In this document: piece by piece, positions 1-64,000 of the stretch | How the letters are laid out: each line of letters opens with the position of its first letter | Position numbering within the stretch: the stretch's first letter is position 1 | Assembly: GCF_000425545.1 (NCBI RefSeq) | Contig: NZ_AUDQ01000001.1 | Span: forward strand, 248,001 to 312,000 | Reading direction: 5' to 3' | Length of the DNA: 64,000 bases | From: Sporosarcina ureae DSM 2281 | Lineage (GTDB): Bacteria; Bacillota; Bacilli; Bacillales_A; Planococcaceae | Made by a program: the position numbers and the translations under genes | Notes under the pieces: model-generated | Seen by the model: only the letters and a program-made list of their open reading frames with translations | Database searches by the model: none | Told to the model about the DNA's origin: nothing

Positions 1-30
1 TTGCGCTTTCATAGAACAATAGGCTTCCAT
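1..30 (-). CDS. 5' end of an unidentified gene, cut by the window edge
   Basis: An ATG at 30 reads leftward off the window for ten codons (MEAYCSMKAQ). An AGGAGG box lies 8 nt upstream, and the gene follows the NRAMP-type transporter gene by about 20 nt, so it is probably the next gene of the pxpA operon. In B. subtilis this place is held by ycsI, but ten residues are too few to identify it. Confidence 0.5.
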   Translation of the reverse strand, partial: MEAYCSMKAQ

Positions 31-50
31 TAATTACAACCTCCTACCCA

Positions 51-1277
51 TCAATCAAAAAGTAATGGAATCTGTTCGATCAACGTGATGACACTCAACA
101 CACCCATTACGACGACAACGACCACGCCGCCAATCGTAAGCCATAGTGGATGTTTGTATTCACCGACAATATTCTTCTTATACGCCGCAACGAGCAACGT
201 ACCTAGTGCTAGTGGCAGAATCAACGCATTCAATGCCCCTACTAATAATAGAATCGTGACCGGCTTTCCAACGAATGCGAACGTTGACGTCGAGACGATG
301 ATGAATAAAATAATAATCCAGTTGTGATACTTTTCGATGAATGGGTGGAATGATCGGATGAATGAAACCGATGTATACGCTGCACCGACAACGGACGTGA
401 TCGCTGCTACCCACATGATGACACCGAATAATCTCAACCCAAGTTCTCCTGCACCTAGCTGGAACACAGATGCTGGTGGATTGTCTGGATCAATTTGCAA
501 ACCTTGTGAAACGATGCCGAGTACCGCTAAGAATAATGCCACTCGGATGATCCCCGTAACGACAATACCTGTAACAGAACTTCTCGTAACCAATGGAACG
601 GAATCAATGCCTTTAATTCCTGCGTCTAATAAACGGTGTCCACCCGCGAACGTAATGTACCCACCGACTGTACCTCCGACTAACGTAACGATCGCGAAGA
701 AGCTGATTTCAGAAGGATTAAACGTTCGGACGATTGCCTCTCCGACTGGCGGAGACGTTTTGAAAGCAACGAATACGACCAAGATAATCATGATCACACC
801 CGCAACGGCAACGACCTTGTCCATTACCTTGCCTGCTTCTTTTACCATGAAAATCAAAATCGCAAAGACCGCACTGATGACCGCACCCATGATCGGATCG
901 ATTCCAACCATCGCGTTAAGCCCCAAACCTGCACCCGCCACGTTTCCTATATTGAATGCAAGACCTCCCGCGACAATGAGGAACGCTAACACGAAACCTA
1001 GACCTGGCAACACTTTATTGGCAATTTCCTGTCCACGTAATCCAGAAACCGCAATAACTCGCCAAATATTCATTTGAGCAAAGACATCTAGAATTAATGA
1101 AATTAAAATAACGAAACCAAAACTTGCGGCCAGTTGCTCAGTAAATACAGTCGTCTGCGTTAAAAATCCTGGCCCAACAGACGAAGTGGCCATCAGGAAG
1201 GCGGCGCCAAGCAAGACGCCACGGGTTACTTTTTTCTGTTCCTGCTCATGAGTCAATCCTAATTTTTCATTTTTCAT
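51..1277 (-). CDS. NRAMP-family divalent metal/solute transporter, YcsG-like
   Basis: Integral membrane protein of 408 residues with about eleven hydrophobic segments. After a short charged N-terminus comes an [14 protein letters not shown] stretch, the place of the helix-1 motif of NRAMP carriers, where the classical metal-binding DPGN is not kept. B. subtilis YcsG is encoded next to pxpA (ycsF), as here. Its ATG overlaps the pxpA stop (ATGA at 1274-1277), so the two are translationally coupled. The operon context suggests uptake linked to 5-oxoproline use rather than metal import; the substrate is an inference. Confidence 0.8.
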
Positions 1278-2050
1278 ACAGACTCCTCCCGATCAGCAAT
1301 AGCCGTCACAGTAATTTCCTCACCGTTCAGCCGGTCTGTAATGTATTTTGCGAATTCGACTGCATGCTCTCCATCTCCATGGATGCAAATCGTGTCAGCG
1401 CGTAGAGCAACATCCGTCCCTTGTTGAGAACGCACTTTTCCTTCTTTTACCATCGTAATAACTTGCGCTGCAGACTGTTCTTGATCGGTAATCATCGCAT
1501 CATCTTGCGAACGCGAAGTGAGCATGCCGTTTGATTGATACGTACGATCGGCAAATACTTCATGCGCCGTCACGAGTCCAATCGCTTCCCCTGCTTTTGA
1601 CAATTCACTATCCGCAAGAGCGAACAATACAAGTGAAGGTGAGACATCATAGACAGCTTTGGCGATCGCTTCTGCAATTCCTTGATCTCTTGACGCCATC
1701 TGATACAGTGCGCCATGCGGTTTCACATGTTGCATCGGCTCTTGATGTACAGCGAGGAAGGCTTGCAGTGCGCCGATTTGATAAACAACCATATCGTACG
1801 CTTCTTCGGGAGTAATGTTCATATCTCTACGTCCGAATCCAACTAAATCAGGCAACCCCGGATGTGCGCCGATTCGTACTCCGTTATCGATCGCAAGTTG
1901 TACCGTTTCCCGCATCACGGAAGGATCTCCCGCGTGGAATCCGCACGCTATATTGGCAGAGGTTACATATTTCAATATCTCTTTTTGTTCCCCTAATGTA
2001 TACCGACCAAAGCTTTCTCCTAAATCACTATTCAAATCTACTTTTACCAT
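1274..2050 (-). CDS. pxpA: 5-oxoprolinase (ATP-hydrolysing) subunit A, LamB/YcsF family
   Basis: 258 residues starting [15 protein letters not shown], the conserved N-terminus of the family. Further family hallmarks are [18 protein letters not shown] and the [12 protein letters not shown] region. I chose the ATG at 2050 because AAAGGGGGG precedes it by 7 nt; an in-frame start at 2110 would add a non-conserved leader. PxpA works with PxpB and PxpC to open 5-oxo-L-proline to glutamate with ATP hydrolysis in the cytoplasm. Here pxpA is divergent from pxpBC and shares a 307-bp intergenic region with candidate operators. Confidence 0.93.
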
Positions 2051-2150
2051 GTGTATGCCCCCCTTTATTTTTAAAAATGAATCAAACCCATCAAACTCTA
2101 AATGATTCATCTAATTTACCGACATGAAGTAAGCGTTTGCATATCGCTTA

Positions 2151-2188
2151 GTTTCGAAATTCGAAACCGAGGTTTTGAACTTGAAACT
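2151..2188. promoter_or_regulatory. Candidate IclR-type operator pair, pxpA-proximal
   Basis: 2151-2167 is a perfect 17-bp palindrome, GTTTCGAAATTCGAAAC. A weaker copy, GTTTTGAACTTGAAACT, begins at 2172, exactly 21 bp (two helical turns) later. The site lies between the divergent pxpA and pxpB starts. An IclR-family gene is at the end of the pxpBC unit, so the likely ligand is that protein. IclR proteins commonly bind tandem pseudo-palindromes as tetramers; the assignment is an inference. Confidence 0.5.
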
Positions 2189-2323
2189 TAGTCTATCATA
2201 AAATTCTTTTGTTGAATAGACTATTGTCGAAATATGGTGAGTATTTTTATTAACTGAATAATAAGCTTGTATTTTCTTATTAGAAATCTATAATAGAACT
2301 ACGATTCGTTTTTCAGAATAACG

Positions 2324-2340
2324 GTTTCGAATTTCGGAAT
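2324..2340. promoter_or_regulatory. Second candidate IclR-type operator, next to the pxpB ribosome binding site
   Basis: GTTTCGAATTTCGGAAT matches the perfect palindrome at 2151 in 14 of 17 positions. It ends 3 nt before the AAGGAGAT ribosome binding site of pxpB, a position suited to repressing the pxpBC transcript. Confidence 0.45.
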
Positions 2341-2357
2341 TTGAAGGAGATGTTACG

Positions 2358-3098
2358 ATGAGTGATCAGAAATCTCTCGATATAAAAGTACTTGGCGATT
2401 CGGCCATCATTATAAAACTAGGGGAAGGCATCCATCCTTCCATCCACCAACAAGTGAAAAACCTGTCTTTCCTTTTGGATAAATACCCATTTGACGGATT
2501 CATCGAGTCGGTTCCTGCCTATAATAGCTTGGCGGTATATTACTCTCCGTATCTCGTCTATCAATCAAAAAATGGATTTCAGATTGACGGCACACCTATT
2601 GAAAAAGTGACTCATTATATCAATACGCTAGCTACCCAAATATCCGAAATTCCTGTTACGGAAGGAAGGTTAGTAGAAATTCCTGTTCTTTACGGTGGAG
2701 AATTCGGTCCTGATTTGGAAATCGTGGCGGAGACCCATGGCATGTCTATCGAAGAAGTTATTGAAATTCATACGACACCTGAATACCTCGTCTACATGAT
2801 TGGCTTCGCACCAGGATTTCCGTTTCTCGGCGGTCTCGATGAACGAATTGCGACACCGAGAAAATTGACACCACGGACATCAATTCCTCCTGGCTCTGTC
2901 GGGATCGCTGGCAAACAAACCGGTGTCTATCCACTCGAAACGCCAGGCGGCTGGCAAATCATCGGACGCACACCAACGGATCTATTCGTTCCGGATATGT
3001 CTCCCCCGTCTTTATTGCAGTCTGGAGATAAAATTAAATTTTGTCCGATGACACAAGAACAGTATGATGAGCAAAAGAAGGTGACGACATGTCAGTAA
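2358..3098 (+). CDS. pxpB: 5-oxoprolinase subunit B (KipI family)
   Basis: 246 residues of the allophanate hydrolase subunit 1 type. Motifs seen include GDSAIIIKLG near the N-terminus, YMIGFAPGFPFLGGLD at about 145-160, the TPRKLTPRTSIPPGSVGIAG segment and PGGWQIIGRTP. The start has AAGGAGAT 7 nt upstream. It overlaps pxpC by 10 nt. In B. subtilis the homologue KipI also inhibits the sporulation kinase KinA; that second role cannot be judged from sequence. Confidence 0.92.
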   Translation: MSDQKSLDIKVLGDSAIIIKLGEGIHPSIHQQVKNLSFLLDKYPFDGFIESVPAYNSLAVYYSPYLVYQSKNGFQIDGTPIEKVTHYINTLATQISEIPVTEGRLVEIPVLYGGEFGPDLEIVAETHGMSIEEVIEIHTTPEYLVYMIGFAPGFPFLGGLDERIATPRKLTPRTSIPPGSVGIAGKQTGVYPLETPGGWQIIGRTPTDLFVPDMSPPSLLQSGDKIKFCPMTQEQYDEQKKVTTCQ

Positions 3099-4078
3099 AC
3101 GTACTAAATGCTGGACTCTTGACTACTATTCAAGATATTGGTCGGACCGGTTCACAAAAGTTCGGTGTTCTTGTAAGCGGTGCCATGGATAGCTATTCCA
3201 TGCGAATTGCGAACTTACTTGTAGGCAATGATGAGCGTGAAGGCGTTCTAGAAATCACGTTATTTGGAACGAAGCTTGAGTTTGAAGAAGATACACTGAT
3301 CGCGATTACGGGCGGCGATCTTCAAACGACGATTGACGGGATACCGGTGGCGAATTGGCGGCCTCTCATTGTCAAAAAAGGCTCGATTCTGAAATTCGGC
3401 TTTGCGATTGAAGGTTGCCGAGCGTATTTGGCTATTGCGGGCGGGCTAGACATTCCGGTTGTGATGGAAAGTAAAAGTACGTATATGGTGGCGGGTATTG
3501 GCGGATTCAAAGGTAGAGCTTTGAAACAAAACGATCAGCTTTCATTTGGTCAATTAACGGAATCAAACAAGAAAGTCTTTGCGTTGATTGAACAAGTAGG
3601 AACGCCAGACTGGGCTGTACCGCATCATCCGCTAATCAGTCTGTCATCTACGCAAACTATACGAATAATTGAAGGCACTGAATATAAGCACTTTGATGAT
3701 GCCAGTAAACAACTACTTGTACGCGAGCCGTATGTTGTCACGCCGCAATCGAACCGAATGGGCTTACGACTCGAAGGACAAGCACTTGCATTAACAGAAA
3801 AACTGGAACTACTTTCGGAAGGCGTGACGTTCGGAACGATTCAAATCCCCCCTAACGGCAAGCCGATTATTTTAATGGCGGACAGACAAACGGCTGGCGG
3901 CTATCCGAAAATCGGACAAGTCATCACCGCCGACTTAGGCAGCCTGTCGCAAGTGAAACCTAACGCAAAACTCTATTTCAAGCTCATCACACATGCAGAA
4001 GCAGAACGTGAACTCATCGCAAAAGAAGAGCTGATCAACCAAATTAAAATCGGTGTCCAACATACACTTCAGTATTGA
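3089..4078 (+). CDS. pxpC: 5-oxoprolinase subunit C (KipA family)
   Basis: 329 residues of the allophanate hydrolase subunit 2 type: N-terminal GLLTTIQDIGR, then GAMDSYSMRIANLLVGN, TGGDLQ, RAYLAIAGG, and the C-terminal ILMADRQTAGGYPKIG signature. It partners PxpB in the PxpABC enzyme. It starts inside the end of pxpB (10-nt overlap), which indicates coupled translation, and ends at a shared terminator facing the IclR gene. Confidence 0.92.
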   Translation: MSVNVLNAGLLTTIQDIGRTGSQKFGVLVSGAMDSYSMRIANLLVGNDEREGVLEITLFGTKLEFEEDTLIAITGGDLQTTIDGIPVANWRPLIVKKGSILKFGFAIEGCRAYLAIAGGLDIPVVMESKSTYMVAGIGGFKGRALKQNDQLSFGQLTESNKKVFALIEQVGTPDWAVPHHPLISLSSTQTIRIIEGTEYKHFDDASKQLLVREPYVVTPQSNRMGLRLEGQALALTEKLELLSEGVTFGTIQIPPNGKPIILMADRQTAGGYPKIGQVITADLGSLSQVKPNAKLYFKLITHAEAERELIAKEELINQIKIGVQHTLQY

Positions 4079-4089
4079 AGCATAATAAA

Positions 4090-4131
4090 AAACCTTGCGT
4101 TTCAGTATCACTCTACTGAAATACAAGGTTT
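4090..4131. terminator. Bidirectional terminator between pxpC and the IclR gene
   Basis: A long inverted repeat, AACCTTG-TTTCAGTA to TACTGAAA-CAAGGTT, has A-rich flanks on one side and T-rich on the other. It sits in the 56-bp gap between two convergent genes. Confidence 0.8.
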
Positions 4132-4134
4132 CAC

Positions 4135-4890
4135 TCATTCTGTATACCCGAGCTGCCTAGAAATCTCCAAGGCAGCTTCTTTCACTTTTGGAACGAGTAT
4201 TTTTACATTCTCTTCCTGATAATTCGCTTCAATACCCGCGATACTAATCCCTGCAATCACATCACCACTAAAATCAAAGATCGGTGCCGCAACAGCAGAT
4301 GTAAAATTCTCAAGCTCCGAATTACTAAGCGTATAGCCATTCCGTCGCGTCTCCTCAATAGATGCGAGCAGCAACTCCCGATCCGTAAACGTACCGTTAC
4401 CAAACCGCTGTAATTCCGTCTTATCCAAATACTCGGCAATATAGCGATCTGAAAGATGGGACAAAATGATCCGCGAACAAGCCCCTGCATATAACGGACT
4501 ACTTCTACCAATCGCCGTATACAAACGCACCTTCTGGAACGTATCGATCTTCTCCACATAAATCGCCTGATCCCCTTGCCGGACAATCAAATTAATCGCT
4601 TCCTTCACATCCTGGTGAAGCTCTTCCATAATCGGATACGCAATCTTGCGAATATCCAACCGTTTCGAAACGAGACTGCCATATTTCAAAAACAACAGAC
4701 CTAGACGATACCGTGAATCCGCGCCCTTTTCGAGGAACTTCATTTCTTCGAGTGATGATAGCATGCGGTAGACAGAGGACTTTGGAATACCGGATAGGTC
4801 GATGATTTCTTGGAATGTTAGGGCTGGATGATCGACGAATAAGTTTAGTATGTCCAGGGAGCGGACGACTGTTTTGTTGTTTGTGCTCAT
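4135..4890 (-). CDS. IclR-family transcriptional regulator (KipR-like)
   Basis: 251 residues. Residues 8-65 form the winged-helix domain (VVRSLDILNLFVDHP, then GIPKSSVYRMLSSLE), followed by an IclR ligand-binding domain with YAGACSRIILSHL and a C-terminal GISIAGIE segment. AAAGGAG stands 7 nt before the ATG. B. subtilis has kipR next to kipI/kipA, so this is probably the local repressor of 5-oxoprolinase genes. The palindromes at 2151 and 2324 are its likely sites; I see no copy before its own start. Confidence 0.87.
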   Translation of the reverse strand: MSTNNKTVVRSLDILNLFVDHPALTFQEIIDLSGIPKSSVYRMLSSLEEMKFLEKGADSRYRLGLLFLKYGSLVSKRLDIRKIAYPIMEELHQDVKEAINLIVRQGDQAIYVEKIDTFQKVRLYTAIGRSSPLYAGACSRIILSHLSDRYIAEYLDKTELQRFGNGTFTDRELLLASIEETRRNGYTLSNSELENFTSAVAAPIFDFSGDVIAGISIAGIEANYQEENVKILVPKVKEAALEISRQLGYTE

Positions 4891-5048
4891 TTTGGCTCCT
4901 TTCCAAACGTAATATTTTATATAGATTCTATGGACGAGTATACCATTATTATCCTACCTACGCATTACACTCTTTCGATCATCTCATTCCCTTGGAGCGT
5001 CATTTTCCATTCATAATCGGCAGTCCTTCCACCTATCGTTCACATCAT

Positions 5049-5079
5049 GTTATACTAGTACTTATTGTAAAAAAAGGAG
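5049..5079 (+). promoter_or_regulatory. Probable extended -10 promoter and ribosome binding site of the HAD gene
   Basis: TGTTATACT (extended -10) lies at 5048-5056, and AAAAGGAG at 5072-5079 is 8 nt before the ATG at 5088. No good -35 is seen, which is normal for extended -10 promoters. Confidence 0.4.
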
Positions 5080-5087
5080 TTTTCTTT

Positions 5088-5786
5088 ATGCCATACGACG
5101 TATTATTATTCGATCTAGACGATACATTATTCGATTTTGCTGAAACAGAAAAACATGCTCTTGGCAATACATTCAACACATTCGGCCTACCAAACGGCTT
5201 AGAAGCTTACCGCGATACGTACCGTGCGATCAGCTCCGTCATCTGGGATGATCTCGAACAAGGACGCATTACCATTGAAGAATTAAAAGTGGAACGCTTT
5301 CGTCGGTTATTCGCACATCACGAACTACAACTAGATGCAGCACACTTCGGTGAGCTATACATCGAAAACTTAGGCCATGAATCACATATGATCGACGGCG
5401 TAGAAGAGATGATTTCAAAGCTATCTGATTACAGATTGGCGATCTTAACGAACGGCTTCACAATTGCTCAACACGCTCGCATAGCTGGCTCGCCTTTACG
5501 CAATACATTCGAAGCGATTATTGCTTCCGAAGAAACAGGCTACAAGAAGCCACAACCTGAAATTTTTGACTATACGTTTCAGAAACTAGGCATCACCGAT
5601 CCGTCTCGTGTACTCATGATCGGCGACTCTCTAACTTCCGACATTCAAGGCGGAATCAACGCGGGTATCGACACGTGCTGGTTCAACCGAGATCGTCGCG
5701 AAAACCATATAGGAATCCAGCCGACATATGAAATTCATTCATGGGCAGAATTCAGTGTTGGCCGTACAACAGTAAAGAACAACTAA
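5088..5786 (+). CDS. HAD-superfamily phosphatase, YjjG/YfnB-type nucleotidase
   Basis: 232 residues. Motif I is FDLDDTLFD at residues 8-16 with the nucleophile Asp9 and acid/base Asp11; motif II is LTNGF; motif III is the Lys in GYKKPQPEIF; motif IV is MIGDSLTSDIQGG. The helical cap is of the type found in pyrimidine 5'-nucleotidases such as YjjG. The start at 5088 is set by AAAAGGAG; a longer frame upstream has no conserved content. The product probably dephosphorylates nucleoside monophosphates or damaged nucleotides. Confidence 0.85.
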   Translation: MPYDVLLFDLDDTLFDFAETEKHALGNTFNTFGLPNGLEAYRDTYRAISSVIWDDLEQGRITIEELKVERFRRLFAHHELQLDAAHFGELYIENLGHESHMIDGVEEMISKLSDYRLAILTNGFTIAQHARIAGSPLRNTFEAIIASEETGYKKPQPEIFDYTFQKLGITDPSRVLMIGDSLTSDIQGGINAGIDTCWFNRDRRENHIGIQPTYEIHSWAEFSVGRTTVKNN

Positions 5787-5800
5787 TCCAAAACGAACAA

Positions 5801-5827
5801 CCCCTCCAATACATTTCGTTGGAGGGG
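5801..5827 (+). terminator. Terminator after the HAD gene
   Basis: CCCCTCCAA and TTGGAGGGG form a 9-bp GC-rich stem followed by a short T-rich run. Confidence 0.75.
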
Positions 5828-5887
5828 CTTCTCATATATCTATTAAGCTAGCAATGAAATGACCCAAAGACTTCGACAGAAATCCCA

Positions 5888-6595
5888 TCACCTTTTCTCT
5901 CTTGCCGCCTCAATAAACTGCTCAAATAACTTCAACGACAACGGATCTTCCCTCTTCACCATCGCTTCAGGATGCCACTGAACGCCTACGACAAAACGAT
6001 GCGCAGTACTCTCAAAAGCTTCAATGACCCCATCCTTCGCAACCGCGGTCACAACAAGTGGTGCATGTACTTCCCTCACAGCCTGGTGATGCAGTGAATT
6101 CACGCGGACTTCCGAAGTGCCTGCCCACTCCGCCAACTTACTATCCCCTACTATATCTATTGAATGAAACGCAAAGTCTAAATCGGTCAGCTGATGATGC
6201 TGCAACAAATCCTCTGATAGCTGCGCATATATGTCCTGATAAATCGTTCCACCAAACGCCACATTGATCAACTGATACCCTCGGCAAATCCCAAACACCG
6301 GCTTATCTTGATCCGCCATTCTTTTAATTAACGCAAGCTCCGACTCATCCCGCTCCGGCAATACTTTTCCAAGCTGCCGATGTGGTTCTTCACCATACAA
6401 ATACGGATCCACATCTTCCCCACCGATTAGCAATACCCCATCTATTCGATCGCACACTTCTTCAATTGCTTCCAGTCCTACCGGCAAAATGACGGGTACG
6501 CCACCTGCTTGTCGAACCGCCCGTATAAATCTAGTCTGAACCAGTATATCCCCGTTTTGATCTATATCTGACGTTACACCAATTAATGGTTTCAT
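5888..6595 (-). CDS. Class I glutamine amidotransferase, gamma-glutamyl-GABA hydrolase (PuuD) type
   Basis: 235 residues of the peptidase C26 family. The nucleophile is Cys104 in FGICRGYQLIN, and the His/Glu pair lies in GVQWHPEAM. GVLLIGGEDVDP forms the oxyanion region. I start at the ATG at 6595, because AAAGGGAG is 10 nt upstream; a GTG at 6604 is only about 1 nt from it. Such enzymes cleave gamma-glutamyl bonds of gamma-glutamyl-GABA or related compounds. The gene stands alone, so the substrate is unproven. Confidence 0.85.
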   Translation of the reverse strand: MKPLIGVTSDIDQNGDILVQTRFIRAVRQAGGVPVILPVGLEAIEEVCDRIDGVLLIGGEDVDPYLYGEEPHRQLGKVLPERDESELALIKRMADQDKPVFGICRGYQLINVAFGGTIYQDIYAQLSEDLLQHHQLTDLDFAFHSIDIVGDSKLAEWAGTSEVRVNSLHHQAVREVHAPLVVTAVAKDGVIEAFESTAHRFVVGVQWHPEAMVKREDPLSLKLFEQFIEAAREKR

Positions 6596-6604
6596 GTAAT
6601 GCAC

Positions 6605-7030
6605 TCTCCCTTTTACATTCCTACAAGTGATGAAATATGGTATACCCGAATTTGTGAGAAGTTACTCAGGGATCGTTACATTACTATACATGTAAACAGA
6701 AAAACCAGGTTTCGATTCATGTAGCGAATGGAAGTCTGGGATAGATGGAGTATGGTTATTATTTTGTTAAAAGATGTTTTTGTGTATATGTGAATTAAAT
6801 TAAAAATAAAAAATCAGCCGGATCCCTGTTGAAATGATTGGTCTGCGTACTATTTTGTTATCAAACACAACGCTTTCACAAAGACGTTGATTACATAGTC
6901 TCTTCTAAAGAATTAATCGATATTTTTCTTCTATTCTATAATACTAGCCTCTAGTTTGAAAGCGCATACAAATAGAGCGTATACATATGCTTATATAGAA
7001 GAGATTCAACACATTCTCATCAGGTACCCG
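6605..7030. other. 426-bp gap without a recognisable gene
   Basis: AT-rich sequence between the amidotransferase and the Lrp-type regulator. The only item noted is TGAAAGCGCATACA at 6957-6970, which matches a CcpA cre box (TGWNANCGNTNWCA) at all but one fixed position. It is 360 bp from the nearest downstream start, so its meaning is doubtful. Confidence 0.4.
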
Positions 7031-7495
7031 TTACAGCAAACAGTTTTCTTCTACTACCTCTTCTTCCGGCAGAATAATCGTATACGGAATAGGCGACGAC
7101 AATACAATAGAAGTTGTTAACGTACCGAATGGGATTAGCCGGTCGATTAGCTCACTCATTTTGGCCATGCTAGACGTTGCGGCTTTCAAGATATAATTAG
7201 TCGTTCCGGTCACACGGTGACATTCAAGAATCGAATTTTCTACTTTAATTTGTTCCTCAAACTCATTGGGCCTCTTTTTCAATTCACTTACTTGGATGAA
7301 TAGTAATGTGTCCAGTCCAAGTGCCTGCAATGATATTCGCGCAGTAAATTCTTCTATAATGCCTTTTTCCTGCAGACGTAGCAAACGTTCCGAAACACTA
7401 GGGCGACTGAGAGATAGTTGTTTAGAAAGATCGCTGATTGTCACACGGCTGTTTTCTTGCAATAGTTTCAATAATGTAATGTCCGTTTTGTTCAA
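7031..7495 (-). CDS. Lrp/AsnC-family transcriptional regulator
   Basis: 154 residues: an N-terminal helix-turn-helix (LLKLLQENSRVTISDLSKQL, then LSRPSVSERLLRL) and a C-terminal RAM ligand-binding domain with ECHRVTGTTNYILKA. I place the start at the TTG at 7495, with GAAAGAGGTG 5 nt upstream; the same frame extends to a TTG at 7513 without a Shine-Dalgarno sequence. It is divergent from the amino-acid catabolic operon, so it probably senses an amino acid and controls that operon. Confidence 0.85.
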   Translation of the reverse strand: MNKTDITLLKLLQENSRVTISDLSKQLSLSRPSVSERLLRLQEKGIIEEFTARISLQALGLDTLLFIQVSELKKRPNEFEEQIKVENSILECHRVTGTTNYILKAATSSMAKMSELIDRLIPFGTLTTSIVLSSPIPYTIILPEEEVVEENCLL

Positions 7496-7701
7496 AACCA
7501 CACCTCTTTCCAAAATGAAGGATAAATGCTCTAAAGTTATTCAAAGTTGTGTCTCTTTTGTGAAAATCACTTTTTTCTGATATGTAAATAAATTATAACT
7601 TACTCTATTATTAAGTCAAAGGGAAAACAGCAACCGAGGGAGGTACGAAGCAGACCACTTGCATCCCAAAACCTATGTATAAATATTTTTTTACACGGTC
7701 T

Positions 7702-7715
7702 TGTAAGCGGTTTCA
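7702..7715. promoter_or_regulatory. cre-like CcpA operator
   Basis: TGTAAGCGGTTTCA fits the catabolite-responsive element consensus TGWNANCGNTNWCA at every fixed position. It lies 58 bp before the start of the transporter that heads the catabolic operon, in the expected promoter/leader region, and suggests repression by CcpA when a preferred sugar is present. Confidence 0.6.
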
Positions 7716-7773
7716 ATTTCTAAAAAATTATCTTCCAATCAGTAAAAACTATAACACAAAAGGAACGTGACGC

Positions 7774-9129
7774 ATGCATACGAACAATCAGTGGTCTTCT
7801 AAATTAGGTTTTATTTTAGCAGCAGCGGGCTCAGCGATAGGTTTAGGTGCCATATGGAAATTTCCTTATGTAGCAGGCACAAGTGGCGGTGGAGCTTTTT
7901 TATTAATCTTTTTACTTTTCACCTTCCTAATCGGACTTCCGCTACTCATGGGAGAATTCATTATTGGACGAAGTACTCAGAAGGATGCAATTGATTCATA
8001 TAAAACAATCGCGCCAGGTACATCCTGGCATCTGATCGGAAGACTGGGAATTATTACGTGTTTCATCCTTCTATCATTTTACAGCGTGGTGGGCGGCTGG
8101 GTGCTCATCTACATTTGGAAAGCTGCAACGGGCAGTCTAAGTGGTCTAACGCAGGCTGACTATGGAGATTTATTCGGCAGCATTGTATCCAGTCCCTACG
8201 TGAGTGTAGGTGCTCAGCTCCTATTCATGATGATGACAACATTTGTCATAGCTAGAGGGGTTACAAGCGGTATAGAAAAGGCCAGTAAATATATGATGCC
8301 TGCACTGTTCGTCTTGTTTATCATCTTGACTATACGATCATTCACTCTCGACGGAGCGATGGCGGGTGTTAGCTTCTTCCTAAAACCTGACTTCGGCAAT
8401 ATTACTTCTGAAACCATTTTGTTCGCGATGGGGCAATCCTTCTTTGCACTTAGTATCGGTGTTTCCGTCATGGTGACATACAGTTCGTATTTATCCAAGA
8501 AGGAGAGTTTGCCACAATCCGCTATTTCCATCGTATTAATGAACTTGCTCGTGGCCGTTCTAGCCGGATTGGTTATTTTCCCAGCGGTCTTTGCATTCGG
8601 TCTCGAACCAGACGCAGGCCCTACATTACTCTTTAATGTATTGCCCACCATTTTTGGGCAACTGCCGTTTGGCACATTGTTCTTCCTAGCATTCCTGATT
8701 CTGTTCCTGTTTGCCGCGTTGACTTCTGCATTTTCCATGTTGGAAATAATTGTAGCAGCCACTTCCAAAGGGGATCACAAGAAGAGGAAACATCACGCCT
8801 GGATGATTGGCGCAGCCATCTTTATAGTCGGTGTCCCATCCGCGTTATCGTACGGCATATTATCAGACTTTACAATTTTCGGTATGATTCTGTTTGACGC
8901 CTTCGACTTTTTAGTAAGTAATATTCTCATGCCACTCGGTGCGTTGTTGATCGCCCTATTCATCCCAATAAAAATACCGAAAGAAAAGCTCTATAAAGAA
9001 TTGAAGGCTGGCTCCAACATCAGCACAAAATTATTTTCTGCCTGGTTTTTATTAATTCGTTACCTCGCACCGGTAGCTATTCTCATTGTGTTTGCAGACG
9101 TACTTGGACTATTGAACTTCTTGAAATAA
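7774..9129 (+). CDS. Neurotransmitter:sodium symporter (SNF/NSS) family amino-acid transporter
   Basis: 451 residues and about eleven membrane segments. The N-terminus has the NSS signature [20 protein letters not shown] then IWKFPYVAG, which includes the sodium-binding helix 1; [20 protein letters not shown] is the conserved helix 6 region. Bacterial relatives (LeuT, MhsT, TnaT, Tyt1) import hydrophobic or aromatic amino acids with sodium. As first gene before phenylalanine dehydrogenase it probably supplies that pathway. AAAGGAAC precedes the ATG. Confidence 0.9.
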
Positions 9130-9185
9130 CTAGATAGATTGCTGATGCCCTCTTATAGGTTCACAGCAATAAAATAGAGGAGGAA

Positions 9186-10325
9186 ATGATTTTGGTAACT
9201 TTAGAACAGACTTTACAAGACGACAAGGCAAGTGTATTGGATAAAATGGTCGAGCATGAACAAATTCTATTTTGTCATGATAAAGCAACCGGTCTTCAAG
9301 CCATCATTGCACTCCACGATACGACGATGGGACCTGCACTTGGTGGATGTCGCATGGCGCCGTATAAAACGATGGATCTCGCATTACAAGATGTTCTTCG
9401 CCTTTCTAAAGGGATGACCTATAAATGCGCGGCAGCTGATGTAGACTTTGGTGGCGGAAAATCCGTCATCATCGGAGATCCGTTAAAAGATAAAACGCCT
9501 GAGAAATTCCGTGCTTTCGGGCAATTCATCGAATCACTGAACGGACGCTTCTATACAGGAACAGACATGGGCACAACGCTTGAAGACTTTGTGCAAGCTA
9601 TGAAAGAAACAAACTACATCGTGGGCAAGCCGGTTGAATATGGCGGCGGTGGAGACTCATCCATCCCTACTGCACTCGGAGTCTTCTATGGTATTAAAGC
9701 GACAAACCAGAATGTGTTTGGTGACGACAAAGTAGAAGGTCGAACATACAGTATTCAAGGTCTTGGAAAAGTAGGTTACAAAGTAGCGGAACATATTATC
9801 AATGAAGGCGGAAACGTGATCGTCACAGATATTCATGAGCAAGCGATTGCAGATATACAGAAGCTCGGTGGAAGCGCTGTCAAGGTCGTCTCAAGTGATG
9901 AGATTTACAGCCAGCAAGCAGATATTTTTGTTCCTTGTGCATTTGGTGGCGTGATCAATGACGACACGCTCAACGTACTGAAAGTCCGAGGAATCTCGGG
10001 CTCCGCAAACAATCAGCTCGCAGAAAGTCGTCACGGAGAACTGCTTCGTGAAAAAGGTATTCTGTACGCACCCGACTATATCGTTAACGGTGGCGGACTG
10101 ATCCAAGTGGCGGATGAACTGTACGGAACGAATCCTGCACGTGTACTCGCTAAAACTGAAAACATCTACAACTCACTGCTTGAAGTATTCCATCAGGCGG
10201 AACAGGATCATATTACCACTGCTACTGCTGCAGACCGTATGTGCGAAAAGCGTATTGCGGATGCCAAGAACCGCAACAGCTTCTTCACGCAGTCAAACCG
10301 ACCGAAATGGAATTTTCATCAGTAA
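9186..10325 (+). CDS. pdh: Phenylalanine dehydrogenase (NAD+)
   Basis: Up to 379 residues of the Glu/Leu/Phe/Val dehydrogenase family. The dinucleotide fold has [13 protein letters not shown], and the catalytic Lys pair lies in [18 protein letters not shown]. Features favouring Phe over Leu specificity are the segment [14 protein letters not shown] (leucine dehydrogenases have Ala-Glu-Asp there), a C-terminus ending NSFF...RPKWN, and the 379-residue length; I remember the S. ureae and L. sphaericus enzymes as nearly the same. It deaminates L-Phe to phenylpyruvate. GAGGAGG is very close to the ATG at 9186, so the TTG at 9192 may be the true start. Confidence 0.88.
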
Positions 10326-10354
10326 TAAAAATAGCCGAATGAGGTGATGAATTC

Positions 10355-11419
10355 ATGGAAGAATTATATCCAATTACACAATATGTGAATGAAGAAGGTA
10401 AGTTTACGGATGACTCGATTAAAGAAGAGATCACAGCCGAATTAGTTCATTCATTTTACTATAATATGCTGCGGATCCGAACGTTTGACCGTAAAGCGAA
10501 GAGCCTGCAACGTCAAGGTCGCCTCGGAACGTATGCCCTTTTCGAAGGGCAGGAGGCTGCACAAGTAGGAAGCGCGCTTTCTTTGAAAAAAGATGACTGG
10601 GTGTTTCCAACCTACCGTGACCATGGCGCTATATTGACGTTCGGCGCGAATATGCCGAAAGTGCTGCTGTACTGGAACGGGCGAGCGGAAGGTAATCTGC
10701 ATCCCGACCGCAATATCTTCCCTCCAGCGGTTCCCATTGCTACACAGCTTCCGCATGCAGCAGGTGCTGCGTGGGCAGATAAGCGTAAAGGCAATAAAAA
10801 TGTTTCTATCGCCTATTTTGGCGACGGAGCTACGTCTGAAGGTGACTTCCACGAAGGCATGAACTTTGCCAGCGTATTCAAGTTACCAGTCGTTTTCTTT
10901 AACCAGAACAATGGGTATGCTATCTCGATGCCAATCGAGAAGCAAATGAACTCCAAAACAATTGCTCAAAAAAGTGTCGCGTACGGCATGCCTGGCATCC
11001 GTATTGATGGGAACGATATTTTCGCCGTGTATTTCGAAACAAAAAAAGCATTCGACAGAGCGAGAAATGGTGACGGTCCGACATTAATCGAAGCCGTTAC
11101 CCAGCGGTTCGGTGCGCATACAACAGCTGACGATCCGACAAAATACCGCGATCAATACGAAGTGGATTCCACACGTGACCAATTAGATCCCCTATTGCGC
11201 TTAGAACGTTTCATGAAAGAACAAAAATACTGGGACGGCAAATGGGAACAGGAAATCAGTACACAGATCAACAAGGAAATCGAAGAAGCCATCGTAGAAA
11301 TGGAAAACTTCCCTAAAGCGAATGTAGAAGATTTATTCGACCACGTATTTGCCGAAATGCCGTGGCCATTACGGGAGCAGAAAGAACAGTATCTACAATC
11401 AGTTAGGAGGGATCAGTAA
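10355..11419 (+). CDS. 2-oxoacid dehydrogenase E1 component, alpha subunit
   Basis: 354 residues. The thiamine diphosphate motif runs from GDGATSEGDFHEG to NQNNGYAIS, and residues 38-60 contain the RTFDRKAKSLQRQGRLGTY region typical of PdhA/BkdAA. It forms the decarboxylating E1 with the next gene. GAGGTGATG lies 5 nt before the ATG. Sequence alone does not separate pyruvate, branched-chain or aryl-pyruvate specificity; the preceding phenylalanine dehydrogenase makes branched-chain or phenylpyruvate-type oxoacids likelier than pyruvate. Confidence 0.88.
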   Translation: MEELYPITQYVNEEGKFTDDSIKEEITAELVHSFYYNMLRIRTFDRKAKSLQRQGRLGTYALFEGQEAAQVGSALSLKKDDWVFPTYRDHGAILTFGANMPKVLLYWNGRAEGNLHPDRNIFPPAVPIATQLPHAAGAAWADKRKGNKNVSIAYFGDGATSEGDFHEGMNFASVFKLPVVFFNQNNGYAISMPIEKQMNSKTIAQKSVAYGMPGIRIDGNDIFAVYFETKKAFDRARNGDGPTLIEAVTQRFGAHTTADDPTKYRDQYEVDSTRDQLDPLLRLERFMKEQKYWDGKWEQEISTQINKEIEEAIVEMENFPKANVEDLFDHVFAEMPWPLREQKEQYLQSVRRDQ

Positions 11420-12441
11420 TGAATCCAGTCGCTGAAACATCAACAATGGAAACCATTCAAACGACACGTTCATTAACGCTAGTGCAGGCTGTGACAGATG
11501 CACTAGGCACGATGCTTGCGGAAGACGACCGGGTCATGCTGCTCGGAGAAGACATCGGAAAAAATGGCGGTGTATTCCGCGCAACCGAAGGCCTGCAAGA
11601 AAAATTTGGCGAAGATCGTGTCATTGACACACCGTTAAGTGAAGCTGGTATTGTCGGCTCCTCTGTTGGGCTGGCAGTGAACGGGATGATTCCGATCGTG
11701 GAAATACAATTTCTCGGCTTTGTCTATCCGGCATATGAACAAATTGCCACGCATGTGACCCGTGTCAGAATGCGAACGATGAGCAAATATACAGTGCCAA
11801 TGGTGATTCGTGCGCCGTACGGAGCGGGAGTGCGCGCACCCGAAATTCACTCAGACAGTCCGGAATCACTTTTCACACATATGCCAGGCATTAAAGTCGT
11901 CTGCCCTTCATCCCCTGCCGATGCTAAGGGCTTGCTAATCGCAGCGATTAAAGACCCCGACCCGGTCTTGTTCATGGAGCCGATGCGCTTATACCGCGCT
12001 GTTCGTGAAGAGGTTCCAGAAGGGATGTATGAAGTCGAAATCGGAAAAGGTAAGAAAGTGACTGAAGGTGATGATGTAACCGTCATCACCTGGGGCGCTA
12101 TGGTACCTGTCGCGAAGAAAGCGGTTGAAAAAGCGAAAGCCAAAGGAATTCAGTGTGACTTCATTGATATGCGCACTCTATTCCCACTAGATCGAGATAT
12201 CATCGCAGAATCTGTACAAAAAACCGGCCGCGTAGTAGTCGTGCACGAATCACATGAAACGACAGGCGTCGGAAACGATATTCTTTCTATTATCAATAAA
12301 ACGTCATTCTTATATATGAAAGCACCGATTGAAAAAGTAACAGGATTTGATGTACCAGTACCCTTCTTCGCACTGGAAGATGAGTATCTGCCAACACCTA
12401 AACGGGTAGAAGAAGCAATCGAAAAAGTGTATACATTCTAA
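11419..12441 (+). CDS. 2-oxoacid dehydrogenase E1 component, beta subunit
   Basis: 340 residues with the transketolase pyrimidine-binding domain (LLGEDIGKNGGVFRATEGL, then DTPLSEAGIVGSSVGLA) and a C-terminal transketolase domain (VVVHESHETTGVGNDI). Its ATG overlaps the E1-alpha stop (TAATG), with AGGAGG 6 nt upstream, so the subunits are translated together. Confidence 0.9.
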   Translation: MNPVAETSTMETIQTTRSLTLVQAVTDALGTMLAEDDRVMLLGEDIGKNGGVFRATEGLQEKFGEDRVIDTPLSEAGIVGSSVGLAVNGMIPIVEIQFLGFVYPAYEQIATHVTRVRMRTMSKYTVPMVIRAPYGAGVRAPEIHSDSPESLFTHMPGIKVVCPSSPADAKGLLIAAIKDPDPVLFMEPMRLYRAVREEVPEGMYEVEIGKGKKVTEGDDVTVITWGAMVPVAKKAVEKAKAKGIQCDFIDMRTLFPLDRDIIAESVQKTGRVVVVHESHETTGVGNDILSIINKTSFLYMKAPIEKVTGFDVPVPFFALEDEYLPTPKRVEEAIEKVYTF

Positions 12442-12453
12442 GGGGGTCTTCAA

Positions 12454-13707
12454 TTGTTAGAAGTGAAACTGCATGATATTGGAGAAGGAATGACAGAAGC
12501 CGAGATTCTTCACTACTTCGTGAAGCCCGGTGACTCTGTTGTTGCTGATCAAGCACTTGTAGAAGTACAGACGGATAAAATGGTGGCGGAATTACCGTCA
12601 CCCGCAACTGGAATTGTAAGAGAACTATTAATCGAACCTGCCTCTACTGTAGGAGTAGGGACCACGATCTTGCTGATAGAAGCGGAAAACCGTTCAGGGC
12701 GGGTGGAACATGTAGCCGCCACTGCTGCTGCCGAGACGGTACCAACAATTAAGGCTACACAGGTTGCAACGAAATTCAAAGGACCACACCGGGTCATGGC
12801 AGCTCCGTACACACGGAAAATTGCCAGAGAAAATGGTGTCGACATTACACGTGTCAATGGCACGGGTCCTGCAGGCCGTATTTTAGAACAGGACGTGTTC
12901 CACTTTATGGAAGAAGTCCATAACCAAACTTCCGTAGCACAGGAAACGGCTGCAACGGACACCACAGAGCCCGCTCCCCCTTCCCCTGCAGCTAAAGTAG
13001 CGTCGGTTCGGACAGAAGCAGAGACGATCCCTTTCACAGGCATCCGCAAGCAGATCGCGAAGAAAATGACACAGTCACTGACGACGATCCCGCATGTTAC
13101 GCATTTCGAGGAAATCGATATGATGAATCTCCTTGCGCTACGTCAGGAATTAAAAGCAGACGGCGTCTCTATTTCCGCGGTCGCATTTTTCATCAAGGCT
13201 CTCGTCGTTGCCTTGAAAGACTTCCCTGTTTTCAACGCTAAGTTGGATGAGGAAAATGAAGTCATCATTTTGGAAAAAGACTATCATATCGGACTTGCTG
13301 TTGATTCAACACTCGGACTGCTAGTGCCTGTTTTGAAAAACGCTCACAAAAAAACGTTGCTAGAAGTCCACACTGAAATGAAAGAGCTGAATGAAAAAGC
13401 ACGTCTCGGTACATTGTCTGGTAATGAAATGCGAGGTGGCACCATGACGATCACGAACGTCGGACCACTCGGAAGTACTGGAGCAACGCCGATCATCAAC
13501 CATCCTGAAACGGCAATTATCGCATTCCATAAGACGAAGAAATGTGCAGTAGTCACGGATGATGACGAAATTGTGATCCGCTCGATGATGAATATTTCCA
13601 TGTCATTTGACCACCGAGTAGCAGACGGTGCAACGGCGGTAGCCTTTACAAATCGCTTTGCAGAATTGATTGAAAATCCTAAAAAGCTTTGGCTGGAGTT
13701 GATATAA
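12454..13707 (+). CDS. 2-oxoacid dehydrogenase E2 component, dihydrolipoyl acyltransferase
   Basis: 417 residues. A lipoyl domain covers residues 1-77 with the lipoylated Lys42 in VQTDKMVAE. An Ala/Pro/Thr-rich linker follows, then a peripheral-subunit-binding domain near 110-150 (APYTRKIARENGVD...GRILEQDV), a second linker, and the acyltransferase domain from about 190 with the catalytic SFDHRVADG near the end. It starts at TTG 12454 after AGGGGGT. The acyl-CoA product depends on E1. An E3 is needed to reoxidise lipoamide, but the E3 gene that should follow is only a stump. Confidence 0.92.
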   Translation: MLEVKLHDIGEGMTEAEILHYFVKPGDSVVADQALVEVQTDKMVAELPSPATGIVRELLIEPASTVGVGTTILLIEAENRSGRVEHVAATAAAETVPTIKATQVATKFKGPHRVMAAPYTRKIARENGVDITRVNGTGPAGRILEQDVFHFMEEVHNQTSVAQETAATDTTEPAPPSPAAKVASVRTEAETIPFTGIRKQIAKKMTQSLTTIPHVTHFEEIDMMNLLALRQELKADGVSISAVAFFIKALVVALKDFPVFNAKLDEENEVIILEKDYHIGLAVDSTLGLLVPVLKNAHKKTLLEVHTEMKELNEKARLGTLSGNEMRGGTMTITNVGPLGSTGATPIINHPETAIIAFHKTKKCAVVTDDDEIVIRSMMNISMSFDHRVADGATAVAFTNRFAELIENPKKLWLELI

Positions 13708-13866
13708 TTAGTAGTAGGTGAAATCATCCTAGAAAAAGAGCTGATTATAATGGGTGGCGGTCCGGGTGGCTATACGGCTGCAAACCGTGCCGCTCAGCTC
13801 GTTGTGTATGCCACAACAAAGGACGCATCAAAAAATCTTTCCCGTGTTACCGGAAAAGATTTTTAG
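13708..13866 (+). pseudogene. Remnant of dihydrolipoamide dehydrogenase (E3)
   Basis: Starting directly after the E2 stop, 31 codons match the N-terminus of E3: VVGEI, then ELIIMGGGPGGYTAANRAAQL with the FAD-binding GxGxxG-like motif. The match ends at 13800 and 21 unrelated codons follow to a TAG at 13864, inside the terminator. The first codon is TTA where TTG or ATG is expected. Both the start codon and about 430 codons of body are lost, so the complex must use an E3 made elsewhere. Confidence 0.85.
13831..13864 (+). terminator. Terminator of the catabolic operon
   Basis: AAAAATCTTT-CCCG and CGG-AAAAGATTTTT form a stem with a short loop and a T run. It lies about 30 bp beyond the E3 breakpoint. 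Confidence 0.7.
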
Positions 13867-13951
13867 AAAGCGTTTTCACAACGCAATAAAACTGCTTAAA
13901 TAATTTGTACATAAGGGCTAAGTTGACTTCTCTTTGCAGTACTAGTTCAAC

Positions 13952-14383
13952 TTACTTAGCCAAAATCATGACAGAAGAAACGACGTCCCCGACTTTCTTA
14001 TCCTGTTGATAAAGGCTAGCCACAACGTAAGCCATCTTGCGTCCGAGCCGCTCAACACGCGCTTCTACCTCCACCATCCCCGCGAATACAGGTCGGTGAA
14101 ACGTCGTATGTATATCCACAGAAGCAAATGTCTGATCTTCGGTAATTTTTGAAGCCACCGCATAAGCCATCATAATATCTGCCGCAGATGTTAAAAAGCC
14201 GCCCATCGACACTCCGTTTCCGTTCATGAACTTCTCATCCACTGTCCACACACCACGGGCCACTCCATCCTCTGCTGACACTACTTCAATCTGCAATGTT
14301 CCATCACAATTCGGTGGAGTCGCTTCCCCCCTTACTACCTCCATTAAATCTACTGTTTTCGACTGTGCCATCCATTCATTCAC
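13952..14383 (-). CDS. PaaI-type hotdog-fold thioesterase
   Basis: 143 residues of the 4HBT/PaaI family. The hotdog helix contains GNGVSMGGFLTSAADIMMAYAV, with the usual catalytic Asp in that helix (AAD), followed by DIHTTFHRPV. Such enzymes hydrolyse acyl- or aryl-CoA thioesters; PaaI itself acts on phenylacetyl-CoA derivatives. It converges on the 2-oxoacid dehydrogenase operon, so a link to its CoA product is possible but inferred. AAAGGAG lies just before the ATG at 14383; an ATG four codons on is an alternative. Confidence 0.78.
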   Translation of the reverse strand: MNEWMAQSKTVDLMEVVRGEATPPNCDGTLQIEVVSAEDGVARGVWTVDEKFMNGNGVSMGGFLTSAADIMMAYAVASKITEDQTFASVDIHTTFHRPVFAGMVEVEARVERLGRKMAYVVASLYQQDKKVGDVVSSVMILAK

Positions 14384-14404
14384 TCCTTTCCTTTAATCTA
14401 CTAT

Positions 14405-15223
14405 CTAATTATTCCCATACACACGATAATATTGTTCCAACCCCTCGAGCAAGCGTTCCGTTCGCTTCGCTGTATACTGTTCAAACGAAGGATCTTCTAT
14501 TTCTTTAACGAGCGACCATAACGACCAAAGAAAATCTGACTTCAACTTTTGCAGATCAAGCGACTGTTTCGAAGTAGCCGGCAAACCGTAATAACTGAGT
14601 AACTCTTGCTCCTGCTGCTCATTTAACTCACGTTCCAAAATAAACGCCGCCAAATCCCATTCTGGCAAATAATTCGCACTGTACTCCCAGTCGATCAACA
14701 ACAACTGCTTCGCATCATTCTGAATAAAATTAGCCGTCACCGAATCCATATGACACGGCACATACTCCTGCCGCTCCCCTTGCATCAACTTCCTCAGCCG
14801 CTCCTCCAACAACACATACAGCGAAGGGATTTCAGTTAACGCAATCTTATACTTCTCCACCTCACCCCAATAGTTAAAACGATTCGGAAACTCCCTTTTC
14901 GACGAATGAAGCGTAGACAACACACCCGCAATCTTCTCCAAATACTCCGACGACACAATCAGATCTCGCGTTAAACTAGCCGTCGCATCATAATACGGAG
15001 TCATTTTAATGCCTTCATCGGTAAACACCACATTACCGACTGTTACCTCGATTTCAGCCGCAATTCGCTGGTTTTCTTTTTCATGGTGGCGGTTAATAAT
15101 ATCCTCAAACTCATGCGCTGGAAAACGTAAGACGTATTTTTGTCCTTTGTGTGCAACGAGGAAGTTTAAGTTCGTGAGACCGCCTAGTCTTTTGATGTAT
15201 ATTAGTTCTTCGATTAGAAACAC
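14405..15223 (-). CDS. Choline kinase/aminoglycoside phosphotransferase-family kinase
   Basis: 272 residues. The N-terminal lobe has a GGLTNLNFLV loop and KYVLRF; the catalytic loop is CHMDSVTANFI (HxDxxxxN type), and the metal-binding Asp is in LLLIDWEYS. Start is GTG 15223 with AGAGGTG 6 nt upstream. Close relatives are LicA-like choline kinases and APH enzymes. The substrate is unknown; there is no lic or teichoic-acid cluster beside it. Confidence 0.78.
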   Translation of the reverse strand: MFLIEELIYIKRLGGLTNLNFLVAHKGQKYVLRFPAHEFEDIINRHHEKENQRIAAEIEVTVGNVVFTDEGIKMTPYYDATASLTRDLIVSSEYLEKIAGVLSTLHSSKREFPNRFNYWGEVEKYKIALTEIPSLYVLLEERLRKLMQGERQEYVPCHMDSVTANFIQNDAKQLLLIDWEYSANYLPEWDLAAFILERELNEQQEQELLSYYGLPATSKQSLDLQKLKSDFLWSLWSLVKEIEDPSFEQYTAKRTERLLEGLEQYYRVYGNN

Positions 15224-16018
15224 TTTTCACACCTCTGTTTTTCATACTATAGTATGTACAGTTCTTCTAGTAGATTTCCGATTTCAACATACTGATTAAT
15301 TATTCGGAAAATTAATCAGGTAATCCGTTATTTCAAATCAAACGTATTACCAAATATATCTTTTCTTATCATTCTATATATCAAGCATCCACTGACGAAT
15401 GACGACACACCTATTACGTTATTATCTTTCAACACTCCATTTAAATCAATAGTAATACTAGATTCACGATAGTCCCATTGAATATTGGATCGGCAATATC
15501 TATTCACATAGGCTTGCAGAATCTACCGCACTCTGTGTGGATTCACTTTGCATGTCCTCTCTCACTTGTCATATAGAGCTTTTTTCCGAAAAGGATACAC
15601 ACGGTAACAATTATTTTTGAAATCGATATGATTTCTAATGTTGTCACTCACGTACTGCATAGAAAACTGTGCGACGTCGAGATTCATCTCGACACTATTC
15701 TTATTTCTTAAGATTCTTTAAGTTATTTGGTTATTGGCCTGGCAGGTTTAGGCAAGTGCACTTGCTCAATGTCGTCAGGTACACCTGTCGACTTTAGGCA
15801 GACCACCTGTAACTATTGGGCAGTGCTTTTTTGTTTATCTGTGCATCATACAACTCCAAAACAATGCACAGTAAATTATATTATTGACACATAATTCTTG
15901 ACGATCTCATAACCTCCACCCCCCCTCTAATTGGATGGCCTTCGAAAATGTTTTATGTGATATGATTATAACGTATGCAACAAAGGAATTTATTTTTTAA
16001 AAGGAGGACTTCATCAAC
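15224..16018. other. 795-bp AT-rich gap with gene debris and a partial palindrome
   Basis: No intact gene seen. On the minus strand 15328-15513 an open stretch of about 60 codons ends in ...IFGNTFDLK and a TAA, with no start codon signal and a stop just upstream; it looks like the 3' remnant of an unidentified gene. 15740-15812 has several short inverted repeats (AAGTGCACTT, AGGTACACCT). A shortened copy of the 63-bp palindrome lies at 15837-15872. Confidence 0.5.
15837..15872. repeat. 63-bp palindrome family, copy A (internally deleted)
   Basis: ATCTGTGCATCATACAACTC matches the left arm of the other copies and is followed after 8 nt by TGCACAG from the right arm, leaving about 36 bp. TTTTTTGTTT precedes it, as in copy D. 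Confidence 0.6.
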
Positions 16019-16225
16019 TTGGGCCTTATTGTAGCCATGATTCTCGTTATTATTGTTTTGGTTGTCGGACTGATTTTGACTCTCTCTATTGCTAATTCCA
16101 GTACGGATTCTAAGAAAAAAAAGTACAGCAGCAAAAAATCTTTTTCCAATTTAATGTGGATTTATGTTTTATCATTACCCGTGATTATTATATTGACTGT
16201 TATTGCTATATTTATATTTTATTGA
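16019..16225 (+). CDS. Small two-helix membrane protein of unknown function
   Basis: 68 residues. Residues 2-26 and about 47-67 are strongly hydrophobic, separated by a basic Ser/Lys stretch (DSKKKKYSSKKS), so it should span the membrane twice. Start is the TTG at 16019 with AAGGAGG 11 nt upstream; an ATG at 16037 is possible. I do not recognise it. It lies at the edge of the IS-rich zone. Confidence 0.55.
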   Translation: MGLIVAMILVIIVLVVGLILTLSIANSSTDSKKKKYSSKKSFSNLMWIYVLSLPVIIILTVIAIFIFY

Positions 16226-16278
16226 TACTGGAAGATGACTTGGGAGTAAAGAAAGTACATATTTTTTCGATCTTGTCT

Positions 16279-16341
16279 ATCTATAAATCACACAATCCTG
16301 ACACTATTTAGACTCGTTTCTAAGTTGTGTGATGCACAGGT
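16279..16341. repeat. 63-bp palindrome family, copy B
   Basis: Exactly 63 bp. Read on the minus strand it begins ACCTGTGCATCACACAAC and its centre has AATAGTGTC as in copy E. The distal arm is degraded (ATTTATAGAT). It forms the left boundary of the truncated IS66 transposase. Confidence 0.7.
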
Positions 16342-17261
16342 GCTCAATAATTACGACGCGATGGCTCAAGCCGTTCTATGATGAACTCTATCAGCGCCTT
16401 CGTGAAGAAAAGGTGCTGCATGCGGACGAAACTGTCCTGCAAGTTCTAGACGAACCAGGGAAAAAGGCAGAATCAAAATCCTATATGTGGCTATATCGGA
16501 CAGGTAGAGACTCTAAGACACCGATTGTGCTCTTTGATTATCAAGCAAGTCGTGCCAAAGAGAATCCGCAAAAGTTTTTAAATGGCTACCAAGGTTATCT
16601 TCATGTGGATGGCTATGCAGCCTACGAATCTATTCAAAACGTGGAGCTCGCTGGCTGTTGGGCTCATGCGCGCCGTAAATTTGATGAGGCACTCAAGGCA
16701 TTAAAAGGTGCGCCAGCTAGTGCAGATCGAACGACGGTCGCTAAAAAGGGACTTAATTTCTGCAACCGATTGTTCGCAATTGAACGCAAAATGAAAGATA
16801 AAACGCCTGAAGAACGGCTTGAAATAAGGAAAAACGACAGTCAGCCTGTGCTGGATGCTTTTTTGATATGGCTAAAAGAACAGAAGGAAGTTGTCGCTCC
16901 GAAGACCGCAACTGGAACTGCCATCTCCTATACGCTAAAACAATGGCCTAAATTGAGGACATTTATGAAAGATAGTCGTATAGAGATCGACAATAACCGA
17001 GCAGAACTATCAATAAAGCCTTTCGTAATCGGTAGAAAAGCCTGGCTTTTCGCAGTTTCCACAAGGGGTGCGACTTCAAGTGCCATCGCCTAGAGTCTCG
17101 TAGAGACCGCAAAAGAGAATGGCGTCAACCCCTTCTTCTACTTGCAGTTCCTTTTCGAAGAACTTCCTCAACGCAATCTAGAAAAAATCGCGGAGTTTGA
17201 CGACTTAATGCCTTGGTCGAAGACCTTACCAAAGAATTGTTATATCCAGTCAAAGAAATAG
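16342..17261 (+). pseudogene. IS66 transposase TnpC, 5'-truncated with a nonsense mutation
   Basis: The frame holds the catalytic core of an IS66 DDE transposase: VLHADET, YLHVDGYAAY and DNNRAELSIKP supply the two Asp and the Glu. The N-terminal leucine-zipper and DNA-binding regions are gone. After TSSAIA a TAG at 17091-17093 stands where Tyr is normal, and the same frame then runs 55 more sense codons to a natural TAG at 17261. The product cannot be active. Confidence 0.88.
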
Positions 17262-17343
17262 AATATGCCACGAAGAATCTTACGGTCGATCTTCGTGGCA
17301 TTTTCATTTATAAGAAACAATGTGTTCACTATTTGACGCTTAC
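16342..17343 (+). mobile_element. IS66-family element, right part only
   Basis: It contains the 3' part of tnpC and a right terminal inverted repeat at 17321-17343. That end reads GTAAGCGTCAAATAGTGAAC on the other strand and matches the left end at 19688 in 21 of 23 positions. The left half (left end, tnpA, tnpB, start of tnpC) is missing and is replaced by palindrome copy B. A hairpin (GCCACGAAGA...TCTTCGTGGC) at 17268-17300 lies after the transposase frame. Confidence 0.85.
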
Positions 17344-17394
17344 AAAAAAATAAGCCCATCACCCTTTATTAAGGCAATGAGCTATATTACTATA

Positions 17395-18254
17395 TTAAAG
17401 GGTTAATCCTGGAATACCAAAACCAAAGAAACTTGCTATAGTCATAAGAGACCCTGTGTTACCAATAAAGCTACTTAGCTTTTTTAGGCACGTTTTAATT
17501 TTTTCAGAGTCATTTTTTTGAATGTTATCAGTTAAAGATTGAAAATATATTTCCGCATCACTTTTTTCTTCGATGTCTTTCAGTTTGCTTATTTCTTGCT
17601 CAATATTCTTTAAGGCCTCTTTTATTTCAGTATTAGTTTGTATGTTAATTTGATGAACCTCATTGTTATCCCCAATAGAACTGTTCTGTGCTTCAACTTT
17701 AATATCTCTGTACTTATTTTTTTCTCCCACTATTAAATCCCCCATTATTTGTAAGGTTACTTTTTGATCCGCGCCCATCAGTTCAGCAATTTCATCCATA
17801 GTAAGGCTTGTCCATAATTTTGAATTACCTAGGGAGCCTTCATTAAGATCTACAGAGTTATTGCTCTCCTTAATCCGACTTTTTTTTTTACTTGAACATT
17901 TTTTTGTTGTTGCTTTTTATAAGCCTCACTTATATAGAAGACTGGAAAAATATTTTCTCGATTAAACGTGCTTTCTTCACCACAATATTTGCATATAATT
18001 TCATCGTTTAAAAAAGGAATTACATCCTCTACAGTTTTAAGAGTGCGGTAGCATTCTTCACATCTTAACTCCCACGATAATCTAATCCTTCCCTTTTTAG
18101 CCATTTCACTTAAATACTTAAAAGTAATATCCAGAGGGAGCGACGTAGCTTTTGAAACATAAGTTGGATAGAATTTGTTCAACCTACTAACAGCCAAACC
18201 ATTGACGGTATTAAGTACCATGTCTTCTATTTGCCAATCTTCAAATTGTTCCAT
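17395..18254 (-). CDS. Unrecognised winged-helix/zinc-ribbon protein with hydrophobic tail, split by a frameshift in an A10 tract
   Basis: Second gene of a two-gene operon, with AAAGGAGGGG before the ATG at 18254. Frame 1 (18254-17850) gives about 125 residues: a winged-helix-like segment (SLPLDITFKYLSEMAKKGRI) then a zinc ribbon (CEEC...CKYC). At the run of ten A on the coding strand (17880-17889) this frame leaves into 9 odd residues and a stop. The -1 frame stays open from the A run to 17395, giving about 160 more residues with SSIGDNNEV, a coiled-coil stretch and a hydrophobic C-terminus (LMTIASFFGFGIPGL). The second part has no ribosome binding site at its first Met. One extra A gives one protein of 286 residues. 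Function unknown. Confidence 0.6.
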
Positions 18255-18291
18255 GCCATATCCCCTCCTTTAATTACTATATGCAGTAATT

Positions 18292-19365
18292 TTAAATAGT
18301 TGCTATTTTTTCTCTAACAAAATCTAATGCCTTTTCTGTTGCTGGTGTGTTAAATTTAACTGTTTTTGTTTTAATACCTACTTTTATAGAATACTCTTGT
18401 ACAACACCATTTTCAACTACATCAAACAGAATTGATCCATTTTGCTTTTGGATATAGGGTTCTATATAATCATATAACGGCAACCCCCTCAACTCCCTGA
18501 TACTGCCCAAACCTACAGTCTCAAGCCCACTCAATAGCAACGTAGTGAATGGTGTGGAAGAAAGAACTTCATTTAGCTCTTCATGATTTAACTTACTTTC
18601 AAGAGCATTTATGTCCTTATCGTTAAAGTAATCATCAAGTGCAGAAAGTACATTAACGATTGATTCTCCTTCCTCTTCCTTAAACTCAGTATCAGAACCT
18701 TCTGGTCTTCCAACTGTATCGATTAATTGCCCATCTAATGCATCTGCGAATCTCTCTACAGCATGTCCATATGGTGCTAAGGCATCCGTTTGTTCAAAAG
18801 CTATTTGTTGTTGTATTAAAATTGCCAAACTAGAGGCTACTTTCCTTGCATTTGTCGAGTTTGATCTTATTTCTACTATTCCTTCTTCCTCATCTATGTA
18901 AACAGTAGTAATTTCTTGTCTACTCCGTACATGTTGAGTATTTGCAAAATAACTTGTAGTTGTTCCGGTACTATGTATAAATCTTAAGTAATATAATTTA
19001 TCATTCCCTAAAGTTGCCCCACATATAATCTTAGGCTCAGAAGTTATCTCATTCTCATTAGGAATTCTGACTTCGCTAAAAGGGTCAAAATTCATTCCGG
19101 CTACAATTTTGTCCTTTGTACCAACTAAACTTTCATTAGTACTTAGATGAAACCATGCAAGAGAAGTATTTCCTACTAAAGCTTGTTCTTTTAATTTATC
19201 AAAAGCTTCTTGAGGTATACGAGCATAATTTGACCATATTTTATTAGTTAAAACCCCTGATGAACCTGTACTGTCTATTCCAATATCAGTACATATTTCC
19301 CTCAAGGACCTGTTTGGTAATCTGTTTATATCTTGCGGAAATATTATATCTTTAACAGAGTTCAT
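18292..19365 (-). CDS. Unknown protein, first gene of the two-gene accessory operon
   Basis: 357 residues from the ATG at 19365 (AAGGTGG 8 nt upstream). Residues 15-45 (LPNRSLREICTDIGIDSTGS, then GVLTNKIW) resemble a SAP-like helix-hairpin in which a short peptide selects DNA or another partner; this is weak. The rest is a soluble alpha/beta-looking protein with an acidic segment near 235 (FKEEEGES). I do not recognise the family. The gene precedes the zinc-ribbon gene by 37 nt; both are visibly more AT-rich than the flanking core genes and lie between two broken IS66 copies, suggesting acquisition as a cassette. Confidence 0.6.
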   Translation of the reverse strand: MNSVKDIIFPQDINRLPNRSLREICTDIGIDSTGSSGVLTNKIWSNYARIPQEAFDKLKEQALVGNTSLAWFHLSTNESLVGTKDKIVAGMNFDPFSEVRIPNENEITSEPKIICGATLGNDKLYYLRFIHSTGTTTSYFANTQHVRSRQEITTVYIDEEEGIVEIRSNSTNARKVASSLAILIQQQIAFEQTDALAPYGHAVERFADALDGQLIDTVGRPEGSDTEFKEEEGESIVNVLSALDDYFNDKDINALESKLNHEELNEVLSSTPFTTLLLSGLETVGLGSIRELRGLPLYDYIEPYIQKQNGSILFDVVENGVVQEYSIKVGIKTKTVKFNTPATEKALDFVREKIATI

Positions 19366-19587
19366 AGTAAAAACCACCTTTTATTTATATACTCATTTTA
19401 ACAAAGATAGGCTAGGAAGTGTTAGTTTAATTATTAATTTTTCTGATTTATTTTACTCCTCTTCACTTTTAGGTAGTTCTAAGAAAATGAAATGGCCTAT
19501 ATGAAATCCTCAAAACTAAAATAAAAAATAACCCACCAAGCGGCTCATACATCAGCCTACTCAGTAGGTCTCTTCATTAAAAGCGTT

Positions 19588-19650
19588 ACCTATGCATGAC
19601 ACAACTTAAGAACCATTCACGATAGTACCTAAGCTATATGATACACAGGT
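19588..19650. repeat. 63-bp palindrome family, copy C
   Basis: Exactly 63 bp, from ACCTATGCATGACACAAC to TATGATACACAGGT. The arms pair imperfectly. It lies 38 bp outside the left end of the second IS66 fragment. Confidence 0.65.
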
Positions 19651-19687
19651 AGGCTATTTTTCAGTTTCTCATACAGGCACCATTTAC

Positions 19688-19957
19688 GTAAGCGTCAAAA
19701 CGTGAACACATATTAATAGAAGAAGATTCGTGAGATACTCCTCCCATAGAACATATTTTGGGAGGTATTTATTTGAAAAGAAAAGAGAAAGAAGCATACT
19801 GGTCTACGAAGATCGATGAATATCAAAAAAGTGGACTAGCACTTTCTGAATGGTGTGAAACTGCAGAGGTTGCCGTCCACAATATGAAGTATTGGTTAAG
19901 GAAGCAGTCACCAGTTAATCATACCGCACATCAGGAGACCCAACTTATTTTTTGTTT
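19688..19957 (+). mobile_element. IS66-family element, left part only
   Basis: Left terminal inverted repeat 19688-19710 (GTAAGCGTCAAAACGTGAAC...) followed by tnpA. The element stops inside tnpA where palindrome copy D begins; tnpB, tnpC and the right end are absent. Confidence 0.8.
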
Positions 19958-20009
19958 ACCTGTGCACTACACAAATCTGACATTACTCAGAGTTTTTCTT
20001 ATGTTGTAA
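19773..20009 (+). pseudogene. IS66 accessory protein TnpA, truncated by a palindrome
   Basis: Start TTG 19773 after GGGAGG. The first ~58 codons are TnpA-like: KEAYWSTKIDEYQKSGLAL, SEWCE, then MKYWLRKQ, the helix-turn-helix region of IS66 OrfA. At 19958 the frame runs into palindrome copy D and gains the tail CLPVHYTNLTLLRVFLML before a stop. The normal C-terminal half is missing. Confidence 0.8.
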
Positions 20010-20020
20010 GATGCACAAGT
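19958..20020. repeat. 63-bp palindrome family, copy D
   Basis: 63 bp from ACCTGTGCACTACACAAATC to GTAAGATGCACAAGT, preceded by TTTTTTGTTT. It interrupts tnpA. Confidence 0.65.
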
Positions 20021-20120
20021 AATTTGTATCATCATATATAAATCACCTGTTGCAGTTTATTAATTTATTTTCCCAAAATAATAAATAACGAGCCTGTAAA
20101 TGATATCTTATTAGCACAAG

Positions 20121-20147
20121 TAATTCTGCAACGACTCAATCGCCTTC
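20121..20147 (-). pseudogene. 3' remnant duplicating the end of the small coiled-coil gene at 21106
   Basis: Minus-strand codons read AIESLQNYLC then stop, against AAIESLQNYLKS in the intact gene. 22 nt (AATTCTGCAACGACTCAATC plus GC) are identical at 20122 and 21120. The fragment directly abuts the end of the frame at 20148. Confidence 0.55.
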
Positions 20148-20807
20148 TTAAATCTTATTTACCTGTGCATCATACAAATCTAGAACAATTCTGAATAGTG
20201 TCTGATTTGTTTGATACACAGGCAGACAAAAATTTAACATCTTATCTATTTCATTGGTTTTATAAGAATTAAACTTTCTCAAAGCCATTTGATGGCTTTC
20301 GTATAACCTTTTATCGTTATAATGTATATAACTTGATGTCCAACTATTATTCCCTTCTAGTGCCTGAGTATTAGATAAACGCTTTATTCTTCCGTTAAAA
20401 CTCCAAGGGACCATCCAATTAAACTTATCTCTAATATTTTCATCGCAAATTGAATATGTATTTTTAATTCTTTCATTGGTGTCGAACCATTCACCTATAA
20501 TAAGCACAATTGTTGCCCATAAGACTTGGTATTTAAAAGGGAAAGACACTTTAGGCCTCATCCTTACTTCATCGTTCGCCCCGTTCGATTTCGGGAAGAA
20601 ATAAAGGTAACCTTTCATAAGCTTAATTTCTTGTAATAATTTCTCAGGGTTCTCTAGCAGTTCGTATAAATCATCAATATTCGATTTCAAATCTTTTTCA
20701 AATAATAGTATATCTACTGGATCCGTGAAACTCGTTTCTATAGTCACAAAATGCTTGGCTTTTTTATAGCCAAAGTACAAATAATCTATATATGTTCTTT
20801 TTTCCAC
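20148..20807 (-). pseudogene. Reverse-transcriptase-like (DRT/Abi type) N-terminal fragment
   Basis: 219 codons, of which the last 26 come from palindrome copy E and its flank. The first ~193 residues recall N-termini of defence-associated reverse transcriptases: YFFPKSNGANDEVRMRPK, then PFKYQVLWATIVLIIGEWFD, MVPWSFNGRIKRL, and RLYESHQMALRKFNSY. The fragment ends before any catalytic YxDD motif, so it should lack polymerase activity. The assignment rests on remembered motif order, not on an alignment. Confidence 0.4.
20161..20223. repeat. 63-bp palindrome family, copy E
   Basis: 63 bp from ACCTGTGCATCATACAAATC to TTTGATACACAGGC, the cleanest inverted repeat of the family. It is open in one frame across its whole length on the minus strand and forms the 3' end of the gene fragment at 20148-20807. 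Confidence 0.7.
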
Positions 20808-21105
20808 AAGATGCCGCCCCCCGCTAACATTATTAGTTTTCCATAAAATTATCGCCCTCTACACACAGATAATAGTTAATTAAAATCTATATTTAAATAG
20901 ACGGAAAATATCAAGCAAATAATTTATATTTATTTATGGAAATATATTTAACTACAAGATAACTAATTTGCAATTTTTTATTGATCATTTTAATAGGAAT
21001 ACATAGTACTAGTATTGTATCGGTTAGAAATGAATAAATTGAACTAATGCTCAAGTATTTAATAGTGCATTTTTTTAACTGGTTTATGTCCAAAACATTT
21101 AAGAT
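20808..21105. other. AT-rich gap
   Basis: 298 bp, very AT-rich. A 60-codon minus-strand frame at 20911-21093 has no ribosome binding site and looks like chance. Nothing else seen. Confidence 0.4.
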
Positions 21106-21333
21106 TTAAGACTTCAAATAATTCTGCAACGACTCAATCGCTGCCTCATGCTCCCCTATCTGCTTCTCCAACTCCCGCGTCTCTTCCCCACTAAGCCGAT
21201 ACTTAGATGCATACTCCGCAATCTCTTTCATTTTATACAAACGCTTCTCTATCTCTTCCAAAACCCGATCCTGCTGTTTAACTTGCTCCAGTTGTTGTTT
21301 CAACCGCTCGATTTCTTCTGAGTTATCCCTCAT
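21106..21333 (-). CDS. Small coiled-coil protein of unknown function
   Basis: 75 residues, nearly all charged heptads (EEIERLKQQLEQVKQQD, then KRLYKMKEIAEYASKY), so a helical coiled coil without membrane segment. AAAGGAGG lies 8 nt before the ATG. A damaged copy of its last ~10 codons lies at 20121. Family unknown to me. Confidence 0.75.
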   Translation of the reverse strand: MRDNSEEIERLKQQLEQVKQQDRVLEEIEKRLYKMKEIAEYASKYRLSGEETRELEKQIGEHEAAIESLQNYLKS

Positions 21334-21449
21334 TTGTTGTACCTCCTTTACACTTTCATACCAGTTCTGCTTTTTAATTATAATTGGCTATCTATCCTCA
21401 AACATAATATAATAAGAACACACATTCTTATCTTATAGGAGGGCTTACT

Positions 21450-23351
21450 ATGACGATTGGAAAATTGATATACTCTACGAATTCACGATCTTACAGCTTT
21501 TTACTGGAAGATGGTAAAGCGGCAAAGGAACAATACACTGCTAATTGTAAGAACAGCGACCTGAAGATAAATTCACTACCTTCTTCCAATGTAAAATTAA
21601 ATAGCCTGCTCTGCGCATTGCTGCTTAGCAGCGGGCGTATTATGTCTTCTGCAACTAACCACAAATATTTTCGATTCACTTTTCATACAAAACACAGTGA
21701 ATGGGCTCATTCCTGCCACCGACAGTTACAATCCTATGTTCCAGACTTTCTTATAGAGAAGGAACAAACTACGGATTCACGGAGTAAATTCGGCTTTACA
21801 GAGCGCGTGGTGATTGAATCTGCCCCTTGTGCTAATGCTGAAGCATTATACTGCGATTGGTATAGGAACGGCTCTAAGGGCATGCCTCTGCAGTTTGTTG
21901 AACAGCATATGAACACTCAGACACTCGCTTGGTGGTACCAGGAATGCGGTCACTTGAAAGTTAAAGAAAACGGCACGCTGGAGAAACTGATTCTCTCCAC
22001 CGAGCATTGGACCGAGGACGAGCTTCCGTTACTTCAATACGCACTAAATATCAATTTCAATTTCCTATTTGCAATAGATGGTCAACGAAGACTTATTTTG
22101 TATGACCAACTGCAAATCAAATACTTTATAGGTATGGTTGCACCTTGGATCCATCCTATGTTCTCCTATAAAATTAAGAATGTAGAAGTTCGAAAACCTG
22201 TTGCGAAGCGAACCACTATACGGCTTCCCAATCAGATATCTATTCCCTCTCCTACTGAAGAAATTAATCAAATGATTCAGCAATACGCTTCCTCTATAAA
22301 AGTAACAACAGAGAACTTTCAAAGATTCAACTACGCCAGGCAAGAGGACAATGAATCCAAACGCTATCAAGTGAGCCTTACTGAAGAAAATCGAGACTTT
22401 CTTTGTTCCGTCCAAGCATCAACAGGCTTAACTTTAGGTGAGATTGTACAAGAGTGTTTCCATCGGCAGAACTGCATTTCACCGCGACCACTGAATACAT
22501 TGAATGATCTTTCTACTACACAGCAAAACATTATGCTTGGTTCTATTATTGGAGATGGCATGCTTACGCACATACAAACAAAATTTAAAGGGATCAGAAG
22601 TAATTACAGTGAACACTTTTCTATCCAGCAGAAGGATTATCGAGCTTGGAAAGTCATGAAACTCGAGCCATACCTTTCTTTTACCCTAAAAGGCAATACC
22701 ATTAGTTCACGAGTTGACAATCTGTGGAGCGCGTTAGAAGCTGATTTTTATGGTGGTACTAAAAAAGGCAAATCCAGAGTTAAAATACTACCGAAAAATA
22801 GACTTTTCAATTTAAATGATTTGCACAGTATAGCAACTGTCTACATGGATGATGGGTCACTAATGCTTACAACCCGTGTGAATGACAATAATAAAAAAAT
22901 ATATATTACTCCTCACATAGCTCTGTATCTACAAAACTTCACATATGAAGAATTAAAATGCTTCATAGTACAAATCAAAAGTTTAACTCTAGCTGAATTT
23001 ACACTTACGAAACGACCTGATGGAAATGGTTATTATTTGCGCACAAACCGTACTGCAGATACATTATTGTTTCTTCAAGACATTCAACCTGTTACAATCA
23101 CATGCCCTGCAATGAGCTATAAAACTAACTGGCAATATCGCTTCTATATGGAAACTCAAAAATGGCTACACAAATATCCCGAATATGAACTTATTACTAG
23201 TTCTAGGGAGAGAATGCGACCTTATACACTAAAAGAAATAGCAACATTAATAGACATGAAACAAAAAGGCTCTACCATTCAACAAATTGCCGATCAGCTC
23301 GAACGTAGTTATTGGTCGATAGTTCACAAAACGAAAGAACTCCAAGATTAA
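21450..23351 (+). CDS. Free-standing LAGLIDADG homing endonuclease-like protein
   Basis: 633 residues with four LAGLIDADG-like helices: LLCALLLSSG near 53, WWYQECGHLK near 161, IMLGSIIGDGML near 361 and IATVYMDDGS near 461. The last two keep the acidic residues that bind metal; the first two do not. This looks like a duplicated two-motif endonuclease with a degenerate N-terminal half. The C-terminus (EIATLIDMKQKGSTIQQIAD) is a helix-turn-helix. TAGGAGGG precedes the ATG. It converges on the flagellin gene, 60 bp from its last exon, and is not inside the flagellin intron. Confidence 0.8.
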   Translation: MTIGKLIYSTNSRSYSFLLEDGKAAKEQYTANCKNSDLKINSLPSSNVKLNSLLCALLLSSGRIMSSATNHKYFRFTFHTKHSEWAHSCHRQLQSYVPDFLIEKEQTTDSRSKFGFTERVVIESAPCANAEALYCDWYRNGSKGMPLQFVEQHMNTQTLAWWYQECGHLKVKENGTLEKLILSTEHWTEDELPLLQYALNINFNFLFAIDGQRRLILYDQLQIKYFIGMVAPWIHPMFSYKIKNVEVRKPVAKRTTIRLPNQISIPSPTEEINQMIQQYASSIKVTTENFQRFNYARQEDNESKRYQVSLTEENRDFLCSVQASTGLTLGEIVQECFHRQNCISPRPLNTLNDLSTTQQNIMLGSIIGDGMLTHIQTKFKGIRSNYSEHFSIQQKDYRAWKVMKLEPYLSFTLKGNTISSRVDNLWSALEADFYGGTKKGKSRVKILPKNRLFNLNDLHSIATVYMDDGSLMLTTRVNDNNKKIYITPHIALYLQNFTYEELKCFIVQIKSLTLAEFTLTKRPDGNGYYLRTNRTADTLLFLQDIQPVTITCPAMSYKTNWQYRFYMETQKWLHKYPEYELITSSRERMRPYTLKEIATLIDMKQKGSTIQQIADQLERSYWSIVHKTKELQD

Positions 23352-23364
23352 ATTTTTATGTAAG

Positions 23365-23398
23365 CAAAAGAGACTTCTAAAAAAGAAGTCTCTTTTAT
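23365..23398. terminator. Bidirectional terminator between endonuclease gene and flagellin gene
   Basis: AAAAGAGACTTC and GAAGTCTCTTTT form an 11-12 bp stem around a TAAAAAA loop, with T-rich ends in both directions. Confidence 0.85.
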
Positions 23399-23411
23399 TT
23401 CAAAGGTCCTA

Positions 23412-25287
23412 TTAACGTAATAGTTGTAGAACGCCCTGAGGCTGTTGATTTGCTTGCGAGTAGTCCTATTGTCTCTAATAGGCTCAGATTATATCTTCAC
23501 CCACAGCATAACCTGTTTGGGGCTGGGCGCTTCGGACGCTGTTGCTTGTCCTACGGATTTCATCATCATAGCCGTGAAGCCTTAGACGGTATATCCTAGT
23601 CGTTGAACCTTCTCCAGGGTTTCCCCACAGGAGCTTGGCTGCTGATTATCCATTGTATCATCCTCATCATTTTCAAACCATCACGCTGACCGTTTCCAGT
23701 TACGTTGTGGTTGATGAAGCTTTAGGAAGTTCCAGCAATTCACCCAGTTGTGCTCTTACCCGTTACCAGATAAGACGCCCGTTCACAACATTACCGAAGA
23801 AGTTGTAATACTCCTTGCGGGGTTTGCTGTGCTTGAGCCAACATTGCTTGTGCTGCTTGAGAAAGAATTGAATTCTTTGTTTGTTCCATCATTTCTTTCG
23901 CCATATCTACGTCACGGATACGGGATTCCGCTGCAGTTAGGTTTTCAGAAGATGTACCAAGGTTATTGATTGTGTGATCTAAACGGTTTTGTATAGCACC
24001 TAGTTTAGAACGTTCAGCAGATACAGTTTCAATAGCTTCATTTATTTTCCCAATTGCATCACTTGCTGAACCTTGTGTTGAAACGTTAATACCAGCATTG
24101 GCTTTAGCTGCATTAGTTAATTTACCTGTTGAATCGAAAGTTGCTGCCGCTGCTTGATCACTGGAAACAGTTACACTCCCAGATAAACTAGTAGTAGTTC
24201 CTGCATTCTTTTCAATCTTCACTCCAGTATTATTGAAAGAAACCTCAGTAGCATTTAATGCAACTCCAGTAACAGTTTCATATGTTGTTGTATTTGTACT
24301 ATCTTTCAAAGTAAATGTAAGAGAAGCATCATTTCCTTTGTGTTCACCAGTAGATAGTCCTAATCCAGTAAGAACGCCAGCATTTGAAGCAGATTCAATG
24401 GTGATGTTTTGAGCAGCGCCTGTAGCTGAACTTTCAAGTTTTAATTGTCCAGAATCTGGTGAAGCTAATCCAGTAAATTGAGCATTAATATTAGTAACTA
24501 AATCACCAATTTTATCAGTTGCAGCTACTGTGATGGTTTTAGTTACGCCATTCACAGTTAGCACTAGGTCTCCAGCTGCTCCAACTTCATCAGTACCAGC
24601 ACCAGCCGCAAAGCCTGTAGCCCCAGTCACACTCGCTTTACCAGCGGAGACGTCGGCAGAAGCAATATTATATGTTCCATCAATAAGTGAAGCTCCAGCA
24701 GTAAGGGTTGCTCCACTAATTCCTGAAGCACCACTATCTAATGCAACTGATTTTTCATCGCGAGCAATCCCTAGAGATTTTGCATCCATAGCTTTGATAT
24801 CTACTGAAATATTTTGATTAGAGTTTGCTCCAACATGAAACTTAACAGCACCTTTTTTTCCATCTTGAATACCACCATTGAGAAGGGTCTGTGTATTAAA
24901 CTCTGTATTATTCGCTATTCGTGTAATTTCTTCAGCTAATTGATCAACTTCTTTTTGAATCTCACCACGGTCACTCGTTGTATTAGTATCGTTTGCTGAT
25001 TGAGTGGCTAGTTCACGCATACGTTGAAGAATATCGTGAGTTTCATTTAAAGCACCTTCAGCAGTAGCAATCATTGAAATACCATCTTGAGCATTTTTAG
25101 AAGCTTGGTCTAACCCGCGAATCTGTCCACGCATTTTTTCAGAAATTGCAAGACCCGCTGCATCGTCCCCAGCCTTGTTAATACGAAGACCTGAAGCCAA
25201 TTTCTCCATGGATTTTGATTGGTTAGTAGTTGCAGTGTTCAACTGACGATGTGTATTCAACGCCGCGATATTATGATTAATTCTCAT
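23412..25287 (-). CDS. hag: Flagellin, gene interrupted by a group I intron
   Basis: Exon 1 is 25287-23836 (484 codons); exon 2 is 23456-23412 (14 codons and TAA). Spliced product: 498 residues. The N-terminal D0/D1 domain has MRINHNIAALNTHRQLN and ASGLRINKAGDDAAGLAISE, the middle is a variable Ser/Thr/Ala-rich domain, and the C-terminus is RIRDVDMAKEMMEQTKN then NSILSQAAQAMLA joined to QANQQPQGVLQLLR. Without splicing, translation runs into the intron and ends QAQQTPQGVLQLLR at 23791, also 498 residues. Transcription starts from a SigD-type promoter and the leader carries CsrA sites. It is the filament subunit, exported by the flagellar type III system. Confidence 0.92.
23457..23835 (-). ncRNA. 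Group I self-splicing intron in the flagellin gene
   Basis: On the coding strand, exon 1 ends ...TTGGCT and the intron ends ...CTCG before CAAGCAAATC, which fits the group I rule (U before the 5' site, G as last intron base). Ligation restores the normal flagellin sequence. Core elements appear in order: P/P4 region AATTGCTGGAACTTCCTAAA, Q element AATCAGCAGCCAAGC, R element GTTCAACGACTA, S element AAGATATAATC. The length is 379 nt and it has no internal endonuclease frame. The first 45 nt are coding and end in TAA. In the S element A replaces the usual G, giving a C-A mismatch in P7. Confidence 0.88.
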
Positions 25288-25292
25288 TTTAA

Positions 25293-25333
25293 TTTCCTCC
25301 TTGAGTGTGTGTAGGGTACACTTCCTTGTGCCC
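25293..25333 (-). promoter_or_regulatory. CsrA-type binding sites in the flagellin leader
   Basis: Two GGA motifs. At 25314-25333 AAGGAA lies in the loop of a small hairpin (GGGCAC stem, GTGTACCC); at 25293-25302 AAGGAGG is the ribosome binding site itself. B. subtilis CsrA represses hag by binding exactly such a pair. csrA and fliW lie just upstream of hag. Confidence 0.6.
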
Positions 25334-25391
25334 CTGAATTTTGTGGCGGTGTACAGAGCCGGCCGAACCCTTTCTCCCGCTTACACTAGTA

Positions 25392-25418
25392 ATATCGGAT
25401 AGGCGGGTAAAGAGTTTA
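25392..25418 (-). promoter_or_regulatory. SigD-type promoter of hag
   Basis: On the coding strand TAAA, a 15-nt spacer, then TCCGATAT; the SigD consensus is TAAA-N14-16-GCCGATAT, so 11 of 12 fixed bases match. It lies about 105 bp upstream of the start codon. Confidence 0.8.
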
Positions 25419-25500
25419 GTATATTTTTCAAGTTATTTAAAATCCGTAGAATTAGGTAGCGTATATATGTCATAAGTTTGTCTAAACAAAATCCCACATA

Positions 25501-25536
25501 AAAAAGCACCGCCACAGAACTTCTATAGCGATACTT
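25501..25536 (-). terminator. Terminator after csrA
   Basis: AGTATCGC and GCGGTGCT form an 8-bp stem followed by six T. It separates the csrA transcript from the hag promoter. Confidence 0.65.
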
Positions 25537-25549
25537 TACTAATTGAATA

Positions 25550-25771
25550 CTATTCTTTTTTCATCAACTGCGTGAACAGATCCATGTCGATTGTCAGTGC
25601 CTCTTGATTCGTCTCTGTAATTGACTGAACTAATTCCCCTCTTAGAATTTCAATAGATTTCGGTGCGTCAATACCAATTCGCACAGTATCACCTTTGACC
25701 TCTAGTATCCGTATTTCTATATTGTCTGCAATTTGAATGACTTCGTTTACTTTACGTGACAAGACGAGCAT
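25550..25771 (-). CDS. csrA: Carbon storage regulator/translational repressor CsrA
   Basis: 73 residues beginning MLVLSRKVNEVIQIADNIEI, the invariant CsrA start, with the RNA-binding L4-R and C-terminal RG segments (VRIGIDAPKSIEILRGEL). It represses hag translation when free and is sequestered by FliW. It directly follows fliW. Confidence 0.95.
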   Translation of the reverse strand: MLVLSRKVNEVIQIADNIEIRILEVKGDTVRIGIDAPKSIEILRGELVQSITETNQEALTIDMDLFTQLMKKE

Positions 25772-25772
25772 G

Positions 25773-26204
25773 TCAGTTCCCTCCTTTGTCGAGTGGGTGT
25801 CTGACTGTGAAACGCGGGTCGTTCAAAATCATTTGTTTGGCCTTTTTATTTAGAACTTGAAAGATCAGTGGGGCCTGTAAGTTGATTGTCGACTGGTGAT
25901 AGGGCTGTTTCATAGATAGGATGCCAAGCACCATGATTTCTTCTGGCTGACTAATATCAAGCAAGTCTATCGTCGCGTGATCGAGTTCAAATGTATAATC
26001 GGTTACTAGTGTATAGGGGCTAGCTACAATAAACGCCACTTCTTGCTGCTTCGTTGATTGCAATACTTGTAACGAGTCACTGCCTTCAATCGGTAGCAAT
26101 ACGAAATCGGTTTCGTTTTCAAAGCCTGGGATTCCTTTTGGAAAATACCACTTTTCTGCTGGATCTATTTCAATGGTTGCATGAAATTTAGTTTCAATTC
26201 TCAT
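25773..26204 (-). CDS. fliW: Flagellar assembly factor FliW
   Basis: 143 residues with the FliW core FPKGIPGFENETDFVLLP near residue 22 and AFIVASPYTL. FliW binds either flagellin or CsrA, so free flagellin releases FliW to antagonise CsrA. It ends 1 nt before csrA, hence cotranscribed and probably coupled. Confidence 0.93.
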   Translation of the reverse strand: MRIETKFHATIEIDPAEKWYFPKGIPGFENETDFVLLPIEGSDSLQVLQSTKQQEVAFIVASPYTLVTDYTFELDHATIDLLDISQPEEIMVLGILSMKQPYHQSTINLQAPLIFQVLNKKAKQMILNDPRFTVRHPLDKGGN

Positions 26205-26283
26205 GGTGTACGTTGCTCCTCTACGTAATGTCTTGTTTACTATAATGTTATTGATTACAAAGATACTTTACGTTCATTCTTCG

Positions 26284-26847
26284 TTATACTTTCCAGTCGA
26301 TTTCTATAGATGAATGTTGCTCCAGATTGGCGGTTACGGTCCCTGGCGTATAGTGATGGATTGGTTTGTTGATCTGCGCATCTATTATGGGCTTCTGTGG
26401 TGTTACGTTTATATTCACTTGACCTGGTGTAAAGCTTCTTTTTAATTGCAATGAATTCCCCACAAAGCGGATACCTAGCTCAGCTACTGGTCGATCAGTG
26501 TTTTGTTTAATAATATCAGCTAAGGGGTTACCGCCATTTTCAATTTTCACGAGCTGTTGCCCTTCCTGAGCTCTGCGCGCAATGCCTTCTTGCACTTTTT
26601 GCTGGCTGTACTGAGCGACTTCGTCTCCCCGTCTGAACATGCTCATTAAGTCTAGGGCCGCTCGATTTTCTGTCGTATCGATTGTAAGTTCCGATGGTGT
26701 AGTGGACATTTCAATAATCGCTGCAGGTTGTTCGATAGTCAGAGTAGCTTTCGGCTGCTCAATCTCTTGTATAGGTTTATTTATTTGTAAGCCTAGCTTA
26801 GCTGATGTCGTCTGGACTTGCAGCTGAGGGATATTCACACCTATCAC
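26284..26847 (-). CDS. yviE: YviE-like flagellar-locus protein (DUF6470)
   Basis: 187 residues: an N-terminal IPQLQVQTTSAKLGLQI segment, repeated beta-rich INKPI / ATLTIEQP phrases, and a C-terminal SIEIDWKV. Position between flgL and fliW equals that of B. subtilis yviE. The molecular function is unknown. Confidence 0.82.
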   Translation of the reverse strand: MIGVNIPQLQVQTTSAKLGLQINKPIQEIEQPKATLTIEQPAAIIEMSTTPSELTIDTTENRAALDLMSMFRRGDEVAQYSQQKVQEGIARRAQEGQQLVKIENGGNPLADIIKQNTDRPVAELGIRFVGNSLQLKRSFTPGQVNINVTPQKPIIDAQINKPIHHYTPGTVTANLEQHSSIEIDWKV

Positions 26848-26868
26848 CTTCCTTTGCTTTCCTATATA

Positions 26869-26898
26869 AAAATAGCGGACACTATCAACGTGTCCGCA
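26869..26898 (-). terminator. Stem-loop between flgL and yviE
   Basis: GCGGACAC and GTGTCCGC form an 8-bp stem followed by TATTTTTA on the minus strand. It may terminate or attenuate the flgKL transcript before yviE-fliW-csrA. Confidence 0.6.
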
Positions 26899-26905
26899 CT
26901 ACTTT

Positions 26906-27781
26906 TCACCGCAAGAAATCCGTTAAAGAAGGCTGGATAATACGCGCTCCTACCGATAATGTGGCCCGGTGGATGGACTCTGAAGTAATCAAATCCGTGA
27001 TCGTTTTTTCATAATCGATATCTTCGTTTTCGGAACGTTGCTTTTTCGCGGCACCTTCCTGCATTTGAAGACGATTATCCATAAGCTCTGCACGATTGGA
27101 ACGCGCACCAATATCCGCGCGTTTTATTAAAACATCATCCAGCAACCCGTCAATTTTTTCTAGCGCAGAACTAAAATCATACTTGTCGTCTTTATCGTTT
27201 TTTATATCGGTGAACAATTGATTGATATTGTTAAACATATCTGACACATTCGTACTTACACGTAAGTCTACTCCATCAAATACTTCAATGGATACATTCT
27301 CTTTAAAAGATGCGCCCGATTGATATTTACCCGTTGTTTTATCGAATAACGGTTGATCGGTCATCTTCCCGCTGAATATATGTTTGTCGCCGACTTTCGT
27401 ATTCGCTAGGTCATGCAGTTGATTTTGCAGTTGCTCTAATTCAACTTTGATCATCTTTCTATCATTTTCTGTCATCGCACCTGTATTCGCAGCATTTGCG
27501 GCTAATTCTCTGGCACGATGAAGGACTTGACCTACTCCGTCCAACGCGTCATCTGAACTATCCAGCCAGTTATTGACTTCGCCTAAGTTCTTCTGATATT
27601 GCTCTACCCTGTTGACCTGCATACCGTAGCCGAGGCTTTTCATAATGACAACGGGATCATCAGATGGACGAGTAACTCTTTTCCCTGTATTTAGTTGTTC
27701 TTGTAATTTTCCCATATTGTTATAACTGCTTGATAAGTTCCGCAGCATATTTTGAGATAGCATAGATTGTGTTACACGCAT
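26906..27781 (-). CDS. flgL: Flagellar hook-associated protein 3 (FlgL)
   Basis: 291 residues from the ATG at 27781 (MRVTQSMLSQNMLRNLSSSY), chosen because AGGAGGAA is 7 nt upstream; a longer frame has no conserved extension. The N-terminal coiled coil (MGKLQEQLNTGKRVTRPSDD) and C-terminal IDYEKTITDLITSESIHRAT match flagellin-like junction proteins. It connects the hook to the filament and is exported by the flagellar type III system. Confidence 0.93.
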   Translation of the reverse strand: MRVTQSMLSQNMLRNLSSSYNNMGKLQEQLNTGKRVTRPSDDPVVIMKSLGYGMQVNRVEQYQKNLGEVNNWLDSSDDALDGVGQVLHRARELAANAANTGAMTENDRKMIKVELEQLQNQLHDLANTKVGDKHIFSGKMTDQPLFDKTTGKYQSGASFKENVSIEVFDGVDLRVSTNVSDMFNNINQLFTDIKNDKDDKYDFSSALEKIDGLLDDVLIKRADIGARSNRAELMDNRLQMQEGAAKKQRSENEDIDYEKTITDLITSESIHRATLSVGARIIQPSLTDFLR

Positions 27782-27797
27782 GAAGATTCCTCCTAAA

Positions 27798-29360
27798 TTA
27801 TCTGCCGACTGTACCCATTCCATTAATGATTTTATCTAATGCTTCATCCATTACGGTGATCATGCGGGCAGAAGCGTTATATGCTTGTTGGAAACGGATC
27901 ATGTCGGTCATTTCTTCGTCTAGTGAGACGGAGCTGATGGAGTCGCGACGATTAGAAACCGCAAGTAGAAGTGTTCCTGAGCTTCCGGTCATTTTTATTG
28001 CTTGCTGTCCGGATACTCCCAGTTCCCCAATGATTTGAGCGAAGAATCCTTGGACGCTTGAACCACCTAGTCCGTCAGGTCCACTGAGTTTGTTGAACAG
28101 TGCATTACTTAGGTTTTTGGCATTTTGTCCATTCCCTACTTCGGGATTAGTGTCTGGATCGCCTACCTGCTTGGAAGTAGACGCCGCCAATTTATTCGGT
28201 TCTTTAGCTATACTCTCGTTTACTTTGATGTTGCTTGCAGAAATACTTCCGCCATTGACCACTACAAAAAAATCAGCACCTGTATTTCCCTCTAGATCCG
28301 TACCCTCTTTGTGAATTTTATTGAATTCCGTAGCAAAAGCATTCGCCATCTTGTCCAATTTCGCGAGCATGTCAGGATAAAGACCTTTCACATCTCCGCC
28401 TGGTGCATCACTATAACCATACGAATCTACGAGTGACTTTAATTCCCCACTTTTCTTCATTTCTGTCATCGTTAGTTTTGCGTCTTCAGCAGGTGCACCG
28501 CCGAATGTAAAGCCTGTGATGGCAGCCGGGAGTTCGCCGGTTGCTAAGTCTTTTCCATCTATCGATATTTCCGAGAATTGATCTTTCTGTAAAACGGTAA
28601 TCGAATCACCATTTGTCTTGATTTTAATCGTAACGGTACCTTCAGCTATTGCCAGTGCACGTCCGCCAGTTTTATCGTAACTGACTTCAATGGGCAAGTA
28701 GCCGGATAATTGATCTAGCAAACCATCACGTGCATCATAGAGGTCGTTTGGCAAATAACCATTCGGTTCGACCTCTGCAATTTGTTTATTCAGTTCAGTA
28801 ATTTGGCTGAAAATTGAGTTGATATTGATTGCGGAGACATTTATTTCGTCTCCCAGGTTTGTTTTTATTTCAGAAATGGATTTGGAGATATATTTGAATG
28901 AGTCAGCTACCGCCACGCCGCGTTCTACGACAACTGCACGCGCTCCACCGTTTTCTGGACTCGTCGCAAGCGTCTGCAATGATTGCCAGAAATCTGTCAG
29001 AGTTTGCTGTAAGCCAAATTCAGAAGGCTCGCCTATTGCATCCTCCATTTGAGAAATCGCTTTTGTCTGAGATTCCCAATACCCAAGCTTCGTCGATTCA
29101 CTACGAAACTGATGATCCACAAACGTATCACGAATCCGCTGAATACTTCCCGCTTCTACCCCTGTCCCAAGAAAGCCAGGAGTCGTTCCAGCATTTAATC
29201 CTACCCCAGGAAATCCAGAAGTCGCTTGCATGTTCACGCGCTGGCGTGAGTAGCCGGGTGTATTTGCGTTCCCTACGTTATGCCCAGTCGTATAAAGAGC
29301 GGATTGCTGTGTGTACAATCCGCGTTTGCTAGTTTCTAGTCCCATGAATGTCGAGCGCAT
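27798..29360 (-). CDS. flgK: Flagellar hook-associated protein 1 (FlgK)
   Basis: 520 residues. N-terminal MGLETSKRGLYTQQSALYTT and NTPGYSRQRV are the rod/hook-protein signature; the C-terminus (SLDEEMTDMIRFQQAYNASA) is the matching D0 helix. AAGGAGGA precedes the ATG. It caps the hook before FlgL; the FlgN gene upstream encodes its chaperone. Confidence 0.95.
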   Translation of the reverse strand: MRSTFMGLETSKRGLYTQQSALYTTGHNVGNANTPGYSRQRVNMQATSGFPGVGLNAGTTPGFLGTGVEAGSIQRIRDTFVDHQFRSESTKLGYWESQTKAISQMEDAIGEPSEFGLQQTLTDFWQSLQTLATSPENGGARAVVVERGVAVADSFKYISKSISEIKTNLGDEINVSAININSIFSQITELNKQIAEVEPNGYLPNDLYDARDGLLDQLSGYLPIEVSYDKTGGRALAIAEGTVTIKIKTNGDSITVLQKDQFSEISIDGKDLATGELPAAITGFTFGGAPAEDAKLTMTEMKKSGELKSLVDSYGYSDAPGGDVKGLYPDMLAKLDKMANAFATEFNKIHKEGTDLEGNTGADFFVVVNGGSISASNIKVNESIAKEPNKLAASTSKQVGDPDTNPEVGNGQNAKNLSNALFNKLSGPDGLGGSSVQGFFAQIIGELGVSGQQAIKMTGSSGTLLLAVSNRRDSISSVSLDEEMTDMIRFQQAYNASARMITVMDEALDKIINGMGTVGR

Positions 29361-29372
29361 GTTGTGTCCTCC

Positions 29373-29879
29373 TTATGCTTGGGAGTCGAATGAGGAGAGC
29401 TTCGTTTTGGCTCTGCTTTGTGACTGCCCTTGTACTTCGTTTTTTGAATAGTTGACGGTTTCCGGACGCGGACGGACCATGTCCAGCGATAGATTCACAA
29501 ATTGAAGAGATTGATAGGTCAGTTGCTGATTGAGTTCATTCTGTTGTTTCAACTCATGAATCGCATGCAGGAGACGGTCCCTCGCCTCTGCTAACTGTTC
29601 TTTGTCCGGTTCGTTTGCTACATCGATCAATTGCGTCATCGTCGGTTCAGCAGGCACTGCACTTCCTTGTGCGATTATATACTGCTTCACTTCCTGCAGG
29701 CGCTTCTGGTCCATTTGTACGATAGCTGCTAGGTGAGCTTGCTCCTCCTTCAACAGTTGGTCAATCCCGTCGACGTCACCGCTTTTTAGCAGTGCGGTCT
29801 TGTCGTTCGACAGACGGAGCAAGCTCGTATGCAGTTTTTCTAGGTGATTGAGCGTTGTCAAAATTGGTTCAATGGACAT
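29373..29879 (-). CDS. flgN: Flagellar export chaperone FlgN (YvyG-like)
   Basis: 168 residues, almost wholly helical, with the FlgN pattern LEKLHTSLLRLSNDKTALLK and a conserved SLQFVNLSLDMV segment near the C-terminus. It lies 12 nt before flgK, whose product it should escort to the export gate. Confidence 0.85.
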   Translation of the reverse strand: MSIEPILTTLNHLEKLHTSLLRLSNDKTALLKSGDVDGIDQLLKEEQAHLAAIVQMDQKRLQEVKQYIIAQGSAVPAEPTMTQLIDVANEPDKEQLAEARDRLLHAIHELKQQNELNQQLTYQSLQFVNLSLDMVRPRPETVNYSKNEVQGQSQSRAKTKLSSFDSQA

Positions 29880-29887
29880 GTATAACC

Positions 29888-30163
29888 CTACTTTCCTTCT
29901 GGCTTATTAAAATACGACAGCATACTGGAAGCGAGTTTGCTCGCATCTACTTGATATTCTCCAGATTGCACTTGCGCTTTCAATTCCTGTACACGCTGTT
30001 GTCTTGCCGATTCAATCGGTGAAGAGGCGGATAATTTTTTCGCTTCTGATGAAATTTCGAGCTTATCCGTTTTCACTTGCGCGGCTTGCTTCGCCTGATC
30101 TACTTTCATTTGCTGATTGCGGTACGGGTTGACGGCTTGTGTTTTAAATCCATCTATTTTCAT
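29888..30163 (-). CDS. flgM: Anti-sigma-D factor FlgM
   Basis: 91 residues from the ATG at 30163 (AAAGGAG upstream). N-terminal MKIDGFKTQAVNPY and C-terminal KLEISSEAKKLSA, RQQRVQELKAQVQSGEYQVD match FlgM. It holds SigD inactive until the hook is complete. A SigD-type promoter lies in front, so SigD would induce its own inhibitor, as in B. subtilis. Confidence 0.92.
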   Translation of the reverse strand: MKIDGFKTQAVNPYRNQQMKVDQAKQAAQVKTDKLEISSEAKKLSASSPIESARQQRVQELKAQVQSGEYQVDASKLASSMLSYFNKPEGK

Positions 30164-30211
30164 ACGTCTCGCTCCTTTCAATTCTTCTGGCAGATTTGGG
30201 TCTTACTCTTT

Positions 30212-30238
30212 ACTTCGGCAGAATTCAAGATTTTTTTA
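30212..30238 (-). promoter_or_regulatory. SigD-type promoter of flgM
   Basis: TAAA, 15-nt spacer, GCCGAAGT on the coding strand: the -35 matches fully and the -10 matches six of eight bases of GCCGATAT. It lies about 50 bp before the flgM start and after the yvyF terminator. Confidence 0.65.
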
Positions 30239-30252
30239 GAGGCTTTTGTACG

Positions 30253-30283
30253 AAAAAACGAGCAGTACGAACTGCTCGTTTCG
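30253..30283 (-). terminator. Terminator after yvyF
   Basis: AACGAGCAGT and ACTGCTCGTT form a 10-bp stem with a T-rich tail on the minus strand. It divides the degV-comF-yvyF transcript from the flgM unit. Confidence 0.8.
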
Positions 30284-30290
30284 TATGTCC

Positions 30291-30707
30291 TCATCTGCCG
30301 TCTTTTTGTGTGTAATATGTGCCTCGCTCTTGCGCCTTCACGGCTTCACGAAGCTCTTGTGCTGCATCAAATGTCCGTAAGTCGGATTGAATCTCATCCG
30401 TACATTTGGCACAGAGTTTACCGGTCGATGTTAATGCGCCACATTTATCACATGGATAGCCAAGATTCGGGAACAATGCCGGTTGCAGTCTCCCTTTACG
30501 CACCCAGCGATACAGTAATTCGGATGTGACGCCTGTTACTTCCACGATCCGATCGATATTCGCCGCACGGTTCTCCCGTTTGCGTAAAAATCGATAGACC
30601 GTTTCATACATTTGCTCTTCCGCTTGCGCACACGTACCACATACGTCTCGAAGGCCCGTGTAATTAAACATACCACCACATGTCGGACAATTTCTAACTT
30701 CCGCCAT
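30291..30707 (-). CDS. yvyF: Flagellar-operon zinc-ribbon protein YvyF
   Basis: 138 residues from the ATG at 30707. Two CxxC pairs (NCPTCGG, VCGTC) at the N-terminus, a helix-turn-helix-like ITELLYRW-type region (GVTSELLYRWVRKGRL), then a second zinc ribbon (YPCDKCG, LCAKC). It matches the YvyF family found between comFC and flgM. It follows the comFC stop by only 5 nt, indicating coupled translation; a GTG at 30716 is an alternative start. Confidence 0.82.
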   Translation of the reverse strand: MAEVRNCPTCGGMFNYTGLRDVCGTCAQAEEQMYETVYRFLRKRENRAANIDRIVEVTGVTSELLYRWVRKGRLQPALFPNLGYPCDKCGALTSTGKLCAKCTDEIQSDLRTFDAAQELREAVKAQERGTYYTQKDGR

Positions 30708-30712
30708 TTCTC

Positions 30713-31327
30713 TCACTTCTCTCTAATAGGTCTGAACAAAGTCACAGCTTCCACCCGTTGTACGCCGCGCTGTTTCAACGCTTCAGCTGCGTGACGCAAT
30801 GTCGTGCCGGTCGTGTAAATATCGTCAACAAGCACGTAGACTGCTTCATTACTACATATATCGGCTGTAACACGAAATAGTTCAGTCATCGCAAGACGTT
30901 CGCTACGAGATTTTTCCCCCATGACCGATTCCGTCGTTTTTTCAAGGAGCGATTGATACGGAATCTTCGCTGCTTCTAGTAACGCATCCACTTGAGAAAA
31001 GGTTCGTTTCCTTTTATTGATTGGATGCATCGGAATCGGTACGATGATCTTTTTTGAGTCGTTCAGTACGCTACGTAATGAAGTCGCGAAGATTTGCGCA
31101 AGCGCGATGTCTTGCATGAACTTAAACTGGTGCAAGTACTCTTTCGCTGCTTCATTATATGCATAGAGTGAATGAACAGAATCAAGGACATCGTCTTCTA
31201 TGACATGGTCGATGCGTTCGAATTTTTCAAGACAAATTGGACAGGCGGACATGTCCTTTTGAATACCGAGGAAGTGTTGCCAAGTGGGCTGGTCATCTAG
31301 GGCTTTATCGCAAAGTAAGCACGTCAT
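30713..31327 (-). CDS. comFC: ComFC-type phosphoribosyltransferase-like competence protein
   Basis: 204 residues: an N-terminal four-Cys zinc finger (MTCLLCDKAL, ACPICLEKF) and a PRTase fold with the PRPP-binding motif VLVDDIYTTGTTLRHAAEAL. ComFC works with the ComFA ATPase in DNA uptake. It overlaps comFA by 4 nt. Confidence 0.92.
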   Translation of the reverse strand: MTCLLCDKALDDQPTWQHFLGIQKDMSACPICLEKFERIDHVIEDDVLDSVHSLYAYNEAAKEYLHQFKFMQDIALAQIFATSLRSVLNDSKKIIVPIPMHPINKRKRTFSQVDALLEAAKIPYQSLLEKTTESVMGEKSRSERLAMTELFRVTADICSNEAVYVLVDDIYTTGTTLRHAAEALKQRGVQRVEAVTLFRPIREK

Positions 31328-32694
31328 TGCGGCACCTCGGTATCGTTCAGCTTGCGGATTTCTCGTTTCGCCTCGTCCATCGCACGTGTAATTCCTTGAT
31401 GAAACAGTACGAAGTCACCTGACGTATTCGGTACAGAGCGCCCCACTCGACCACCGATTTGAATTAAGGCACCTTTATTGAAAATCGTTTGCTCTGCCCC
31501 CACAACCGCCACTTGCACGTTCGGTATCGTAATCCCCCGCTCAAGAATCGTCGTCGTCAGCAATCCAGGAGTTTCTTTTTGCCTCAGTAACTGCACTCGT
31601 TCTTTTCGATCATCATGTTCCGCATGCACTGCACAAATTCGCTCATCCAGTTTTTGAAATAACGGTTCGGCCAGCTCCATCAGTTCAATCTGATGAAAGA
31701 AAATGAGAAACGGCTGTTGTTTGTCGAGACGTTCGGTTGTCCAGCGCAGTAATTTCTCTGGAATCCGTTTCTTTTTTAGTTGCTTCTCGTAATTCCATAG
31801 CGCTTCGTTGCGTGGTACAGGTAGTGGCTGACCGTGATAACGTCTCGCTAGAATGGATATTTTGCCTTGCTTTTTATTCATCGCAAGCAACTGACTAGAA
31901 GGTGTCGCAGTGACGAAATGGATGGGTGCGTTAGGTTTTACGGCTTTCCTGACTGCTCTCTGTAACGTTTCGTCCGCAGTATACGGAAACGCATCGGCTT
32001 CATCAACGAAAACCGCATCGAACGCCTTGTGAAAGCGATAGAGCTGATGGGTCGTCGCAAGGATTAGCTGTGCGTCGAAGTGTTTTACTTCCGCCCCACC
32101 ATATAACGCTTCTACTCTAGTATCTGGAAAGGCAGTCGTTAACCGCGGCAATAGTTCCAAAATAACGTCCACTCGAGGCGCCGCGAGACACACCCGCTTG
32201 CCTTCATTCAATACATAATGAATCGGCTGAAACAACATTTCCGTCTTGCCCGATCCGCACACCGCATAGAGTAAATGAGATATCCCTTGTATCGTACTGT
32301 CGAGCAACTCACGCGTCGCTTTCTCCTGAGAAGGCGTCAAATTCCCTTGCCAGTTCATACGGTGATCAGTCGGGAATGCGGGTGGCGTGCCTGTCCACGT
32401 GAGTAATTCTGAACAACATGACACGCGCCCCATGTTGAGACAGTTTCTACAATAAGCGCACGGTGCTTCACATTGTGCACACGCAAATACAGTGAAGCGT
32501 GTTGGATTTTCATTATGGCAACGCTGACAAGCATAGTGCGTGCCGTGCCACGTCTTTTTTGTCGTAACGCCTTGTTCTATATGGATATCACCTTGACGAA
32601 TCGCTTCGTCAACGGTTTCTTGCGGGAATGGCAACAGATGACGCAACCAAATGCGCCCTGCCAAAAATTGCTTGAGTTGGTCTCGTTCGGACAT
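31324..32694 (-). CDS. comFA: ComFA DNA-uptake ATPase (DEAD-box helicase family)
   Basis: 456 residues from the ATG at 32694 (AGGGGGAA 4 nt upstream); the open frame runs further upstream into degV without conserved sequence. An N-terminal cysteine-rich zinc cluster (CQRCHNEN, CAQCEAPCAYCRNC) precedes the helicase core with Walker A AVCGSGKTE, Walker B VFVDEADAF, SATPS-like TATPSS and motif VI QIGGRVGRS. It drives single-stranded DNA import during transformation. It lies 14 nt after degV. Confidence 0.94.
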   Translation of the reverse strand: MSERDQLKQFLAGRIWLRHLLPFPQETVDEAIRQGDIHIEQGVTTKKTWHGTHYACQRCHNENPTRFTVFACAQCEAPCAYCRNCLNMGRVSCCSELLTWTGTPPAFPTDHRMNWQGNLTPSQEKATRELLDSTIQGISHLLYAVCGSGKTEMLFQPIHYVLNEGKRVCLAAPRVDVILELLPRLTTAFPDTRVEALYGGAEVKHFDAQLILATTHQLYRFHKAFDAVFVDEADAFPYTADETLQRAVRKAVKPNAPIHFVTATPSSQLLAMNKKQGKISILARRYHGQPLPVPRNEALWNYEKQLKKKRIPEKLLRWTTERLDKQQPFLIFFHQIELMELAEPLFQKLDERICAVHAEHDDRKERVQLLRQKETPGLLTTTILERGITIPNVQVAVVGAEQTIFNKGALIQIGGRVGRSVPNTSGDFVLFHQGITRAMDEAKREIRKLNDTEVPQ

Positions 32695-32708
32695 GCAGTT
32701 CCCCCTGT

Positions 32709-33557
32709 TCAGGTTCCGCGCCGTTTCACCCAACCGAGTCCCATGGCCCCTTCGCCAAGATGCGTGCCGATAACCGGGCCAAAGTGGCTGATCGTAAAAT
32801 CGACGTTCGGATGTTTTTCTTCTAAATGTTTCTTCCATTCTACTGCGTCGTCATAGCGATTCGCATGGATCACTGCTGCGTCGAGCAATTGATTCTTGGC
32901 ATCTTCCGACAATAAATCTGAAATCCGCTTCATCGCTTTTCGTGATGTACGAATTTTTTCAAACGGTACGATGACTTTGTCTACGAAATGCAAGACGGGC
33001 TTTACTTGCAGCAGTCCGCCAACTAGCGCCTGTGCTCCGGATAAACGACCGCCACGTTGCAGATGCGATAAGTCGTCCACCATGAAATACGCTTTAACGT
33101 CTTTCTGCATTTCTTTCAATTCTTCAATGATCGCACGTGGTTCTACGCCTTCATTCGCAAGCTGCGCTGCACGGATCGCGTAAAAGCCTTGGGGATAGGC
33201 CGATATTTCAGAATCAAACGGTAGCACTTCTAGTTCTGGTACGAGCTCGGCAGCTTGAATTGCGCCCATATATGTTCCGCTGATGCCGCTCGAAAGATGA
33301 ATTGTAATGACCGCGTCGTAGTCTTTTGCGAGTTCGCTAAATAGCGATTCGAAATCGCCGATTGCGGGTTGTGATGTTTTCGGTAGTGGGCCTTTGCCGC
33401 GTACCATGTCGTAGAATGCTTCGGTTGTGATGTCGGCGTCTTCTTTGAATTCTTTGCCGTCTATTGTTACGAGTAACGGGATGGTATGTATCCCGAGTTC
33501 TGCTTTTATGTCATCCGGCAAATACGCCGTCGTGTCTGTCACAATCGCTGTTTTCAA
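32709..33557 (-). CDS. degV: DegV-family fatty-acid-binding protein
   Basis: 282 residues from the TTG at 33557 (AGGAG 9 nt upstream; a second TTG at 33566 overlaps the Shine-Dalgarno region). Family signatures: AIVTDTTAYLPDD, TSQPAIGDFESLF, IHLSSGISGTYMGA, FMVDDLSHLQRGGRLSGAQA and VIGTHLGEGAMGLGW. DegV/FakB proteins carry fatty acids for the FakA kinase. In B. subtilis degV follows degSU; here about 23 kb separate them. Confidence 0.9.
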   Translation of the reverse strand: MKTAIVTDTTAYLPDDIKAELGIHTIPLLVTIDGKEFKEDADITTEAFYDMVRGKGPLPKTSQPAIGDFESLFSELAKDYDAVITIHLSSGISGTYMGAIQAAELVPELEVLPFDSEISAYPQGFYAIRAAQLANEGVEPRAIIEELKEMQKDVKAYFMVDDLSHLQRGGRLSGAQALVGGLLQVKPVLHFVDKVIVPFEKIRTSRKAMKRISDLLSEDAKNQLLDAAVIHANRYDDAVEWKKHLEEKHPNVDFTISHFGPVIGTHLGEGAMGLGWVKRRGT

Positions 33558-33653
33558 TATGATCAACTCCTGTTACTTATTCTACCTGAAATTGGCGGAG
33601 TTGGCATCTGTGAAGGGGGAATTAGAAGAGTGAGGCAGAAATGCTGTACGGGT

Positions 33654-33780
33654 GGGGATTTGCGCTCTGGGCGGACGCTTTCCCGAGGGCGTGGCTTGAG
33701 CCGCTTCCTTCGCTTCGCTACGTCCAGGGTCTCGAGACACACGCTGATCCTCCGGGAGTCGCCGCCCTCCGCTCCAATCC
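33654..33780 (-). repeat. Intergenic hairpin repeat, copy 1
   Basis: On the minus strand it starts GGATTGGAGCGGAGGGCGGC, continues GACTCCCGGAGGATCAGCG, has a variable central stem and ends CGGACG-type ...GCGTCCGCCCAGAGCGC / AAATCCC. Same frame of conserved blocks as the other copies. Confidence 0.7.
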
Positions 33781-33965
33781 TACATTCAGTGGGGTGGCAC
33801 TTCGTGTTGCCCATTGAAGTTAGGATTGAGTTCAAGTTTAAGACTTAATTCAAGTGCAAACGTCAAGGGATGAACTGTTTAAGTGACTAAGTAGAAACTA
33901 TAATGTCCCCACTTCCTATCGCTACAATGAACCCCAACAAAAACTAAAGAAACGGCAATCGGTAA

Positions 33966-34097
33966 GGGATGGGGGTGGAAGACGGTCGACTCTGGGAGGA
34001 TCAGACCGATCAGGTGAAACAACCAAAGGGAGCGCAGCGACCTGGTTGGTTCACCGCGGTCCCTCCAGAAAGCGTACCGTCTGGAGCCCCCATCCCC
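33966..34097 (+). repeat. Intergenic hairpin repeat, copy 2
   Basis: Blocks GGAAGACGGTCGACTC, GGGAGGATCAG, and CCAGAAAGCGTACCGTCTGG. The central stem AGGTGAAACAACC / GGTTGGTTCACC is nearly complementary around a loop. Confidence 0.7.
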
Positions 34098-34147
34098 TTC
34101 CACTATCCCACGTGAAGCTACTCTTCAATTTTAGAATCCACACCAGT

Positions 34148-34286
34148 GAAGCGGAGTGGAAGGCGGCGACTCGGGGAGGATCAGCCCGACAGGTAAGACA
34201 ACTAAGAGAACGCAGTGAACAGTTGGCTTACCTCGGGCCCTCCCGAACGCGTCCACCTGGAACGCAGCGTAACGATGCCCATCCCC
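34148..34286 (+). repeat. Intergenic hairpin repeat, copy 3
   Basis: GAAGCGGAGTGGAAGGCGGC start, GGGGAGGATCAG, a central stem AGGTAAGACAACT / AGTTGGCTTACCT, and a CGCGTCCACCTGGA end followed by CCCATCCCC. Confidence 0.7.
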
Positions 34287-34366
34287 TTCAACTCTCTAAA
34301 ACTGACGAAGTAACTCTTTCATGCTATCTTGTAACTAGACTGAGCACTTTAAGGAGGCGTTTAATT

Positions 34367-35143
34367 ATGCAGGAAATTATCTATGAACAGCGGGACGCGG
34401 TAGCGTATGTGACGTTAAACCGACCGGAGTCGATGAATGCGTTTAACTTCCAACTGCTGCTAGAGCTTGGGCAAGTAGTCGAAGGTATTAGAATCGACCC
34501 CGATGTGCGCGCTGTCGTATTTACAGGCAGTGGCGACAGAGCTTTTAGTGTAGGGGCTGATTTGAAAGAGCGGAAGACGTTGACTGAATCGATGGTGCGG
34601 AGGAATCTGAATAAGATTGGCGACGTCTTTACTATGATCGATCAGTTGCCTCAGCCTACGATTGCGGTCATTAATGGCTTTGCGTTTGGTGGCGGTATGG
34701 AACTTGCGCTAGCTTGTGATTTCCGGATTGCGGCAGACAGTGCAGTGATGGGACTGACAGAGACGGGGCTAGCGATAATTCCGGGGGCTGGCGGAACGCA
34801 GCGGTTGCCTCGGTTAATTGGTGAATCAAAAGCGATGGAATTGATATTGACGGCTCGACGCGTGTCGGCCGAAGAAGCGTTGCAGATTGGCATGGTGACG
34901 CAGAAAGCGCCTGTGGATTCATTGGATGAAGTCGTGAATGCGTTTGTGAATTCATTGCTCGCTAACGGGCCGATTGCGATTCAGCAGGCGAAGTTTGCGA
35001 TCAAGCAAGGGATGATGGCCGATTTGCAGACGGGGCTTGCGATCGAGCGTAAGGCGTATGAAATGACGTTGCCTACGGAAGATCGTGTGGAGGCATTGAT
35101 TGCATTTTCGGAGAAGCGGAAGCCTGTGTTTAAGGGGAAGTAA
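34367..35143 (+). CDS. Enoyl-CoA hydratase/isomerase (crotonase) family protein
   Basis: 258 residues from the ATG at 34367 (AAGGAGGCG upstream); the open frame extends over 100 codons further left through repeat DNA and should not be used. Crotonase motifs: VTLNRPESMNAF, AFSVGADLKERK, and the oxyanion-hole plus catalytic-Glu region NGFAFGGGMELALACDFRIA ... ETGLAIIPGAGGTQRLPRL. Both catalytic glutamates appear present, which favours hydratase activity. Substrate unknown. Confidence 0.88.
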   Translation: MQEIIYEQRDAVAYVTLNRPESMNAFNFQLLLELGQVVEGIRIDPDVRAVVFTGSGDRAFSVGADLKERKTLTESMVRRNLNKIGDVFTMIDQLPQPTIAVINGFAFGGGMELALACDFRIAADSAVMGLTETGLAIIPGAGGTQRLPRLIGESKAMELILTARRVSAEEALQIGMVTQKAPVDSLDEVVNAFVNSLLANGPIAIQQAKFAIKQGMMADLQTGLAIERKAYEMTLPTEDRVEALIAFSEKRKPVFKGK

Positions 35144-35159
35144 GTGTTTCTTGGGGATA

Positions 35160-36155
35160 AATTGTGATGGATTGAGCTTTATAGCGTGGTGAATTGGGCG
35201 TTCGATCGGCTTGATAGAGCGGTTGGACGTCTTTATTGAGCGGTTAAATGGTTGGATAGAGCGCTCAAGGTAAAGTATGAGCGGTTAACACAATTGATAG
35301 AGCGCTTGCCTAGCTGGATAGAGCGGATCTCGGCCAACTATGAGCGCGGACCGGCCACTGCCCTTTCTATAAGCACTGAATTCGTCCTAAGCTTCACAGC
35401 GTGATCGATAGAGCGGATAATCATCTTCATTGAGCGGTTAAATGGTCGCATAGAGCGCTCACGGTAAAGTATGAGCGGATACCACGCTAGATAGAGCGGT
35501 AACCCAGCTGCATAGAGCGGATCTCAGCCAACTATGAGCGCGGCCCGACAACCACCCTCTCTATAAGCACTGAATTCGTCCTAAGCTTCACGGCGTGGTC
35601 GATAGAGCGGATAATCGTCTTCATTGAGCGGTTAAACGGTTGCATAGAGCGCTCACGGTAAAGTATGAGCGGTTAACACGATTGATAGAGCGCTTGCCTA
35701 GCTAGATAGAGCGGATCTCGGCCAACTATGAGCGCGGGCCAGCCATTGCCCTTTCTATAAGCAATGAATTCGTGCTAAGCTTCACAGCATGGTCGATAGA
35801 GCGGATGAACGTCCTCATTGAGCGGTTAAATGGTTGCATAGAGCGCTCACGGTAAAGTATGAGCGGATAAGACGCTAGATAGAGCGGTAAACGAGCTGGA
35901 TAGAGCGGATCTCGGCCAACTATGAGCGCGGACCGGCCACTGCCCTTTCTATAAGCAATGAATTCGTCCTAAGCTTCACGGCGTGGTCGATAGAGCGGAT
36001 AATCATCTTCATTGAGCGGTTAAATGGTTAGATAGAGCGCTTACGATAAAGTATGAGCGGATAACACGCTAGATAGAGCGGTAACCAAGCTGGATAGAGC
36101 GGATCTCGGCCAACTATGAGCGCGGCCCGACGACTGTCCTCCCTATAAGCAATGA
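35160..36155. repeat. Array of GAGCG motifs in ~194-bp higher-order units
   Basis: About five tandem copies of a 193-194 bp unit: the AAGCTTCAC block recurs at 35389, 35583, 35777 and 35970. Each unit holds about seven copies of ATAGAGCGG, ATTGAGCGG or TATGAGCGC spaced some 20-22 bp apart, i.e. about two helical turns, then a block CTTTCTATAAGCA-TGAATTCGT. No open reading frame, ribosome binding site or terminator is present. It lies between the crotonase gene and comFB. Confidence 0.9.
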
Positions 36156-36186
36156 AATCCTCCAATAGCGTGAGTTTTCAAAAGAA

Positions 36187-36219
36187 AAAATCCTTCCGAA
36201 TCACTCGGAAGGATTTTTC
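36187..36219 (-). terminator. Terminator overlapping the end of comFB
   Basis: AAAAATCCTTCCGA and TCGGAAGGATTTTT form a long stem with an ATCAC loop. The comFB stop codon (36201-36203) lies in the loop. Confidence 0.85.
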
Positions 36220-36491
36220 ATATTATCGCATCGCGGGTTTTGCCCAACAACTCCAGCAGCCCACGCAACTTTCGTCAAAACGGCAGTAGCCCCTTGACGA
36301 TCCGCTTCATGGACAGCACGGATATACGCACTGTTTGCTTCATCAACGACATATTGAGGTTTGACATTGTTCAACGTCATCGCCAGTACATCATTAAGAC
36401 AATGCTCACACGTACACGGCAAATGCAACTCGTTTTGATATTTGGAAATCACGTCGCGTACCACGACTTCCATAATATTATGCACTTTCAT
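36201..36491 (-). CDS. comFB: Late competence protein ComFB
   Basis: 96 residues: HNIMEVVVRDVI near the N-terminus and the cysteine pair CTCEHCLNDVLAMTLN typical of ComFB, then KPQYVV. In B. subtilis comFB lies between comFA and comFC; here it is separate, about 3.5 kb from comFA. Its role in competence is unclear in all species. The final codons form the upstream arm of the terminator. Confidence 0.87.
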   Translation of the reverse strand: MKVHNIMEVVVRDVISKYQNELHLPCTCEHCLNDVLAMTLNNVKPQYVVDEANSAYIRAVHEADRQGATAVLTKVAWAAGVVGQNPRCDNMKNPSE

Positions 36492-36851
36492 AGTCAGATA
36501 CTCCTTCTAACACAGAGTAGGTAGATATTGGAGATATGAATTACTTGGAAAGTAATCGTTCAATATGTGCTCTATGACTTCAGCACAACTTTCACCTAGT
36601 ATGCCAGTGTATTCTTAATGTCTCCTCCACAATGTACCTAGGGAATGGAGCGGAAGACGGGCGACTCCTGGGGATTAGAGTGATCTTGAGACCCTGGACA
36701 GATGCCTTAATTTCTGCAAAGTACACAGAAATACGGCCAAGCGAACCCTTCGCTGTTCGCTTGGCTCAAGATTGCTCCCCCGGAAAGCGTCCCGTCTGCA
36801 GCCCCATTCCCCAAACCACTAGCCCCAGTCAAGCCTCTGCAAAGTAAAACC
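36492..36851. other. 360-bp gap holding one intergenic hairpin repeat
   Basis: The repeat at 36641-36812 fills half of it; no gene or clear promoter seen in the rest. Confidence 0.5.
36641..36812 (+). repeat. Intergenic hairpin repeat, copy 4 (long form)
   Basis: Conserved ends GGAGCGGAAGACGGGCGACT and CCCGGAAAGCGTCCCGTCTG. The centre is an ~86-nt insert with nested hairpins: CTTGAG...CTCAAG, TTTCTG...CAGAAA and CCAAGCGAAC...GTTCGCTTGG. The insert is nearly identical to that of copy 6. Confidence 0.75.
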
Positions 36852-38297
36852 TTACTTAGAAAGAATAATCTTCTTCTTCAACAACTCTTTACCCGAAATA
36901 CCAGGCTTCGTCATCTCGAACGGATGCAGAATCGTATCCAACTCTTCTTTCGACAAAATATCTTTCTCGATACAAATCTCGCGAATCGACTTGTTCGTTA
37001 ACAACGCCTCTTTCGCAATCTCAGACGCCACTTCATACCCGACGTGCGGATTGATTGCCGTGATGATCCCAATACTCTTCTCCACATACTCATTCAAGTG
37101 CTCAACGTTTGCAGTGATTCCATCTAAACAGTAATCGCGGAATGCGCCGAAGACGTTCGTCATGATTTTCAATGACTGTAGCAAATTGAACACTAACACT
37201 GGCTCCATAACGTTTAATTCGAACTGCCCCGCTTCAGATGCCAATGCGATCGTCATATCGTTACCGACTACTTGGAACGAAACCTGATTCATCACTTCTG
37301 CCATAACCGGGTTCACTTTTCCTGGCATAATAGAAGATCCTGGCTGTCTTGCAGGTAATGCAATTTCAGATAGACCTGTACGTGGACCAGACGCCATCAA
37401 GCGTAAGTCATTACAAATTTTAGACTGGTTCAGCATCGTGCCGCGTAGTGCTGCAGATACTTGAACGTACGAATCTGTGTTTTGTGTTGCGTCTACTAAA
37501 TGCGTTGAAGACTTTAATTCGAAACCACTGTTTTCTGACAGATAGCTCGCTACTTTTTTGATATACAGTGGGTCTGCGTTCAAGCCTGTTCCGACCGCTG
37601 TTGCACCCATATTGATTTCATATAAATAAACACGTGATACACGAACGCGTTCGATGTCGCGGCGTAGTACCATTGCGTACGCTTCGAATTCTTGTCCAAG
37701 ACGAATTGGAACCGCGTCTTGTAAGTGTGTACGGCCCATTTTCAAGACCGATTGGAACTCGATAGACTTTTTTAAGTAGGTTTTATGAAGGGATTCCATA
37801 ACACCGAGTAATTTATCTACTTTCATTAATGTAGCGATATGAATCGCAGTCGGGAACGCGTCATTTGTCGACTGCGCCATGTTGACATGCGTATTCGGGC
37901 TAATAATGTCGTATTCGCCTTTTTTGTGACCGAGAATTTCGAGTGCACGGTTGGCGATGACTTCGTTTGCGTTCATATTTACTGACGTTCCTGCTCCCCC
38001 TTGGATTGGGTCGACGAGGAACTGGTCGCGCAATGCGCCATTGATGACTTCTTCAGATGCCTTAATAATCGCTTCTGCAAGAGTAGCGTCCAATTGACCA
38101 ATGTCGCGGTTAGCTTGTGCTGCAGATTTTTTGACGATTGCAATCGCACGAATTAAGTCGCGGTTGACGCGGTAGCCCGTGATGGGGAAGTTTTCTGCTG
38201 CGCGTAATGTTTGTATACCATAATACGCGTCTTGTGGCACCTTCTTCTCTCCGATAAAATCCGACTCTATTCTGTACAGTAATTGTTCTTCCATCAT
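36852..38297 (-). CDS. aspA: Aspartate ammonia-lyase
   Basis: 481 residues of the fumarase/aspartase superfamily. The signature GSSIMPGKVNPVMAEV carries the catalytic Ser; THVNMAQSTNDAFPTA and GRTHLQDAVPIRLGQEF are the other conserved regions, and the N-terminal GEKKVPQDAYYGIQTLRA is aspartase-like. It converts L-aspartate to fumarate and ammonia. AGAGGT precedes the ATG pair at 38297/38294. No asparaginase gene is beside it. Confidence 0.92.
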   Translation of the reverse strand: MMEEQLLYRIESDFIGEKKVPQDAYYGIQTLRAAENFPITGYRVNRDLIRAIAIVKKSAAQANRDIGQLDATLAEAIIKASEEVINGALRDQFLVDPIQGGAGTSVNMNANEVIANRALEILGHKKGEYDIISPNTHVNMAQSTNDAFPTAIHIATLMKVDKLLGVMESLHKTYLKKSIEFQSVLKMGRTHLQDAVPIRLGQEFEAYAMVLRRDIERVRVSRVYLYEINMGATAVGTGLNADPLYIKKVASYLSENSGFELKSSTHLVDATQNTDSYVQVSAALRGTMLNQSKICNDLRLMASGPRTGLSEIALPARQPGSSIMPGKVNPVMAEVMNQVSFQVVGNDMTIALASEAGQFELNVMEPVLVFNLLQSLKIMTNVFGAFRDYCLDGITANVEHLNEYVEKSIGIITAINPHVGYEVASEIAKEALLTNKSIREICIEKDILSKEELDTILHPFEMTKPGISGKELLKKKIILSK

Positions 38298-38400
38298 GCA
38301 GAACCTCTTCTCAAGTAGTTTTTATAAGTTTAATTCGTATCCCATTATACACACAATATGGTCCATGTATAGCCGTTCGGGCATACAAATTCATCTTACC

Positions 38401-40371
38401 TTATAGATAACGTTTAAACCACCCGGTAATCTCTTCTAATCTCGCAATTCGTAGGTTTGGTTTCCCTGTTCTTGACATATTATGATCGGATTCGGGGAAG
38501 CGCACAAATTCTGTCTCTTTGCCTAAATCTTTTAATGTAATAAAGAGTTGTTCCGCTTGCTCGATCGGACAAACGAAATCTCGTTCTGCATGAAGGATCA
38601 ATAGAGGTGTCTCGATATTCTCCGCATATTTTAATGGCGACTGCTTCCATAGCGTATCGACATCTGTCATCCCTGCTTTTAAATGCCAGTCGGTGAAGTA
38701 ATAGCCGATATTCGATACACCGAAGAAGCTGACCCAGTTGCTGATAGAACGTTGTGTGACGGCTGCTTTGAAACGATTCGTATGCCCAACAATCCAGTTT
38801 GTCATGAAGCCACCGTAGCTACCGCCCGTTACGCCAAGGCGCGTTTCATCGATCCAGCTTTCGGTTTTCAACACTTCATCTAGCCCTGCCATAATGTCTT
38901 CATATCCACCGCCACCGTAATCGCCACGCACCGCGTCAACAAATGCTTGACTGTAACCGTGACTACCACGCGGATTGAGATAGAGAACACCGTAACCTTG
39001 CGCCGCTAGCACTTGCATCTCATGGAAATACGTATAACCGTACATCGCATGCGGTCCGCCATGAATTTCCACAATGAGCGGATACGTTTTACCTTCTGTA
39101 AATTTCGTTGGCTTCATGAGCCACCCTTGAATATTTTCATTACCATTCGTATAATAAATCGTTTCGGGTTCAACTAACTCCACTTTCTTCAACCAACCTT
39201 CGTTGAATGAAGTCAATTTTGTCCGTTCGCCCGTCGCAATCGTTTGGCGATACAGTTCTCCAGGATTCGTCATTGTGCTTACGGTGAGCAATGCGAATTC
39301 AGCGTCTTTCGCAACGTCATAACCATAAACATGTTCTTCTTCACCAGTCGCAGGATAAATCGCACCGTCAAGTGTAGCCGCATATAAACGTACTTCCCCC
39401 ATACTCGATAATTGGAAATACAGTTGCTCGTCTTCTGTCCAAACTACACCAGGCGCAATCGTTTGTTGCAAGTGATCGGAAATACTTTCGTCCCCGATCG
39501 GTGCATCAATCCCCGCTGTTAGATTCATCGCCTGACCATTCGTTTGATCATAGACGAAGACATCTGCCTGCGTGACGTTTTGGAACGTCATGTCATATCC
39601 TGTATACGCGATATAGCGGTCGTCTTTAGAGAAAGCGACATTGCCGAAAAAGCCTTGTTCATCGAGAATGACGGTCTCTTTTTTCGTTTCAATATCCACT
39701 AGTACTAACGGAACACTGAAGTCATGATCCGTCTGCGCGTTGCGATTGACACCGATGACCAATTGCTTGCCGTCATGCGAAACCGCTTCTAATGAATGAT
39801 CAAATGGTTCCTTTGTGAAATTACAAACAGTGCACGTGGCCACATCGACATAGCCAATTTGTGTATATTGATCTTGTGGTAATACACCGATGAAGTCTTC
39901 TTTGTATTTCATTTTCGTCACACGGATTGGTTGTGGGAATCGTTCTTGCTTCTGTACCGTAGTACAAAATGTTTCGCCTGTTTTCAGCTTGCCCGTAAAC
40001 CAGATTTTCTTGCCGCACGCTGACCATTCAAATGAATCAATCGCTTCTTTACAGTCCGTCAGCGCACGTGCTTCCCCGCCCGCTTTCTGTATAATATACA
40101 GTTGATTCGTTTCATTTCGATTCGATAAAAACGCTACTTGCTTACCATCGGGAGACCATTTCGGCGCACTCACTCGTTGCTTGCCATATGTCCACCGCGT
40201 TACCTCACCCGTCTGTAAATCGATATGATGGATGGCTGAATGATACGCATTATCCTCTTTATTTAATTCCGTCACCGTACACACCGCTTCTCGATCGTTA
40301 GGTGCCAACACCGGATTCGTTACCGACTTCGTTTCAAATAAATCGTCCATCGTTACACATCGTTTATTCAT
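38401..40371 (-). CDS. S9-family prolyl oligopeptidase-like serine peptidase (YuxL-like)
   Basis: 656 residues. N-terminal beta-propeller repeats (WSPDGKQVAFLSNRNE, YIAYTGYDM) and a C-terminal alpha/beta hydrolase with Ser518 in GGSYGGFM, Asp598 in HAERDFVCP and His630 in PESDHNMS. EIHGGPHAMYG is the oxyanion loop. No signal peptide, so cytoplasmic. It should cleave short peptides or acyl-peptides. AGGAGGGG is 5 nt before the ATG. Confidence 0.9.
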   Translation of the reverse strand: MNKRCVTMDDLFETKSVTNPVLAPNDREAVCTVTELNKEDNAYHSAIHHIDLQTGEVTRWTYGKQRVSAPKWSPDGKQVAFLSNRNETNQLYIIQKAGGEARALTDCKEAIDSFEWSACGKKIWFTGKLKTGETFCTTVQKQERFPQPIRVTKMKYKEDFIGVLPQDQYTQIGYVDVATCTVCNFTKEPFDHSLEAVSHDGKQLVIGVNRNAQTDHDFSVPLVLVDIETKKETVILDEQGFFGNVAFSKDDRYIAYTGYDMTFQNVTQADVFVYDQTNGQAMNLTAGIDAPIGDESISDHLQQTIAPGVVWTEDEQLYFQLSSMGEVRLYAATLDGAIYPATGEEEHVYGYDVAKDAEFALLTVSTMTNPGELYRQTIATGERTKLTSFNEGWLKKVELVEPETIYYTNGNENIQGWLMKPTKFTEGKTYPLIVEIHGGPHAMYGYTYFHEMQVLAAQGYGVLYLNPRGSHGYSQAFVDAVRGDYGGGGYEDIMAGLDEVLKTESWIDETRLGVTGGSYGGFMTNWIVGHTNRFKAAVTQRSISNWVSFFGVSNIGYYFTDWHLKAGMTDVDTLWKQSPLKYAENIETPLLILHAERDFVCPIEQAEQLFITLKDLGKETEFVRFPESDHNMSRTGKPNLRIARLEEITGWFKRYL

Positions 40372-40444
40372 CTAACCCCTCCTATTTTCTTACTTTTCTC
40401 TCTAAACCATAACAAGACCGCACTTGCTTTGGCAATACATGCGT

Positions 40445-40484
40445 AAAAAAACGAGTGACGGGCTATCATTCCCCATCACTCGTT
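40445..40484 (-). terminator. Terminator after the acyl-CoA ligase gene
   Basis: AACGAGTGATGGGG and CCCGTCACTCGTTTTTT form a long stem with a T run on the minus strand. Confidence 0.8.
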
Positions 40485-40494
40485 CCTATGATCT

Positions 40495-42048
40495 TTAACT
40501 TTTAACTTGATCTTTCAATGAACGTCTCAAAATTTTACCTGTCGTATTTTTCGGCAACTCGTCTAGAAACTCAATCGATTTCGGTACTTTATACTTCACG
40601 AGACGCTTCGCACAAAATTCATGCAGCGATTGTTCCGTAGCATCCGAACCTTCCTTCAACACAACATAGGCTTGTACTTCTTCACCGAAGTTCGTGTCTG
40701 GTACGCCAACGACTGCGGCTTCCACAATATCGTGGTGGCTAAACAGCACTTCCTCTACTTCTCGAGGATACACGTTAAATCCGCCGACGATAATCATATC
40801 TTTCTTACGGTCTACGATATAAAAGTAACCGTTTTCATCTTGTCGCGCCAAGTCGCCTGTATAGAGCCAACCGTCACGAAGTGCAGCTGCAGTTTCTTCA
40901 GGCATTTTATAATACCCTTTCATGACGTTCGGCCCGCGTACGATTAATTCACCGACGTGATTGTCAGGAACCTCTTCGCCCATTTCATCGACCACTTTAT
41001 TTTCGACATTCATAATATTTGTTCCGATTGATCCAGGAACACGCTCACGATCTAACGGATTGAAACACGTAACCGGTGAGGCTTCAGATAAGCCATAACC
41101 TTCCGAAACCCGCACATTAAATTTCTCTTCAAAGTTATGAAGCAAGGAGACAGGCAGTGAGGATCCACCTGAAATCGCTAGTCTAATGGACTCGAAGTCT
41201 TCTGTTTTACCTTCCGGATATTGATAGAGGAAGTTATACATAGTAGGAACGCCCGCAAATACTGTCGCCTTCTGCTCGCGAATCATTTGGAATATCTCGC
41301 CCGGGCTAAAGCGTGGTTCAAGTAAAATAGTGGCGCCTTTCACGAGTGGTGCATTCGCTACAACCGTTAATGCGAATACATGGAATAAAGGCAATGTCGC
41401 TACGATTTTATCATTCTCGGAGAAACCTAAATAGTCCCCTACGTCACGCGCATTCGAGTAAATATTCTTATGTGTTAACATCGCACCTTTAGGATGTCCA
41501 GTCGTTCCAGACGTATAAAGAATGATAGCGCTTTCATCTTCGTCAACTTCAACCGCTTCCGTCATCGGTTTAGATTTCTTAATGAGCATGCTAAATGAAT
41601 GCACTTTTTCCTTCACCGCTTCGTTCAGCGTACCTAACTTCTGTCCTGCATCTGGACTCATTTCACAGATGACATAGTTCTCAATCGTCGGGAATGACTG
41701 GCTTGCTACTTCTACCAGTGGCAGTAATGGATCGATCGCAATAACGGCTTTGGCATCACTGTTTTCTAGAATGTATGAAATTTCGTCAGGTGTATAGAGC
41801 GGATTGATCGGCACAGCTGTCGCTCCGATCCGCATAGTGGCATAGAGTGAGATCAAGTAGTGCGGCGTGTTGCCGAGTAAGAATGCGACTTTGTCCCCTT
41901 TATTGACCCCTAGGTTTTGTAGTGCGTTGGCGAACATGGATACGGACATATCAAACTGTGCGTACGTCGTGTCTTTCCCCATGAAGTGGTAGGCGATTTT
42001 ACTTGGCTTGCTCTGTGCGGTTTGCTGAACACTAGAAACTAAATTCAT
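40495..42048 (-). CDS. lcfB: Long-chain acyl-CoA synthetase, LcfB/YhfL-like
   Basis: 517 residues of the AMP-forming ligase family. The P-loop is YTSGTTGHPKGAM, followed by GYGLSEASPV, WLYTGDLA, the hinge DRKKDMIIVGGFNVYP and the catalytic Lys in PKNTTGKILRR. N-terminal similarity to B. subtilis YhfL (MNLVSxxxxTA, GNTPHYLI, VPINPLYTPDEI) is strong. It activates fatty acids to acyl-CoA. Several neighbours also map near yhfL in B. subtilis. Confidence 0.87.
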   Translation of the reverse strand: MNLVSSVQQTAQSKPSKIAYHFMGKDTTYAQFDMSVSMFANALQNLGVNKGDKVAFLLGNTPHYLISLYATMRIGATAVPINPLYTPDEISYILENSDAKAVIAIDPLLPLVEVASQSFPTIENYVICEMSPDAGQKLGTLNEAVKEKVHSFSMLIKKSKPMTEAVEVDEDESAIILYTSGTTGHPKGAMLTHKNIYSNARDVGDYLGFSENDKIVATLPLFHVFALTVVANAPLVKGATILLEPRFSPGEIFQMIREQKATVFAGVPTMYNFLYQYPEGKTEDFESIRLAISGGSSLPVSLLHNFEEKFNVRVSEGYGLSEASPVTCFNPLDRERVPGSIGTNIMNVENKVVDEMGEEVPDNHVGELIVRGPNVMKGYYKMPEETAAALRDGWLYTGDLARQDENGYFYIVDRKKDMIIVGGFNVYPREVEEVLFSHHDIVEAAVVGVPDTNFGEEVQAYVVLKEGSDATEQSLHEFCAKRLVKYKVPKSIEFLDELPKNTTGKILRRSLKDQVKS

Positions 42049-42187
42049 GCTTTCATCTCCCTAACAAGTGAATGAATAACCATTCAGTAATTCGTTAATT
42101 ATACTGATAAAACAATTAATTGGCAAGAGTTTACTGGGAATTTTGTTATTTTAGTTTATTAGGATAGGCTGGATGGGCTAAAGGGTT

Positions 42188-42313
42188 AGGGATTTGCGCT
42201 CTAGGCGGACGCGTTCTGGAGGGCACGCGGTGAGCCCTCTAGTCGCTACGCTCCTTTATCGGTCTCACCTGTCGTGCTGATCCTCCCAGAGTCGCCGCCT
42301 GCCGCTCCAATCC
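42188..42313 (-). repeat. Intergenic hairpin repeat, copy 5
   Basis: Minus-strand start GGATTGGAGCGGCAGGCGGC, GGGAGGATCAGC, central stem AGGTGAGACC / GGGCTCACC-like, and end GCGTCCGCCTAGAGCGC. Confidence 0.7.
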
Positions 42314-42497
42314 CTTGCAATCTTAGTGGGTGATACTTATTGTTGTGCATTGAAGTTTGGCTAGTATTCAGTGAATAACTGAAACATGAATTAGAATTAA
42401 ACTTGAACTTGAACTTGAACTACATAAAGTGTAAAGACAACAACAGTTCATACACAATCTACAATGATTGACCTACGTACCTCCACTATAAACGTAG

Positions 42498-42671
42498 GAT
42501 TGAAGCGGAAGCTGGGGCGACTCCGAGAGGATCAGCGTGCGCCTTGAGAACCTGGACAGATGCCTTAATTTCTGCAAAGTACACAGAAATACGGCAAAGC
42601 GAACCCTTCGCTGTTCGCTTGGCTCAAGCCACGCCCTCCGGAAAGCGTCCCCAGCTGGAGCTTCAATCCCC
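42498..42671 (+). repeat. Intergenic hairpin repeat, copy 6 (long form)
   Basis: Ends GGATTGAAGCGGAAGCTGGG and CCGGAAAGCGTCCCCAGCTG; the ~86-nt centre is nearly identical to that of copy 4. Confidence 0.75.
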
Positions 42672-42718
42672 TTGCACCCACCATGCACCTCTCCGTTCAT
42701 AAGAAAAGACACCCCTCC

Positions 42719-44653
42719 CTAAGAAGTAGGTGCCTTGATGTGTGAAATATAACGCCAGCGGATTAGATAGAAATAGAATATCTGCATCAGCGCAAAGCCC
42801 GCCAGCACAAGCGCTAGCTCCTTGACAATCGAAATTTCAGCGAGCGCATCCCAGATCACCTGCAGGGACATAAACGCAAACACACTGTGGATGAACGACA
42901 CACCCCACGGGAAGAAAAACTGCGGAATCAATTGCCGATTGACGATCTTTGTAAACTCCCTATCCGTCATCCCAATCCGCTGCAACACCGCATACTGCCG
43001 TCGATCGTAGCTGAGCGACGTATACAAACGGAAATAGATAAAACTACCAGACGCCAGGAAAAATACGCCTGCCAGCAATAATCCGATAAACAACAGCAAC
43101 GAAAACGTCATACGGATATGCGAGTAATTCAACCCTGGATTCTCAAACTCATAGCGCACCGGATCGCGGTGTTCGAGCATGAGCCCCGCCAGCACTTGGG
43201 CATGGATAGACAATCCGATTTCCCGCGTCTCTTGCCAGTCCCGTACGTTAAACGCATAATAATTAAACGCCAGTGCATCGACGCCCGCTTGTTCTTCAAT
43301 TCGGTCGAAGTCCAAATGATTGACGACGATCGTATTAAGCCCAAGCGCATTTGGCGGAAACAGTTTATACGGATAGACGCCTTCGATTTCGAGTGAGACG
43401 CTGCTATCAGCCAGTTCGGTGTTGACTGACTCTGTCGACAACTGATTAGCGGCGGCTGCTGTTGCAGGTAAGAACAACGCGTGTCCACTTTGTAAGGAAA
43501 GCGGCTTTTCCCCGAAGGTTGCGGCCAATTCATTCAGATCAGATAGCTTGACGATATTGACTTTATTCTTAGTATAAGAAGATTGCTGTTCCAGCACACG
43601 AAATCGTACAGCCCAGTAATCAAGACCTTGTTGGTCGAGTTCATTGGTCAATTTCGCAATATGTTGATACTCGTAATCATTATGCGGCAAGCTTTTATAA
43701 ATAAGCCCGAGTGGATTCACTTCACGGTATTGCGAAGCGAATGACGTTAACGACGCCAGAATACCGACTGACATGAACGCTATTGTCGAAACGATCGTCA
43801 CGATGAAGAACATCCGTGCATTTTCTTTTAACCGAACGATGCTTTCCGAGATCGAGATCATCCAGAAGTCCCGCCAAAAAATTTTCTTTTGCCGTCGCAG
43901 TGCATGTAAAACGAGTGGTAAGGTGTCTGTAAAAAAGTAATACGTTCCGACTGTGAGGAGTGGCGGTAGCAAGAAGAACAGACTAATGATGCTCGAGCGT
44001 GAGACGAATGCAGCCATCGCGTAGGCGAGCAATAATAGCACAACGCCGAAGATCCCACGGCTTTTCGAGTACGAATAAACCGATTGCACGGCCATATCCC
44101 CATTTAATAAGTCCGATACTTGCCCTTGCTGAATGAATACGGGTGCGATATATGAAATGATAGCGAATAAACTAAGGAATGCACCCATCGTCAGCACGAA
44201 TGGTTTCCAAGATAAATAAAGCGGTAAAACTGGAATTTGTACAATCGCTTTGACAATCATGAAGAAGAACTTTGAAAACATGAAGCCGAGGAAAATTCCG
44301 CTGATGATCGATGCAAACCCAAGCAACATCGTCTCGATGAAAATGAGGCGATGCAACTGGCGCTTTGCCATTCCGAGAAGCAATAACACACCGAACTCTT
44401 TTGATCGCGCCTGCAAAAATGCACGCATCGAATAAAACAGGAAAAACAGTGTGAAGATAAATAGAATGATTTCCGCTATGCCCATACCGAGCGTTGAAAT
44501 CTCTTTTAGAAAGGTGTTTTCAATCGACGGATGGAACAGCAACATCGAATAGAGGAAAAACACCATGACGGAAAATACACTCGCCATGAAGAATGCGGCG
44601 TAGACTCGGCGGTTACGAAGGACGTTACGGTAAGCGAACTGTCGAAAAGTCAT
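42719..44653 (-). CDS. Bce-type ABC transporter permease
   Basis: 644 residues with about ten membrane helices and a ~200-residue extracellular domain (about residues 305-500) between helices 7 and 8, the layout of BceB/VraG permeases. N-terminal FRQFAYRNVLRNRRVYAAFF is typical. The extracellular domain is thought to contact peptide antibiotics such as bacitracin. Its start overlaps the ATPase gene by 29 nt. It completes a four-gene regulator-kinase-ATPase-permease unit. Confidence 0.88.
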   Translation of the reverse strand: MTFRQFAYRNVLRNRRVYAAFFMASVFSVMVFFLYSMLLFHPSIENTFLKEISTLGMGIAEIILFIFTLFFLFYSMRAFLQARSKEFGVLLLLGMAKRQLHRLIFIETMLLGFASIISGIFLGFMFSKFFFMIVKAIVQIPVLPLYLSWKPFVLTMGAFLSLFAIISYIAPVFIQQGQVSDLLNGDMAVQSVYSYSKSRGIFGVVLLLLAYAMAAFVSRSSIISLFFLLPPLLTVGTYYFFTDTLPLVLHALRRQKKIFWRDFWMISISESIVRLKENARMFFIVTIVSTIAFMSVGILASLTSFASQYREVNPLGLIYKSLPHNDYEYQHIAKLTNELDQQGLDYWAVRFRVLEQQSSYTKNKVNIVKLSDLNELAATFGEKPLSLQSGHALFLPATAAAANQLSTESVNTELADSSVSLEIEGVYPYKLFPPNALGLNTIVVNHLDFDRIEEQAGVDALAFNYYAFNVRDWQETREIGLSIHAQVLAGLMLEHRDPVRYEFENPGLNYSHIRMTFSLLLFIGLLLAGVFFLASGSFIYFRLYTSLSYDRRQYAVLQRIGMTDREFTKIVNRQLIPQFFFPWGVSFIHSVFAFMSLQVIWDALAEISIVKELALVLAGFALMQIFYFYLIRWRYISHIKAPTS

Positions 44654-45404
44654 TCACATTCCCTCCAAGTAACGACAACACATTCAAGATCCGCTGGAAA
44701 AATGTTTGCCGGCGTTCGTCTTTATAAATTTCATTGAAAAACTCACCGTCTTTAATGAACAATACGCGGTCACAGTAACTCGCAGCAATCGGGTCGTGCG
44801 TCACCATAATGATTGACGTCTTTTCATGCTGGTTAATATGCTCGAGTAATTCGAGTACATCTTTCGCTGATTTGGAATCCAGATTTCCTGTCGGCTCATC
44901 CGCTAATACAATGCTCGGCTGATGGATGAGCGCCCGTCCTATCGCGGTACGCTGTGCTTGTCCACCTGATAGTTCATCAGGTCGGCGCTCCAAAATATCT
45001 CCCAAGTTCAGCTTTTGTGCCATATCTTCTACCCGCTTTTTCATCTCTTCAACAGGTAATCCATCAAGCGTTAACGGCAATACAAGATTTTCTTCCACCG
45101 TCAGCATTTGCAGTAAATTGATTTCCTGAAAGACGAAACCAATTTGCCGTCTGCGGAATAAAGCTATTTGATTTTGACTGAGCTTTTCTGGTTCCACGCC
45201 TCCAATGACAATCTTGCCATAGGTTGGAATATCCGTCGCCATCAATAAGTTCAGCAACGTCGTCTTGCCACTACCCGACGGACCCATAATGGCAACGAAC
45301 TCCCCTTCTTGCACATCGAAGTCCAATTGATTCAGTGCACGATGTATAACTTTTCCTTCATAGATCTTCGTTACATCTTCCATCTTAACGACCGGTTGTG
45401 TCAT
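44625..45404 (-). CDS. Bce-type ABC transporter ATP-binding protein
   Basis: 259 residues from the ATG at 45404. Walker A GPSGSGKTTLLN, Q-loop FVFQEINLL, signature LSGGQAQRTAIGRAL, Walker B IVLADEPTGNLDS, H-loop MVTHDP. BceA class. It overlaps the kinase gene by 20 nt and the permease gene by 29 nt, so the module is tightly coupled. Confidence 0.93.
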   Translation of the reverse strand: MTQPVVKMEDVTKIYEGKVIHRALNQLDFDVQEGEFVAIMGPSGSGKTTLLNLLMATDIPTYGKIVIGGVEPEKLSQNQIALFRRRQIGFVFQEINLLQMLTVEENLVLPLTLDGLPVEEMKKRVEDMAQKLNLGDILERRPDELSGGQAQRTAIGRALIHQPSIVLADEPTGNLDSKSAKDVLELLEHINQHEKTSIIMVTHDPIAASYCDRVLFIKDGEFFNEIYKDERRQTFFQRILNVLSLLGGNVNDFSTVRLP

Positions 45405-46407
45405 TTGGTTGTTCACCCGCCTCTCCGTCTGTAAATAGTAATGCAATCGTCGTGCCTTCACCTTGTTTGGAAGATATCGTCAGTTGGTGGCCCAGTTTCT
45501 CACAGACTTCGGACGCAATATACAGCCCCATGCCCGTCGATTCACCGGACAATCTGCCGTTTTCTCCTGTGAAGAATGCTTTCGTCACACGATGTAAGTC
45601 GGATGCCGGTATTCCGATCCCTTCATCGATGATCTCAAGACACAGCCCTTCTTGAAGCTGCACTGCATTGACATGAATTTTCTTGCCTTTTTCAAATGTA
45701 TATTTCACTGCATTCGTAATGAATTGATTGAGCATGAACTTGATCCATTTCCGGTCGGTCGCAACCGTTAAGTGCTCCTCGACGTTCAGCACGGGAAACA
45801 GGCCGTTTGCAATGAAAAGTCGTTTGTTGTCATTGAGCACTTCTTGCAACACTTGCCGAAGCAATAGCCGCTCAATTTGCATATCTTCTTCAAACGTTTC
45901 AAGCCGTGCATTGACCAGGACGATTTCCAATCCGTTTTGGATGCGCCCCACTTCCTGCTCGATACTCTTCTTATCGACTTCATCTTCTTGTAATAATAAA
46001 TTAATGACCGAGATCGGCGTTTTCATTTGATGTACCCATTGATTCATGAAATGCAAATGACGATTTTGTCTATTATATAATGTCTGTACTTCATGCTGGT
46101 ACAGGCGATATAATTCACGCGTAAATTCTATCGTCTTTTTATGTTCAGGAGTCATGACGTGCCGTATCAACGCATCTTCCATCTGCTTCGGTTTTTCAAC
46201 GATTCTCGCATAATACGTACGCCGCATGATGTATTTCGCTCCCAAATAGCCCGCCGTAAGTAAGATACTCATCGCGACCGAATAGATCGCCGTGTTCGGA
46301 CTGCGGAAGCCGTCAAGCCAAAACAATAGTAGAATGAACGATACGAGTCCGATTTGAAACAACATGAACGGTACATGCTCTTTAACGAACAGTGTGAAAG
46401 CTTTCAT
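45385..46407 (-). CDS. BceS-type intramembrane-sensing histidine kinase
   Basis: 340 residues. Two membrane helices within residues 12-60 with almost no external loop, the mark of intramembrane-sensing kinases. Phosphoacceptor His126 in VHQMKTPIS, N-box NQFITNAVKYT, G-boxes DEGIGIP and GMGLYIA. Such kinases sense the flux of their ABC transporter rather than the drug. It overlaps the regulator stop (TAATG). Confidence 0.92.
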   Translation of the reverse strand: MKAFTLFVKEHVPFMLFQIGLVSFILLLFWLDGFRSPNTAIYSVAMSILLTAGYLGAKYIMRRTYYARIVEKPKQMEDALIRHVMTPEHKKTIEFTRELYRLYQHEVQTLYNRQNRHLHFMNQWVHQMKTPISVINLLLQEDEVDKKSIEQEVGRIQNGLEIVLVNARLETFEEDMQIERLLLRQVLQEVLNDNKRLFIANGLFPVLNVEEHLTVATDRKWIKFMLNQFITNAVKYTFEKGKKIHVNAVQLQEGLCLEIIDEGIGIPASDLHRVTKAFFTGENGRLSGESTGMGLYIASEVCEKLGHQLTISSKQGEGTTIALLFTDGEAGEQPNDTTGR

Positions 46408-47105
46408 TAGGCTTCCGACTCCGGCATGAAGCGATACCCCGCACCACGCACCGTTTCAATCCAAGACCGCACATCATAATCGGTCAATTTCTTGCGCACT
46501 CTGGCCATATTGACGTTGAGTGTATTTTCATCGACGAATGACTGGTCATCCCACAGTTCTTCGAGTAACCTTTCGCGCGACACAACTTTCGGAGACTCGC
46601 CCATTAGCAATTCCAAAATGACACACTCTTTCTTCTGAAGCGGAATTTCTTCCTTGCCTTTTTGTAACGTCATCCGTTCTATATATAACGTCAGATCACC
46701 TGATGCAATCATGCGCTCCGACTGATTCGGTGAGTATTCCCCGAACGAACGACGCAAATGGCTTTTAATTTTCGCCAATACAATTTCATAATGGAATGGC
46801 TTCGTAATGAAATCATCGCCACCATTTTCGAGCGCAAAAACTTGATCCATATCACCAGAGCGTGCCGAGATGAATATAATCGGACACATCGTATGTTGAC
46901 GTAGCTGACGGCACCAATAGTAGCCATCGTAAACCGGCAAGTTGATATCTAAAAGCACTAAATGCGGATTATACGCGTTACATTCTTCGACGACTCGGTC
47001 AAAGTCCTGAATAATTGCGACTTCATATTGATATTTTTCAAGCGTTCCCGCTAGCAGTTGGGCAATTTTCAAATCATCTTCTACAATAAATATTCGATGT
47101 TTCAC
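46407..47105 (-). CDS. BceR-type response regulator (OmpR family)
   Basis: 232 residues. Receiver domain with Asp53 in VLLDINLPVYDG, the switch Ser/Thr and Lys in FISARSGD and DDFITKPFHYE, and a C-terminal winged helix (RERLLEELWDDQSFVDENTL, VRGAGYRF). It should activate its own transporter operon in the presence of cell-wall-active peptides. Confidence 0.92.
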   Translation of the reverse strand: MKHRIFIVEDDLKIAQLLAGTLEKYQYEVAIIQDFDRVVEECNAYNPHLVLLDINLPVYDGYYWCRQLRQHTMCPIIFISARSGDMDQVFALENGGDDFITKPFHYEIVLAKIKSHLRRSFGEYSPNQSERMIASGDLTLYIERMTLQKGKEEIPLQKKECVILELLMGESPKVVSRERLLEELWDDQSFVDENTLNVNMARVRKKLTDYDVRSWIETVRGAGYRFMPESEA

Positions 47106-47179
47106 CGTAACTCCTCACTTTCTCGTTATATTCAGTATAACGCATTTCACAGCACACATAAATAAATCCTCGTATACAA

Positions 47180-47206
47180 AAACGCATGCCCCGCAAGACA
47201 TGCGCT
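47180..47206 (-). terminator. Terminator after lplJ
   Basis: GCGCATG and CATGCGTTTTT form the stem around a GC-rich loop, with a T run on the minus strand. Confidence 0.65.
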
Positions 47207-47211
47207 GTTCT

Positions 47212-48204
47212 TTAATAGATTACATCCACAAATTCTTCCAGCTTAATACCACCAAGGATTTTCTCAACGTCCATTGACTCGAGTGCTTCCGTGATCGCCT
47301 TACGTTCGTATTTCACACCTACTAAACGATTTTCGATTTCTTGGACTTCGCCAACACCAAAAAAGTCACCGTAGATATTAACGTTTTCTATACTGCCTTT
47401 TTCGACTTGCAAACGAACATCAATGCCACCGACAGGAAAACGTTTGGACTGTTGCAAGTTGAATTTTGGTGAACGTCCGTAATTCCACTCCCAGTTACCA
47501 TAGCGCTCCGCAGACAATTCACGGATTTTCGTCCAGTCTTCATCGGTCAGCACACGATACTCAATATTTTCTTCCCCATCGAACATCGAGTTCAAGATTT
47601 CCTGTCTAAACTGTTCAATGGAGATAGGCTCTTCCAAGAACTCGGAAATGTTCGCGACACGACTGCGAATCGACTTGATTCCTTTTGACTCGATTTTGTC
47701 TTTCCTCACTTTAAGTGAATTCACGACACCTTCCATATCTGTATCAAACAATAACGTCCCATGACTAAACATACGATCCTTTGTAGCAAACTGTGCATTC
47801 CCTGAGATTTTACGTCCATCAATCAAAATATCGTTACGACCAAGCAATTCCGCTTTGACCCCCATTTTAGCCAGCGCATCTGTTACAGGCTCTGTGAACT
47901 TCTTAAAGTTACGGAATGATTCCCCATCGTCTTTCGTAATGAAACTGAAGTTTAAGTTTCCTTTATCATGATACACCGCACCGCCACCAGACAGTCTACG
48001 TACTACGTGAATGCCTTGACGATCGACAAACTCTGTATTGATTTCTTCAACTGTATTTTGGTTCTTTCCAATTATGATAGAAGGTTCGTTGATATAGAAC
48101 AGTAAATACGAATCTTTGTCTACGTCCATCGTATTGAGTACATATTCCTCAATAGCCAGGTTAATACGCGGGTCTGTAATGCCTTGATTATCGATAAATT
48201 TCAT
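47212..48204 (-). CDS. lplJ: Lipoate-protein ligase
   Basis: 330 residues from the ATG at 48204 (GAGGAG 11 nt upstream; the open frame extends 48 non-conserved codons further). Catalytic-domain motifs: NEPSIIIGKNQN, VVRRLSGGGAVYHDKGNLNF, and the Lys in DGRKISGNAQ; the C-terminal accessory domain starts near 250. It attaches free lipoate to E2 and GcvH proteins, including the E2 encoded at 12.5 kb. Confidence 0.92.
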   Translation of the reverse strand: MKFIDNQGITDPRINLAIEEYVLNTMDVDKDSYLLFYINEPSIIIGKNQNTVEEINTEFVDRQGIHVVRRLSGGGAVYHDKGNLNFSFITKDDGESFRNFKKFTEPVTDALAKMGVKAELLGRNDILIDGRKISGNAQFATKDRMFSHGTLLFDTDMEGVVNSLKVRKDKIESKGIKSIRSRVANISEFLEEPISIEQFRQEILNSMFDGEENIEYRVLTDEDWTKIRELSAERYGNWEWNYGRSPKFNLQQSKRFPVGGIDVRLQVEKGSIENVNIYGDFFGVGEVQEIENRLVGVKYERKAITEALESMDVEKILGGIKLEEFVDVIY

Positions 48205-48352
48205 ATTTTCTTCTCTCCTCACAAAATTGCTGCATTTATTTTCAGTTAATTCTTTCAATTCCAAACAGCTAAAACTGCCTGAAAGCCCGTCACAAAAGGC
48301 TTGAATCCATTTTAACAGATAGTTAAATGAATTGTTGACTTTCGGCATCTGT

Positions 48353-48401
48353 TATAATACAATGAGTATATAACAAAGAGTTATACAACAAACAGAAGGG
48401 G
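48353..48401 (+). promoter_or_regulatory. Extended -10 promoter and ribosome binding site of the yhfH-like gene
   Basis: TGTTATAAT (extended -10) at 48350-48358 and AAGGGG at 48396-48401, 10 nt before the ATG at 48412. Confidence 0.5.
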
Positions 48402-48411
48402 ATTGATAAAT

Positions 48412-48537
48412 ATGGTAGAAAGCATCGTAGAATTTTTCAAGAACTTGCCGGCGAAGGTTTGTGTGACATGTGGAACTGAAATTGAAGAGCAGCACGAGTG
48501 TTACTCTAATCAATGTAATCATTGCAACGTAAAGTAA
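48412..48537 (+). CDS. yhfH: YhfH-family zinc-ribbon mini-protein
   Basis: 41 residues: MVESIVEFFKNLPAKVCVTC, GTEIEEQHECY, then CNHC. Four cysteines in two CxxC pairs (VCVTC, QCNHC) should bind one zinc. The pattern NLPxKxCxxCGxxIEEQxECY matches B. subtilis YhfH, which also sits beside lplJ. Function unknown. Confidence 0.8.
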   Translation: MVESIVEFFKNLPAKVCVTCGTEIEEQHECYSNQCNHCNVK

Positions 48538-48671
48538 AACAAAACTTTCATTCGGCGAATATTCCTATATTCGCTTTTTTTGTGCGGAAATACATACATA
48601 AATTGAGCAGCTCGCCCATTGTGCTAGGCCAACCGCGCTTTCCAGACAAATCCACTCGCCATACAACATAA

Positions 48672-48705
48672 AAAAATCCGCACAACAATTGTTGTACGGA
48701 TTTTT
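48672..48705 (-). terminator. Terminator of the hem operon
   Basis: AAATCCGTACAACA and TGTTGTGCGGATTT form a long stem with a T run after hemY. Confidence 0.85.
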
Positions 48706-48710
48706 CTAGG

Positions 48711-50126
48711 TTATTTAAACAGCTTCGCCAATACGTGATCTTTCGCGGCGACTCCTTGATCGATACAGTCAGGTAGACCGACTCCATTATAGGAGGCGCC
48801 AGCCAGCTCGACCATTGGAAACTCCGATTGCACTTCTTCCCGCGCACGTAAAACCTTCTCTTTATGACCTACGCGGTATTGCGGTCTGTCCTCTTTCCAG
48901 CGTGTAATAATACAGAAATCAGGTTCACCTTCGAGCCCAAGAATTTCTTTCATATCTTGGCGAACAATCTTTTCGATCTCAGCATCCGGTAAGTCGACAA
49001 TCGCTTCTTCCCCAACGCGTCCAACGAATGCTCGCACCATGACTTTATCGTCTGGTGTTGTCGTTGGCCATTTACGATCGACGAGTGTACATGCGGTAAT
49101 CGAATGATTACTACTGCGTGGTACTAAGAAACCTGTTCCATCGATATCGCTCTTCATCGCACTCTTCGGGTAACCTAGTGCGACCGTTGCCACAGATGTC
49201 ATCGGAATCGTTCCTAGTTCTTTCAACAGTCCATGCGGCTCAAATAAACGGCTCGCTACTACGTGGCTAGTCGACATGATGACTGCATCTGCTACGACTT
49301 GCTGCTGATCATTCAATGTCAGAACGGCACGGTCGTCTTGTTTCACTATTTTCGTGACACGCGTCTGTTTCATAACGTGGACATCAGTCAGTTGCTCTTC
49401 CAATGCTTCGATCAATGAATCCAGACCATTTTTAAATGTATGGAAAGCACCCATTTTCTTCGAACTATGACTATTTTTTTGCGGTAGCTGTTTAGGAGTA
49501 GTCTTCCTCATTCCTAAAATTAAGCTACGATAATTTTTTTCCACTTCATAAAACTGTGGGAAAGTCGATTCCAGGCTCATATGATCGATATCGCCGGCAT
49601 AGACGCCCGACAATAATGGCTCTATTAGATTTTCCACCACTTCTGTACCAAAGCGTCGACGGAAAAACTTACCGAGCGACTGATCTCCAGTTACTTCAGA
49701 ACGTGGTAATACAAAGTCACCTGCCGCACGTATTTTACCGCTTAAACTGAATAAACCTGACGTAACGAAGGGTTTGATTTCAGTCGGTACACCCATGACA
49801 GCACCTGCTGGGATTTTGTGCATCTGATTATGCAGCAATATATAGGCTTGCCCTGTTGCGTTACGCACAAGCTGATCATCTATACCCAGGTCAGTCGCTA
49901 ATTGGTCTACACTTTTTTTACGGATCAAAAAGGAATCGGGACCGCGTTCGATTACATAGCCGTCTCGACGGACTGTTCGGATTTTTCCACCTAGTTCTGT
50001 TGAAGCTTCAATCATGATGATGTCTATGGGAAGTCCTTGTTCACGGGCATCTTTTTGCATATAATACGCTGCAGCGAGACCTGTGATGCCGCCGCCGATT
50101 ATGACAACTTTTTTTCGTTCACTCAT
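48711..50126 (-). CDS. hemY: Coproporphyrinogen III oxidase, HemY/CgoX
   Basis: 471 residues from the ATG at 50126. FAD-binding GGGITGLAAAYYMQ at the N-terminus, EASTELGGKIRT, and the C-terminal SYNGVGLPDCIDQG. In Gram-positives this flavoprotein oxidises coproporphyrinogen III to coproporphyrin III. A GTG at 50138 is an alternative start with a poor Shine-Dalgarno. Last gene of hemE-hemH-hemY. Confidence 0.93.
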   Translation of the reverse strand: MSERKKVVIIGGGITGLAAAYYMQKDAREQGLPIDIIMIEASTELGGKIRTVRRDGYVIERGPDSFLIRKKSVDQLATDLGIDDQLVRNATGQAYILLHNQMHKIPAGAVMGVPTEIKPFVTSGLFSLSGKIRAAGDFVLPRSEVTGDQSLGKFFRRRFGTEVVENLIEPLLSGVYAGDIDHMSLESTFPQFYEVEKNYRSLILGMRKTTPKQLPQKNSHSSKKMGAFHTFKNGLDSLIEALEEQLTDVHVMKQTRVTKIVKQDDRAVLTLNDQQQVVADAVIMSTSHVVASRLFEPHGLLKELGTIPMTSVATVALGYPKSAMKSDIDGTGFLVPRSSNHSITACTLVDRKWPTTTPDDKVMVRAFVGRVGEEAIVDLPDAEIEKIVRQDMKEILGLEGEPDFCIITRWKEDRPQYRVGHKEKVLRAREEVQSEFPMVELAGASYNGVGLPDCIDQGVAAKDHVLAKLFK

Positions 50127-50154
50127 GTCCTTTTTCACTCCGATCCAATCGAAT

Positions 50155-51093
50155 TCATTTTGTTGCGTGCAATTGATCCATTACCGCATCTGCCATCGCA
50201 TCAATGAATAAAGGATCGGTGTTCGGCATAGCAGGTCTGTGGTACGCTGCGCCGATATCATCACATACTACTTTACACTCGTAGTCGTTATCGTACAGAA
50301 CTTCCAAGTGATCTGAAACGAATCCAACTGGTGTGTAAACGAATGATGTATATCCTTTCGTTTCAAACAGTTCACGTGTGAGATCTTGTACGTCCGGACC
50401 TAACCAAGGATCAGGGGTTTGCCCTTCACTTTGCCAGCCGAGTGCGTATGTTTTTACGCCTGCTGCTTCCGTAATCATTTCTGCAGTTTCTTTCAACTGA
50501 TCAGCGTATGGGTCACCGTTAGCCAGAATCTTTTCCGGTAACGAGTGAGCCGAGACGATCAAGCATGAATTGTTGCGCTCAGTCTCGTCCATCGCGTCAT
50601 AGGTTTGACGCAATTGGTTCGCCCAGTACTCGATGAATTTCGGTTGCTTGTACCAGCTTTCAACTGAAGTAAGTGTAATCCCGTGCTTGTCTGCTTCCTC
50701 TTTCGCGCGACCGTTGTATGATTTAACGGAGAACGTAGAGAAATGTGGTGCCAATACAATGGATGCAGCTTCCGTAATACCATCTTCATGCATTTTTTGT
50801 ATGGCATCTTCCACGAATGGTGCAATATGCTTCAGACCTACATATACTTTGAATTCAATTTCGTCTTGTGCTTCGTTCAAACGCGCGCCTAGTGCGTTCG
50901 CTTGATCGTCCGTAATCCGCGCAAGTGGTGAAATGCCTCCGATTGCCTCATAGCGATTGCGAAGATCTTCTACTTGTTCCGGAGCCGGCGGACGGCCTCT
51001 ACGGATATGCGTGTAATACGGTACTAGATCGTCATAGGAGTTTGGTGTACCGTACGCCATAACGAGTAAGCCCATTTTCTTTTTCGTCATCAT
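50155..51093 (-). CDS. hemH: Coproporphyrin III ferrochelatase, HemH/CpfC
   Basis: 312 residues from the ATG at 51093 (GAGGTG upstream). [26 protein letters not shown], the catalytic His region [10 protein letters not shown] and the C-terminal [14 protein letters not shown] with the metal-site Glu. It inserts iron into coproporphyrin III. Second gene of the hem operon. Confidence 0.93.
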
Positions 51094-51114
51094 TTTCACC
51101 TCATGGTTGGATTG

Positions 51115-52158
51115 TTATTTCGAACGTAATTCTCTACTATAGTCATGTACGAAAGCTGTTAAGCGTTTCAATGTTGCAGGTTTTACGTCAGGGAACACAC
51201 CATGGCCTAAGTTGAAGATGTGGCTACCGTGTTCTACACCTTGTTCAACAATAAGCTTTGCACGTTCTTCGATGACGGACCAGTCTGCCAGTAACATGGA
51301 TGGATCCAAGTTTCCTTGCAATGGCTTTGTCAAACCGCGTTCACCCGCTTCTTTGATAGACAAGCGCCAATCCAGTCCTACTACGTCGACTGGTAGGTCA
51401 TGCCATTCATTCGCCAAGTGGCTTGCGCCGACTCCGAATGTAATCAATGGAATATTTAATTTACGCAGTTCCGAGAAAATACGAGTCATTGTAGGTTTAA
51501 TGAAGATTCGGTAATCCGATACATTCAATGCGCCTACCCACGAATCAAATATTTGCACAGCTTTCACGCCTGCGTTAACTTGTGCTTGGATATAACTAAT
51601 CGTCATATCAGCTAACTTATCCATCAATGCGAACCAAGCTTGTGGCTCAGATACCATGAAGGACTTTGTCAGGTTATAGCTCTTTGAAGGACCGCCTTCG
51701 ATCATATAACTCGCAAGTGTAAACGGTGCGCCTGCGAAACCGATTAGTGGTACATTCAATTGCTCCTGTGTCAGCAATTTTATCGTATCCAACACGTAAG
51801 GAACTTGCTCTTCTGCTGAAAACTCACCTAAGTTTGCGATGTCTTGTGCAGAACGAATCGGATTTGAGATAACAGGACCTACGCCTGATTTAATCTTTAC
51901 GTCTACTCCGATTCCTACAAGTGGTGTAACAATATCTTTATATAAAATAGCTGCATCTACATCATATTGATCTACAGGAAGCTTTGTTACATACGCACAC
52001 AATTCTGGCTGATGCGTAATTTCTTCCAAGGAGTATTTCTCTTTGATTTTAAGATATTCCGGCTGTGAACGTCCTGCTTGACGCATAAACCAAACGGGCG
52101 TGTGTTCAATTTCCTCGCCTCTCGCAGCACGTAATAACGTATCATTAAAAGTTGACAT
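51115..52158 (-). CDS. hemE: Uroporphyrinogen decarboxylase
   Basis: 347 residues with the substrate-binding signature [19 protein letters not shown] and [27 protein letters not shown], and NLGHGVFPD. It makes coproporphyrinogen III from uroporphyrinogen III. First gene of the operon; AAAGAGGT precedes the ATG. Confidence 0.95.
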
Positions 52159-52453
52159 ATTCAGAGATACCTCTTTCCATTATTTTAATTTCTTTCACGT
52201 AACTCATATACGTTCTCATGATAAACCGTTGACAAGTCAATGTATAGTGAATTGCGCCTTTGTCATAATTTTGTGCTAGGACAACTCACACTTCTGCCAC
52301 GCTTTAGACAATCATTCCTAACTTGCTTGCAACAGACGTGTTTGATTCGGAGGAATTAAGGGAATTACTACATGTAGAATCATACACTAGTAAAGAGTGT
52401 TGTTAAGTTAATTAAGTACAGACGATCGTTACTAGCCAAAGGAGGAACTTTAC

Positions 52454-52963
52454 ATGAATATTTATATGACAACTGGAACGCTGGGTTTTATGGAGAAGAT
52501 CAAAGACCAGCACACTGATGAATCTATACTTTTGATGAATGGCGGCGGCAGTACACTGTTGCTACATGAGACAAATGGCAAGAGCGTATTTCAAACACCA
52601 AGGAAATTTGAAGTAGTAGGTTCTTACGGTAACCTGACAGAACCTGGATTCTTTGCAATGGATAACGTTGCAGTGACAGATGAAGGGAAACCAATTTTCG
52701 AACATCAATACAAGCACCTGGGCGAACAACTGCAAAACATGCCAGGTTTCGTAGCCTTCCGCTTATTGCGTCCTATCGGTTCTGATACGTATACATTGCT
52801 GACAGAATGGACAGATCGACGCTTGTACGATATTTGGTATAACTCTCCAGGTAATCAATTATCCGATAAAACGGTTTTCAAAGATGCCGGTGGTGCTACG
52901 CAACATATCTTCACAAGCGCTCCATACACTACACATTATAAAACACCTACTGAAGAGGTTTGA
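52454..52963 (+). CDS. hmoB: Haem-degrading monooxygenase HmoB-like
   Basis: 169 residues; the C-terminal ABM ferredoxin-like domain has FEHQYKHLGEQLQNMPGFVAF, LLTEWTDRRLYDIWYNSP. Length and gene position (divergent from hemEHY) equal those of B. subtilis HmoB, which opens haem to release iron. AAAGGAGG lies before the ATG. Its stop codon falls inside its terminator stem. Confidence 0.87.
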   Translation: MNIYMTTGTLGFMEKIKDQHTDESILLMNGGGSTLLLHETNGKSVFQTPRKFEVVGSYGNLTEPGFFAMDNVAVTDEGKPIFEHQYKHLGEQLQNMPGFVAFRLLRPIGSDTYTLLTEWTDRRLYDIWYNSPGNQLSDKTVFKDAGGATQHIFTSAPYTTHYKTPTEEV

Positions 52964-52990
52964 CGTTTCGACGTCAGACCTTCTTTTTTT
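52953..52990 (+). terminator. Terminator overlapping the end of hmoB
   Basis: GAAGAGGT-TGACGT and ACGTCA-ACCTTC form a stem around TTCG, followed by T8. The last three codons and TGA of hmoB are part of the stem. Confidence 0.85.
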
Positions 52991-53132
52991 TGTTAAACGA
53001 CGTCTAACCTACCATTTTTCATTCGTTTCAGTTGCCAGAAATTTCAAAACTCGTAGTTTGCGATATGGCTGACCCCTTGCTATACTAAACGAATTGATTG
53101 ACTTATTTGTCTATTAGAAAGGGGTTTTATTA

Positions 53133-54296
53133 ATGAGAGAACAATTATTTCAGAAACTCGAACAATCTTATGACGATATGGTAGAGATTCGCCGTTATTT
53201 GCATATGAATCCCGAAGTTTCATTTAAAGAAACGAAAACCGCTGCCTATATCGCTGACTTTTATAAACAACTGGGAGTGGAAGTACGTACTGGAGTAGGC
53301 GGCAATGGTGTCGTCGCAAGAGTCAAAGGTGCGAAGCCAGGAAAAACGGTTGCTTTGCGAGCAGACTTTGACGCGTTACCTATTCAAGATCAAAAAGATA
53401 CACCCTACGCTTCCACTGTACCGGGCGTCATGCACGCATGTGGACATGATGGCCATACCGCCACACTTCTCCAATTGGCAAAAGCTATGAATGAAATGCG
53501 CGAGGATCTTACTGGCGAATATGTATTTATCCATCAACACGCGGAAGAATTAGCTCCAGGCGGCGCGATTGCGATGATCGAAGACGGCTGTCTAGAAGGT
53601 GTCGATGTCATTTTCGGCACGCATTTGTGGTCTCTATTTGACTCAGGCGTGATCTATTACGCTCCAGGTCCAATTATGGCTGCAGCGGACCGATTCAATA
53701 TTACCATTCAAGGTGCTGGCGGACACGGCGCTTCTCCACATCAAACGAAAGACGCGATCGTAATCGGTTCACAGCTCGTGATGAACTTGCAACAAGTCGT
53801 CTCAAGACGTGTGGATCCCATTGAATCAGCTGTACTATCCGTCGGCTCATTCGTCGCAGAAAACGCCTTCAACGTCATCGCCGACCAAGCTGTCCTAGAG
53901 GGAACTGTTCGCACATTTACTAATGACGTACGCAATCTAATGGAACAAGAAATAAAGCGTGTAGCTGAAGGCACGGCCTTGACTCATGATTGCCAAATTA
54001 CTGTAAACTACTACCGTGGATATCCGGCAGTGATCAATCATGAAAAAGAAACGAACTACCTAAAAACTATTGCTGAATCTATTCCGAATCTACAAGGCGT
54101 AGAAGAAATGCAACCTCAAATGGGTGGAGAAGACTTCGCCTACTACCTTGAAAAAGTTCCGGGTACTTTCTTCTTCACGGGCGCCAAGCCGACAGATGCA
54201 TACCCTCACCACCATCCACGTTTCGACATAGATGAAAAAGCTATGATCGCAGCAGCTAAAACATTGTGTGCTGCGGCTATTGAGTATCAGAACTAA
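53133..54296 (+). CDS. M20-family amidohydrolase (amino-acid N-acyl hydrolase type)
   Basis: 387 residues. Di-metal site residues in VMHACGHDGHTA, HQHAEELAPGGA, and GTHLWS; the dimerisation domain includes ITIQGAGGHGASPHQ; the last ligand is in GGEDFAYY. This group (YxeP/YhaA, hippurate hydrolase, N-acetyldiaminopimelate deacetylase) removes acyl groups from amino acids. GAAAGGGGT precedes the ATG. It stands alone, so the substrate is open. Confidence 0.87.
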   Translation: MREQLFQKLEQSYDDMVEIRRYLHMNPEVSFKETKTAAYIADFYKQLGVEVRTGVGGNGVVARVKGAKPGKTVALRADFDALPIQDQKDTPYASTVPGVMHACGHDGHTATLLQLAKAMNEMREDLTGEYVFIHQHAEELAPGGAIAMIEDGCLEGVDVIFGTHLWSLFDSGVIYYAPGPIMAAADRFNITIQGAGGHGASPHQTKDAIVIGSQLVMNLQQVVSRRVDPIESAVLSVGSFVAENAFNVIADQAVLEGTVRTFTNDVRNLMEQEIKRVAEGTALTHDCQITVNYYRGYPAVINHEKETNYLKTIAESIPNLQGVEEMQPQMGGEDFAYYLEKVPGTFFFTGAKPTDAYPHHHPRFDIDEKAMIAAAKTLCAAAIEYQN

Positions 54297-54307
54297 AGAT
54301 CAGTACG

Positions 54308-54352
54308 ATGCTGAAGAACGTCCCTATTCTCTTGGGATGGTCTTCAGCTTTT
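54308..54352 (+). terminator. Terminator after the M20 gene
   Basis: GCTGAAGA and TCTTCAGC enclose an inner CCC...GGG stem, followed by TTTTT. Confidence 0.75.
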
Positions 54353-54379
54353 TAACTTTTCTATAGATATAGGGTTGTG

Positions 54380-54690
54380 GTTTAGCTGGCAATGTAAGTG
54401 GCAAGTTCATTACCCCCACTACGGCGCTGATGGATGGCTTTCGCGATGTCACTGATCTTCTCTCCATTAGAACCGCAACCTAAAGAAATACCACTTAGTA
54501 GCGCAAGCACCACTGCGGGGTAGGCCGTGGCCAGGAGACAACTGGCGGCACTTTGCCAGCTGGCTCCTGGCTGGAGGCAATACCCCACGTGCCTGCGTGG
54601 GTCCAGAAAGCAGACAATCAGTCACTTCGATGCCCAACAACCAGTCGAGCAACGACCCGCAGCCGCATAGTCTATCTGTCAAAAGCGTTT
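54380..54690. other. GC-rich, strongly foldable non-coding block
   Basis: Clearly richer in GC than its surroundings. Nested stems: GGGGTA 54517 / TACCCC 54581, CCAGGAG 54531 / CTCCTGG 54564, CTGGC 54542 / GCCAG 54555; beside them CCCACG 54584 / CGTGGG 54596 competes with the outer stem. Frames through it have no ribosome binding site. It could be a structured RNA, a mobile-element end, or a degraded gene; strand unknown. I do not recognise it as RNase P, tmRNA, 6S or SRP RNA. Confidence 0.45.
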
Positions 54691-54801
54691 AGTAGTCGGG
54701 TAACAGACGTAATCTTTCAATTTATTCGTTCTATTAAAACCACAACCATTCGATAAAAATCATCATATTAATAGAACATTTACTATTTTCCAACATTACA
54801 G

Positions 54802-54829
54802 TTGATTTTCGTTTTTTCTATACTATAAT
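54802..54829 (+). promoter_or_regulatory. SigA-type promoter of comK
   Basis: TTGATT, 16-nt spacer, TATAAT, about 40 bp before the comK start. I see no clear AAAAN5TTTT ComK boxes in front of it. Confidence 0.6.
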
Positions 54830-54867
54830 TAATACGTATATGGTCCTATTAAACGGGAGGGAACAAC

Positions 54868-55404
54868 ATGGCTAATCCACATTATCTATCGTCTTACATC
54901 GTTACATTTCATACTTTTGCATTACTCCATGGACAACATGCGAATCCATACTATACAAAAGTAGTGGAAAGCGACCGGACTTTTATTGTCGAGAAAACAC
55001 CATTAGAAATTATGAGAGAGTCTTGTGCGCATTACCGTTCCAACTTTGAGTCCATTATTAACAGTTCCAAAATGGATTTGAAAAACCGACCAAAGCCACC
55101 AATTATGCTGACTCATTCGAATGATCGGCCGTTATTATTTTTCCCTTTACTGTCCCCTACCTTACATAAAAACTCATGGGTGGCTTATCATGCAGTAAAA
55201 GACGCTTTTCAGCACGAGGATGGTGTAACCGTGATTCTAAAAAACGATACGCAGATGCATCTAGATACGTCGTTAGCAACTGTTTATCGCCAAATGGCAT
55301 TATCGCATATTTTGTCTCAACGATTTGAAAATGCTCAGGAAGAATTGCGAAGTTCTTATTATATGATCATGGACCCGAAGAGTTCTGATTCGACAATTTC
55401 CTAA
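54868..55404 (+). CDS. comK: Competence transcription factor ComK
   Basis: 178 residues. The ComK core is present: KPPIMLTHSNDRPLLFFPLL, SPTLHKNSWVAYHAVKD, then a DGVTVILKNDTQMHLD region followed by TVYRQMALSH. AGGGAGGG precedes the ATG. ComK activates DNA-uptake genes such as comFA. Its last 38 nt overlap the 3' end of the convergent YhjD-like gene. Confidence 0.85.
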   Translation: MANPHYLSSYIVTFHTFALLHGQHANPYYTKVVESDRTFIVEKTPLEIMRESCAHYRSNFESIINSSKMDLKNRPKPPIMLTHSNDRPLLFFPLLSPTLHKNSWVAYHAVKDAFQHEDGVTVILKNDTQMHLDTSLATVYRQMALSHILSQRFENAQEELRSSYYMIMDPKSSDSTIS

Positions 55405-55744
55405 TATACAGATTCAGTAACTCTTCCGATCGGTTACGCAAGCGAACATTCAAGTAGCGTCGCATATCTTGATAGCCATCATGTAAAAATACATATTCCG
55501 TAAATAGTTCATCTGTTGAATGGCGTATCACTTTCATTTTATGCTTTCGCAAATACAAAGAAGTTGTTTGTAGATCAGCAGAAACTGTGTTCATCGTCTC
55601 GTCCAGCAAATTAAGGTACGGACTTTTCAGTTTAAACGGTACCTTCTCTAATAACTGACGGTCACGTTCCATAATCGTCAATAGCATAGGAAGATAAATA
55701 TAGTTCTCCAAATACGGCATTGCCTCTGCGGGGATCAAAGGCAT
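55367..55744 (-). CDS. YhjD-like helical protein of unknown function
   Basis: 125 residues, mostly helical: YLENYIYLPMLLTIMERD, PFKLKSPYLNLLDETM, then HDGYQDMRRYLNVRLRNRSE. It resembles B. subtilis YhjD from the comK region as I remember it. GTAAGGAGGC lies 7 nt before the ATG. It converges on and overlaps comK. Confidence 0.65.
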   Translation of the reverse strand: MPLIPAEAMPYLENYIYLPMLLTIMERDRQLLEKVPFKLKSPYLNLLDETMNTVSADLQTTSLYLRKHKMKVIRHSTDELFTEYVFLHDGYQDMRRYLNVRLRNRSEELLNLYIRKLSNQNSSGP

Positions 55745-55840
55745 TGAATTCGCCTCCTTACAGAACGTGTGTTCTTAATCTAATTATAATTCCTTTAACG
55801 CAGAAAAGCAAGTACTCGTAGTATGGCTTTTTTTCGCATA

Positions 55841-55874
55841 AAAAAACTTCCAGTTGTACTCACTGGAAGTTTTG
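55841..55874 (-). terminator. Terminator after the lipoprotein gene
   Basis: AAAACTTCCAGT and ACTGGAAGTTTT around a GAGTACA loop, with a T run on the minus strand. Confidence 0.8.
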
Positions 55875-55899
55875 TCGCTAAATCAACCTATCAAGCGGT

Positions 55900-56466
55900 T
55901 TATTCTTTTACTGGTTCATCACCTATAAAGTGGATTGAAAACACTTTCCATGCGCCATCTTCTTTATTGAATACAGTCACTTGGCGACCTTCATGTGTAT
56001 TCTCTACCTCTGTCTCAATATCCGTGAATGTCGTTTTCAATGTAGAAAATAACTGTGCGCTATCACCTGAATATTTTACGATCGTTTCATGATCTGTTTC
56101 ACGTTTCATCGTAGAATTCTCAAGCATTTCTTCCGTAGCCTGACGCTCTTCTTCGAGATCATAGCCTTTAGTAGAAAGTGTAGTCAGATAACCTTCTACG
56201 TCTTGATTGTTCAATGTTTCGATGTAGTTATCAAAAGCAGCTAGAATTTCTTCTTTATCTTCTTTTGGTACGTCTGTAGCTTCTTCGACTTTGTCACCTG
56301 ACATGCTGAATCCTACTTTATTTTCATCTACTCCATGATCGATGGCGCCACTGCCTGGTGCTGGTTCGCCAGTTTCAGGATTATTTTGATTCGTTTCATC
56401 TGCGTTACCGCATGCACCTAATACGAGCACTAATGCCATGGATGCGACTGCTAATTTTTTCTTCAT
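55900..56466 (-). CDS. Secreted lipoprotein of unknown function
   Basis: 188 residues. Signal peptide MKKKLAVASMALVLVLGAC with lipobox LGAC (Cys19), then an acidic Asn/Glu/Gly linker and a ~110-residue C-terminal domain (EEILAAFDNYIETLNNQDVE to DGAWKVFSIHF) that reads like an NTF2/DUF4440-type fold. It is downstream of degU, with a terminator between them, so probably separately transcribed. Confidence 0.75.
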   Translation of the reverse strand: MKKKLAVASMALVLVLGACGNADETNQNNPETGEPAPGSGAIDHGVDENKVGFSMSGDKVEEATDVPKEDKEEILAAFDNYIETLNNQDVEGYLTTLSTKGYDLEEERQATEEMLENSTMKRETDHETIVKYSGDSAQLFSTLKTTFTDIETEVENTHEGRQVTVFNKEDGAWKVFSIHFIGDEPVKE

Positions 56467-56485
56467 ATGCCCCTCCTACGTAGAG

Positions 56486-56516
56486 AAAAAGGCCTTCAAC
56501 ATGCAAAGACCTTTTC
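56486..56516 (-). terminator. Terminator after degU
   Basis: AAAGGTCTT and AAGGCCTTT form a stem followed by TTT on the minus strand. Confidence 0.6.
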
Positions 56517-56525
56517 TTCTATTAA

Positions 56526-57206
56526 TTATTTTACTTCTACCCAACCATTTTTGATCGCTGTCACAACAGCTTGTGTACGGTCATTTACACTCATTTTTTG
56601 CAGAATGCTGGAAACGTGGTTTTTCACCGTTTTTTCTGAGATGAAGAGCGTTTCACCGATTGTCCGGTTGCTCTGACCATCTGTCAATAATTGTAAAACT
56701 TCACATTCGCGCTTCGTCAATAAATGGAGTGGACGACGAATGTCGTTCTGCTGGAAGGATCCTTTATGTTCTCTCTCACTCAAACGACGGAATTCTGTTA
56801 CTAAATTATGCGTAATTTTTGGATGTAAGTATGAGCCACCATTTGCTACTACTTTGATCGCCTGAATAATTGCGTCTGCATCCATTTCTTTTAGCATATA
56901 GCCGAGAGCACCTGTTTTCAAAGCGTGTGTTACGTAGGATTCGTCATCATGAATGGATAGCATGATGACGCGTGCATCGGGAAATTCTTTTATTAATTGC
57001 TCAGTCGCGTCTACACCATTCATGCGTGGCATATTAATATCCATCAGCACTACGTCTGGCTCATACTCTGTGTACAATTCAACTACTTCGACTCCATCGT
57101 CGCCTTCTGCTACTACGTTAAATGATTCTTCAAAATCCAAAATCCGTTTAACTCCTTCACGGAATAATTGGTGATCATCTACTATCAAAATTTTTGTCGC
57201 TTCCAT
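56526..57206 (-). CDS. degU: Response regulator DegU
   Basis: 226 residues. Receiver domain with Asp56 in [13 protein letters not shown], and a LuxR-type helix-turn-helix ([34 protein letters not shown]). Phosphorylated by DegS it controls exoenzymes, motility and competence; unphosphorylated DegU aids ComK at the comK promoter in B. subtilis. It follows degS by 28 nt. Confidence 0.95.
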
Positions 57207-57234
57207 ATCCTATTCCTCCCAGTAAATACCTTAC

Positions 57235-58383
57235 TTACAGATCTTCGTCCAATGGAATTTGAAAAAGTATCGAAGTGCCTTCTCCGACTTTCGAAGTGAC
57301 CTTCATTTTCCCTTTCAATAACTCCACACGTTCTTGCATTCCAATTAAACCAAATGATTTCTCTTTTACTTCATTTGTATCAAAGCCCAGACCTTGGTCT
57401 TTGATTACTATATTAACTGATTCGCGTAACCATTCGATTTTCACCCATATTTCATCAGTTTTCGCATGTTTAATACTGTTATTAACTGACTCCTGGATGA
57501 GACGGAAAATACCTACTTCAAAATTGGAAGCAAATCTCTCTTCTGCTCCGTTGCTTTGAAAATGAATGATTAGCGGCGCCTCGTATTCACTAATGGTCAA
57601 TAAATACTTTCGCAATGTCGGAACTAGTCCTAAATCATCCAAAGCCATAGGTCGCAAGTTATAAATGATACGACGTACTTCAGATAGCGCACCTCTAACC
57701 ATTTCTTTTAAGTAAGATAGCTCTTGCATCGCTTCTTTTGGGCCATGCGTAACAAACGTTTTTTCGATTAAACCCGAACGCATCAAGACATTGGCCAGCA
57801 TTTGCGCAGGTCCATCATGAATATCACGTGATAAACGTTTACGCTCTTCTTCTTGGGCCTGAATGATCTGAACCGCAAAATCTTGTTTATGGCGAGCCGT
57901 TTCCAGTGCTGTACTTACATTTTTCAAATCAGATGTTAAATATGTGATCACAGTGGTTACTTGGTTTACAAGTTGGTCCGCTCTTTCAATTGTAGAGAGC
58001 AGCAACATCAGTCGACGTTCAAGTTCATCCCGTCTTTCACGAAGTTGTTTCTCCTCCATTTTATTGATGGAGGCGCGTACAAGCAAGTCATTCGCTACAC
58101 TATAAGCTTGTTTAACTTCATCTTCACTGTATGTTTCAAAGTCTTTTGATACAGTAGCCAGACGTTTTCTTGAGTGACGTGACATATCCTCTAAGGAATC
58201 GCCTTCTGTTATCACATGAGAAATACTTTCTTTCACTTCTGCTAACTCTTTTTGCATCTCTTCAAAACTTCGGCGGCTTTGTTCACTAATTAAGAAAATG
58301 TCGCTTTTTGAACGATCCATTACATTTACCATGTTGCCAAAGATTTTCTCCATCTGTTGAATGTCAATTGCCTTATCGTTCAA
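57235..58383 (-). CDS. degS: Sensor histidine kinase DegS
   Basis: 382 residues, soluble. N-terminal coiled-coil sensor domain, then His189 in RLSRDIHDGPAQMLAN and a HATPase domain (ESVNNSIKHAKTDEIWVKI, DQGLGFD, FGLIGMQERVE). His189 is at the same position as in B. subtilis DegS. No membrane segment, so it acts in the cytoplasm. Confidence 0.95.
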   Translation of the reverse strand: MNDKAIDIQQMEKIFGNMVNVMDRSKSDIFLISEQSRRSFEEMQKELAEVKESISHVITEGDSLEDMSRHSRKRLATVSKDFETYSEDEVKQAYSVANDLLVRASINKMEEKQLRERRDELERRLMLLLSTIERADQLVNQVTTVITYLTSDLKNVSTALETARHKQDFAVQIIQAQEEERKRLSRDIHDGPAQMLANVLMRSGLIEKTFVTHGPKEAMQELSYLKEMVRGALSEVRRIIYNLRPMALDDLGLVPTLRKYLLTISEYEAPLIIHFQSNGAEERFASNFEVGIFRLIQESVNNSIKHAKTDEIWVKIEWLRESVNIVIKDQGLGFDTNEVKEKSFGLIGMQERVELLKGKMKVTSKVGEGTSILFQIPLDEDL

Positions 58384-58533
58384 AGAACTCCCTCCCGCAC
58401 CCGTTTATGTGAAAATTCGCAAAGCGAGCATTATTGCAGTTTAGCCTAAATACTTATACACTTCATATATAGTATATCATTTTAATGATGAATAAGTATT
58501 ATAAGTATATTACAAATGTAGGGGGTACGACAA

Positions 58534-59166
58534 ATGCGAGCTAATTATAAAACCGTAAATCTATACGGAGAGAGTGAATTCGTCATCCAAAAATCCCGTT
58601 TTCTGTCATTTGTCAAACGAGTCGAGACAGAACAAGAGGCACTGGACTTCATACAGGACATCAAAAAAAGCCATCATACAGCTACTCATAATTGTTCTGC
58701 CTATATCATAGGAGAACATGACCAGATCCAAAAAGCGAACGATGACGGGGAGCCTTCAGGTACAGCCGGCTTTCCTATTTTGGAAGTTCTCAAAAAGCAA
58801 CAGCTAAAAGATACCGCGATTGTCGTGACTCGCTATTTCGGCGGCATTAAACTCGGTGGTGGCGGATTAATCCGTGCGTATGGCAAAGCAGCTTCTGAAG
58901 GCATTGCCGCAACAGGTGTTGTGGAAAGAAAATTACACACACTAGTTAAAACTTCTATTGATTACACATGGCTAGGCAAAGTAGAAAATGAAGTACGGCA
59001 ATCCGATTACCCGTTAAAAGAGATCGTCTATGAAGAGGACGTTGAACTCTTTTTATATGTTCCTGAAGAAGATCAGGGGATTTTTCAGGAATGGATGATG
59101 GAGTTAACGAACGGTCAGGCGATCATCGCCACAACCGGACATAAATTTCTAGAGTTCGACATCTGA
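58534..59166 (+). CDS. yvyE: YvyE/IMPACT-family protein
   Basis: 210 residues. UPF0029 signature RYFGGIKLGGGGLIRAYGKA in the N-terminal domain with HNCSAYIIG and NDDGEPSGTAG; the C-terminal domain is EF-G domain-V-like. Divergent from degS as in B. subtilis. Role uncertain; relatives modulate translation control in eukaryotes. Confidence 0.9.
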   Translation: MRANYKTVNLYGESEFVIQKSRFLSFVKRVETEQEALDFIQDIKKSHHTATHNCSAYIIGEHDQIQKANDDGEPSGTAGFPILEVLKKQQLKDTAIVVTRYFGGIKLGGGGLIRAYGKAASEGIAATGVVERKLHTLVKTSIDYTWLGKVENEVRQSDYPLKEIVYEEDVELFLYVPEEDQGIFQEWMMELTNGQAIIATTGHKFLEFDI

Positions 59167-59310
59167 CTATACGTCCAATCAAAAAGCGGGTATAATGATA
59201 GAAGGTAAACTTTATGAGCAGTAGGTCTGATTTCACTACATCACTACGAGTTTTCATGTATTGATTTGCCACTGACGGTTTTTTTCTGCCGTACACCCTG
59301 GAGGTATAAA

Positions 59311-60342
59311 ATGAAAAGAGCAGAATATAAGAAAAAGAACGCGTCCAAAACGAAACGCTTCTTGAAAATAGCATTTTTTACGTTCTTCATAGCGATCATA
59401 GGCGTTGTCGCTTATGCATTCAAGCTGCATAATCAAGCGGTGAACGTACTAGATCGTTCTTATGAACCCATCGCTAAGACAGAACGGCCAGAAATATATG
59501 TAGAACCCGCAAAAGATAAAGTATCAATTTTGTTGATTGGCGTAGATGAACGCGAAACGCGGCAAGAAACAGGAGAAAACGGTAGGTCAGATGCACTGGT
59601 ACTCGCAACTCTCAATCCTAAAACAAAAAGTGTCAAACTCGTCAGCATTCCCCGTGATTCATTTGTTTATATTCCACAGGTAAACTATAAAGATAAAATC
59701 ACACATGCTCATGCCTACGGCGGTACTAAAGCCTCTATTGATACAGTCGAAGAACTATTCGATGTTCCCGTCAACTATTACGTCAAAATGAACTTTAATG
59801 CATTCATAGATGTGGTAGATGCACTTGGCGGTGTAGAAGTCGAAGTTCCATACGAGCGTATAGAGAAAGATGAAAACGATAAAAATGCAATTCATCTTAT
59901 GCCAGGCTTCCAACGCCTAGACGGACGCCACACGTTAGCCCTAGCACGTACTCGGAAACTTGATAATGATATCGAGCGCGGCAAACGTCAGCAAATGATA
60001 CTTCAGGCGATGATCAAAGAAGCGACATCGATTACATCCATTACAAAATACGGAGACGTGATCAATGCGCTTGGCGATAACATGAAGACCGACATGACAT
60101 CCAAACAAATGTTGTCATTCATACAGTATATAAAAAGCGGACTTCCGGATGTTGATACCATCACGTTGACAGGTTATGACGACATGTCGACAGGTATTTA
60201 CTATTACAAGTTGGATGAGCAAAAGCTAGAAGAAGTAAAGCAGATTTTGAAATCCCATCTAGGGTTGATTCCCGACTCTTCTTCTTTAACCGAGCTAAAC
60301 ACGGACCAATCCTCCGCGTCTTCCCAAACCGATTATCAATAG
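59311..60342 (+). CDS. LytR-CpsA-Psr (LCP) cell-wall polymer ligase, TagU-like
   Basis: 343 residues from the ATG at 59311 (TGGAGG upstream). Basic cytoplasmic N-terminus, one membrane helix near 19-40, then the LCP domain: ILLIGVDERETRQ, GRSDALVLATLNPK, SIPRDSFVYIP, KITHAHAYGG and the Arg/Asp-rich LALARTRKLDNDIERGKRQQ. It attaches wall teichoic acid or similar polymers to peptidoglycan outside the cell. tagO lies next to it. Confidence 0.92.
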   Translation: MKRAEYKKKNASKTKRFLKIAFFTFFIAIIGVVAYAFKLHNQAVNVLDRSYEPIAKTERPEIYVEPAKDKVSILLIGVDERETRQETGENGRSDALVLATLNPKTKSVKLVSIPRDSFVYIPQVNYKDKITHAHAYGGTKASIDTVEELFDVPVNYYVKMNFNAFIDVVDALGGVEVEVPYERIEKDENDKNAIHLMPGFQRLDGRHTLALARTRKLDNDIERGKRQQMILQAMIKEATSITSITKYGDVINALGDNMKTDMTSKQMLSFIQYIKSGLPDVDTITLTGYDDMSTGIYYYKLDEQKLEEVKQILKSHLGLIPDSSSLTELNTDQSSASSQTDYQ

Positions 60343-60352
60343 TTCATTCGCA

Positions 60353-60386
60353 AGCGATGAGACCTTAACTGGTTTCATCGCTTTTT
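60353..60386 (+). terminator. Terminator after the LCP gene
   Basis: AGCGATGAGACC and GGTTTCATCGCT form the stem, followed by TTTTT. Confidence 0.8.
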
Positions 60387-60426
60387 GGGATAGATAGAGA
60401 AAGAAAAGTATCAGTTAGAGAGTGGA

Positions 60427-60490
60427 TGGGATTTGCGTTTCAGAGCGTCCGCCTGGAGCGTCGATCAACGGCTCCCTCCCCTACCCGGAT
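60427..60490 (-). repeat. Intergenic hairpin repeat, partial copy 7
   Basis: GGGATTTGCGTTTCAGAGCG, TCCGCCTGGAG match one end of the family; the rest is missing. Confidence 0.5.
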
Positions 60491-60516
60491 CTTTCCATTT
60501 CAGTTTAATCACAACA

Positions 60517-60553
60517 AAAAAGCCCTCATCCGCTTTGCAGCAGACAAGGACTC
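60517..60553 (-). terminator. Terminator after tagO
   Basis: AGTCCT-TCTGC and GCGGA-AGGGCT pair around a short loop and are followed by TTTTTT on the minus strand. Confidence 0.7.
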
Positions 60554-60560
60554 GTTTTAC

Positions 60561-61604
60561 TTATTTACCTATCATGCGTACTAAATTTAACAACGGACGA
60601 TAATTCGCCCCTGCCAAACCAATCAACTCTACAAACAGCTCAATCACGATCAACATAACGAAGATCAGTAGCAACGCACCCCACACTGTAGCTTGTGAGA
60701 ACAATACAGCGGCTGCTCCGAATAAAATCGCAATACCATAAATCGTAAGCACAGCTTGTCTATGCGAGAAGCCTACACGCAATAAACAGTGATGCAAATG
60801 CGACTTATCTGCTGCAGTAATAGACTGCTTCATGCGAACTCGTCGAACAATCGCAAAGAACGTGTCTGAAATTGGAACACCTAGCATGATAATTGGAATA
60901 ACTAGTGATACAACGGCAACGTTCTTAAAGCCGAGCAATGCCAGTACCGAAATCATAAATCCAAGGAAGAGTGATCCAGTATCGCCCATAAAAATTTTCG
61001 CTGGATGGAAGTTGAAAAATAAGAATCCAAGCGAACTAGCTGCCAATATAGAAGCCGTTGCAGCAACAAAGACATCTCCCATTAATAGGGCCATTACCGT
61101 AATAGCAATAAGCGCAATAGTGGAAACACCTGCAGCCAAACCATCCAATCCGTCAATCAAGTTGACGGCGTTCGTGATGCCGATGATCCAAATGATCGTG
61201 ATCGGAATACTTAAATACCCAAAGTCGAGCTGACCAAGAAACGGCAAGTTGATGAATTCAATTTGTAATCCGCCCCATAGTACAACAACCAACGCAGCTG
61301 CTAGTTGGCCTGACATTTTTGCTTTTGCTGTTATTTCCAGCATATCGTCTAAAAAGCCAATCATGACGATCAGTACTGCACCGATTAGGATGCTGACTGC
61401 GTGCTCGTCTTTTGGCAATAATATAGCATATCCAATAATAAACGCTCCGAAGATTGCGAGCCCGCCGATTCTAGGCATGATTCTCGCGTGGACTTTCCGA
61501 TAATTGGGGCGGTCAACCGCACCGATCCGATACGCGAATTTGATGACTAGCGGTGTTAGTATAATTGCAGCGATAAAAGCTACAGACATTGCAATGAATA
61601 ACAT
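60561..61604 (-). CDS. tagO: Undecaprenyl-phosphate GlcNAc-1-phosphate transferase
   Basis: 347 residues from the ATG at 61604 (GGGGAGGAA 4 nt upstream; a TTG at 61619 is less likely). About eleven membrane helices. MraY/WecA-family loops: KVHARIMPRIGGLAIFGAF, IGFLDDMLEITAKAK, NLIDGLDGLAAGVS, FMGDTGSLFLGF and HLHHCLLRVG. It starts wall teichoic acid synthesis by making lipid-linked GlcNAc. Confidence 0.92.
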   Translation of the reverse strand: MLFIAMSVAFIAAIILTPLVIKFAYRIGAVDRPNYRKVHARIMPRIGGLAIFGAFIIGYAILLPKDEHAVSILIGAVLIVMIGFLDDMLEITAKAKMSGQLAAALVVVLWGGLQIEFINLPFLGQLDFGYLSIPITIIWIIGITNAVNLIDGLDGLAAGVSTIALIAITVMALLMGDVFVAATASILAASSLGFLFFNFHPAKIFMGDTGSLFLGFMISVLALLGFKNVAVVSLVIPIIMLGVPISDTFFAIVRRVRMKQSITAADKSHLHHCLLRVGFSHRQAVLTIYGIAILFGAAAVLFSQATVWGALLLIFVMLIVIELFVELIGLAGANYRPLLNLVRMIGK

Positions 61605-61892
61605 GTCTTTCCTCCCCAATTAGCATTACGTACATATCACCTTTTAGTATAACATGATTGTTGCTAGATTTCATCATTTAGAATGCATTACTCATCTATT
61701 CCCTTACTTGCTTACATGCATACACTACTAAACACCGACACAACAAGGTTTTGTCCATTTTACATGTGATCAGTCGTGATACATCTATCGTTCTTCTCTT
61801 TCAATATATAGATAGTCTTTTGTCCACCCTTTTGGTAAAATAGATAGGAATCTCTCATTATAGATAGAGATTTATAAAGGAGCGTCTAATTC

Positions 61893-64000
61893 ATGTTGAA
61901 AATCTTTAAACGTAGAACTGGAACGAGTGAACGTCAGTTGCGTAAATACCGCAAAATTGTGGAGCAGATTAATTCACTGGAACCTAAATATATCGCTATG
62001 TCTGATGAGGGTCTTTCTGGAATGACAGATCAATTCAAACAACAGTTAGCAGACGGCGCAACCGTCGAAACCATTATGCCGGATGCATTCGCAGTTGTGC
62101 GTGAAGCATCTAAACGGGTTCTCGGTATGCGCCATTTTGATGTGCAACTAATCGGTGGTGCTGTATTAACGGAAGGCAATATTGCTGAGATGCCGACTGG
62201 TGAAGGTAAAACACTTGTTGCTTCTCTACCTTCATATGTACGCGCACTTGAAGGTAAAGGCGTTCACGTCATTACAGTCAATGATTATCTGGCAAAACGG
62301 GACTTTGATCAAATCGGTCAAATTCATCGTTTCCTTGGATTGACTGTCGGATTGAATGTGCCCATGATGCAAGGACCAGCTAAACAAGCCGCTTACGAAG
62401 CAGATATTACGTACGGTGTAGGTACAGAATTCGGCTTCGACTATTTACGGGATAATATGGTGCAGCACACTTCTCAAAAAGTGCAGCGGCCTTATCATTT
62501 CGCTATTATCGATGAAGTCGACAGTGTCTTGATCGACGAAGCGAAGACACCATTAATTGTAGCAGGCAAAACGCAAGCTGATGCGGACCTTCACCATATC
62601 GCAGCCCGCCTAGCCAAACGCTTTAAAGTCGAAGAGGATTTTGACTTTGACGAAGCAACAAAGGCCACTTCCCTCACGGAACAAGGAATCGAAAAAGTCG
62701 AGAAAGCATTCGGTATCGACAATTTATATGATTTAGATCACCAAACACTCTATCACTACGTTATCCAAGCTGTCCGTGCCTTCGTCATCTTCAAGCGTGA
62801 TGTCGATTACATCGTCCGCGACGGAAAAATTGAATTGGTAGATATGTTCACCGGCCGAATTATGGAAGGTAGAACATTATCAGATGGTCTTCACCAGGCA
62901 ATTGAAGCTAAAGAAGGCGTCGATATTACAGACGAAAATAAAGCACAAGCTCAAATTACCATTCAGAACTACTTCCGCATGTATCCAAAGCTTTGCGGAA
63001 TGACAGGTACTGCGAAAACCCAAGATAAGGAATTCCGTGAAGTTTATAATATGGAAGTAATTCAAATCCCAACGAACCGTCCACGTGCACGTATCGATGC
63101 ACCAGATTTTGTTTTCAGAACGACAGAAGAAAAGTATAAAGCAGTAGCAAAAGAAGTAGCCGCTCGTCATGCGAAAGGGCAACCAGTATTGGTTGGTACA
63201 ACATCCATTCTTCAATCCGAAGCGGTCGCCAAGTATTTACGTGATGAAGGATTGAAGTTCCATCTATTGAATGCGAAAAGTGTGGAGCAGGAAGTTTCAT
63301 TGATTTCCGAGTCTGGACAAGCAGGCAATATTACTGTTGCTACTAATATGGCAGGACGCGGAACAGATATCGTTCTTGGTGAAGGCGTGGAGGAAAACGG
63401 AGGACTATTTGTATTAGGTACAGAAAAACATGAAAGTCGCCGTGTTGATAATCAGTTACGGGGGCGTTCTGGGCGTCAAGGAGACCATGGTGAAAGTCAA
63501 TTCTATCTTTCTTTAGAAGATGAAATGTACATGCGCTTCTCTCCAGAAGAACTCGAGAAATTCTTGACGAAAGTCCGTACTGATGACAATGGTAAAGTAC
63601 TCAATCCTGAAGTACATGAACTGACGGAACGTACACAACGTATCGTTGAAGGCGCACACTTCTCTATGCGTGAATATAACCTAAAATTAGATGATGTCAT
63701 CAATGATCAACGTGAAGTCATTTATTCCTTACGTAACCGCGTACTAGAAGGCAAGGATATTTTCGAAAAACTTAAGACCATGTTGTCAGAAACGGTTGAG
63801 TTCGTTGTTCTAGATAGCTGCCCTGATAATGAAATCGCCGACAACTGGGATTTCGAGCGTATTGAACGGACTATGAACGCGCTATTACTGACGCCAGTTA
63901 AGCTCCCCCATTCATTAGATAGAACCACAGATATAATGAAAGAGTACGATGAAGAAATGGCAGAGTTGTTTGCATTTATCGACACTTTCACTGATAATGA
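61893..64000 (+). CDS. secA2: Accessory Sec translocase ATPase SecA2 (3' end beyond the window)
   Basis: 702 codons are visible and the frame is open at the edge. Walker A MPTGEGKTLVASLPSYV near residue 100, DEAD-like AIIDEVDSVLIDEAKTP, TPTNRP region IPTNRPRARID, and motif VI DNQLRGRSGRQGDHGESQFY. GMRHFDVQLIGGAVLTEGNI and the compact N-terminus fit SecA2 rather than the housekeeping SecA, which keeps FPFKVQLMGG. AAGGAGCG precedes the ATG. SecA2 exports a subset of surface proteins. Confidence 0.85.
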   Translation, partial: MLKIFKRRTGTSERQLRKYRKIVEQINSLEPKYIAMSDEGLSGMTDQFKQQLADGATVETIMPDAFAVVREASKRVLGMRHFDVQLIGGAVLTEGNIAEMPTGEGKTLVASLPSYVRALEGKGVHVITVNDYLAKRDFDQIGQIHRFLGLTVGLNVPMMQGPAKQAAYEADITYGVGTEFGFDYLRDNMVQHTSQKVQRPYHFAIIDEVDSVLIDEAKTPLIVAGKTQADADLHHIAARLAKRFKVEEDFDFDEATKATSLTEQGIEKVEKAFGIDNLYDLDHQTLYHYVIQAVRAFVIFKRDVDYIVRDGKIELVDMFTGRIMEGRTLSDGLHQAIEAKEGVDITDENKAQAQITIQNYFRMYPKLCGMTGTAKTQDKEFREVYNMEVIQIPTNRPRARIDAPDFVFRTTEEKYKAVAKEVAARHAKGQPVLVGTTSILQSEAVAKYLRDEGLKFHLLNAKSVEQEVSLISESGQAGNITVATNMAGRGTDIVLGEGVEENGGLFVLGTEKHESRRVDNQLRGRSGRQGDHGESQFYLSLEDEMYMRFSPEELEKFLTKVRTDDNGKVLNPEVHELTERTQRIVEGAHFSMREYNLKLDDVINDQREVIYSLRNRVLEGKDIFEKLKTMLSETVEFVVLDSCPDNEIADNWDFERIERTMNALLLTPVKLPHSLDRTTDIMKEYDEEMAELFAFIDTFTDN

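Follow-up and report, generated by a model that had tools for sequence, protein, structure and literature searches.

A flagellin group I intron in Sporosarcina ureae begins with a second coding version of the flagellin C-terminus

The flagellin gene of Sporosarcina ureae DSM 2281 (25287..23412 on the minus strand of the window, i.e., the whole 64,000-nt stretch of DNA that was analyzed) is split by a group I intron whose first 45 nt encode the flagellin C-terminus a second time. It is very likely that this segment, the loop of the P1 hairpin, serves a dual purpose and acts as an alternative last exon with which ribosomes arriving before splicing finish a full-length flagellin. A sequence-only reading of the window had claimed that the intron start and the second exon both encode the flagellin C-terminus in 14 codons plus TAA and differ at about 14 of 45 positions, mostly in third codon positions. 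Both statements were confirmed: the intron start (C5) reads QAQQTPQGVLQLLR and the second exon (C3) reads QANQQPQGVLQLLR, and the 14 differences among 45 nt comprise nine at codon position 3, four at position 1, and one at position 2, with 2 of 14 residues differing. The features of the locus are as follows.

23836..25287, minus strand: flagellin exon 1, MRINHNIAAL ... SQAAQAMLA, with Flagellin_N and Flagellin_C matches
23835..23457, minus strand: group I intron of 379 nt, from C5 to the omega-G at 23457, based on RF00028, P1 covariation, the reading frame, and the G before C3
23465..23799, minus strand: ribozyme, extent of the Rfam match (RF00028)
23791..23835, minus strand: C5, the intron start re-encoding the flagellin C-terminus, QAQQTPQGVLQLLR plus TAA
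23412..23456, minus strand: C3, the second exon, QANQQPQGVLQLLR plus TAA
23835..23838, minus strand: 5' strand of P1, GCU^C, with splicing after the U at 23836, based on covariation
23777..23780, minus strand: 3' strand of P1 (internal guide), GGGC, from the RNAalifold consensus of 120 sequences
23784..23831, minus strand: predicted hairpin above P1, formed by C5 and the spacer behind the C5 stop, based on the predicted fold and a spacer swap test
21450..23351, plus strand: LAGLIDADG_2 endonuclease-like gene (633 aa; PF03161, 3.7e-24), convergent with and just downstream of the flagellin gene

The intron matched the Rfam group I model RF00028 over positions 1-253 of 253 (cmscan, 69.2 bits, cut-off 50). 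Plain ORF calling in genomes of this kind ends the gene at the stop codon of the unspliced message, and the frame called here, 25287..23791, accordingly consists of exon 1 and C5. The only other PF00700 (Flagellin_C) match in the genome is FlgL (TIGR02550, 247 bits, cut-off 127), so that the split gene is the sole flagellin gene found.

The base before C3 is a G in 135 of 136 distinct introns, the sole A occurring in L122, and a 3' end at this omega-G, combined with the reading frame, puts the 5' splice site after GCT. In the RNAalifold consensus, GCU^C is paired with GGGC, and the resulting P1 helix with a U.G at the 5' splice site meets the group I criterion. The pairing is GCU^C/GGGC in 131 introns, UCU^C/GGGA in four that form one clade and were counted as a single covariation event, and GCU^U/GGGC in one (L096). 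Taken together, P1 covariation, the omega-G, and the frame place the 5' splice site and define the intron as 23835..23457, and the alignments thus show putative splice sites at 5' GCU^CAA and 3' G^CAA. Two alternative splice sites, the start of the Rfam match and the second AAUGUU directly after the C5 stop, would place the intron after the coding region and were rejected: the stretch is unconserved in relatives, the frame and P1 covariation favor GCU^CAA, and selection acts on C3 as protein.

The deduced spliced product reads MLA|QANQQPQGVLQLLR. In 131 of 132 copies (exception, L036), the final 30 intron codons include an in-frame stop, and the conservation of C3 as protein despite this stop implies splicing. 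Intron-less alleles end with the 14 residues of C3 in 4/4, 12/15 rows (which include the 4/4 set and one duplicate locus), and 7/9, the remainder differing by 1-3 residues; by this comparison, splicing would restore the flagellin end of intron-less relatives. Splicing of the intron and the existence of both flagellin isoforms are inferred, as there are no RNA or protein data.

The arrangement is not a peculiarity of S. ureae. The sequence-only reading had suggested a search for coding 5' ends among related introns, and such ends proved to be the rule, with an open C5 (14 codons plus stop) in 132 of the 136 distinct introns extracted at this site, a set that takes in introns with TTGCTGGG in P4. 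These copies are related, many were retrieved by a query containing C5, and another query held the last 15 nt of C5; moreover, the extraction requires a recognizable exon end and guide, and highly divergent relatives would escape it. A pattern holding only the guide and P2, with C5 excluded, found 54 introns, 53 of them with an open C5, in hosts that include Planococcus, Oceanobacillus, Salimicrobium, Alkalicoccus, Mesobacillus, Cytobacillus, Fictibacillus, Lentibacillus, and Exiguobacterium. Another family, with 41 genomes from 9 genera, yielded 20 introns that were read at this site, all of which carry C5 and two of which had been seen before, along with nine intron-less copies, and no further copy of this intron was recognized in the families of G292 and G282 (4 and 1 genomes, respectively). 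Four anchored introns without a detectable C3 (L131, L132, L191, and L234) were left out of the 136; their C5 is open by eye. The intron measures 356-398 nt in 132 copies, and its unspliced reading would change 1-5 (mostly 2) of the last 14 flagellin residues. There are 47 distinct C5 proteins, in which residues 2-8 vary among species, whereas residue 1 (Q) and residues 9-13 (VLQLL) are identical in 131 of 131 copies, with many of their codons varying.

Both copies bear the mark of selection on protein. The tests took in 56 and 108 copies rather than all 136, and the figures rest on parsimony on a tree of the intron body, on which transfer can misplace changes. With 56 copies, 161 synonymous and 80 nonsynonymous changes were counted in C5 (omega 0.18), compared to 151 and 11.5 in C3 (omega 0.03) and an omega of 0.175 for the exon tail; in its two shifted frames, C5 gave omega values of 1.2 and 7.0. 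The run with 108 copies, for which a transition weight of 4 was set, yielded 297 synonymous and 159 nonsynonymous changes in C5 (omega 0.23, p 2e-54), 231 and 39 in C3 (omega 0.07), and an omega of 0.21 for the exon tail. The presence of an open C5 in nearly all introns and the constraint confined to its coding frame indicate that the arrangement is not due to chance. The last residues of C5 and C3 (mostly R, otherwise Q or G) match in 127 of 131 copies, an agreement that is inflated by relatedness, compared to a mean of 98 and a maximum of 108 in shuffles. As judged from these substitution patterns, the unspliced and the spliced readings have both been kept as protein across many lineages. 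The proposal that unspliced mRNA would give full-length flagellin with two substitutions is thereby supported.

In addition to its coding content, C5 is predicted to form an RNA hairpin above P1. Individual folds pair the start of C5 with its end and the spacer in 44 of 44 spaced representatives (4-13 outer pairs), and the corresponding 55 nt of the window are predicted to form 17 pairs with -19.0 kcal/mol. A single RNAalifold consensus for this hairpin was tried and given up, since it contained P1 and P2 only and the arms differ between species; the hairpin was judged instead from the individual folds and from a swap of spacers. With its own spacer, C5 formed a mean of 8.2 outer pairs at -15.3 kcal/mol, versus 5.9 pairs and -11.3 kcal/mol with those of other species, and 0 of 10000 permutations reached the own-spacer means. 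The own spacer did not always come first: ranked by outer pairs, with ties scored to its disadvantage, it averaged 15.75 among 44. C5 plus spacer was more stable than synonymous re-draws (mean z of -1.10). For the 45 nt alone, position-specific codon re-draws gave z values of -0.50 for C5 and -0.70 for C3, i.e., C5 performed no better, and it was set off from C3 only when the codons were pooled from both copies (-1.18 versus -0.29). In 132 of 132 copies, 7-16 nt separate the C5 stop from the guide behind it. According to the spacer swap on these modeled folds, part of the variation in C5 residues 2-8 follows the RNA hairpin.

The sequence-only reading had named a same-site intron without re-encoding as the case that would refute it. 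Such introns occur as exceptions, not as the rule, namely in 4 of 136 (L043, L096, L154, and L165). In L043, C5 carries a 1-nt deletion (frameshift) relative to its relatives, and L096 has two nonsense codons in C5 and lacks an intact upstream gene. In L122, which has an A in place of the omega-G, the C3 stop is lost; L096 and L122 both have the appearance of 3' ends that were separated from their flagellin genes, retain the intron, and are decaying. In L154 and L165, a short hairpin takes the place of C5, reading QLLVA* and QFEQVA*, respectively. The gene of L154/L195 looks intact without C5 (474 exon codons open), and L165 is probably another such case. Both nest within the C5-bearing clade, although support is no higher than 0.5-0.9 at several intervening nodes, and C5 was therefore most likely lost there. 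C5 is thus not indispensable, as exemplified by L154/L195, probably L165, and the frameshifted L043. In genome G181, two flagellin gene ends (L043 and L074) are separated by 15 kb; both contain the intron, and the frameshift in C5 is found in only one of them.

A sister group I intron (intron 1) is inserted at RDVD^MAKEMM, about 70 nt upstream of the intron described here, in 58 of the 133 copies whose flanks were sufficiently long. Its P1 pairing is GAU^U/AGUC in 52 of 53 distinct copies and GAU^C/AGUC in one. Without splicing, intron 1 would run into a stop after 5-6 codons (YALAA* and similar) with no re-encoding in the 53 distinct copies, e.g., in L034, L036, and L085. A short hairpin with an in-frame stop is also predicted at this place in the copies of intron 1 that were folded and in the two introns devoid of C5. 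Intron 1 would stop the unspliced reading 23 codons upstream in the same genes and counts against a need for C5, since an equivalent difficulty is tolerated there.

Our preferred explanation, the alternative last exon within the P1 loop, starts from the coupling of translation to transcription, which would let ribosomes reach the gene's end before transcription and folding of the 379-nt intron are complete. If C5 were absent, these early ribosomes would be expected to release a flagellin lacking its last residues, which is likely to be bad for filament assembly. With C5, they would complete the protein and halt 7-16 nt before the guide, leaving the ribozyme core unread, and after splicing the same mRNA would yield the standard flagellin tip. 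As C5 would complete flagellin on unspliced mRNA, the intron may be harmless even in a single, highly expressed gene. A further possibility is that the ratio of unspliced to spliced message shifts with temperature or growth, C5 providing the low-temperature isoform; this would extend the alternative last exon and not exclude it. The consistent contrast at residue 5 (M, T, L, S, or A in 112 of 131 C5, Q in 113 of 131 C3) speaks for such regulation, as does the temperature dependence of a flagellin intron ribozyme of thermophilic Firmicutes, for which only the mention in PMC4853749 (citing Hayakawa and Ishizuka 2012) is at hand. However, C5 residues 2-8 are variable among species and partly track the hairpin, so that the two tips may be functionally equivalent; a regulated switch appears rather unlikely. 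Equally doubtful is the most far-reaching version, in which the first hairpin takes part in splicing and at the same time forms a regulated alternative last exon, i.e., a cotranscriptional two-tip switch that was spread by the neighboring endonuclease and selected across Bacillales and Exiguobacterium.

Explanations that dispense with a function of the unspliced reading or reverse the roles of the two copies fit less well. If the 5' end were merely a P1 hairpin for splicing and its coding appearance a relic or coincidence, the stability of C5 plus spacer relative to synonymous re-draws, the better pairing of own spacers, and the short hairpin retained by introns without C5 would all be accounted for; yet third-position changes dominate, the shifted frames are unconstrained, the last residue tracks that of C3, a hairpin by itself needs no VLQLL, and folding of the 45 nt alone fails to separate C5 from C3 in position-specific re-draws. 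A purely structural role is contradicted as the full account, for which its chances are very slim, and true as half of the account. Only marginally more credible is an exon replacement as in fungal mitochondria, with C5 as the true last exon, C3 as a displaced remnant, and the intron as a passenger. Its layout is like that reported, as far as the accessible part of the source goes, for six introns of Tremella fuciformis mitochondria that start with an analogue of the host gene (PMC7315562), but here C3, with an omega of 0.03-0.07, is more conserved than C5, forms the end of most intron-less alleles, and is hardly readable without splicing. Least plausible of all, to the point of being negligible, is that recombination explains the resemblance by copying one version onto the other. 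Direct copies about 330 nt apart would be able to recombine, but C5 and C3 differ at a median of 14 of 45 nt, and the fraction of identical residues that share the same codon is equal within genes (0.416) and between genes (0.415), which contradicts conversion between them.

Group I introns have previously been reported in the flagellin genes of Geobacillus stearothermophilus and thermophilic Bacillus (PMC3984707 and PMC4853749, citing Hayakawa and Ishizuka 2009, 2012). As far as can be gathered from the titles and from these citing papers, they are self-splicing with a temperature dependence and belong to subgroup IA2 (PMC4853749); like the present intron, they are group I introns in a flagellin gene of Bacillales. 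In the accessible part of the Tremella fuciformis report (PMC7315562), the 5' end is an analogue of the following exon, as here, with the length set by the insertion site; however, two of those introns measure 2.1-2.2 kb, and they are interpreted as carrying pieces of foreign genes. The 356-398 nt found here fall well short of the roughly 2 kb of these two fungal introns, and the flagellin intron differs further in the position of the copy within the P1 hairpin and in the selection on both copies across many genera. The group II intron C.te.I1 of Clostridium tetani, as far as PMC3919590 was available, produces several C-termini of a surface protein by means of four alternative acceptors, its unspliced mRNA being coding and the commonest form, whereas the flagellin intron has one acceptor and a near-identical C-terminus. 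In another intron system compared, a stop close to the 5' end presumably bars ribosomes from the ribozyme; the flagellin intron shares this feature, except that its stop follows the completed host protein. A literature search that covered mostly listings and abstracts and left most subscription journals outside turned up no description of a bacterial group I intron re-encoding the end of its host protein; what is known are flagellin group I introns, and the re-encoding is apparently new.

In introns of bacterial protein genes, translation can outrun splicing, and the re-encoded protein end within the intron appears to be a widespread answer to this problem. It amounts to a dual code in an RNA hairpin beside a splice site that is readable from alignments, and two flagellin isoforms would be expected from it in dozens of species. 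For the flagellin of this genome, the expected tryptic end peptide is NSILSQAAQAMLA followed by QAQQTPQGVLQLLR or QANQQPQGVLQLLR.

The neighboring 633-aa LAGLIDADG protein may drive homing from outside the intron, an inference from sequence alone. Its relatives were found within 1.5 kb downstream of 46 of the 96 intron-bearing copies with enough flank, convergent in 46 of 46 cases, and of 2 of 13 intron-less copies, with 50 intron-bearing copies having none by this search; these counts exclude 17 intron copies and one intron-less copy with short flanks and one duplicate locus. The association is weak (Fisher p 0.036) and uncorrected for relatedness. An ORF-less intron with an adjoining endonuclease-like gene, as seen at the flagellin locus, is also the configuration of collaborative homing, as far as the part of PMC3984707 at hand describes it. 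The LAGLIDADG protein has two LAGLIDADG_2 stretches, and its N- and C-terminal halves match separate places in several relatives, which is fusion-like. At locus L088, a flagellin gene without the intron is accompanied by a same-strand frame downstream of 2150 that is LAGLIDADG-like by eye. A second group I match in the S. ureae genome (L002, G000:C13:36574-36850) remained, with 49.6 bits, under the cut-off of 50; it lies between the two parts of a B12-dependent ribonucleotide reductase gene (NF005991 on both sides), and the long frame in between is endonuclease-like by eye.
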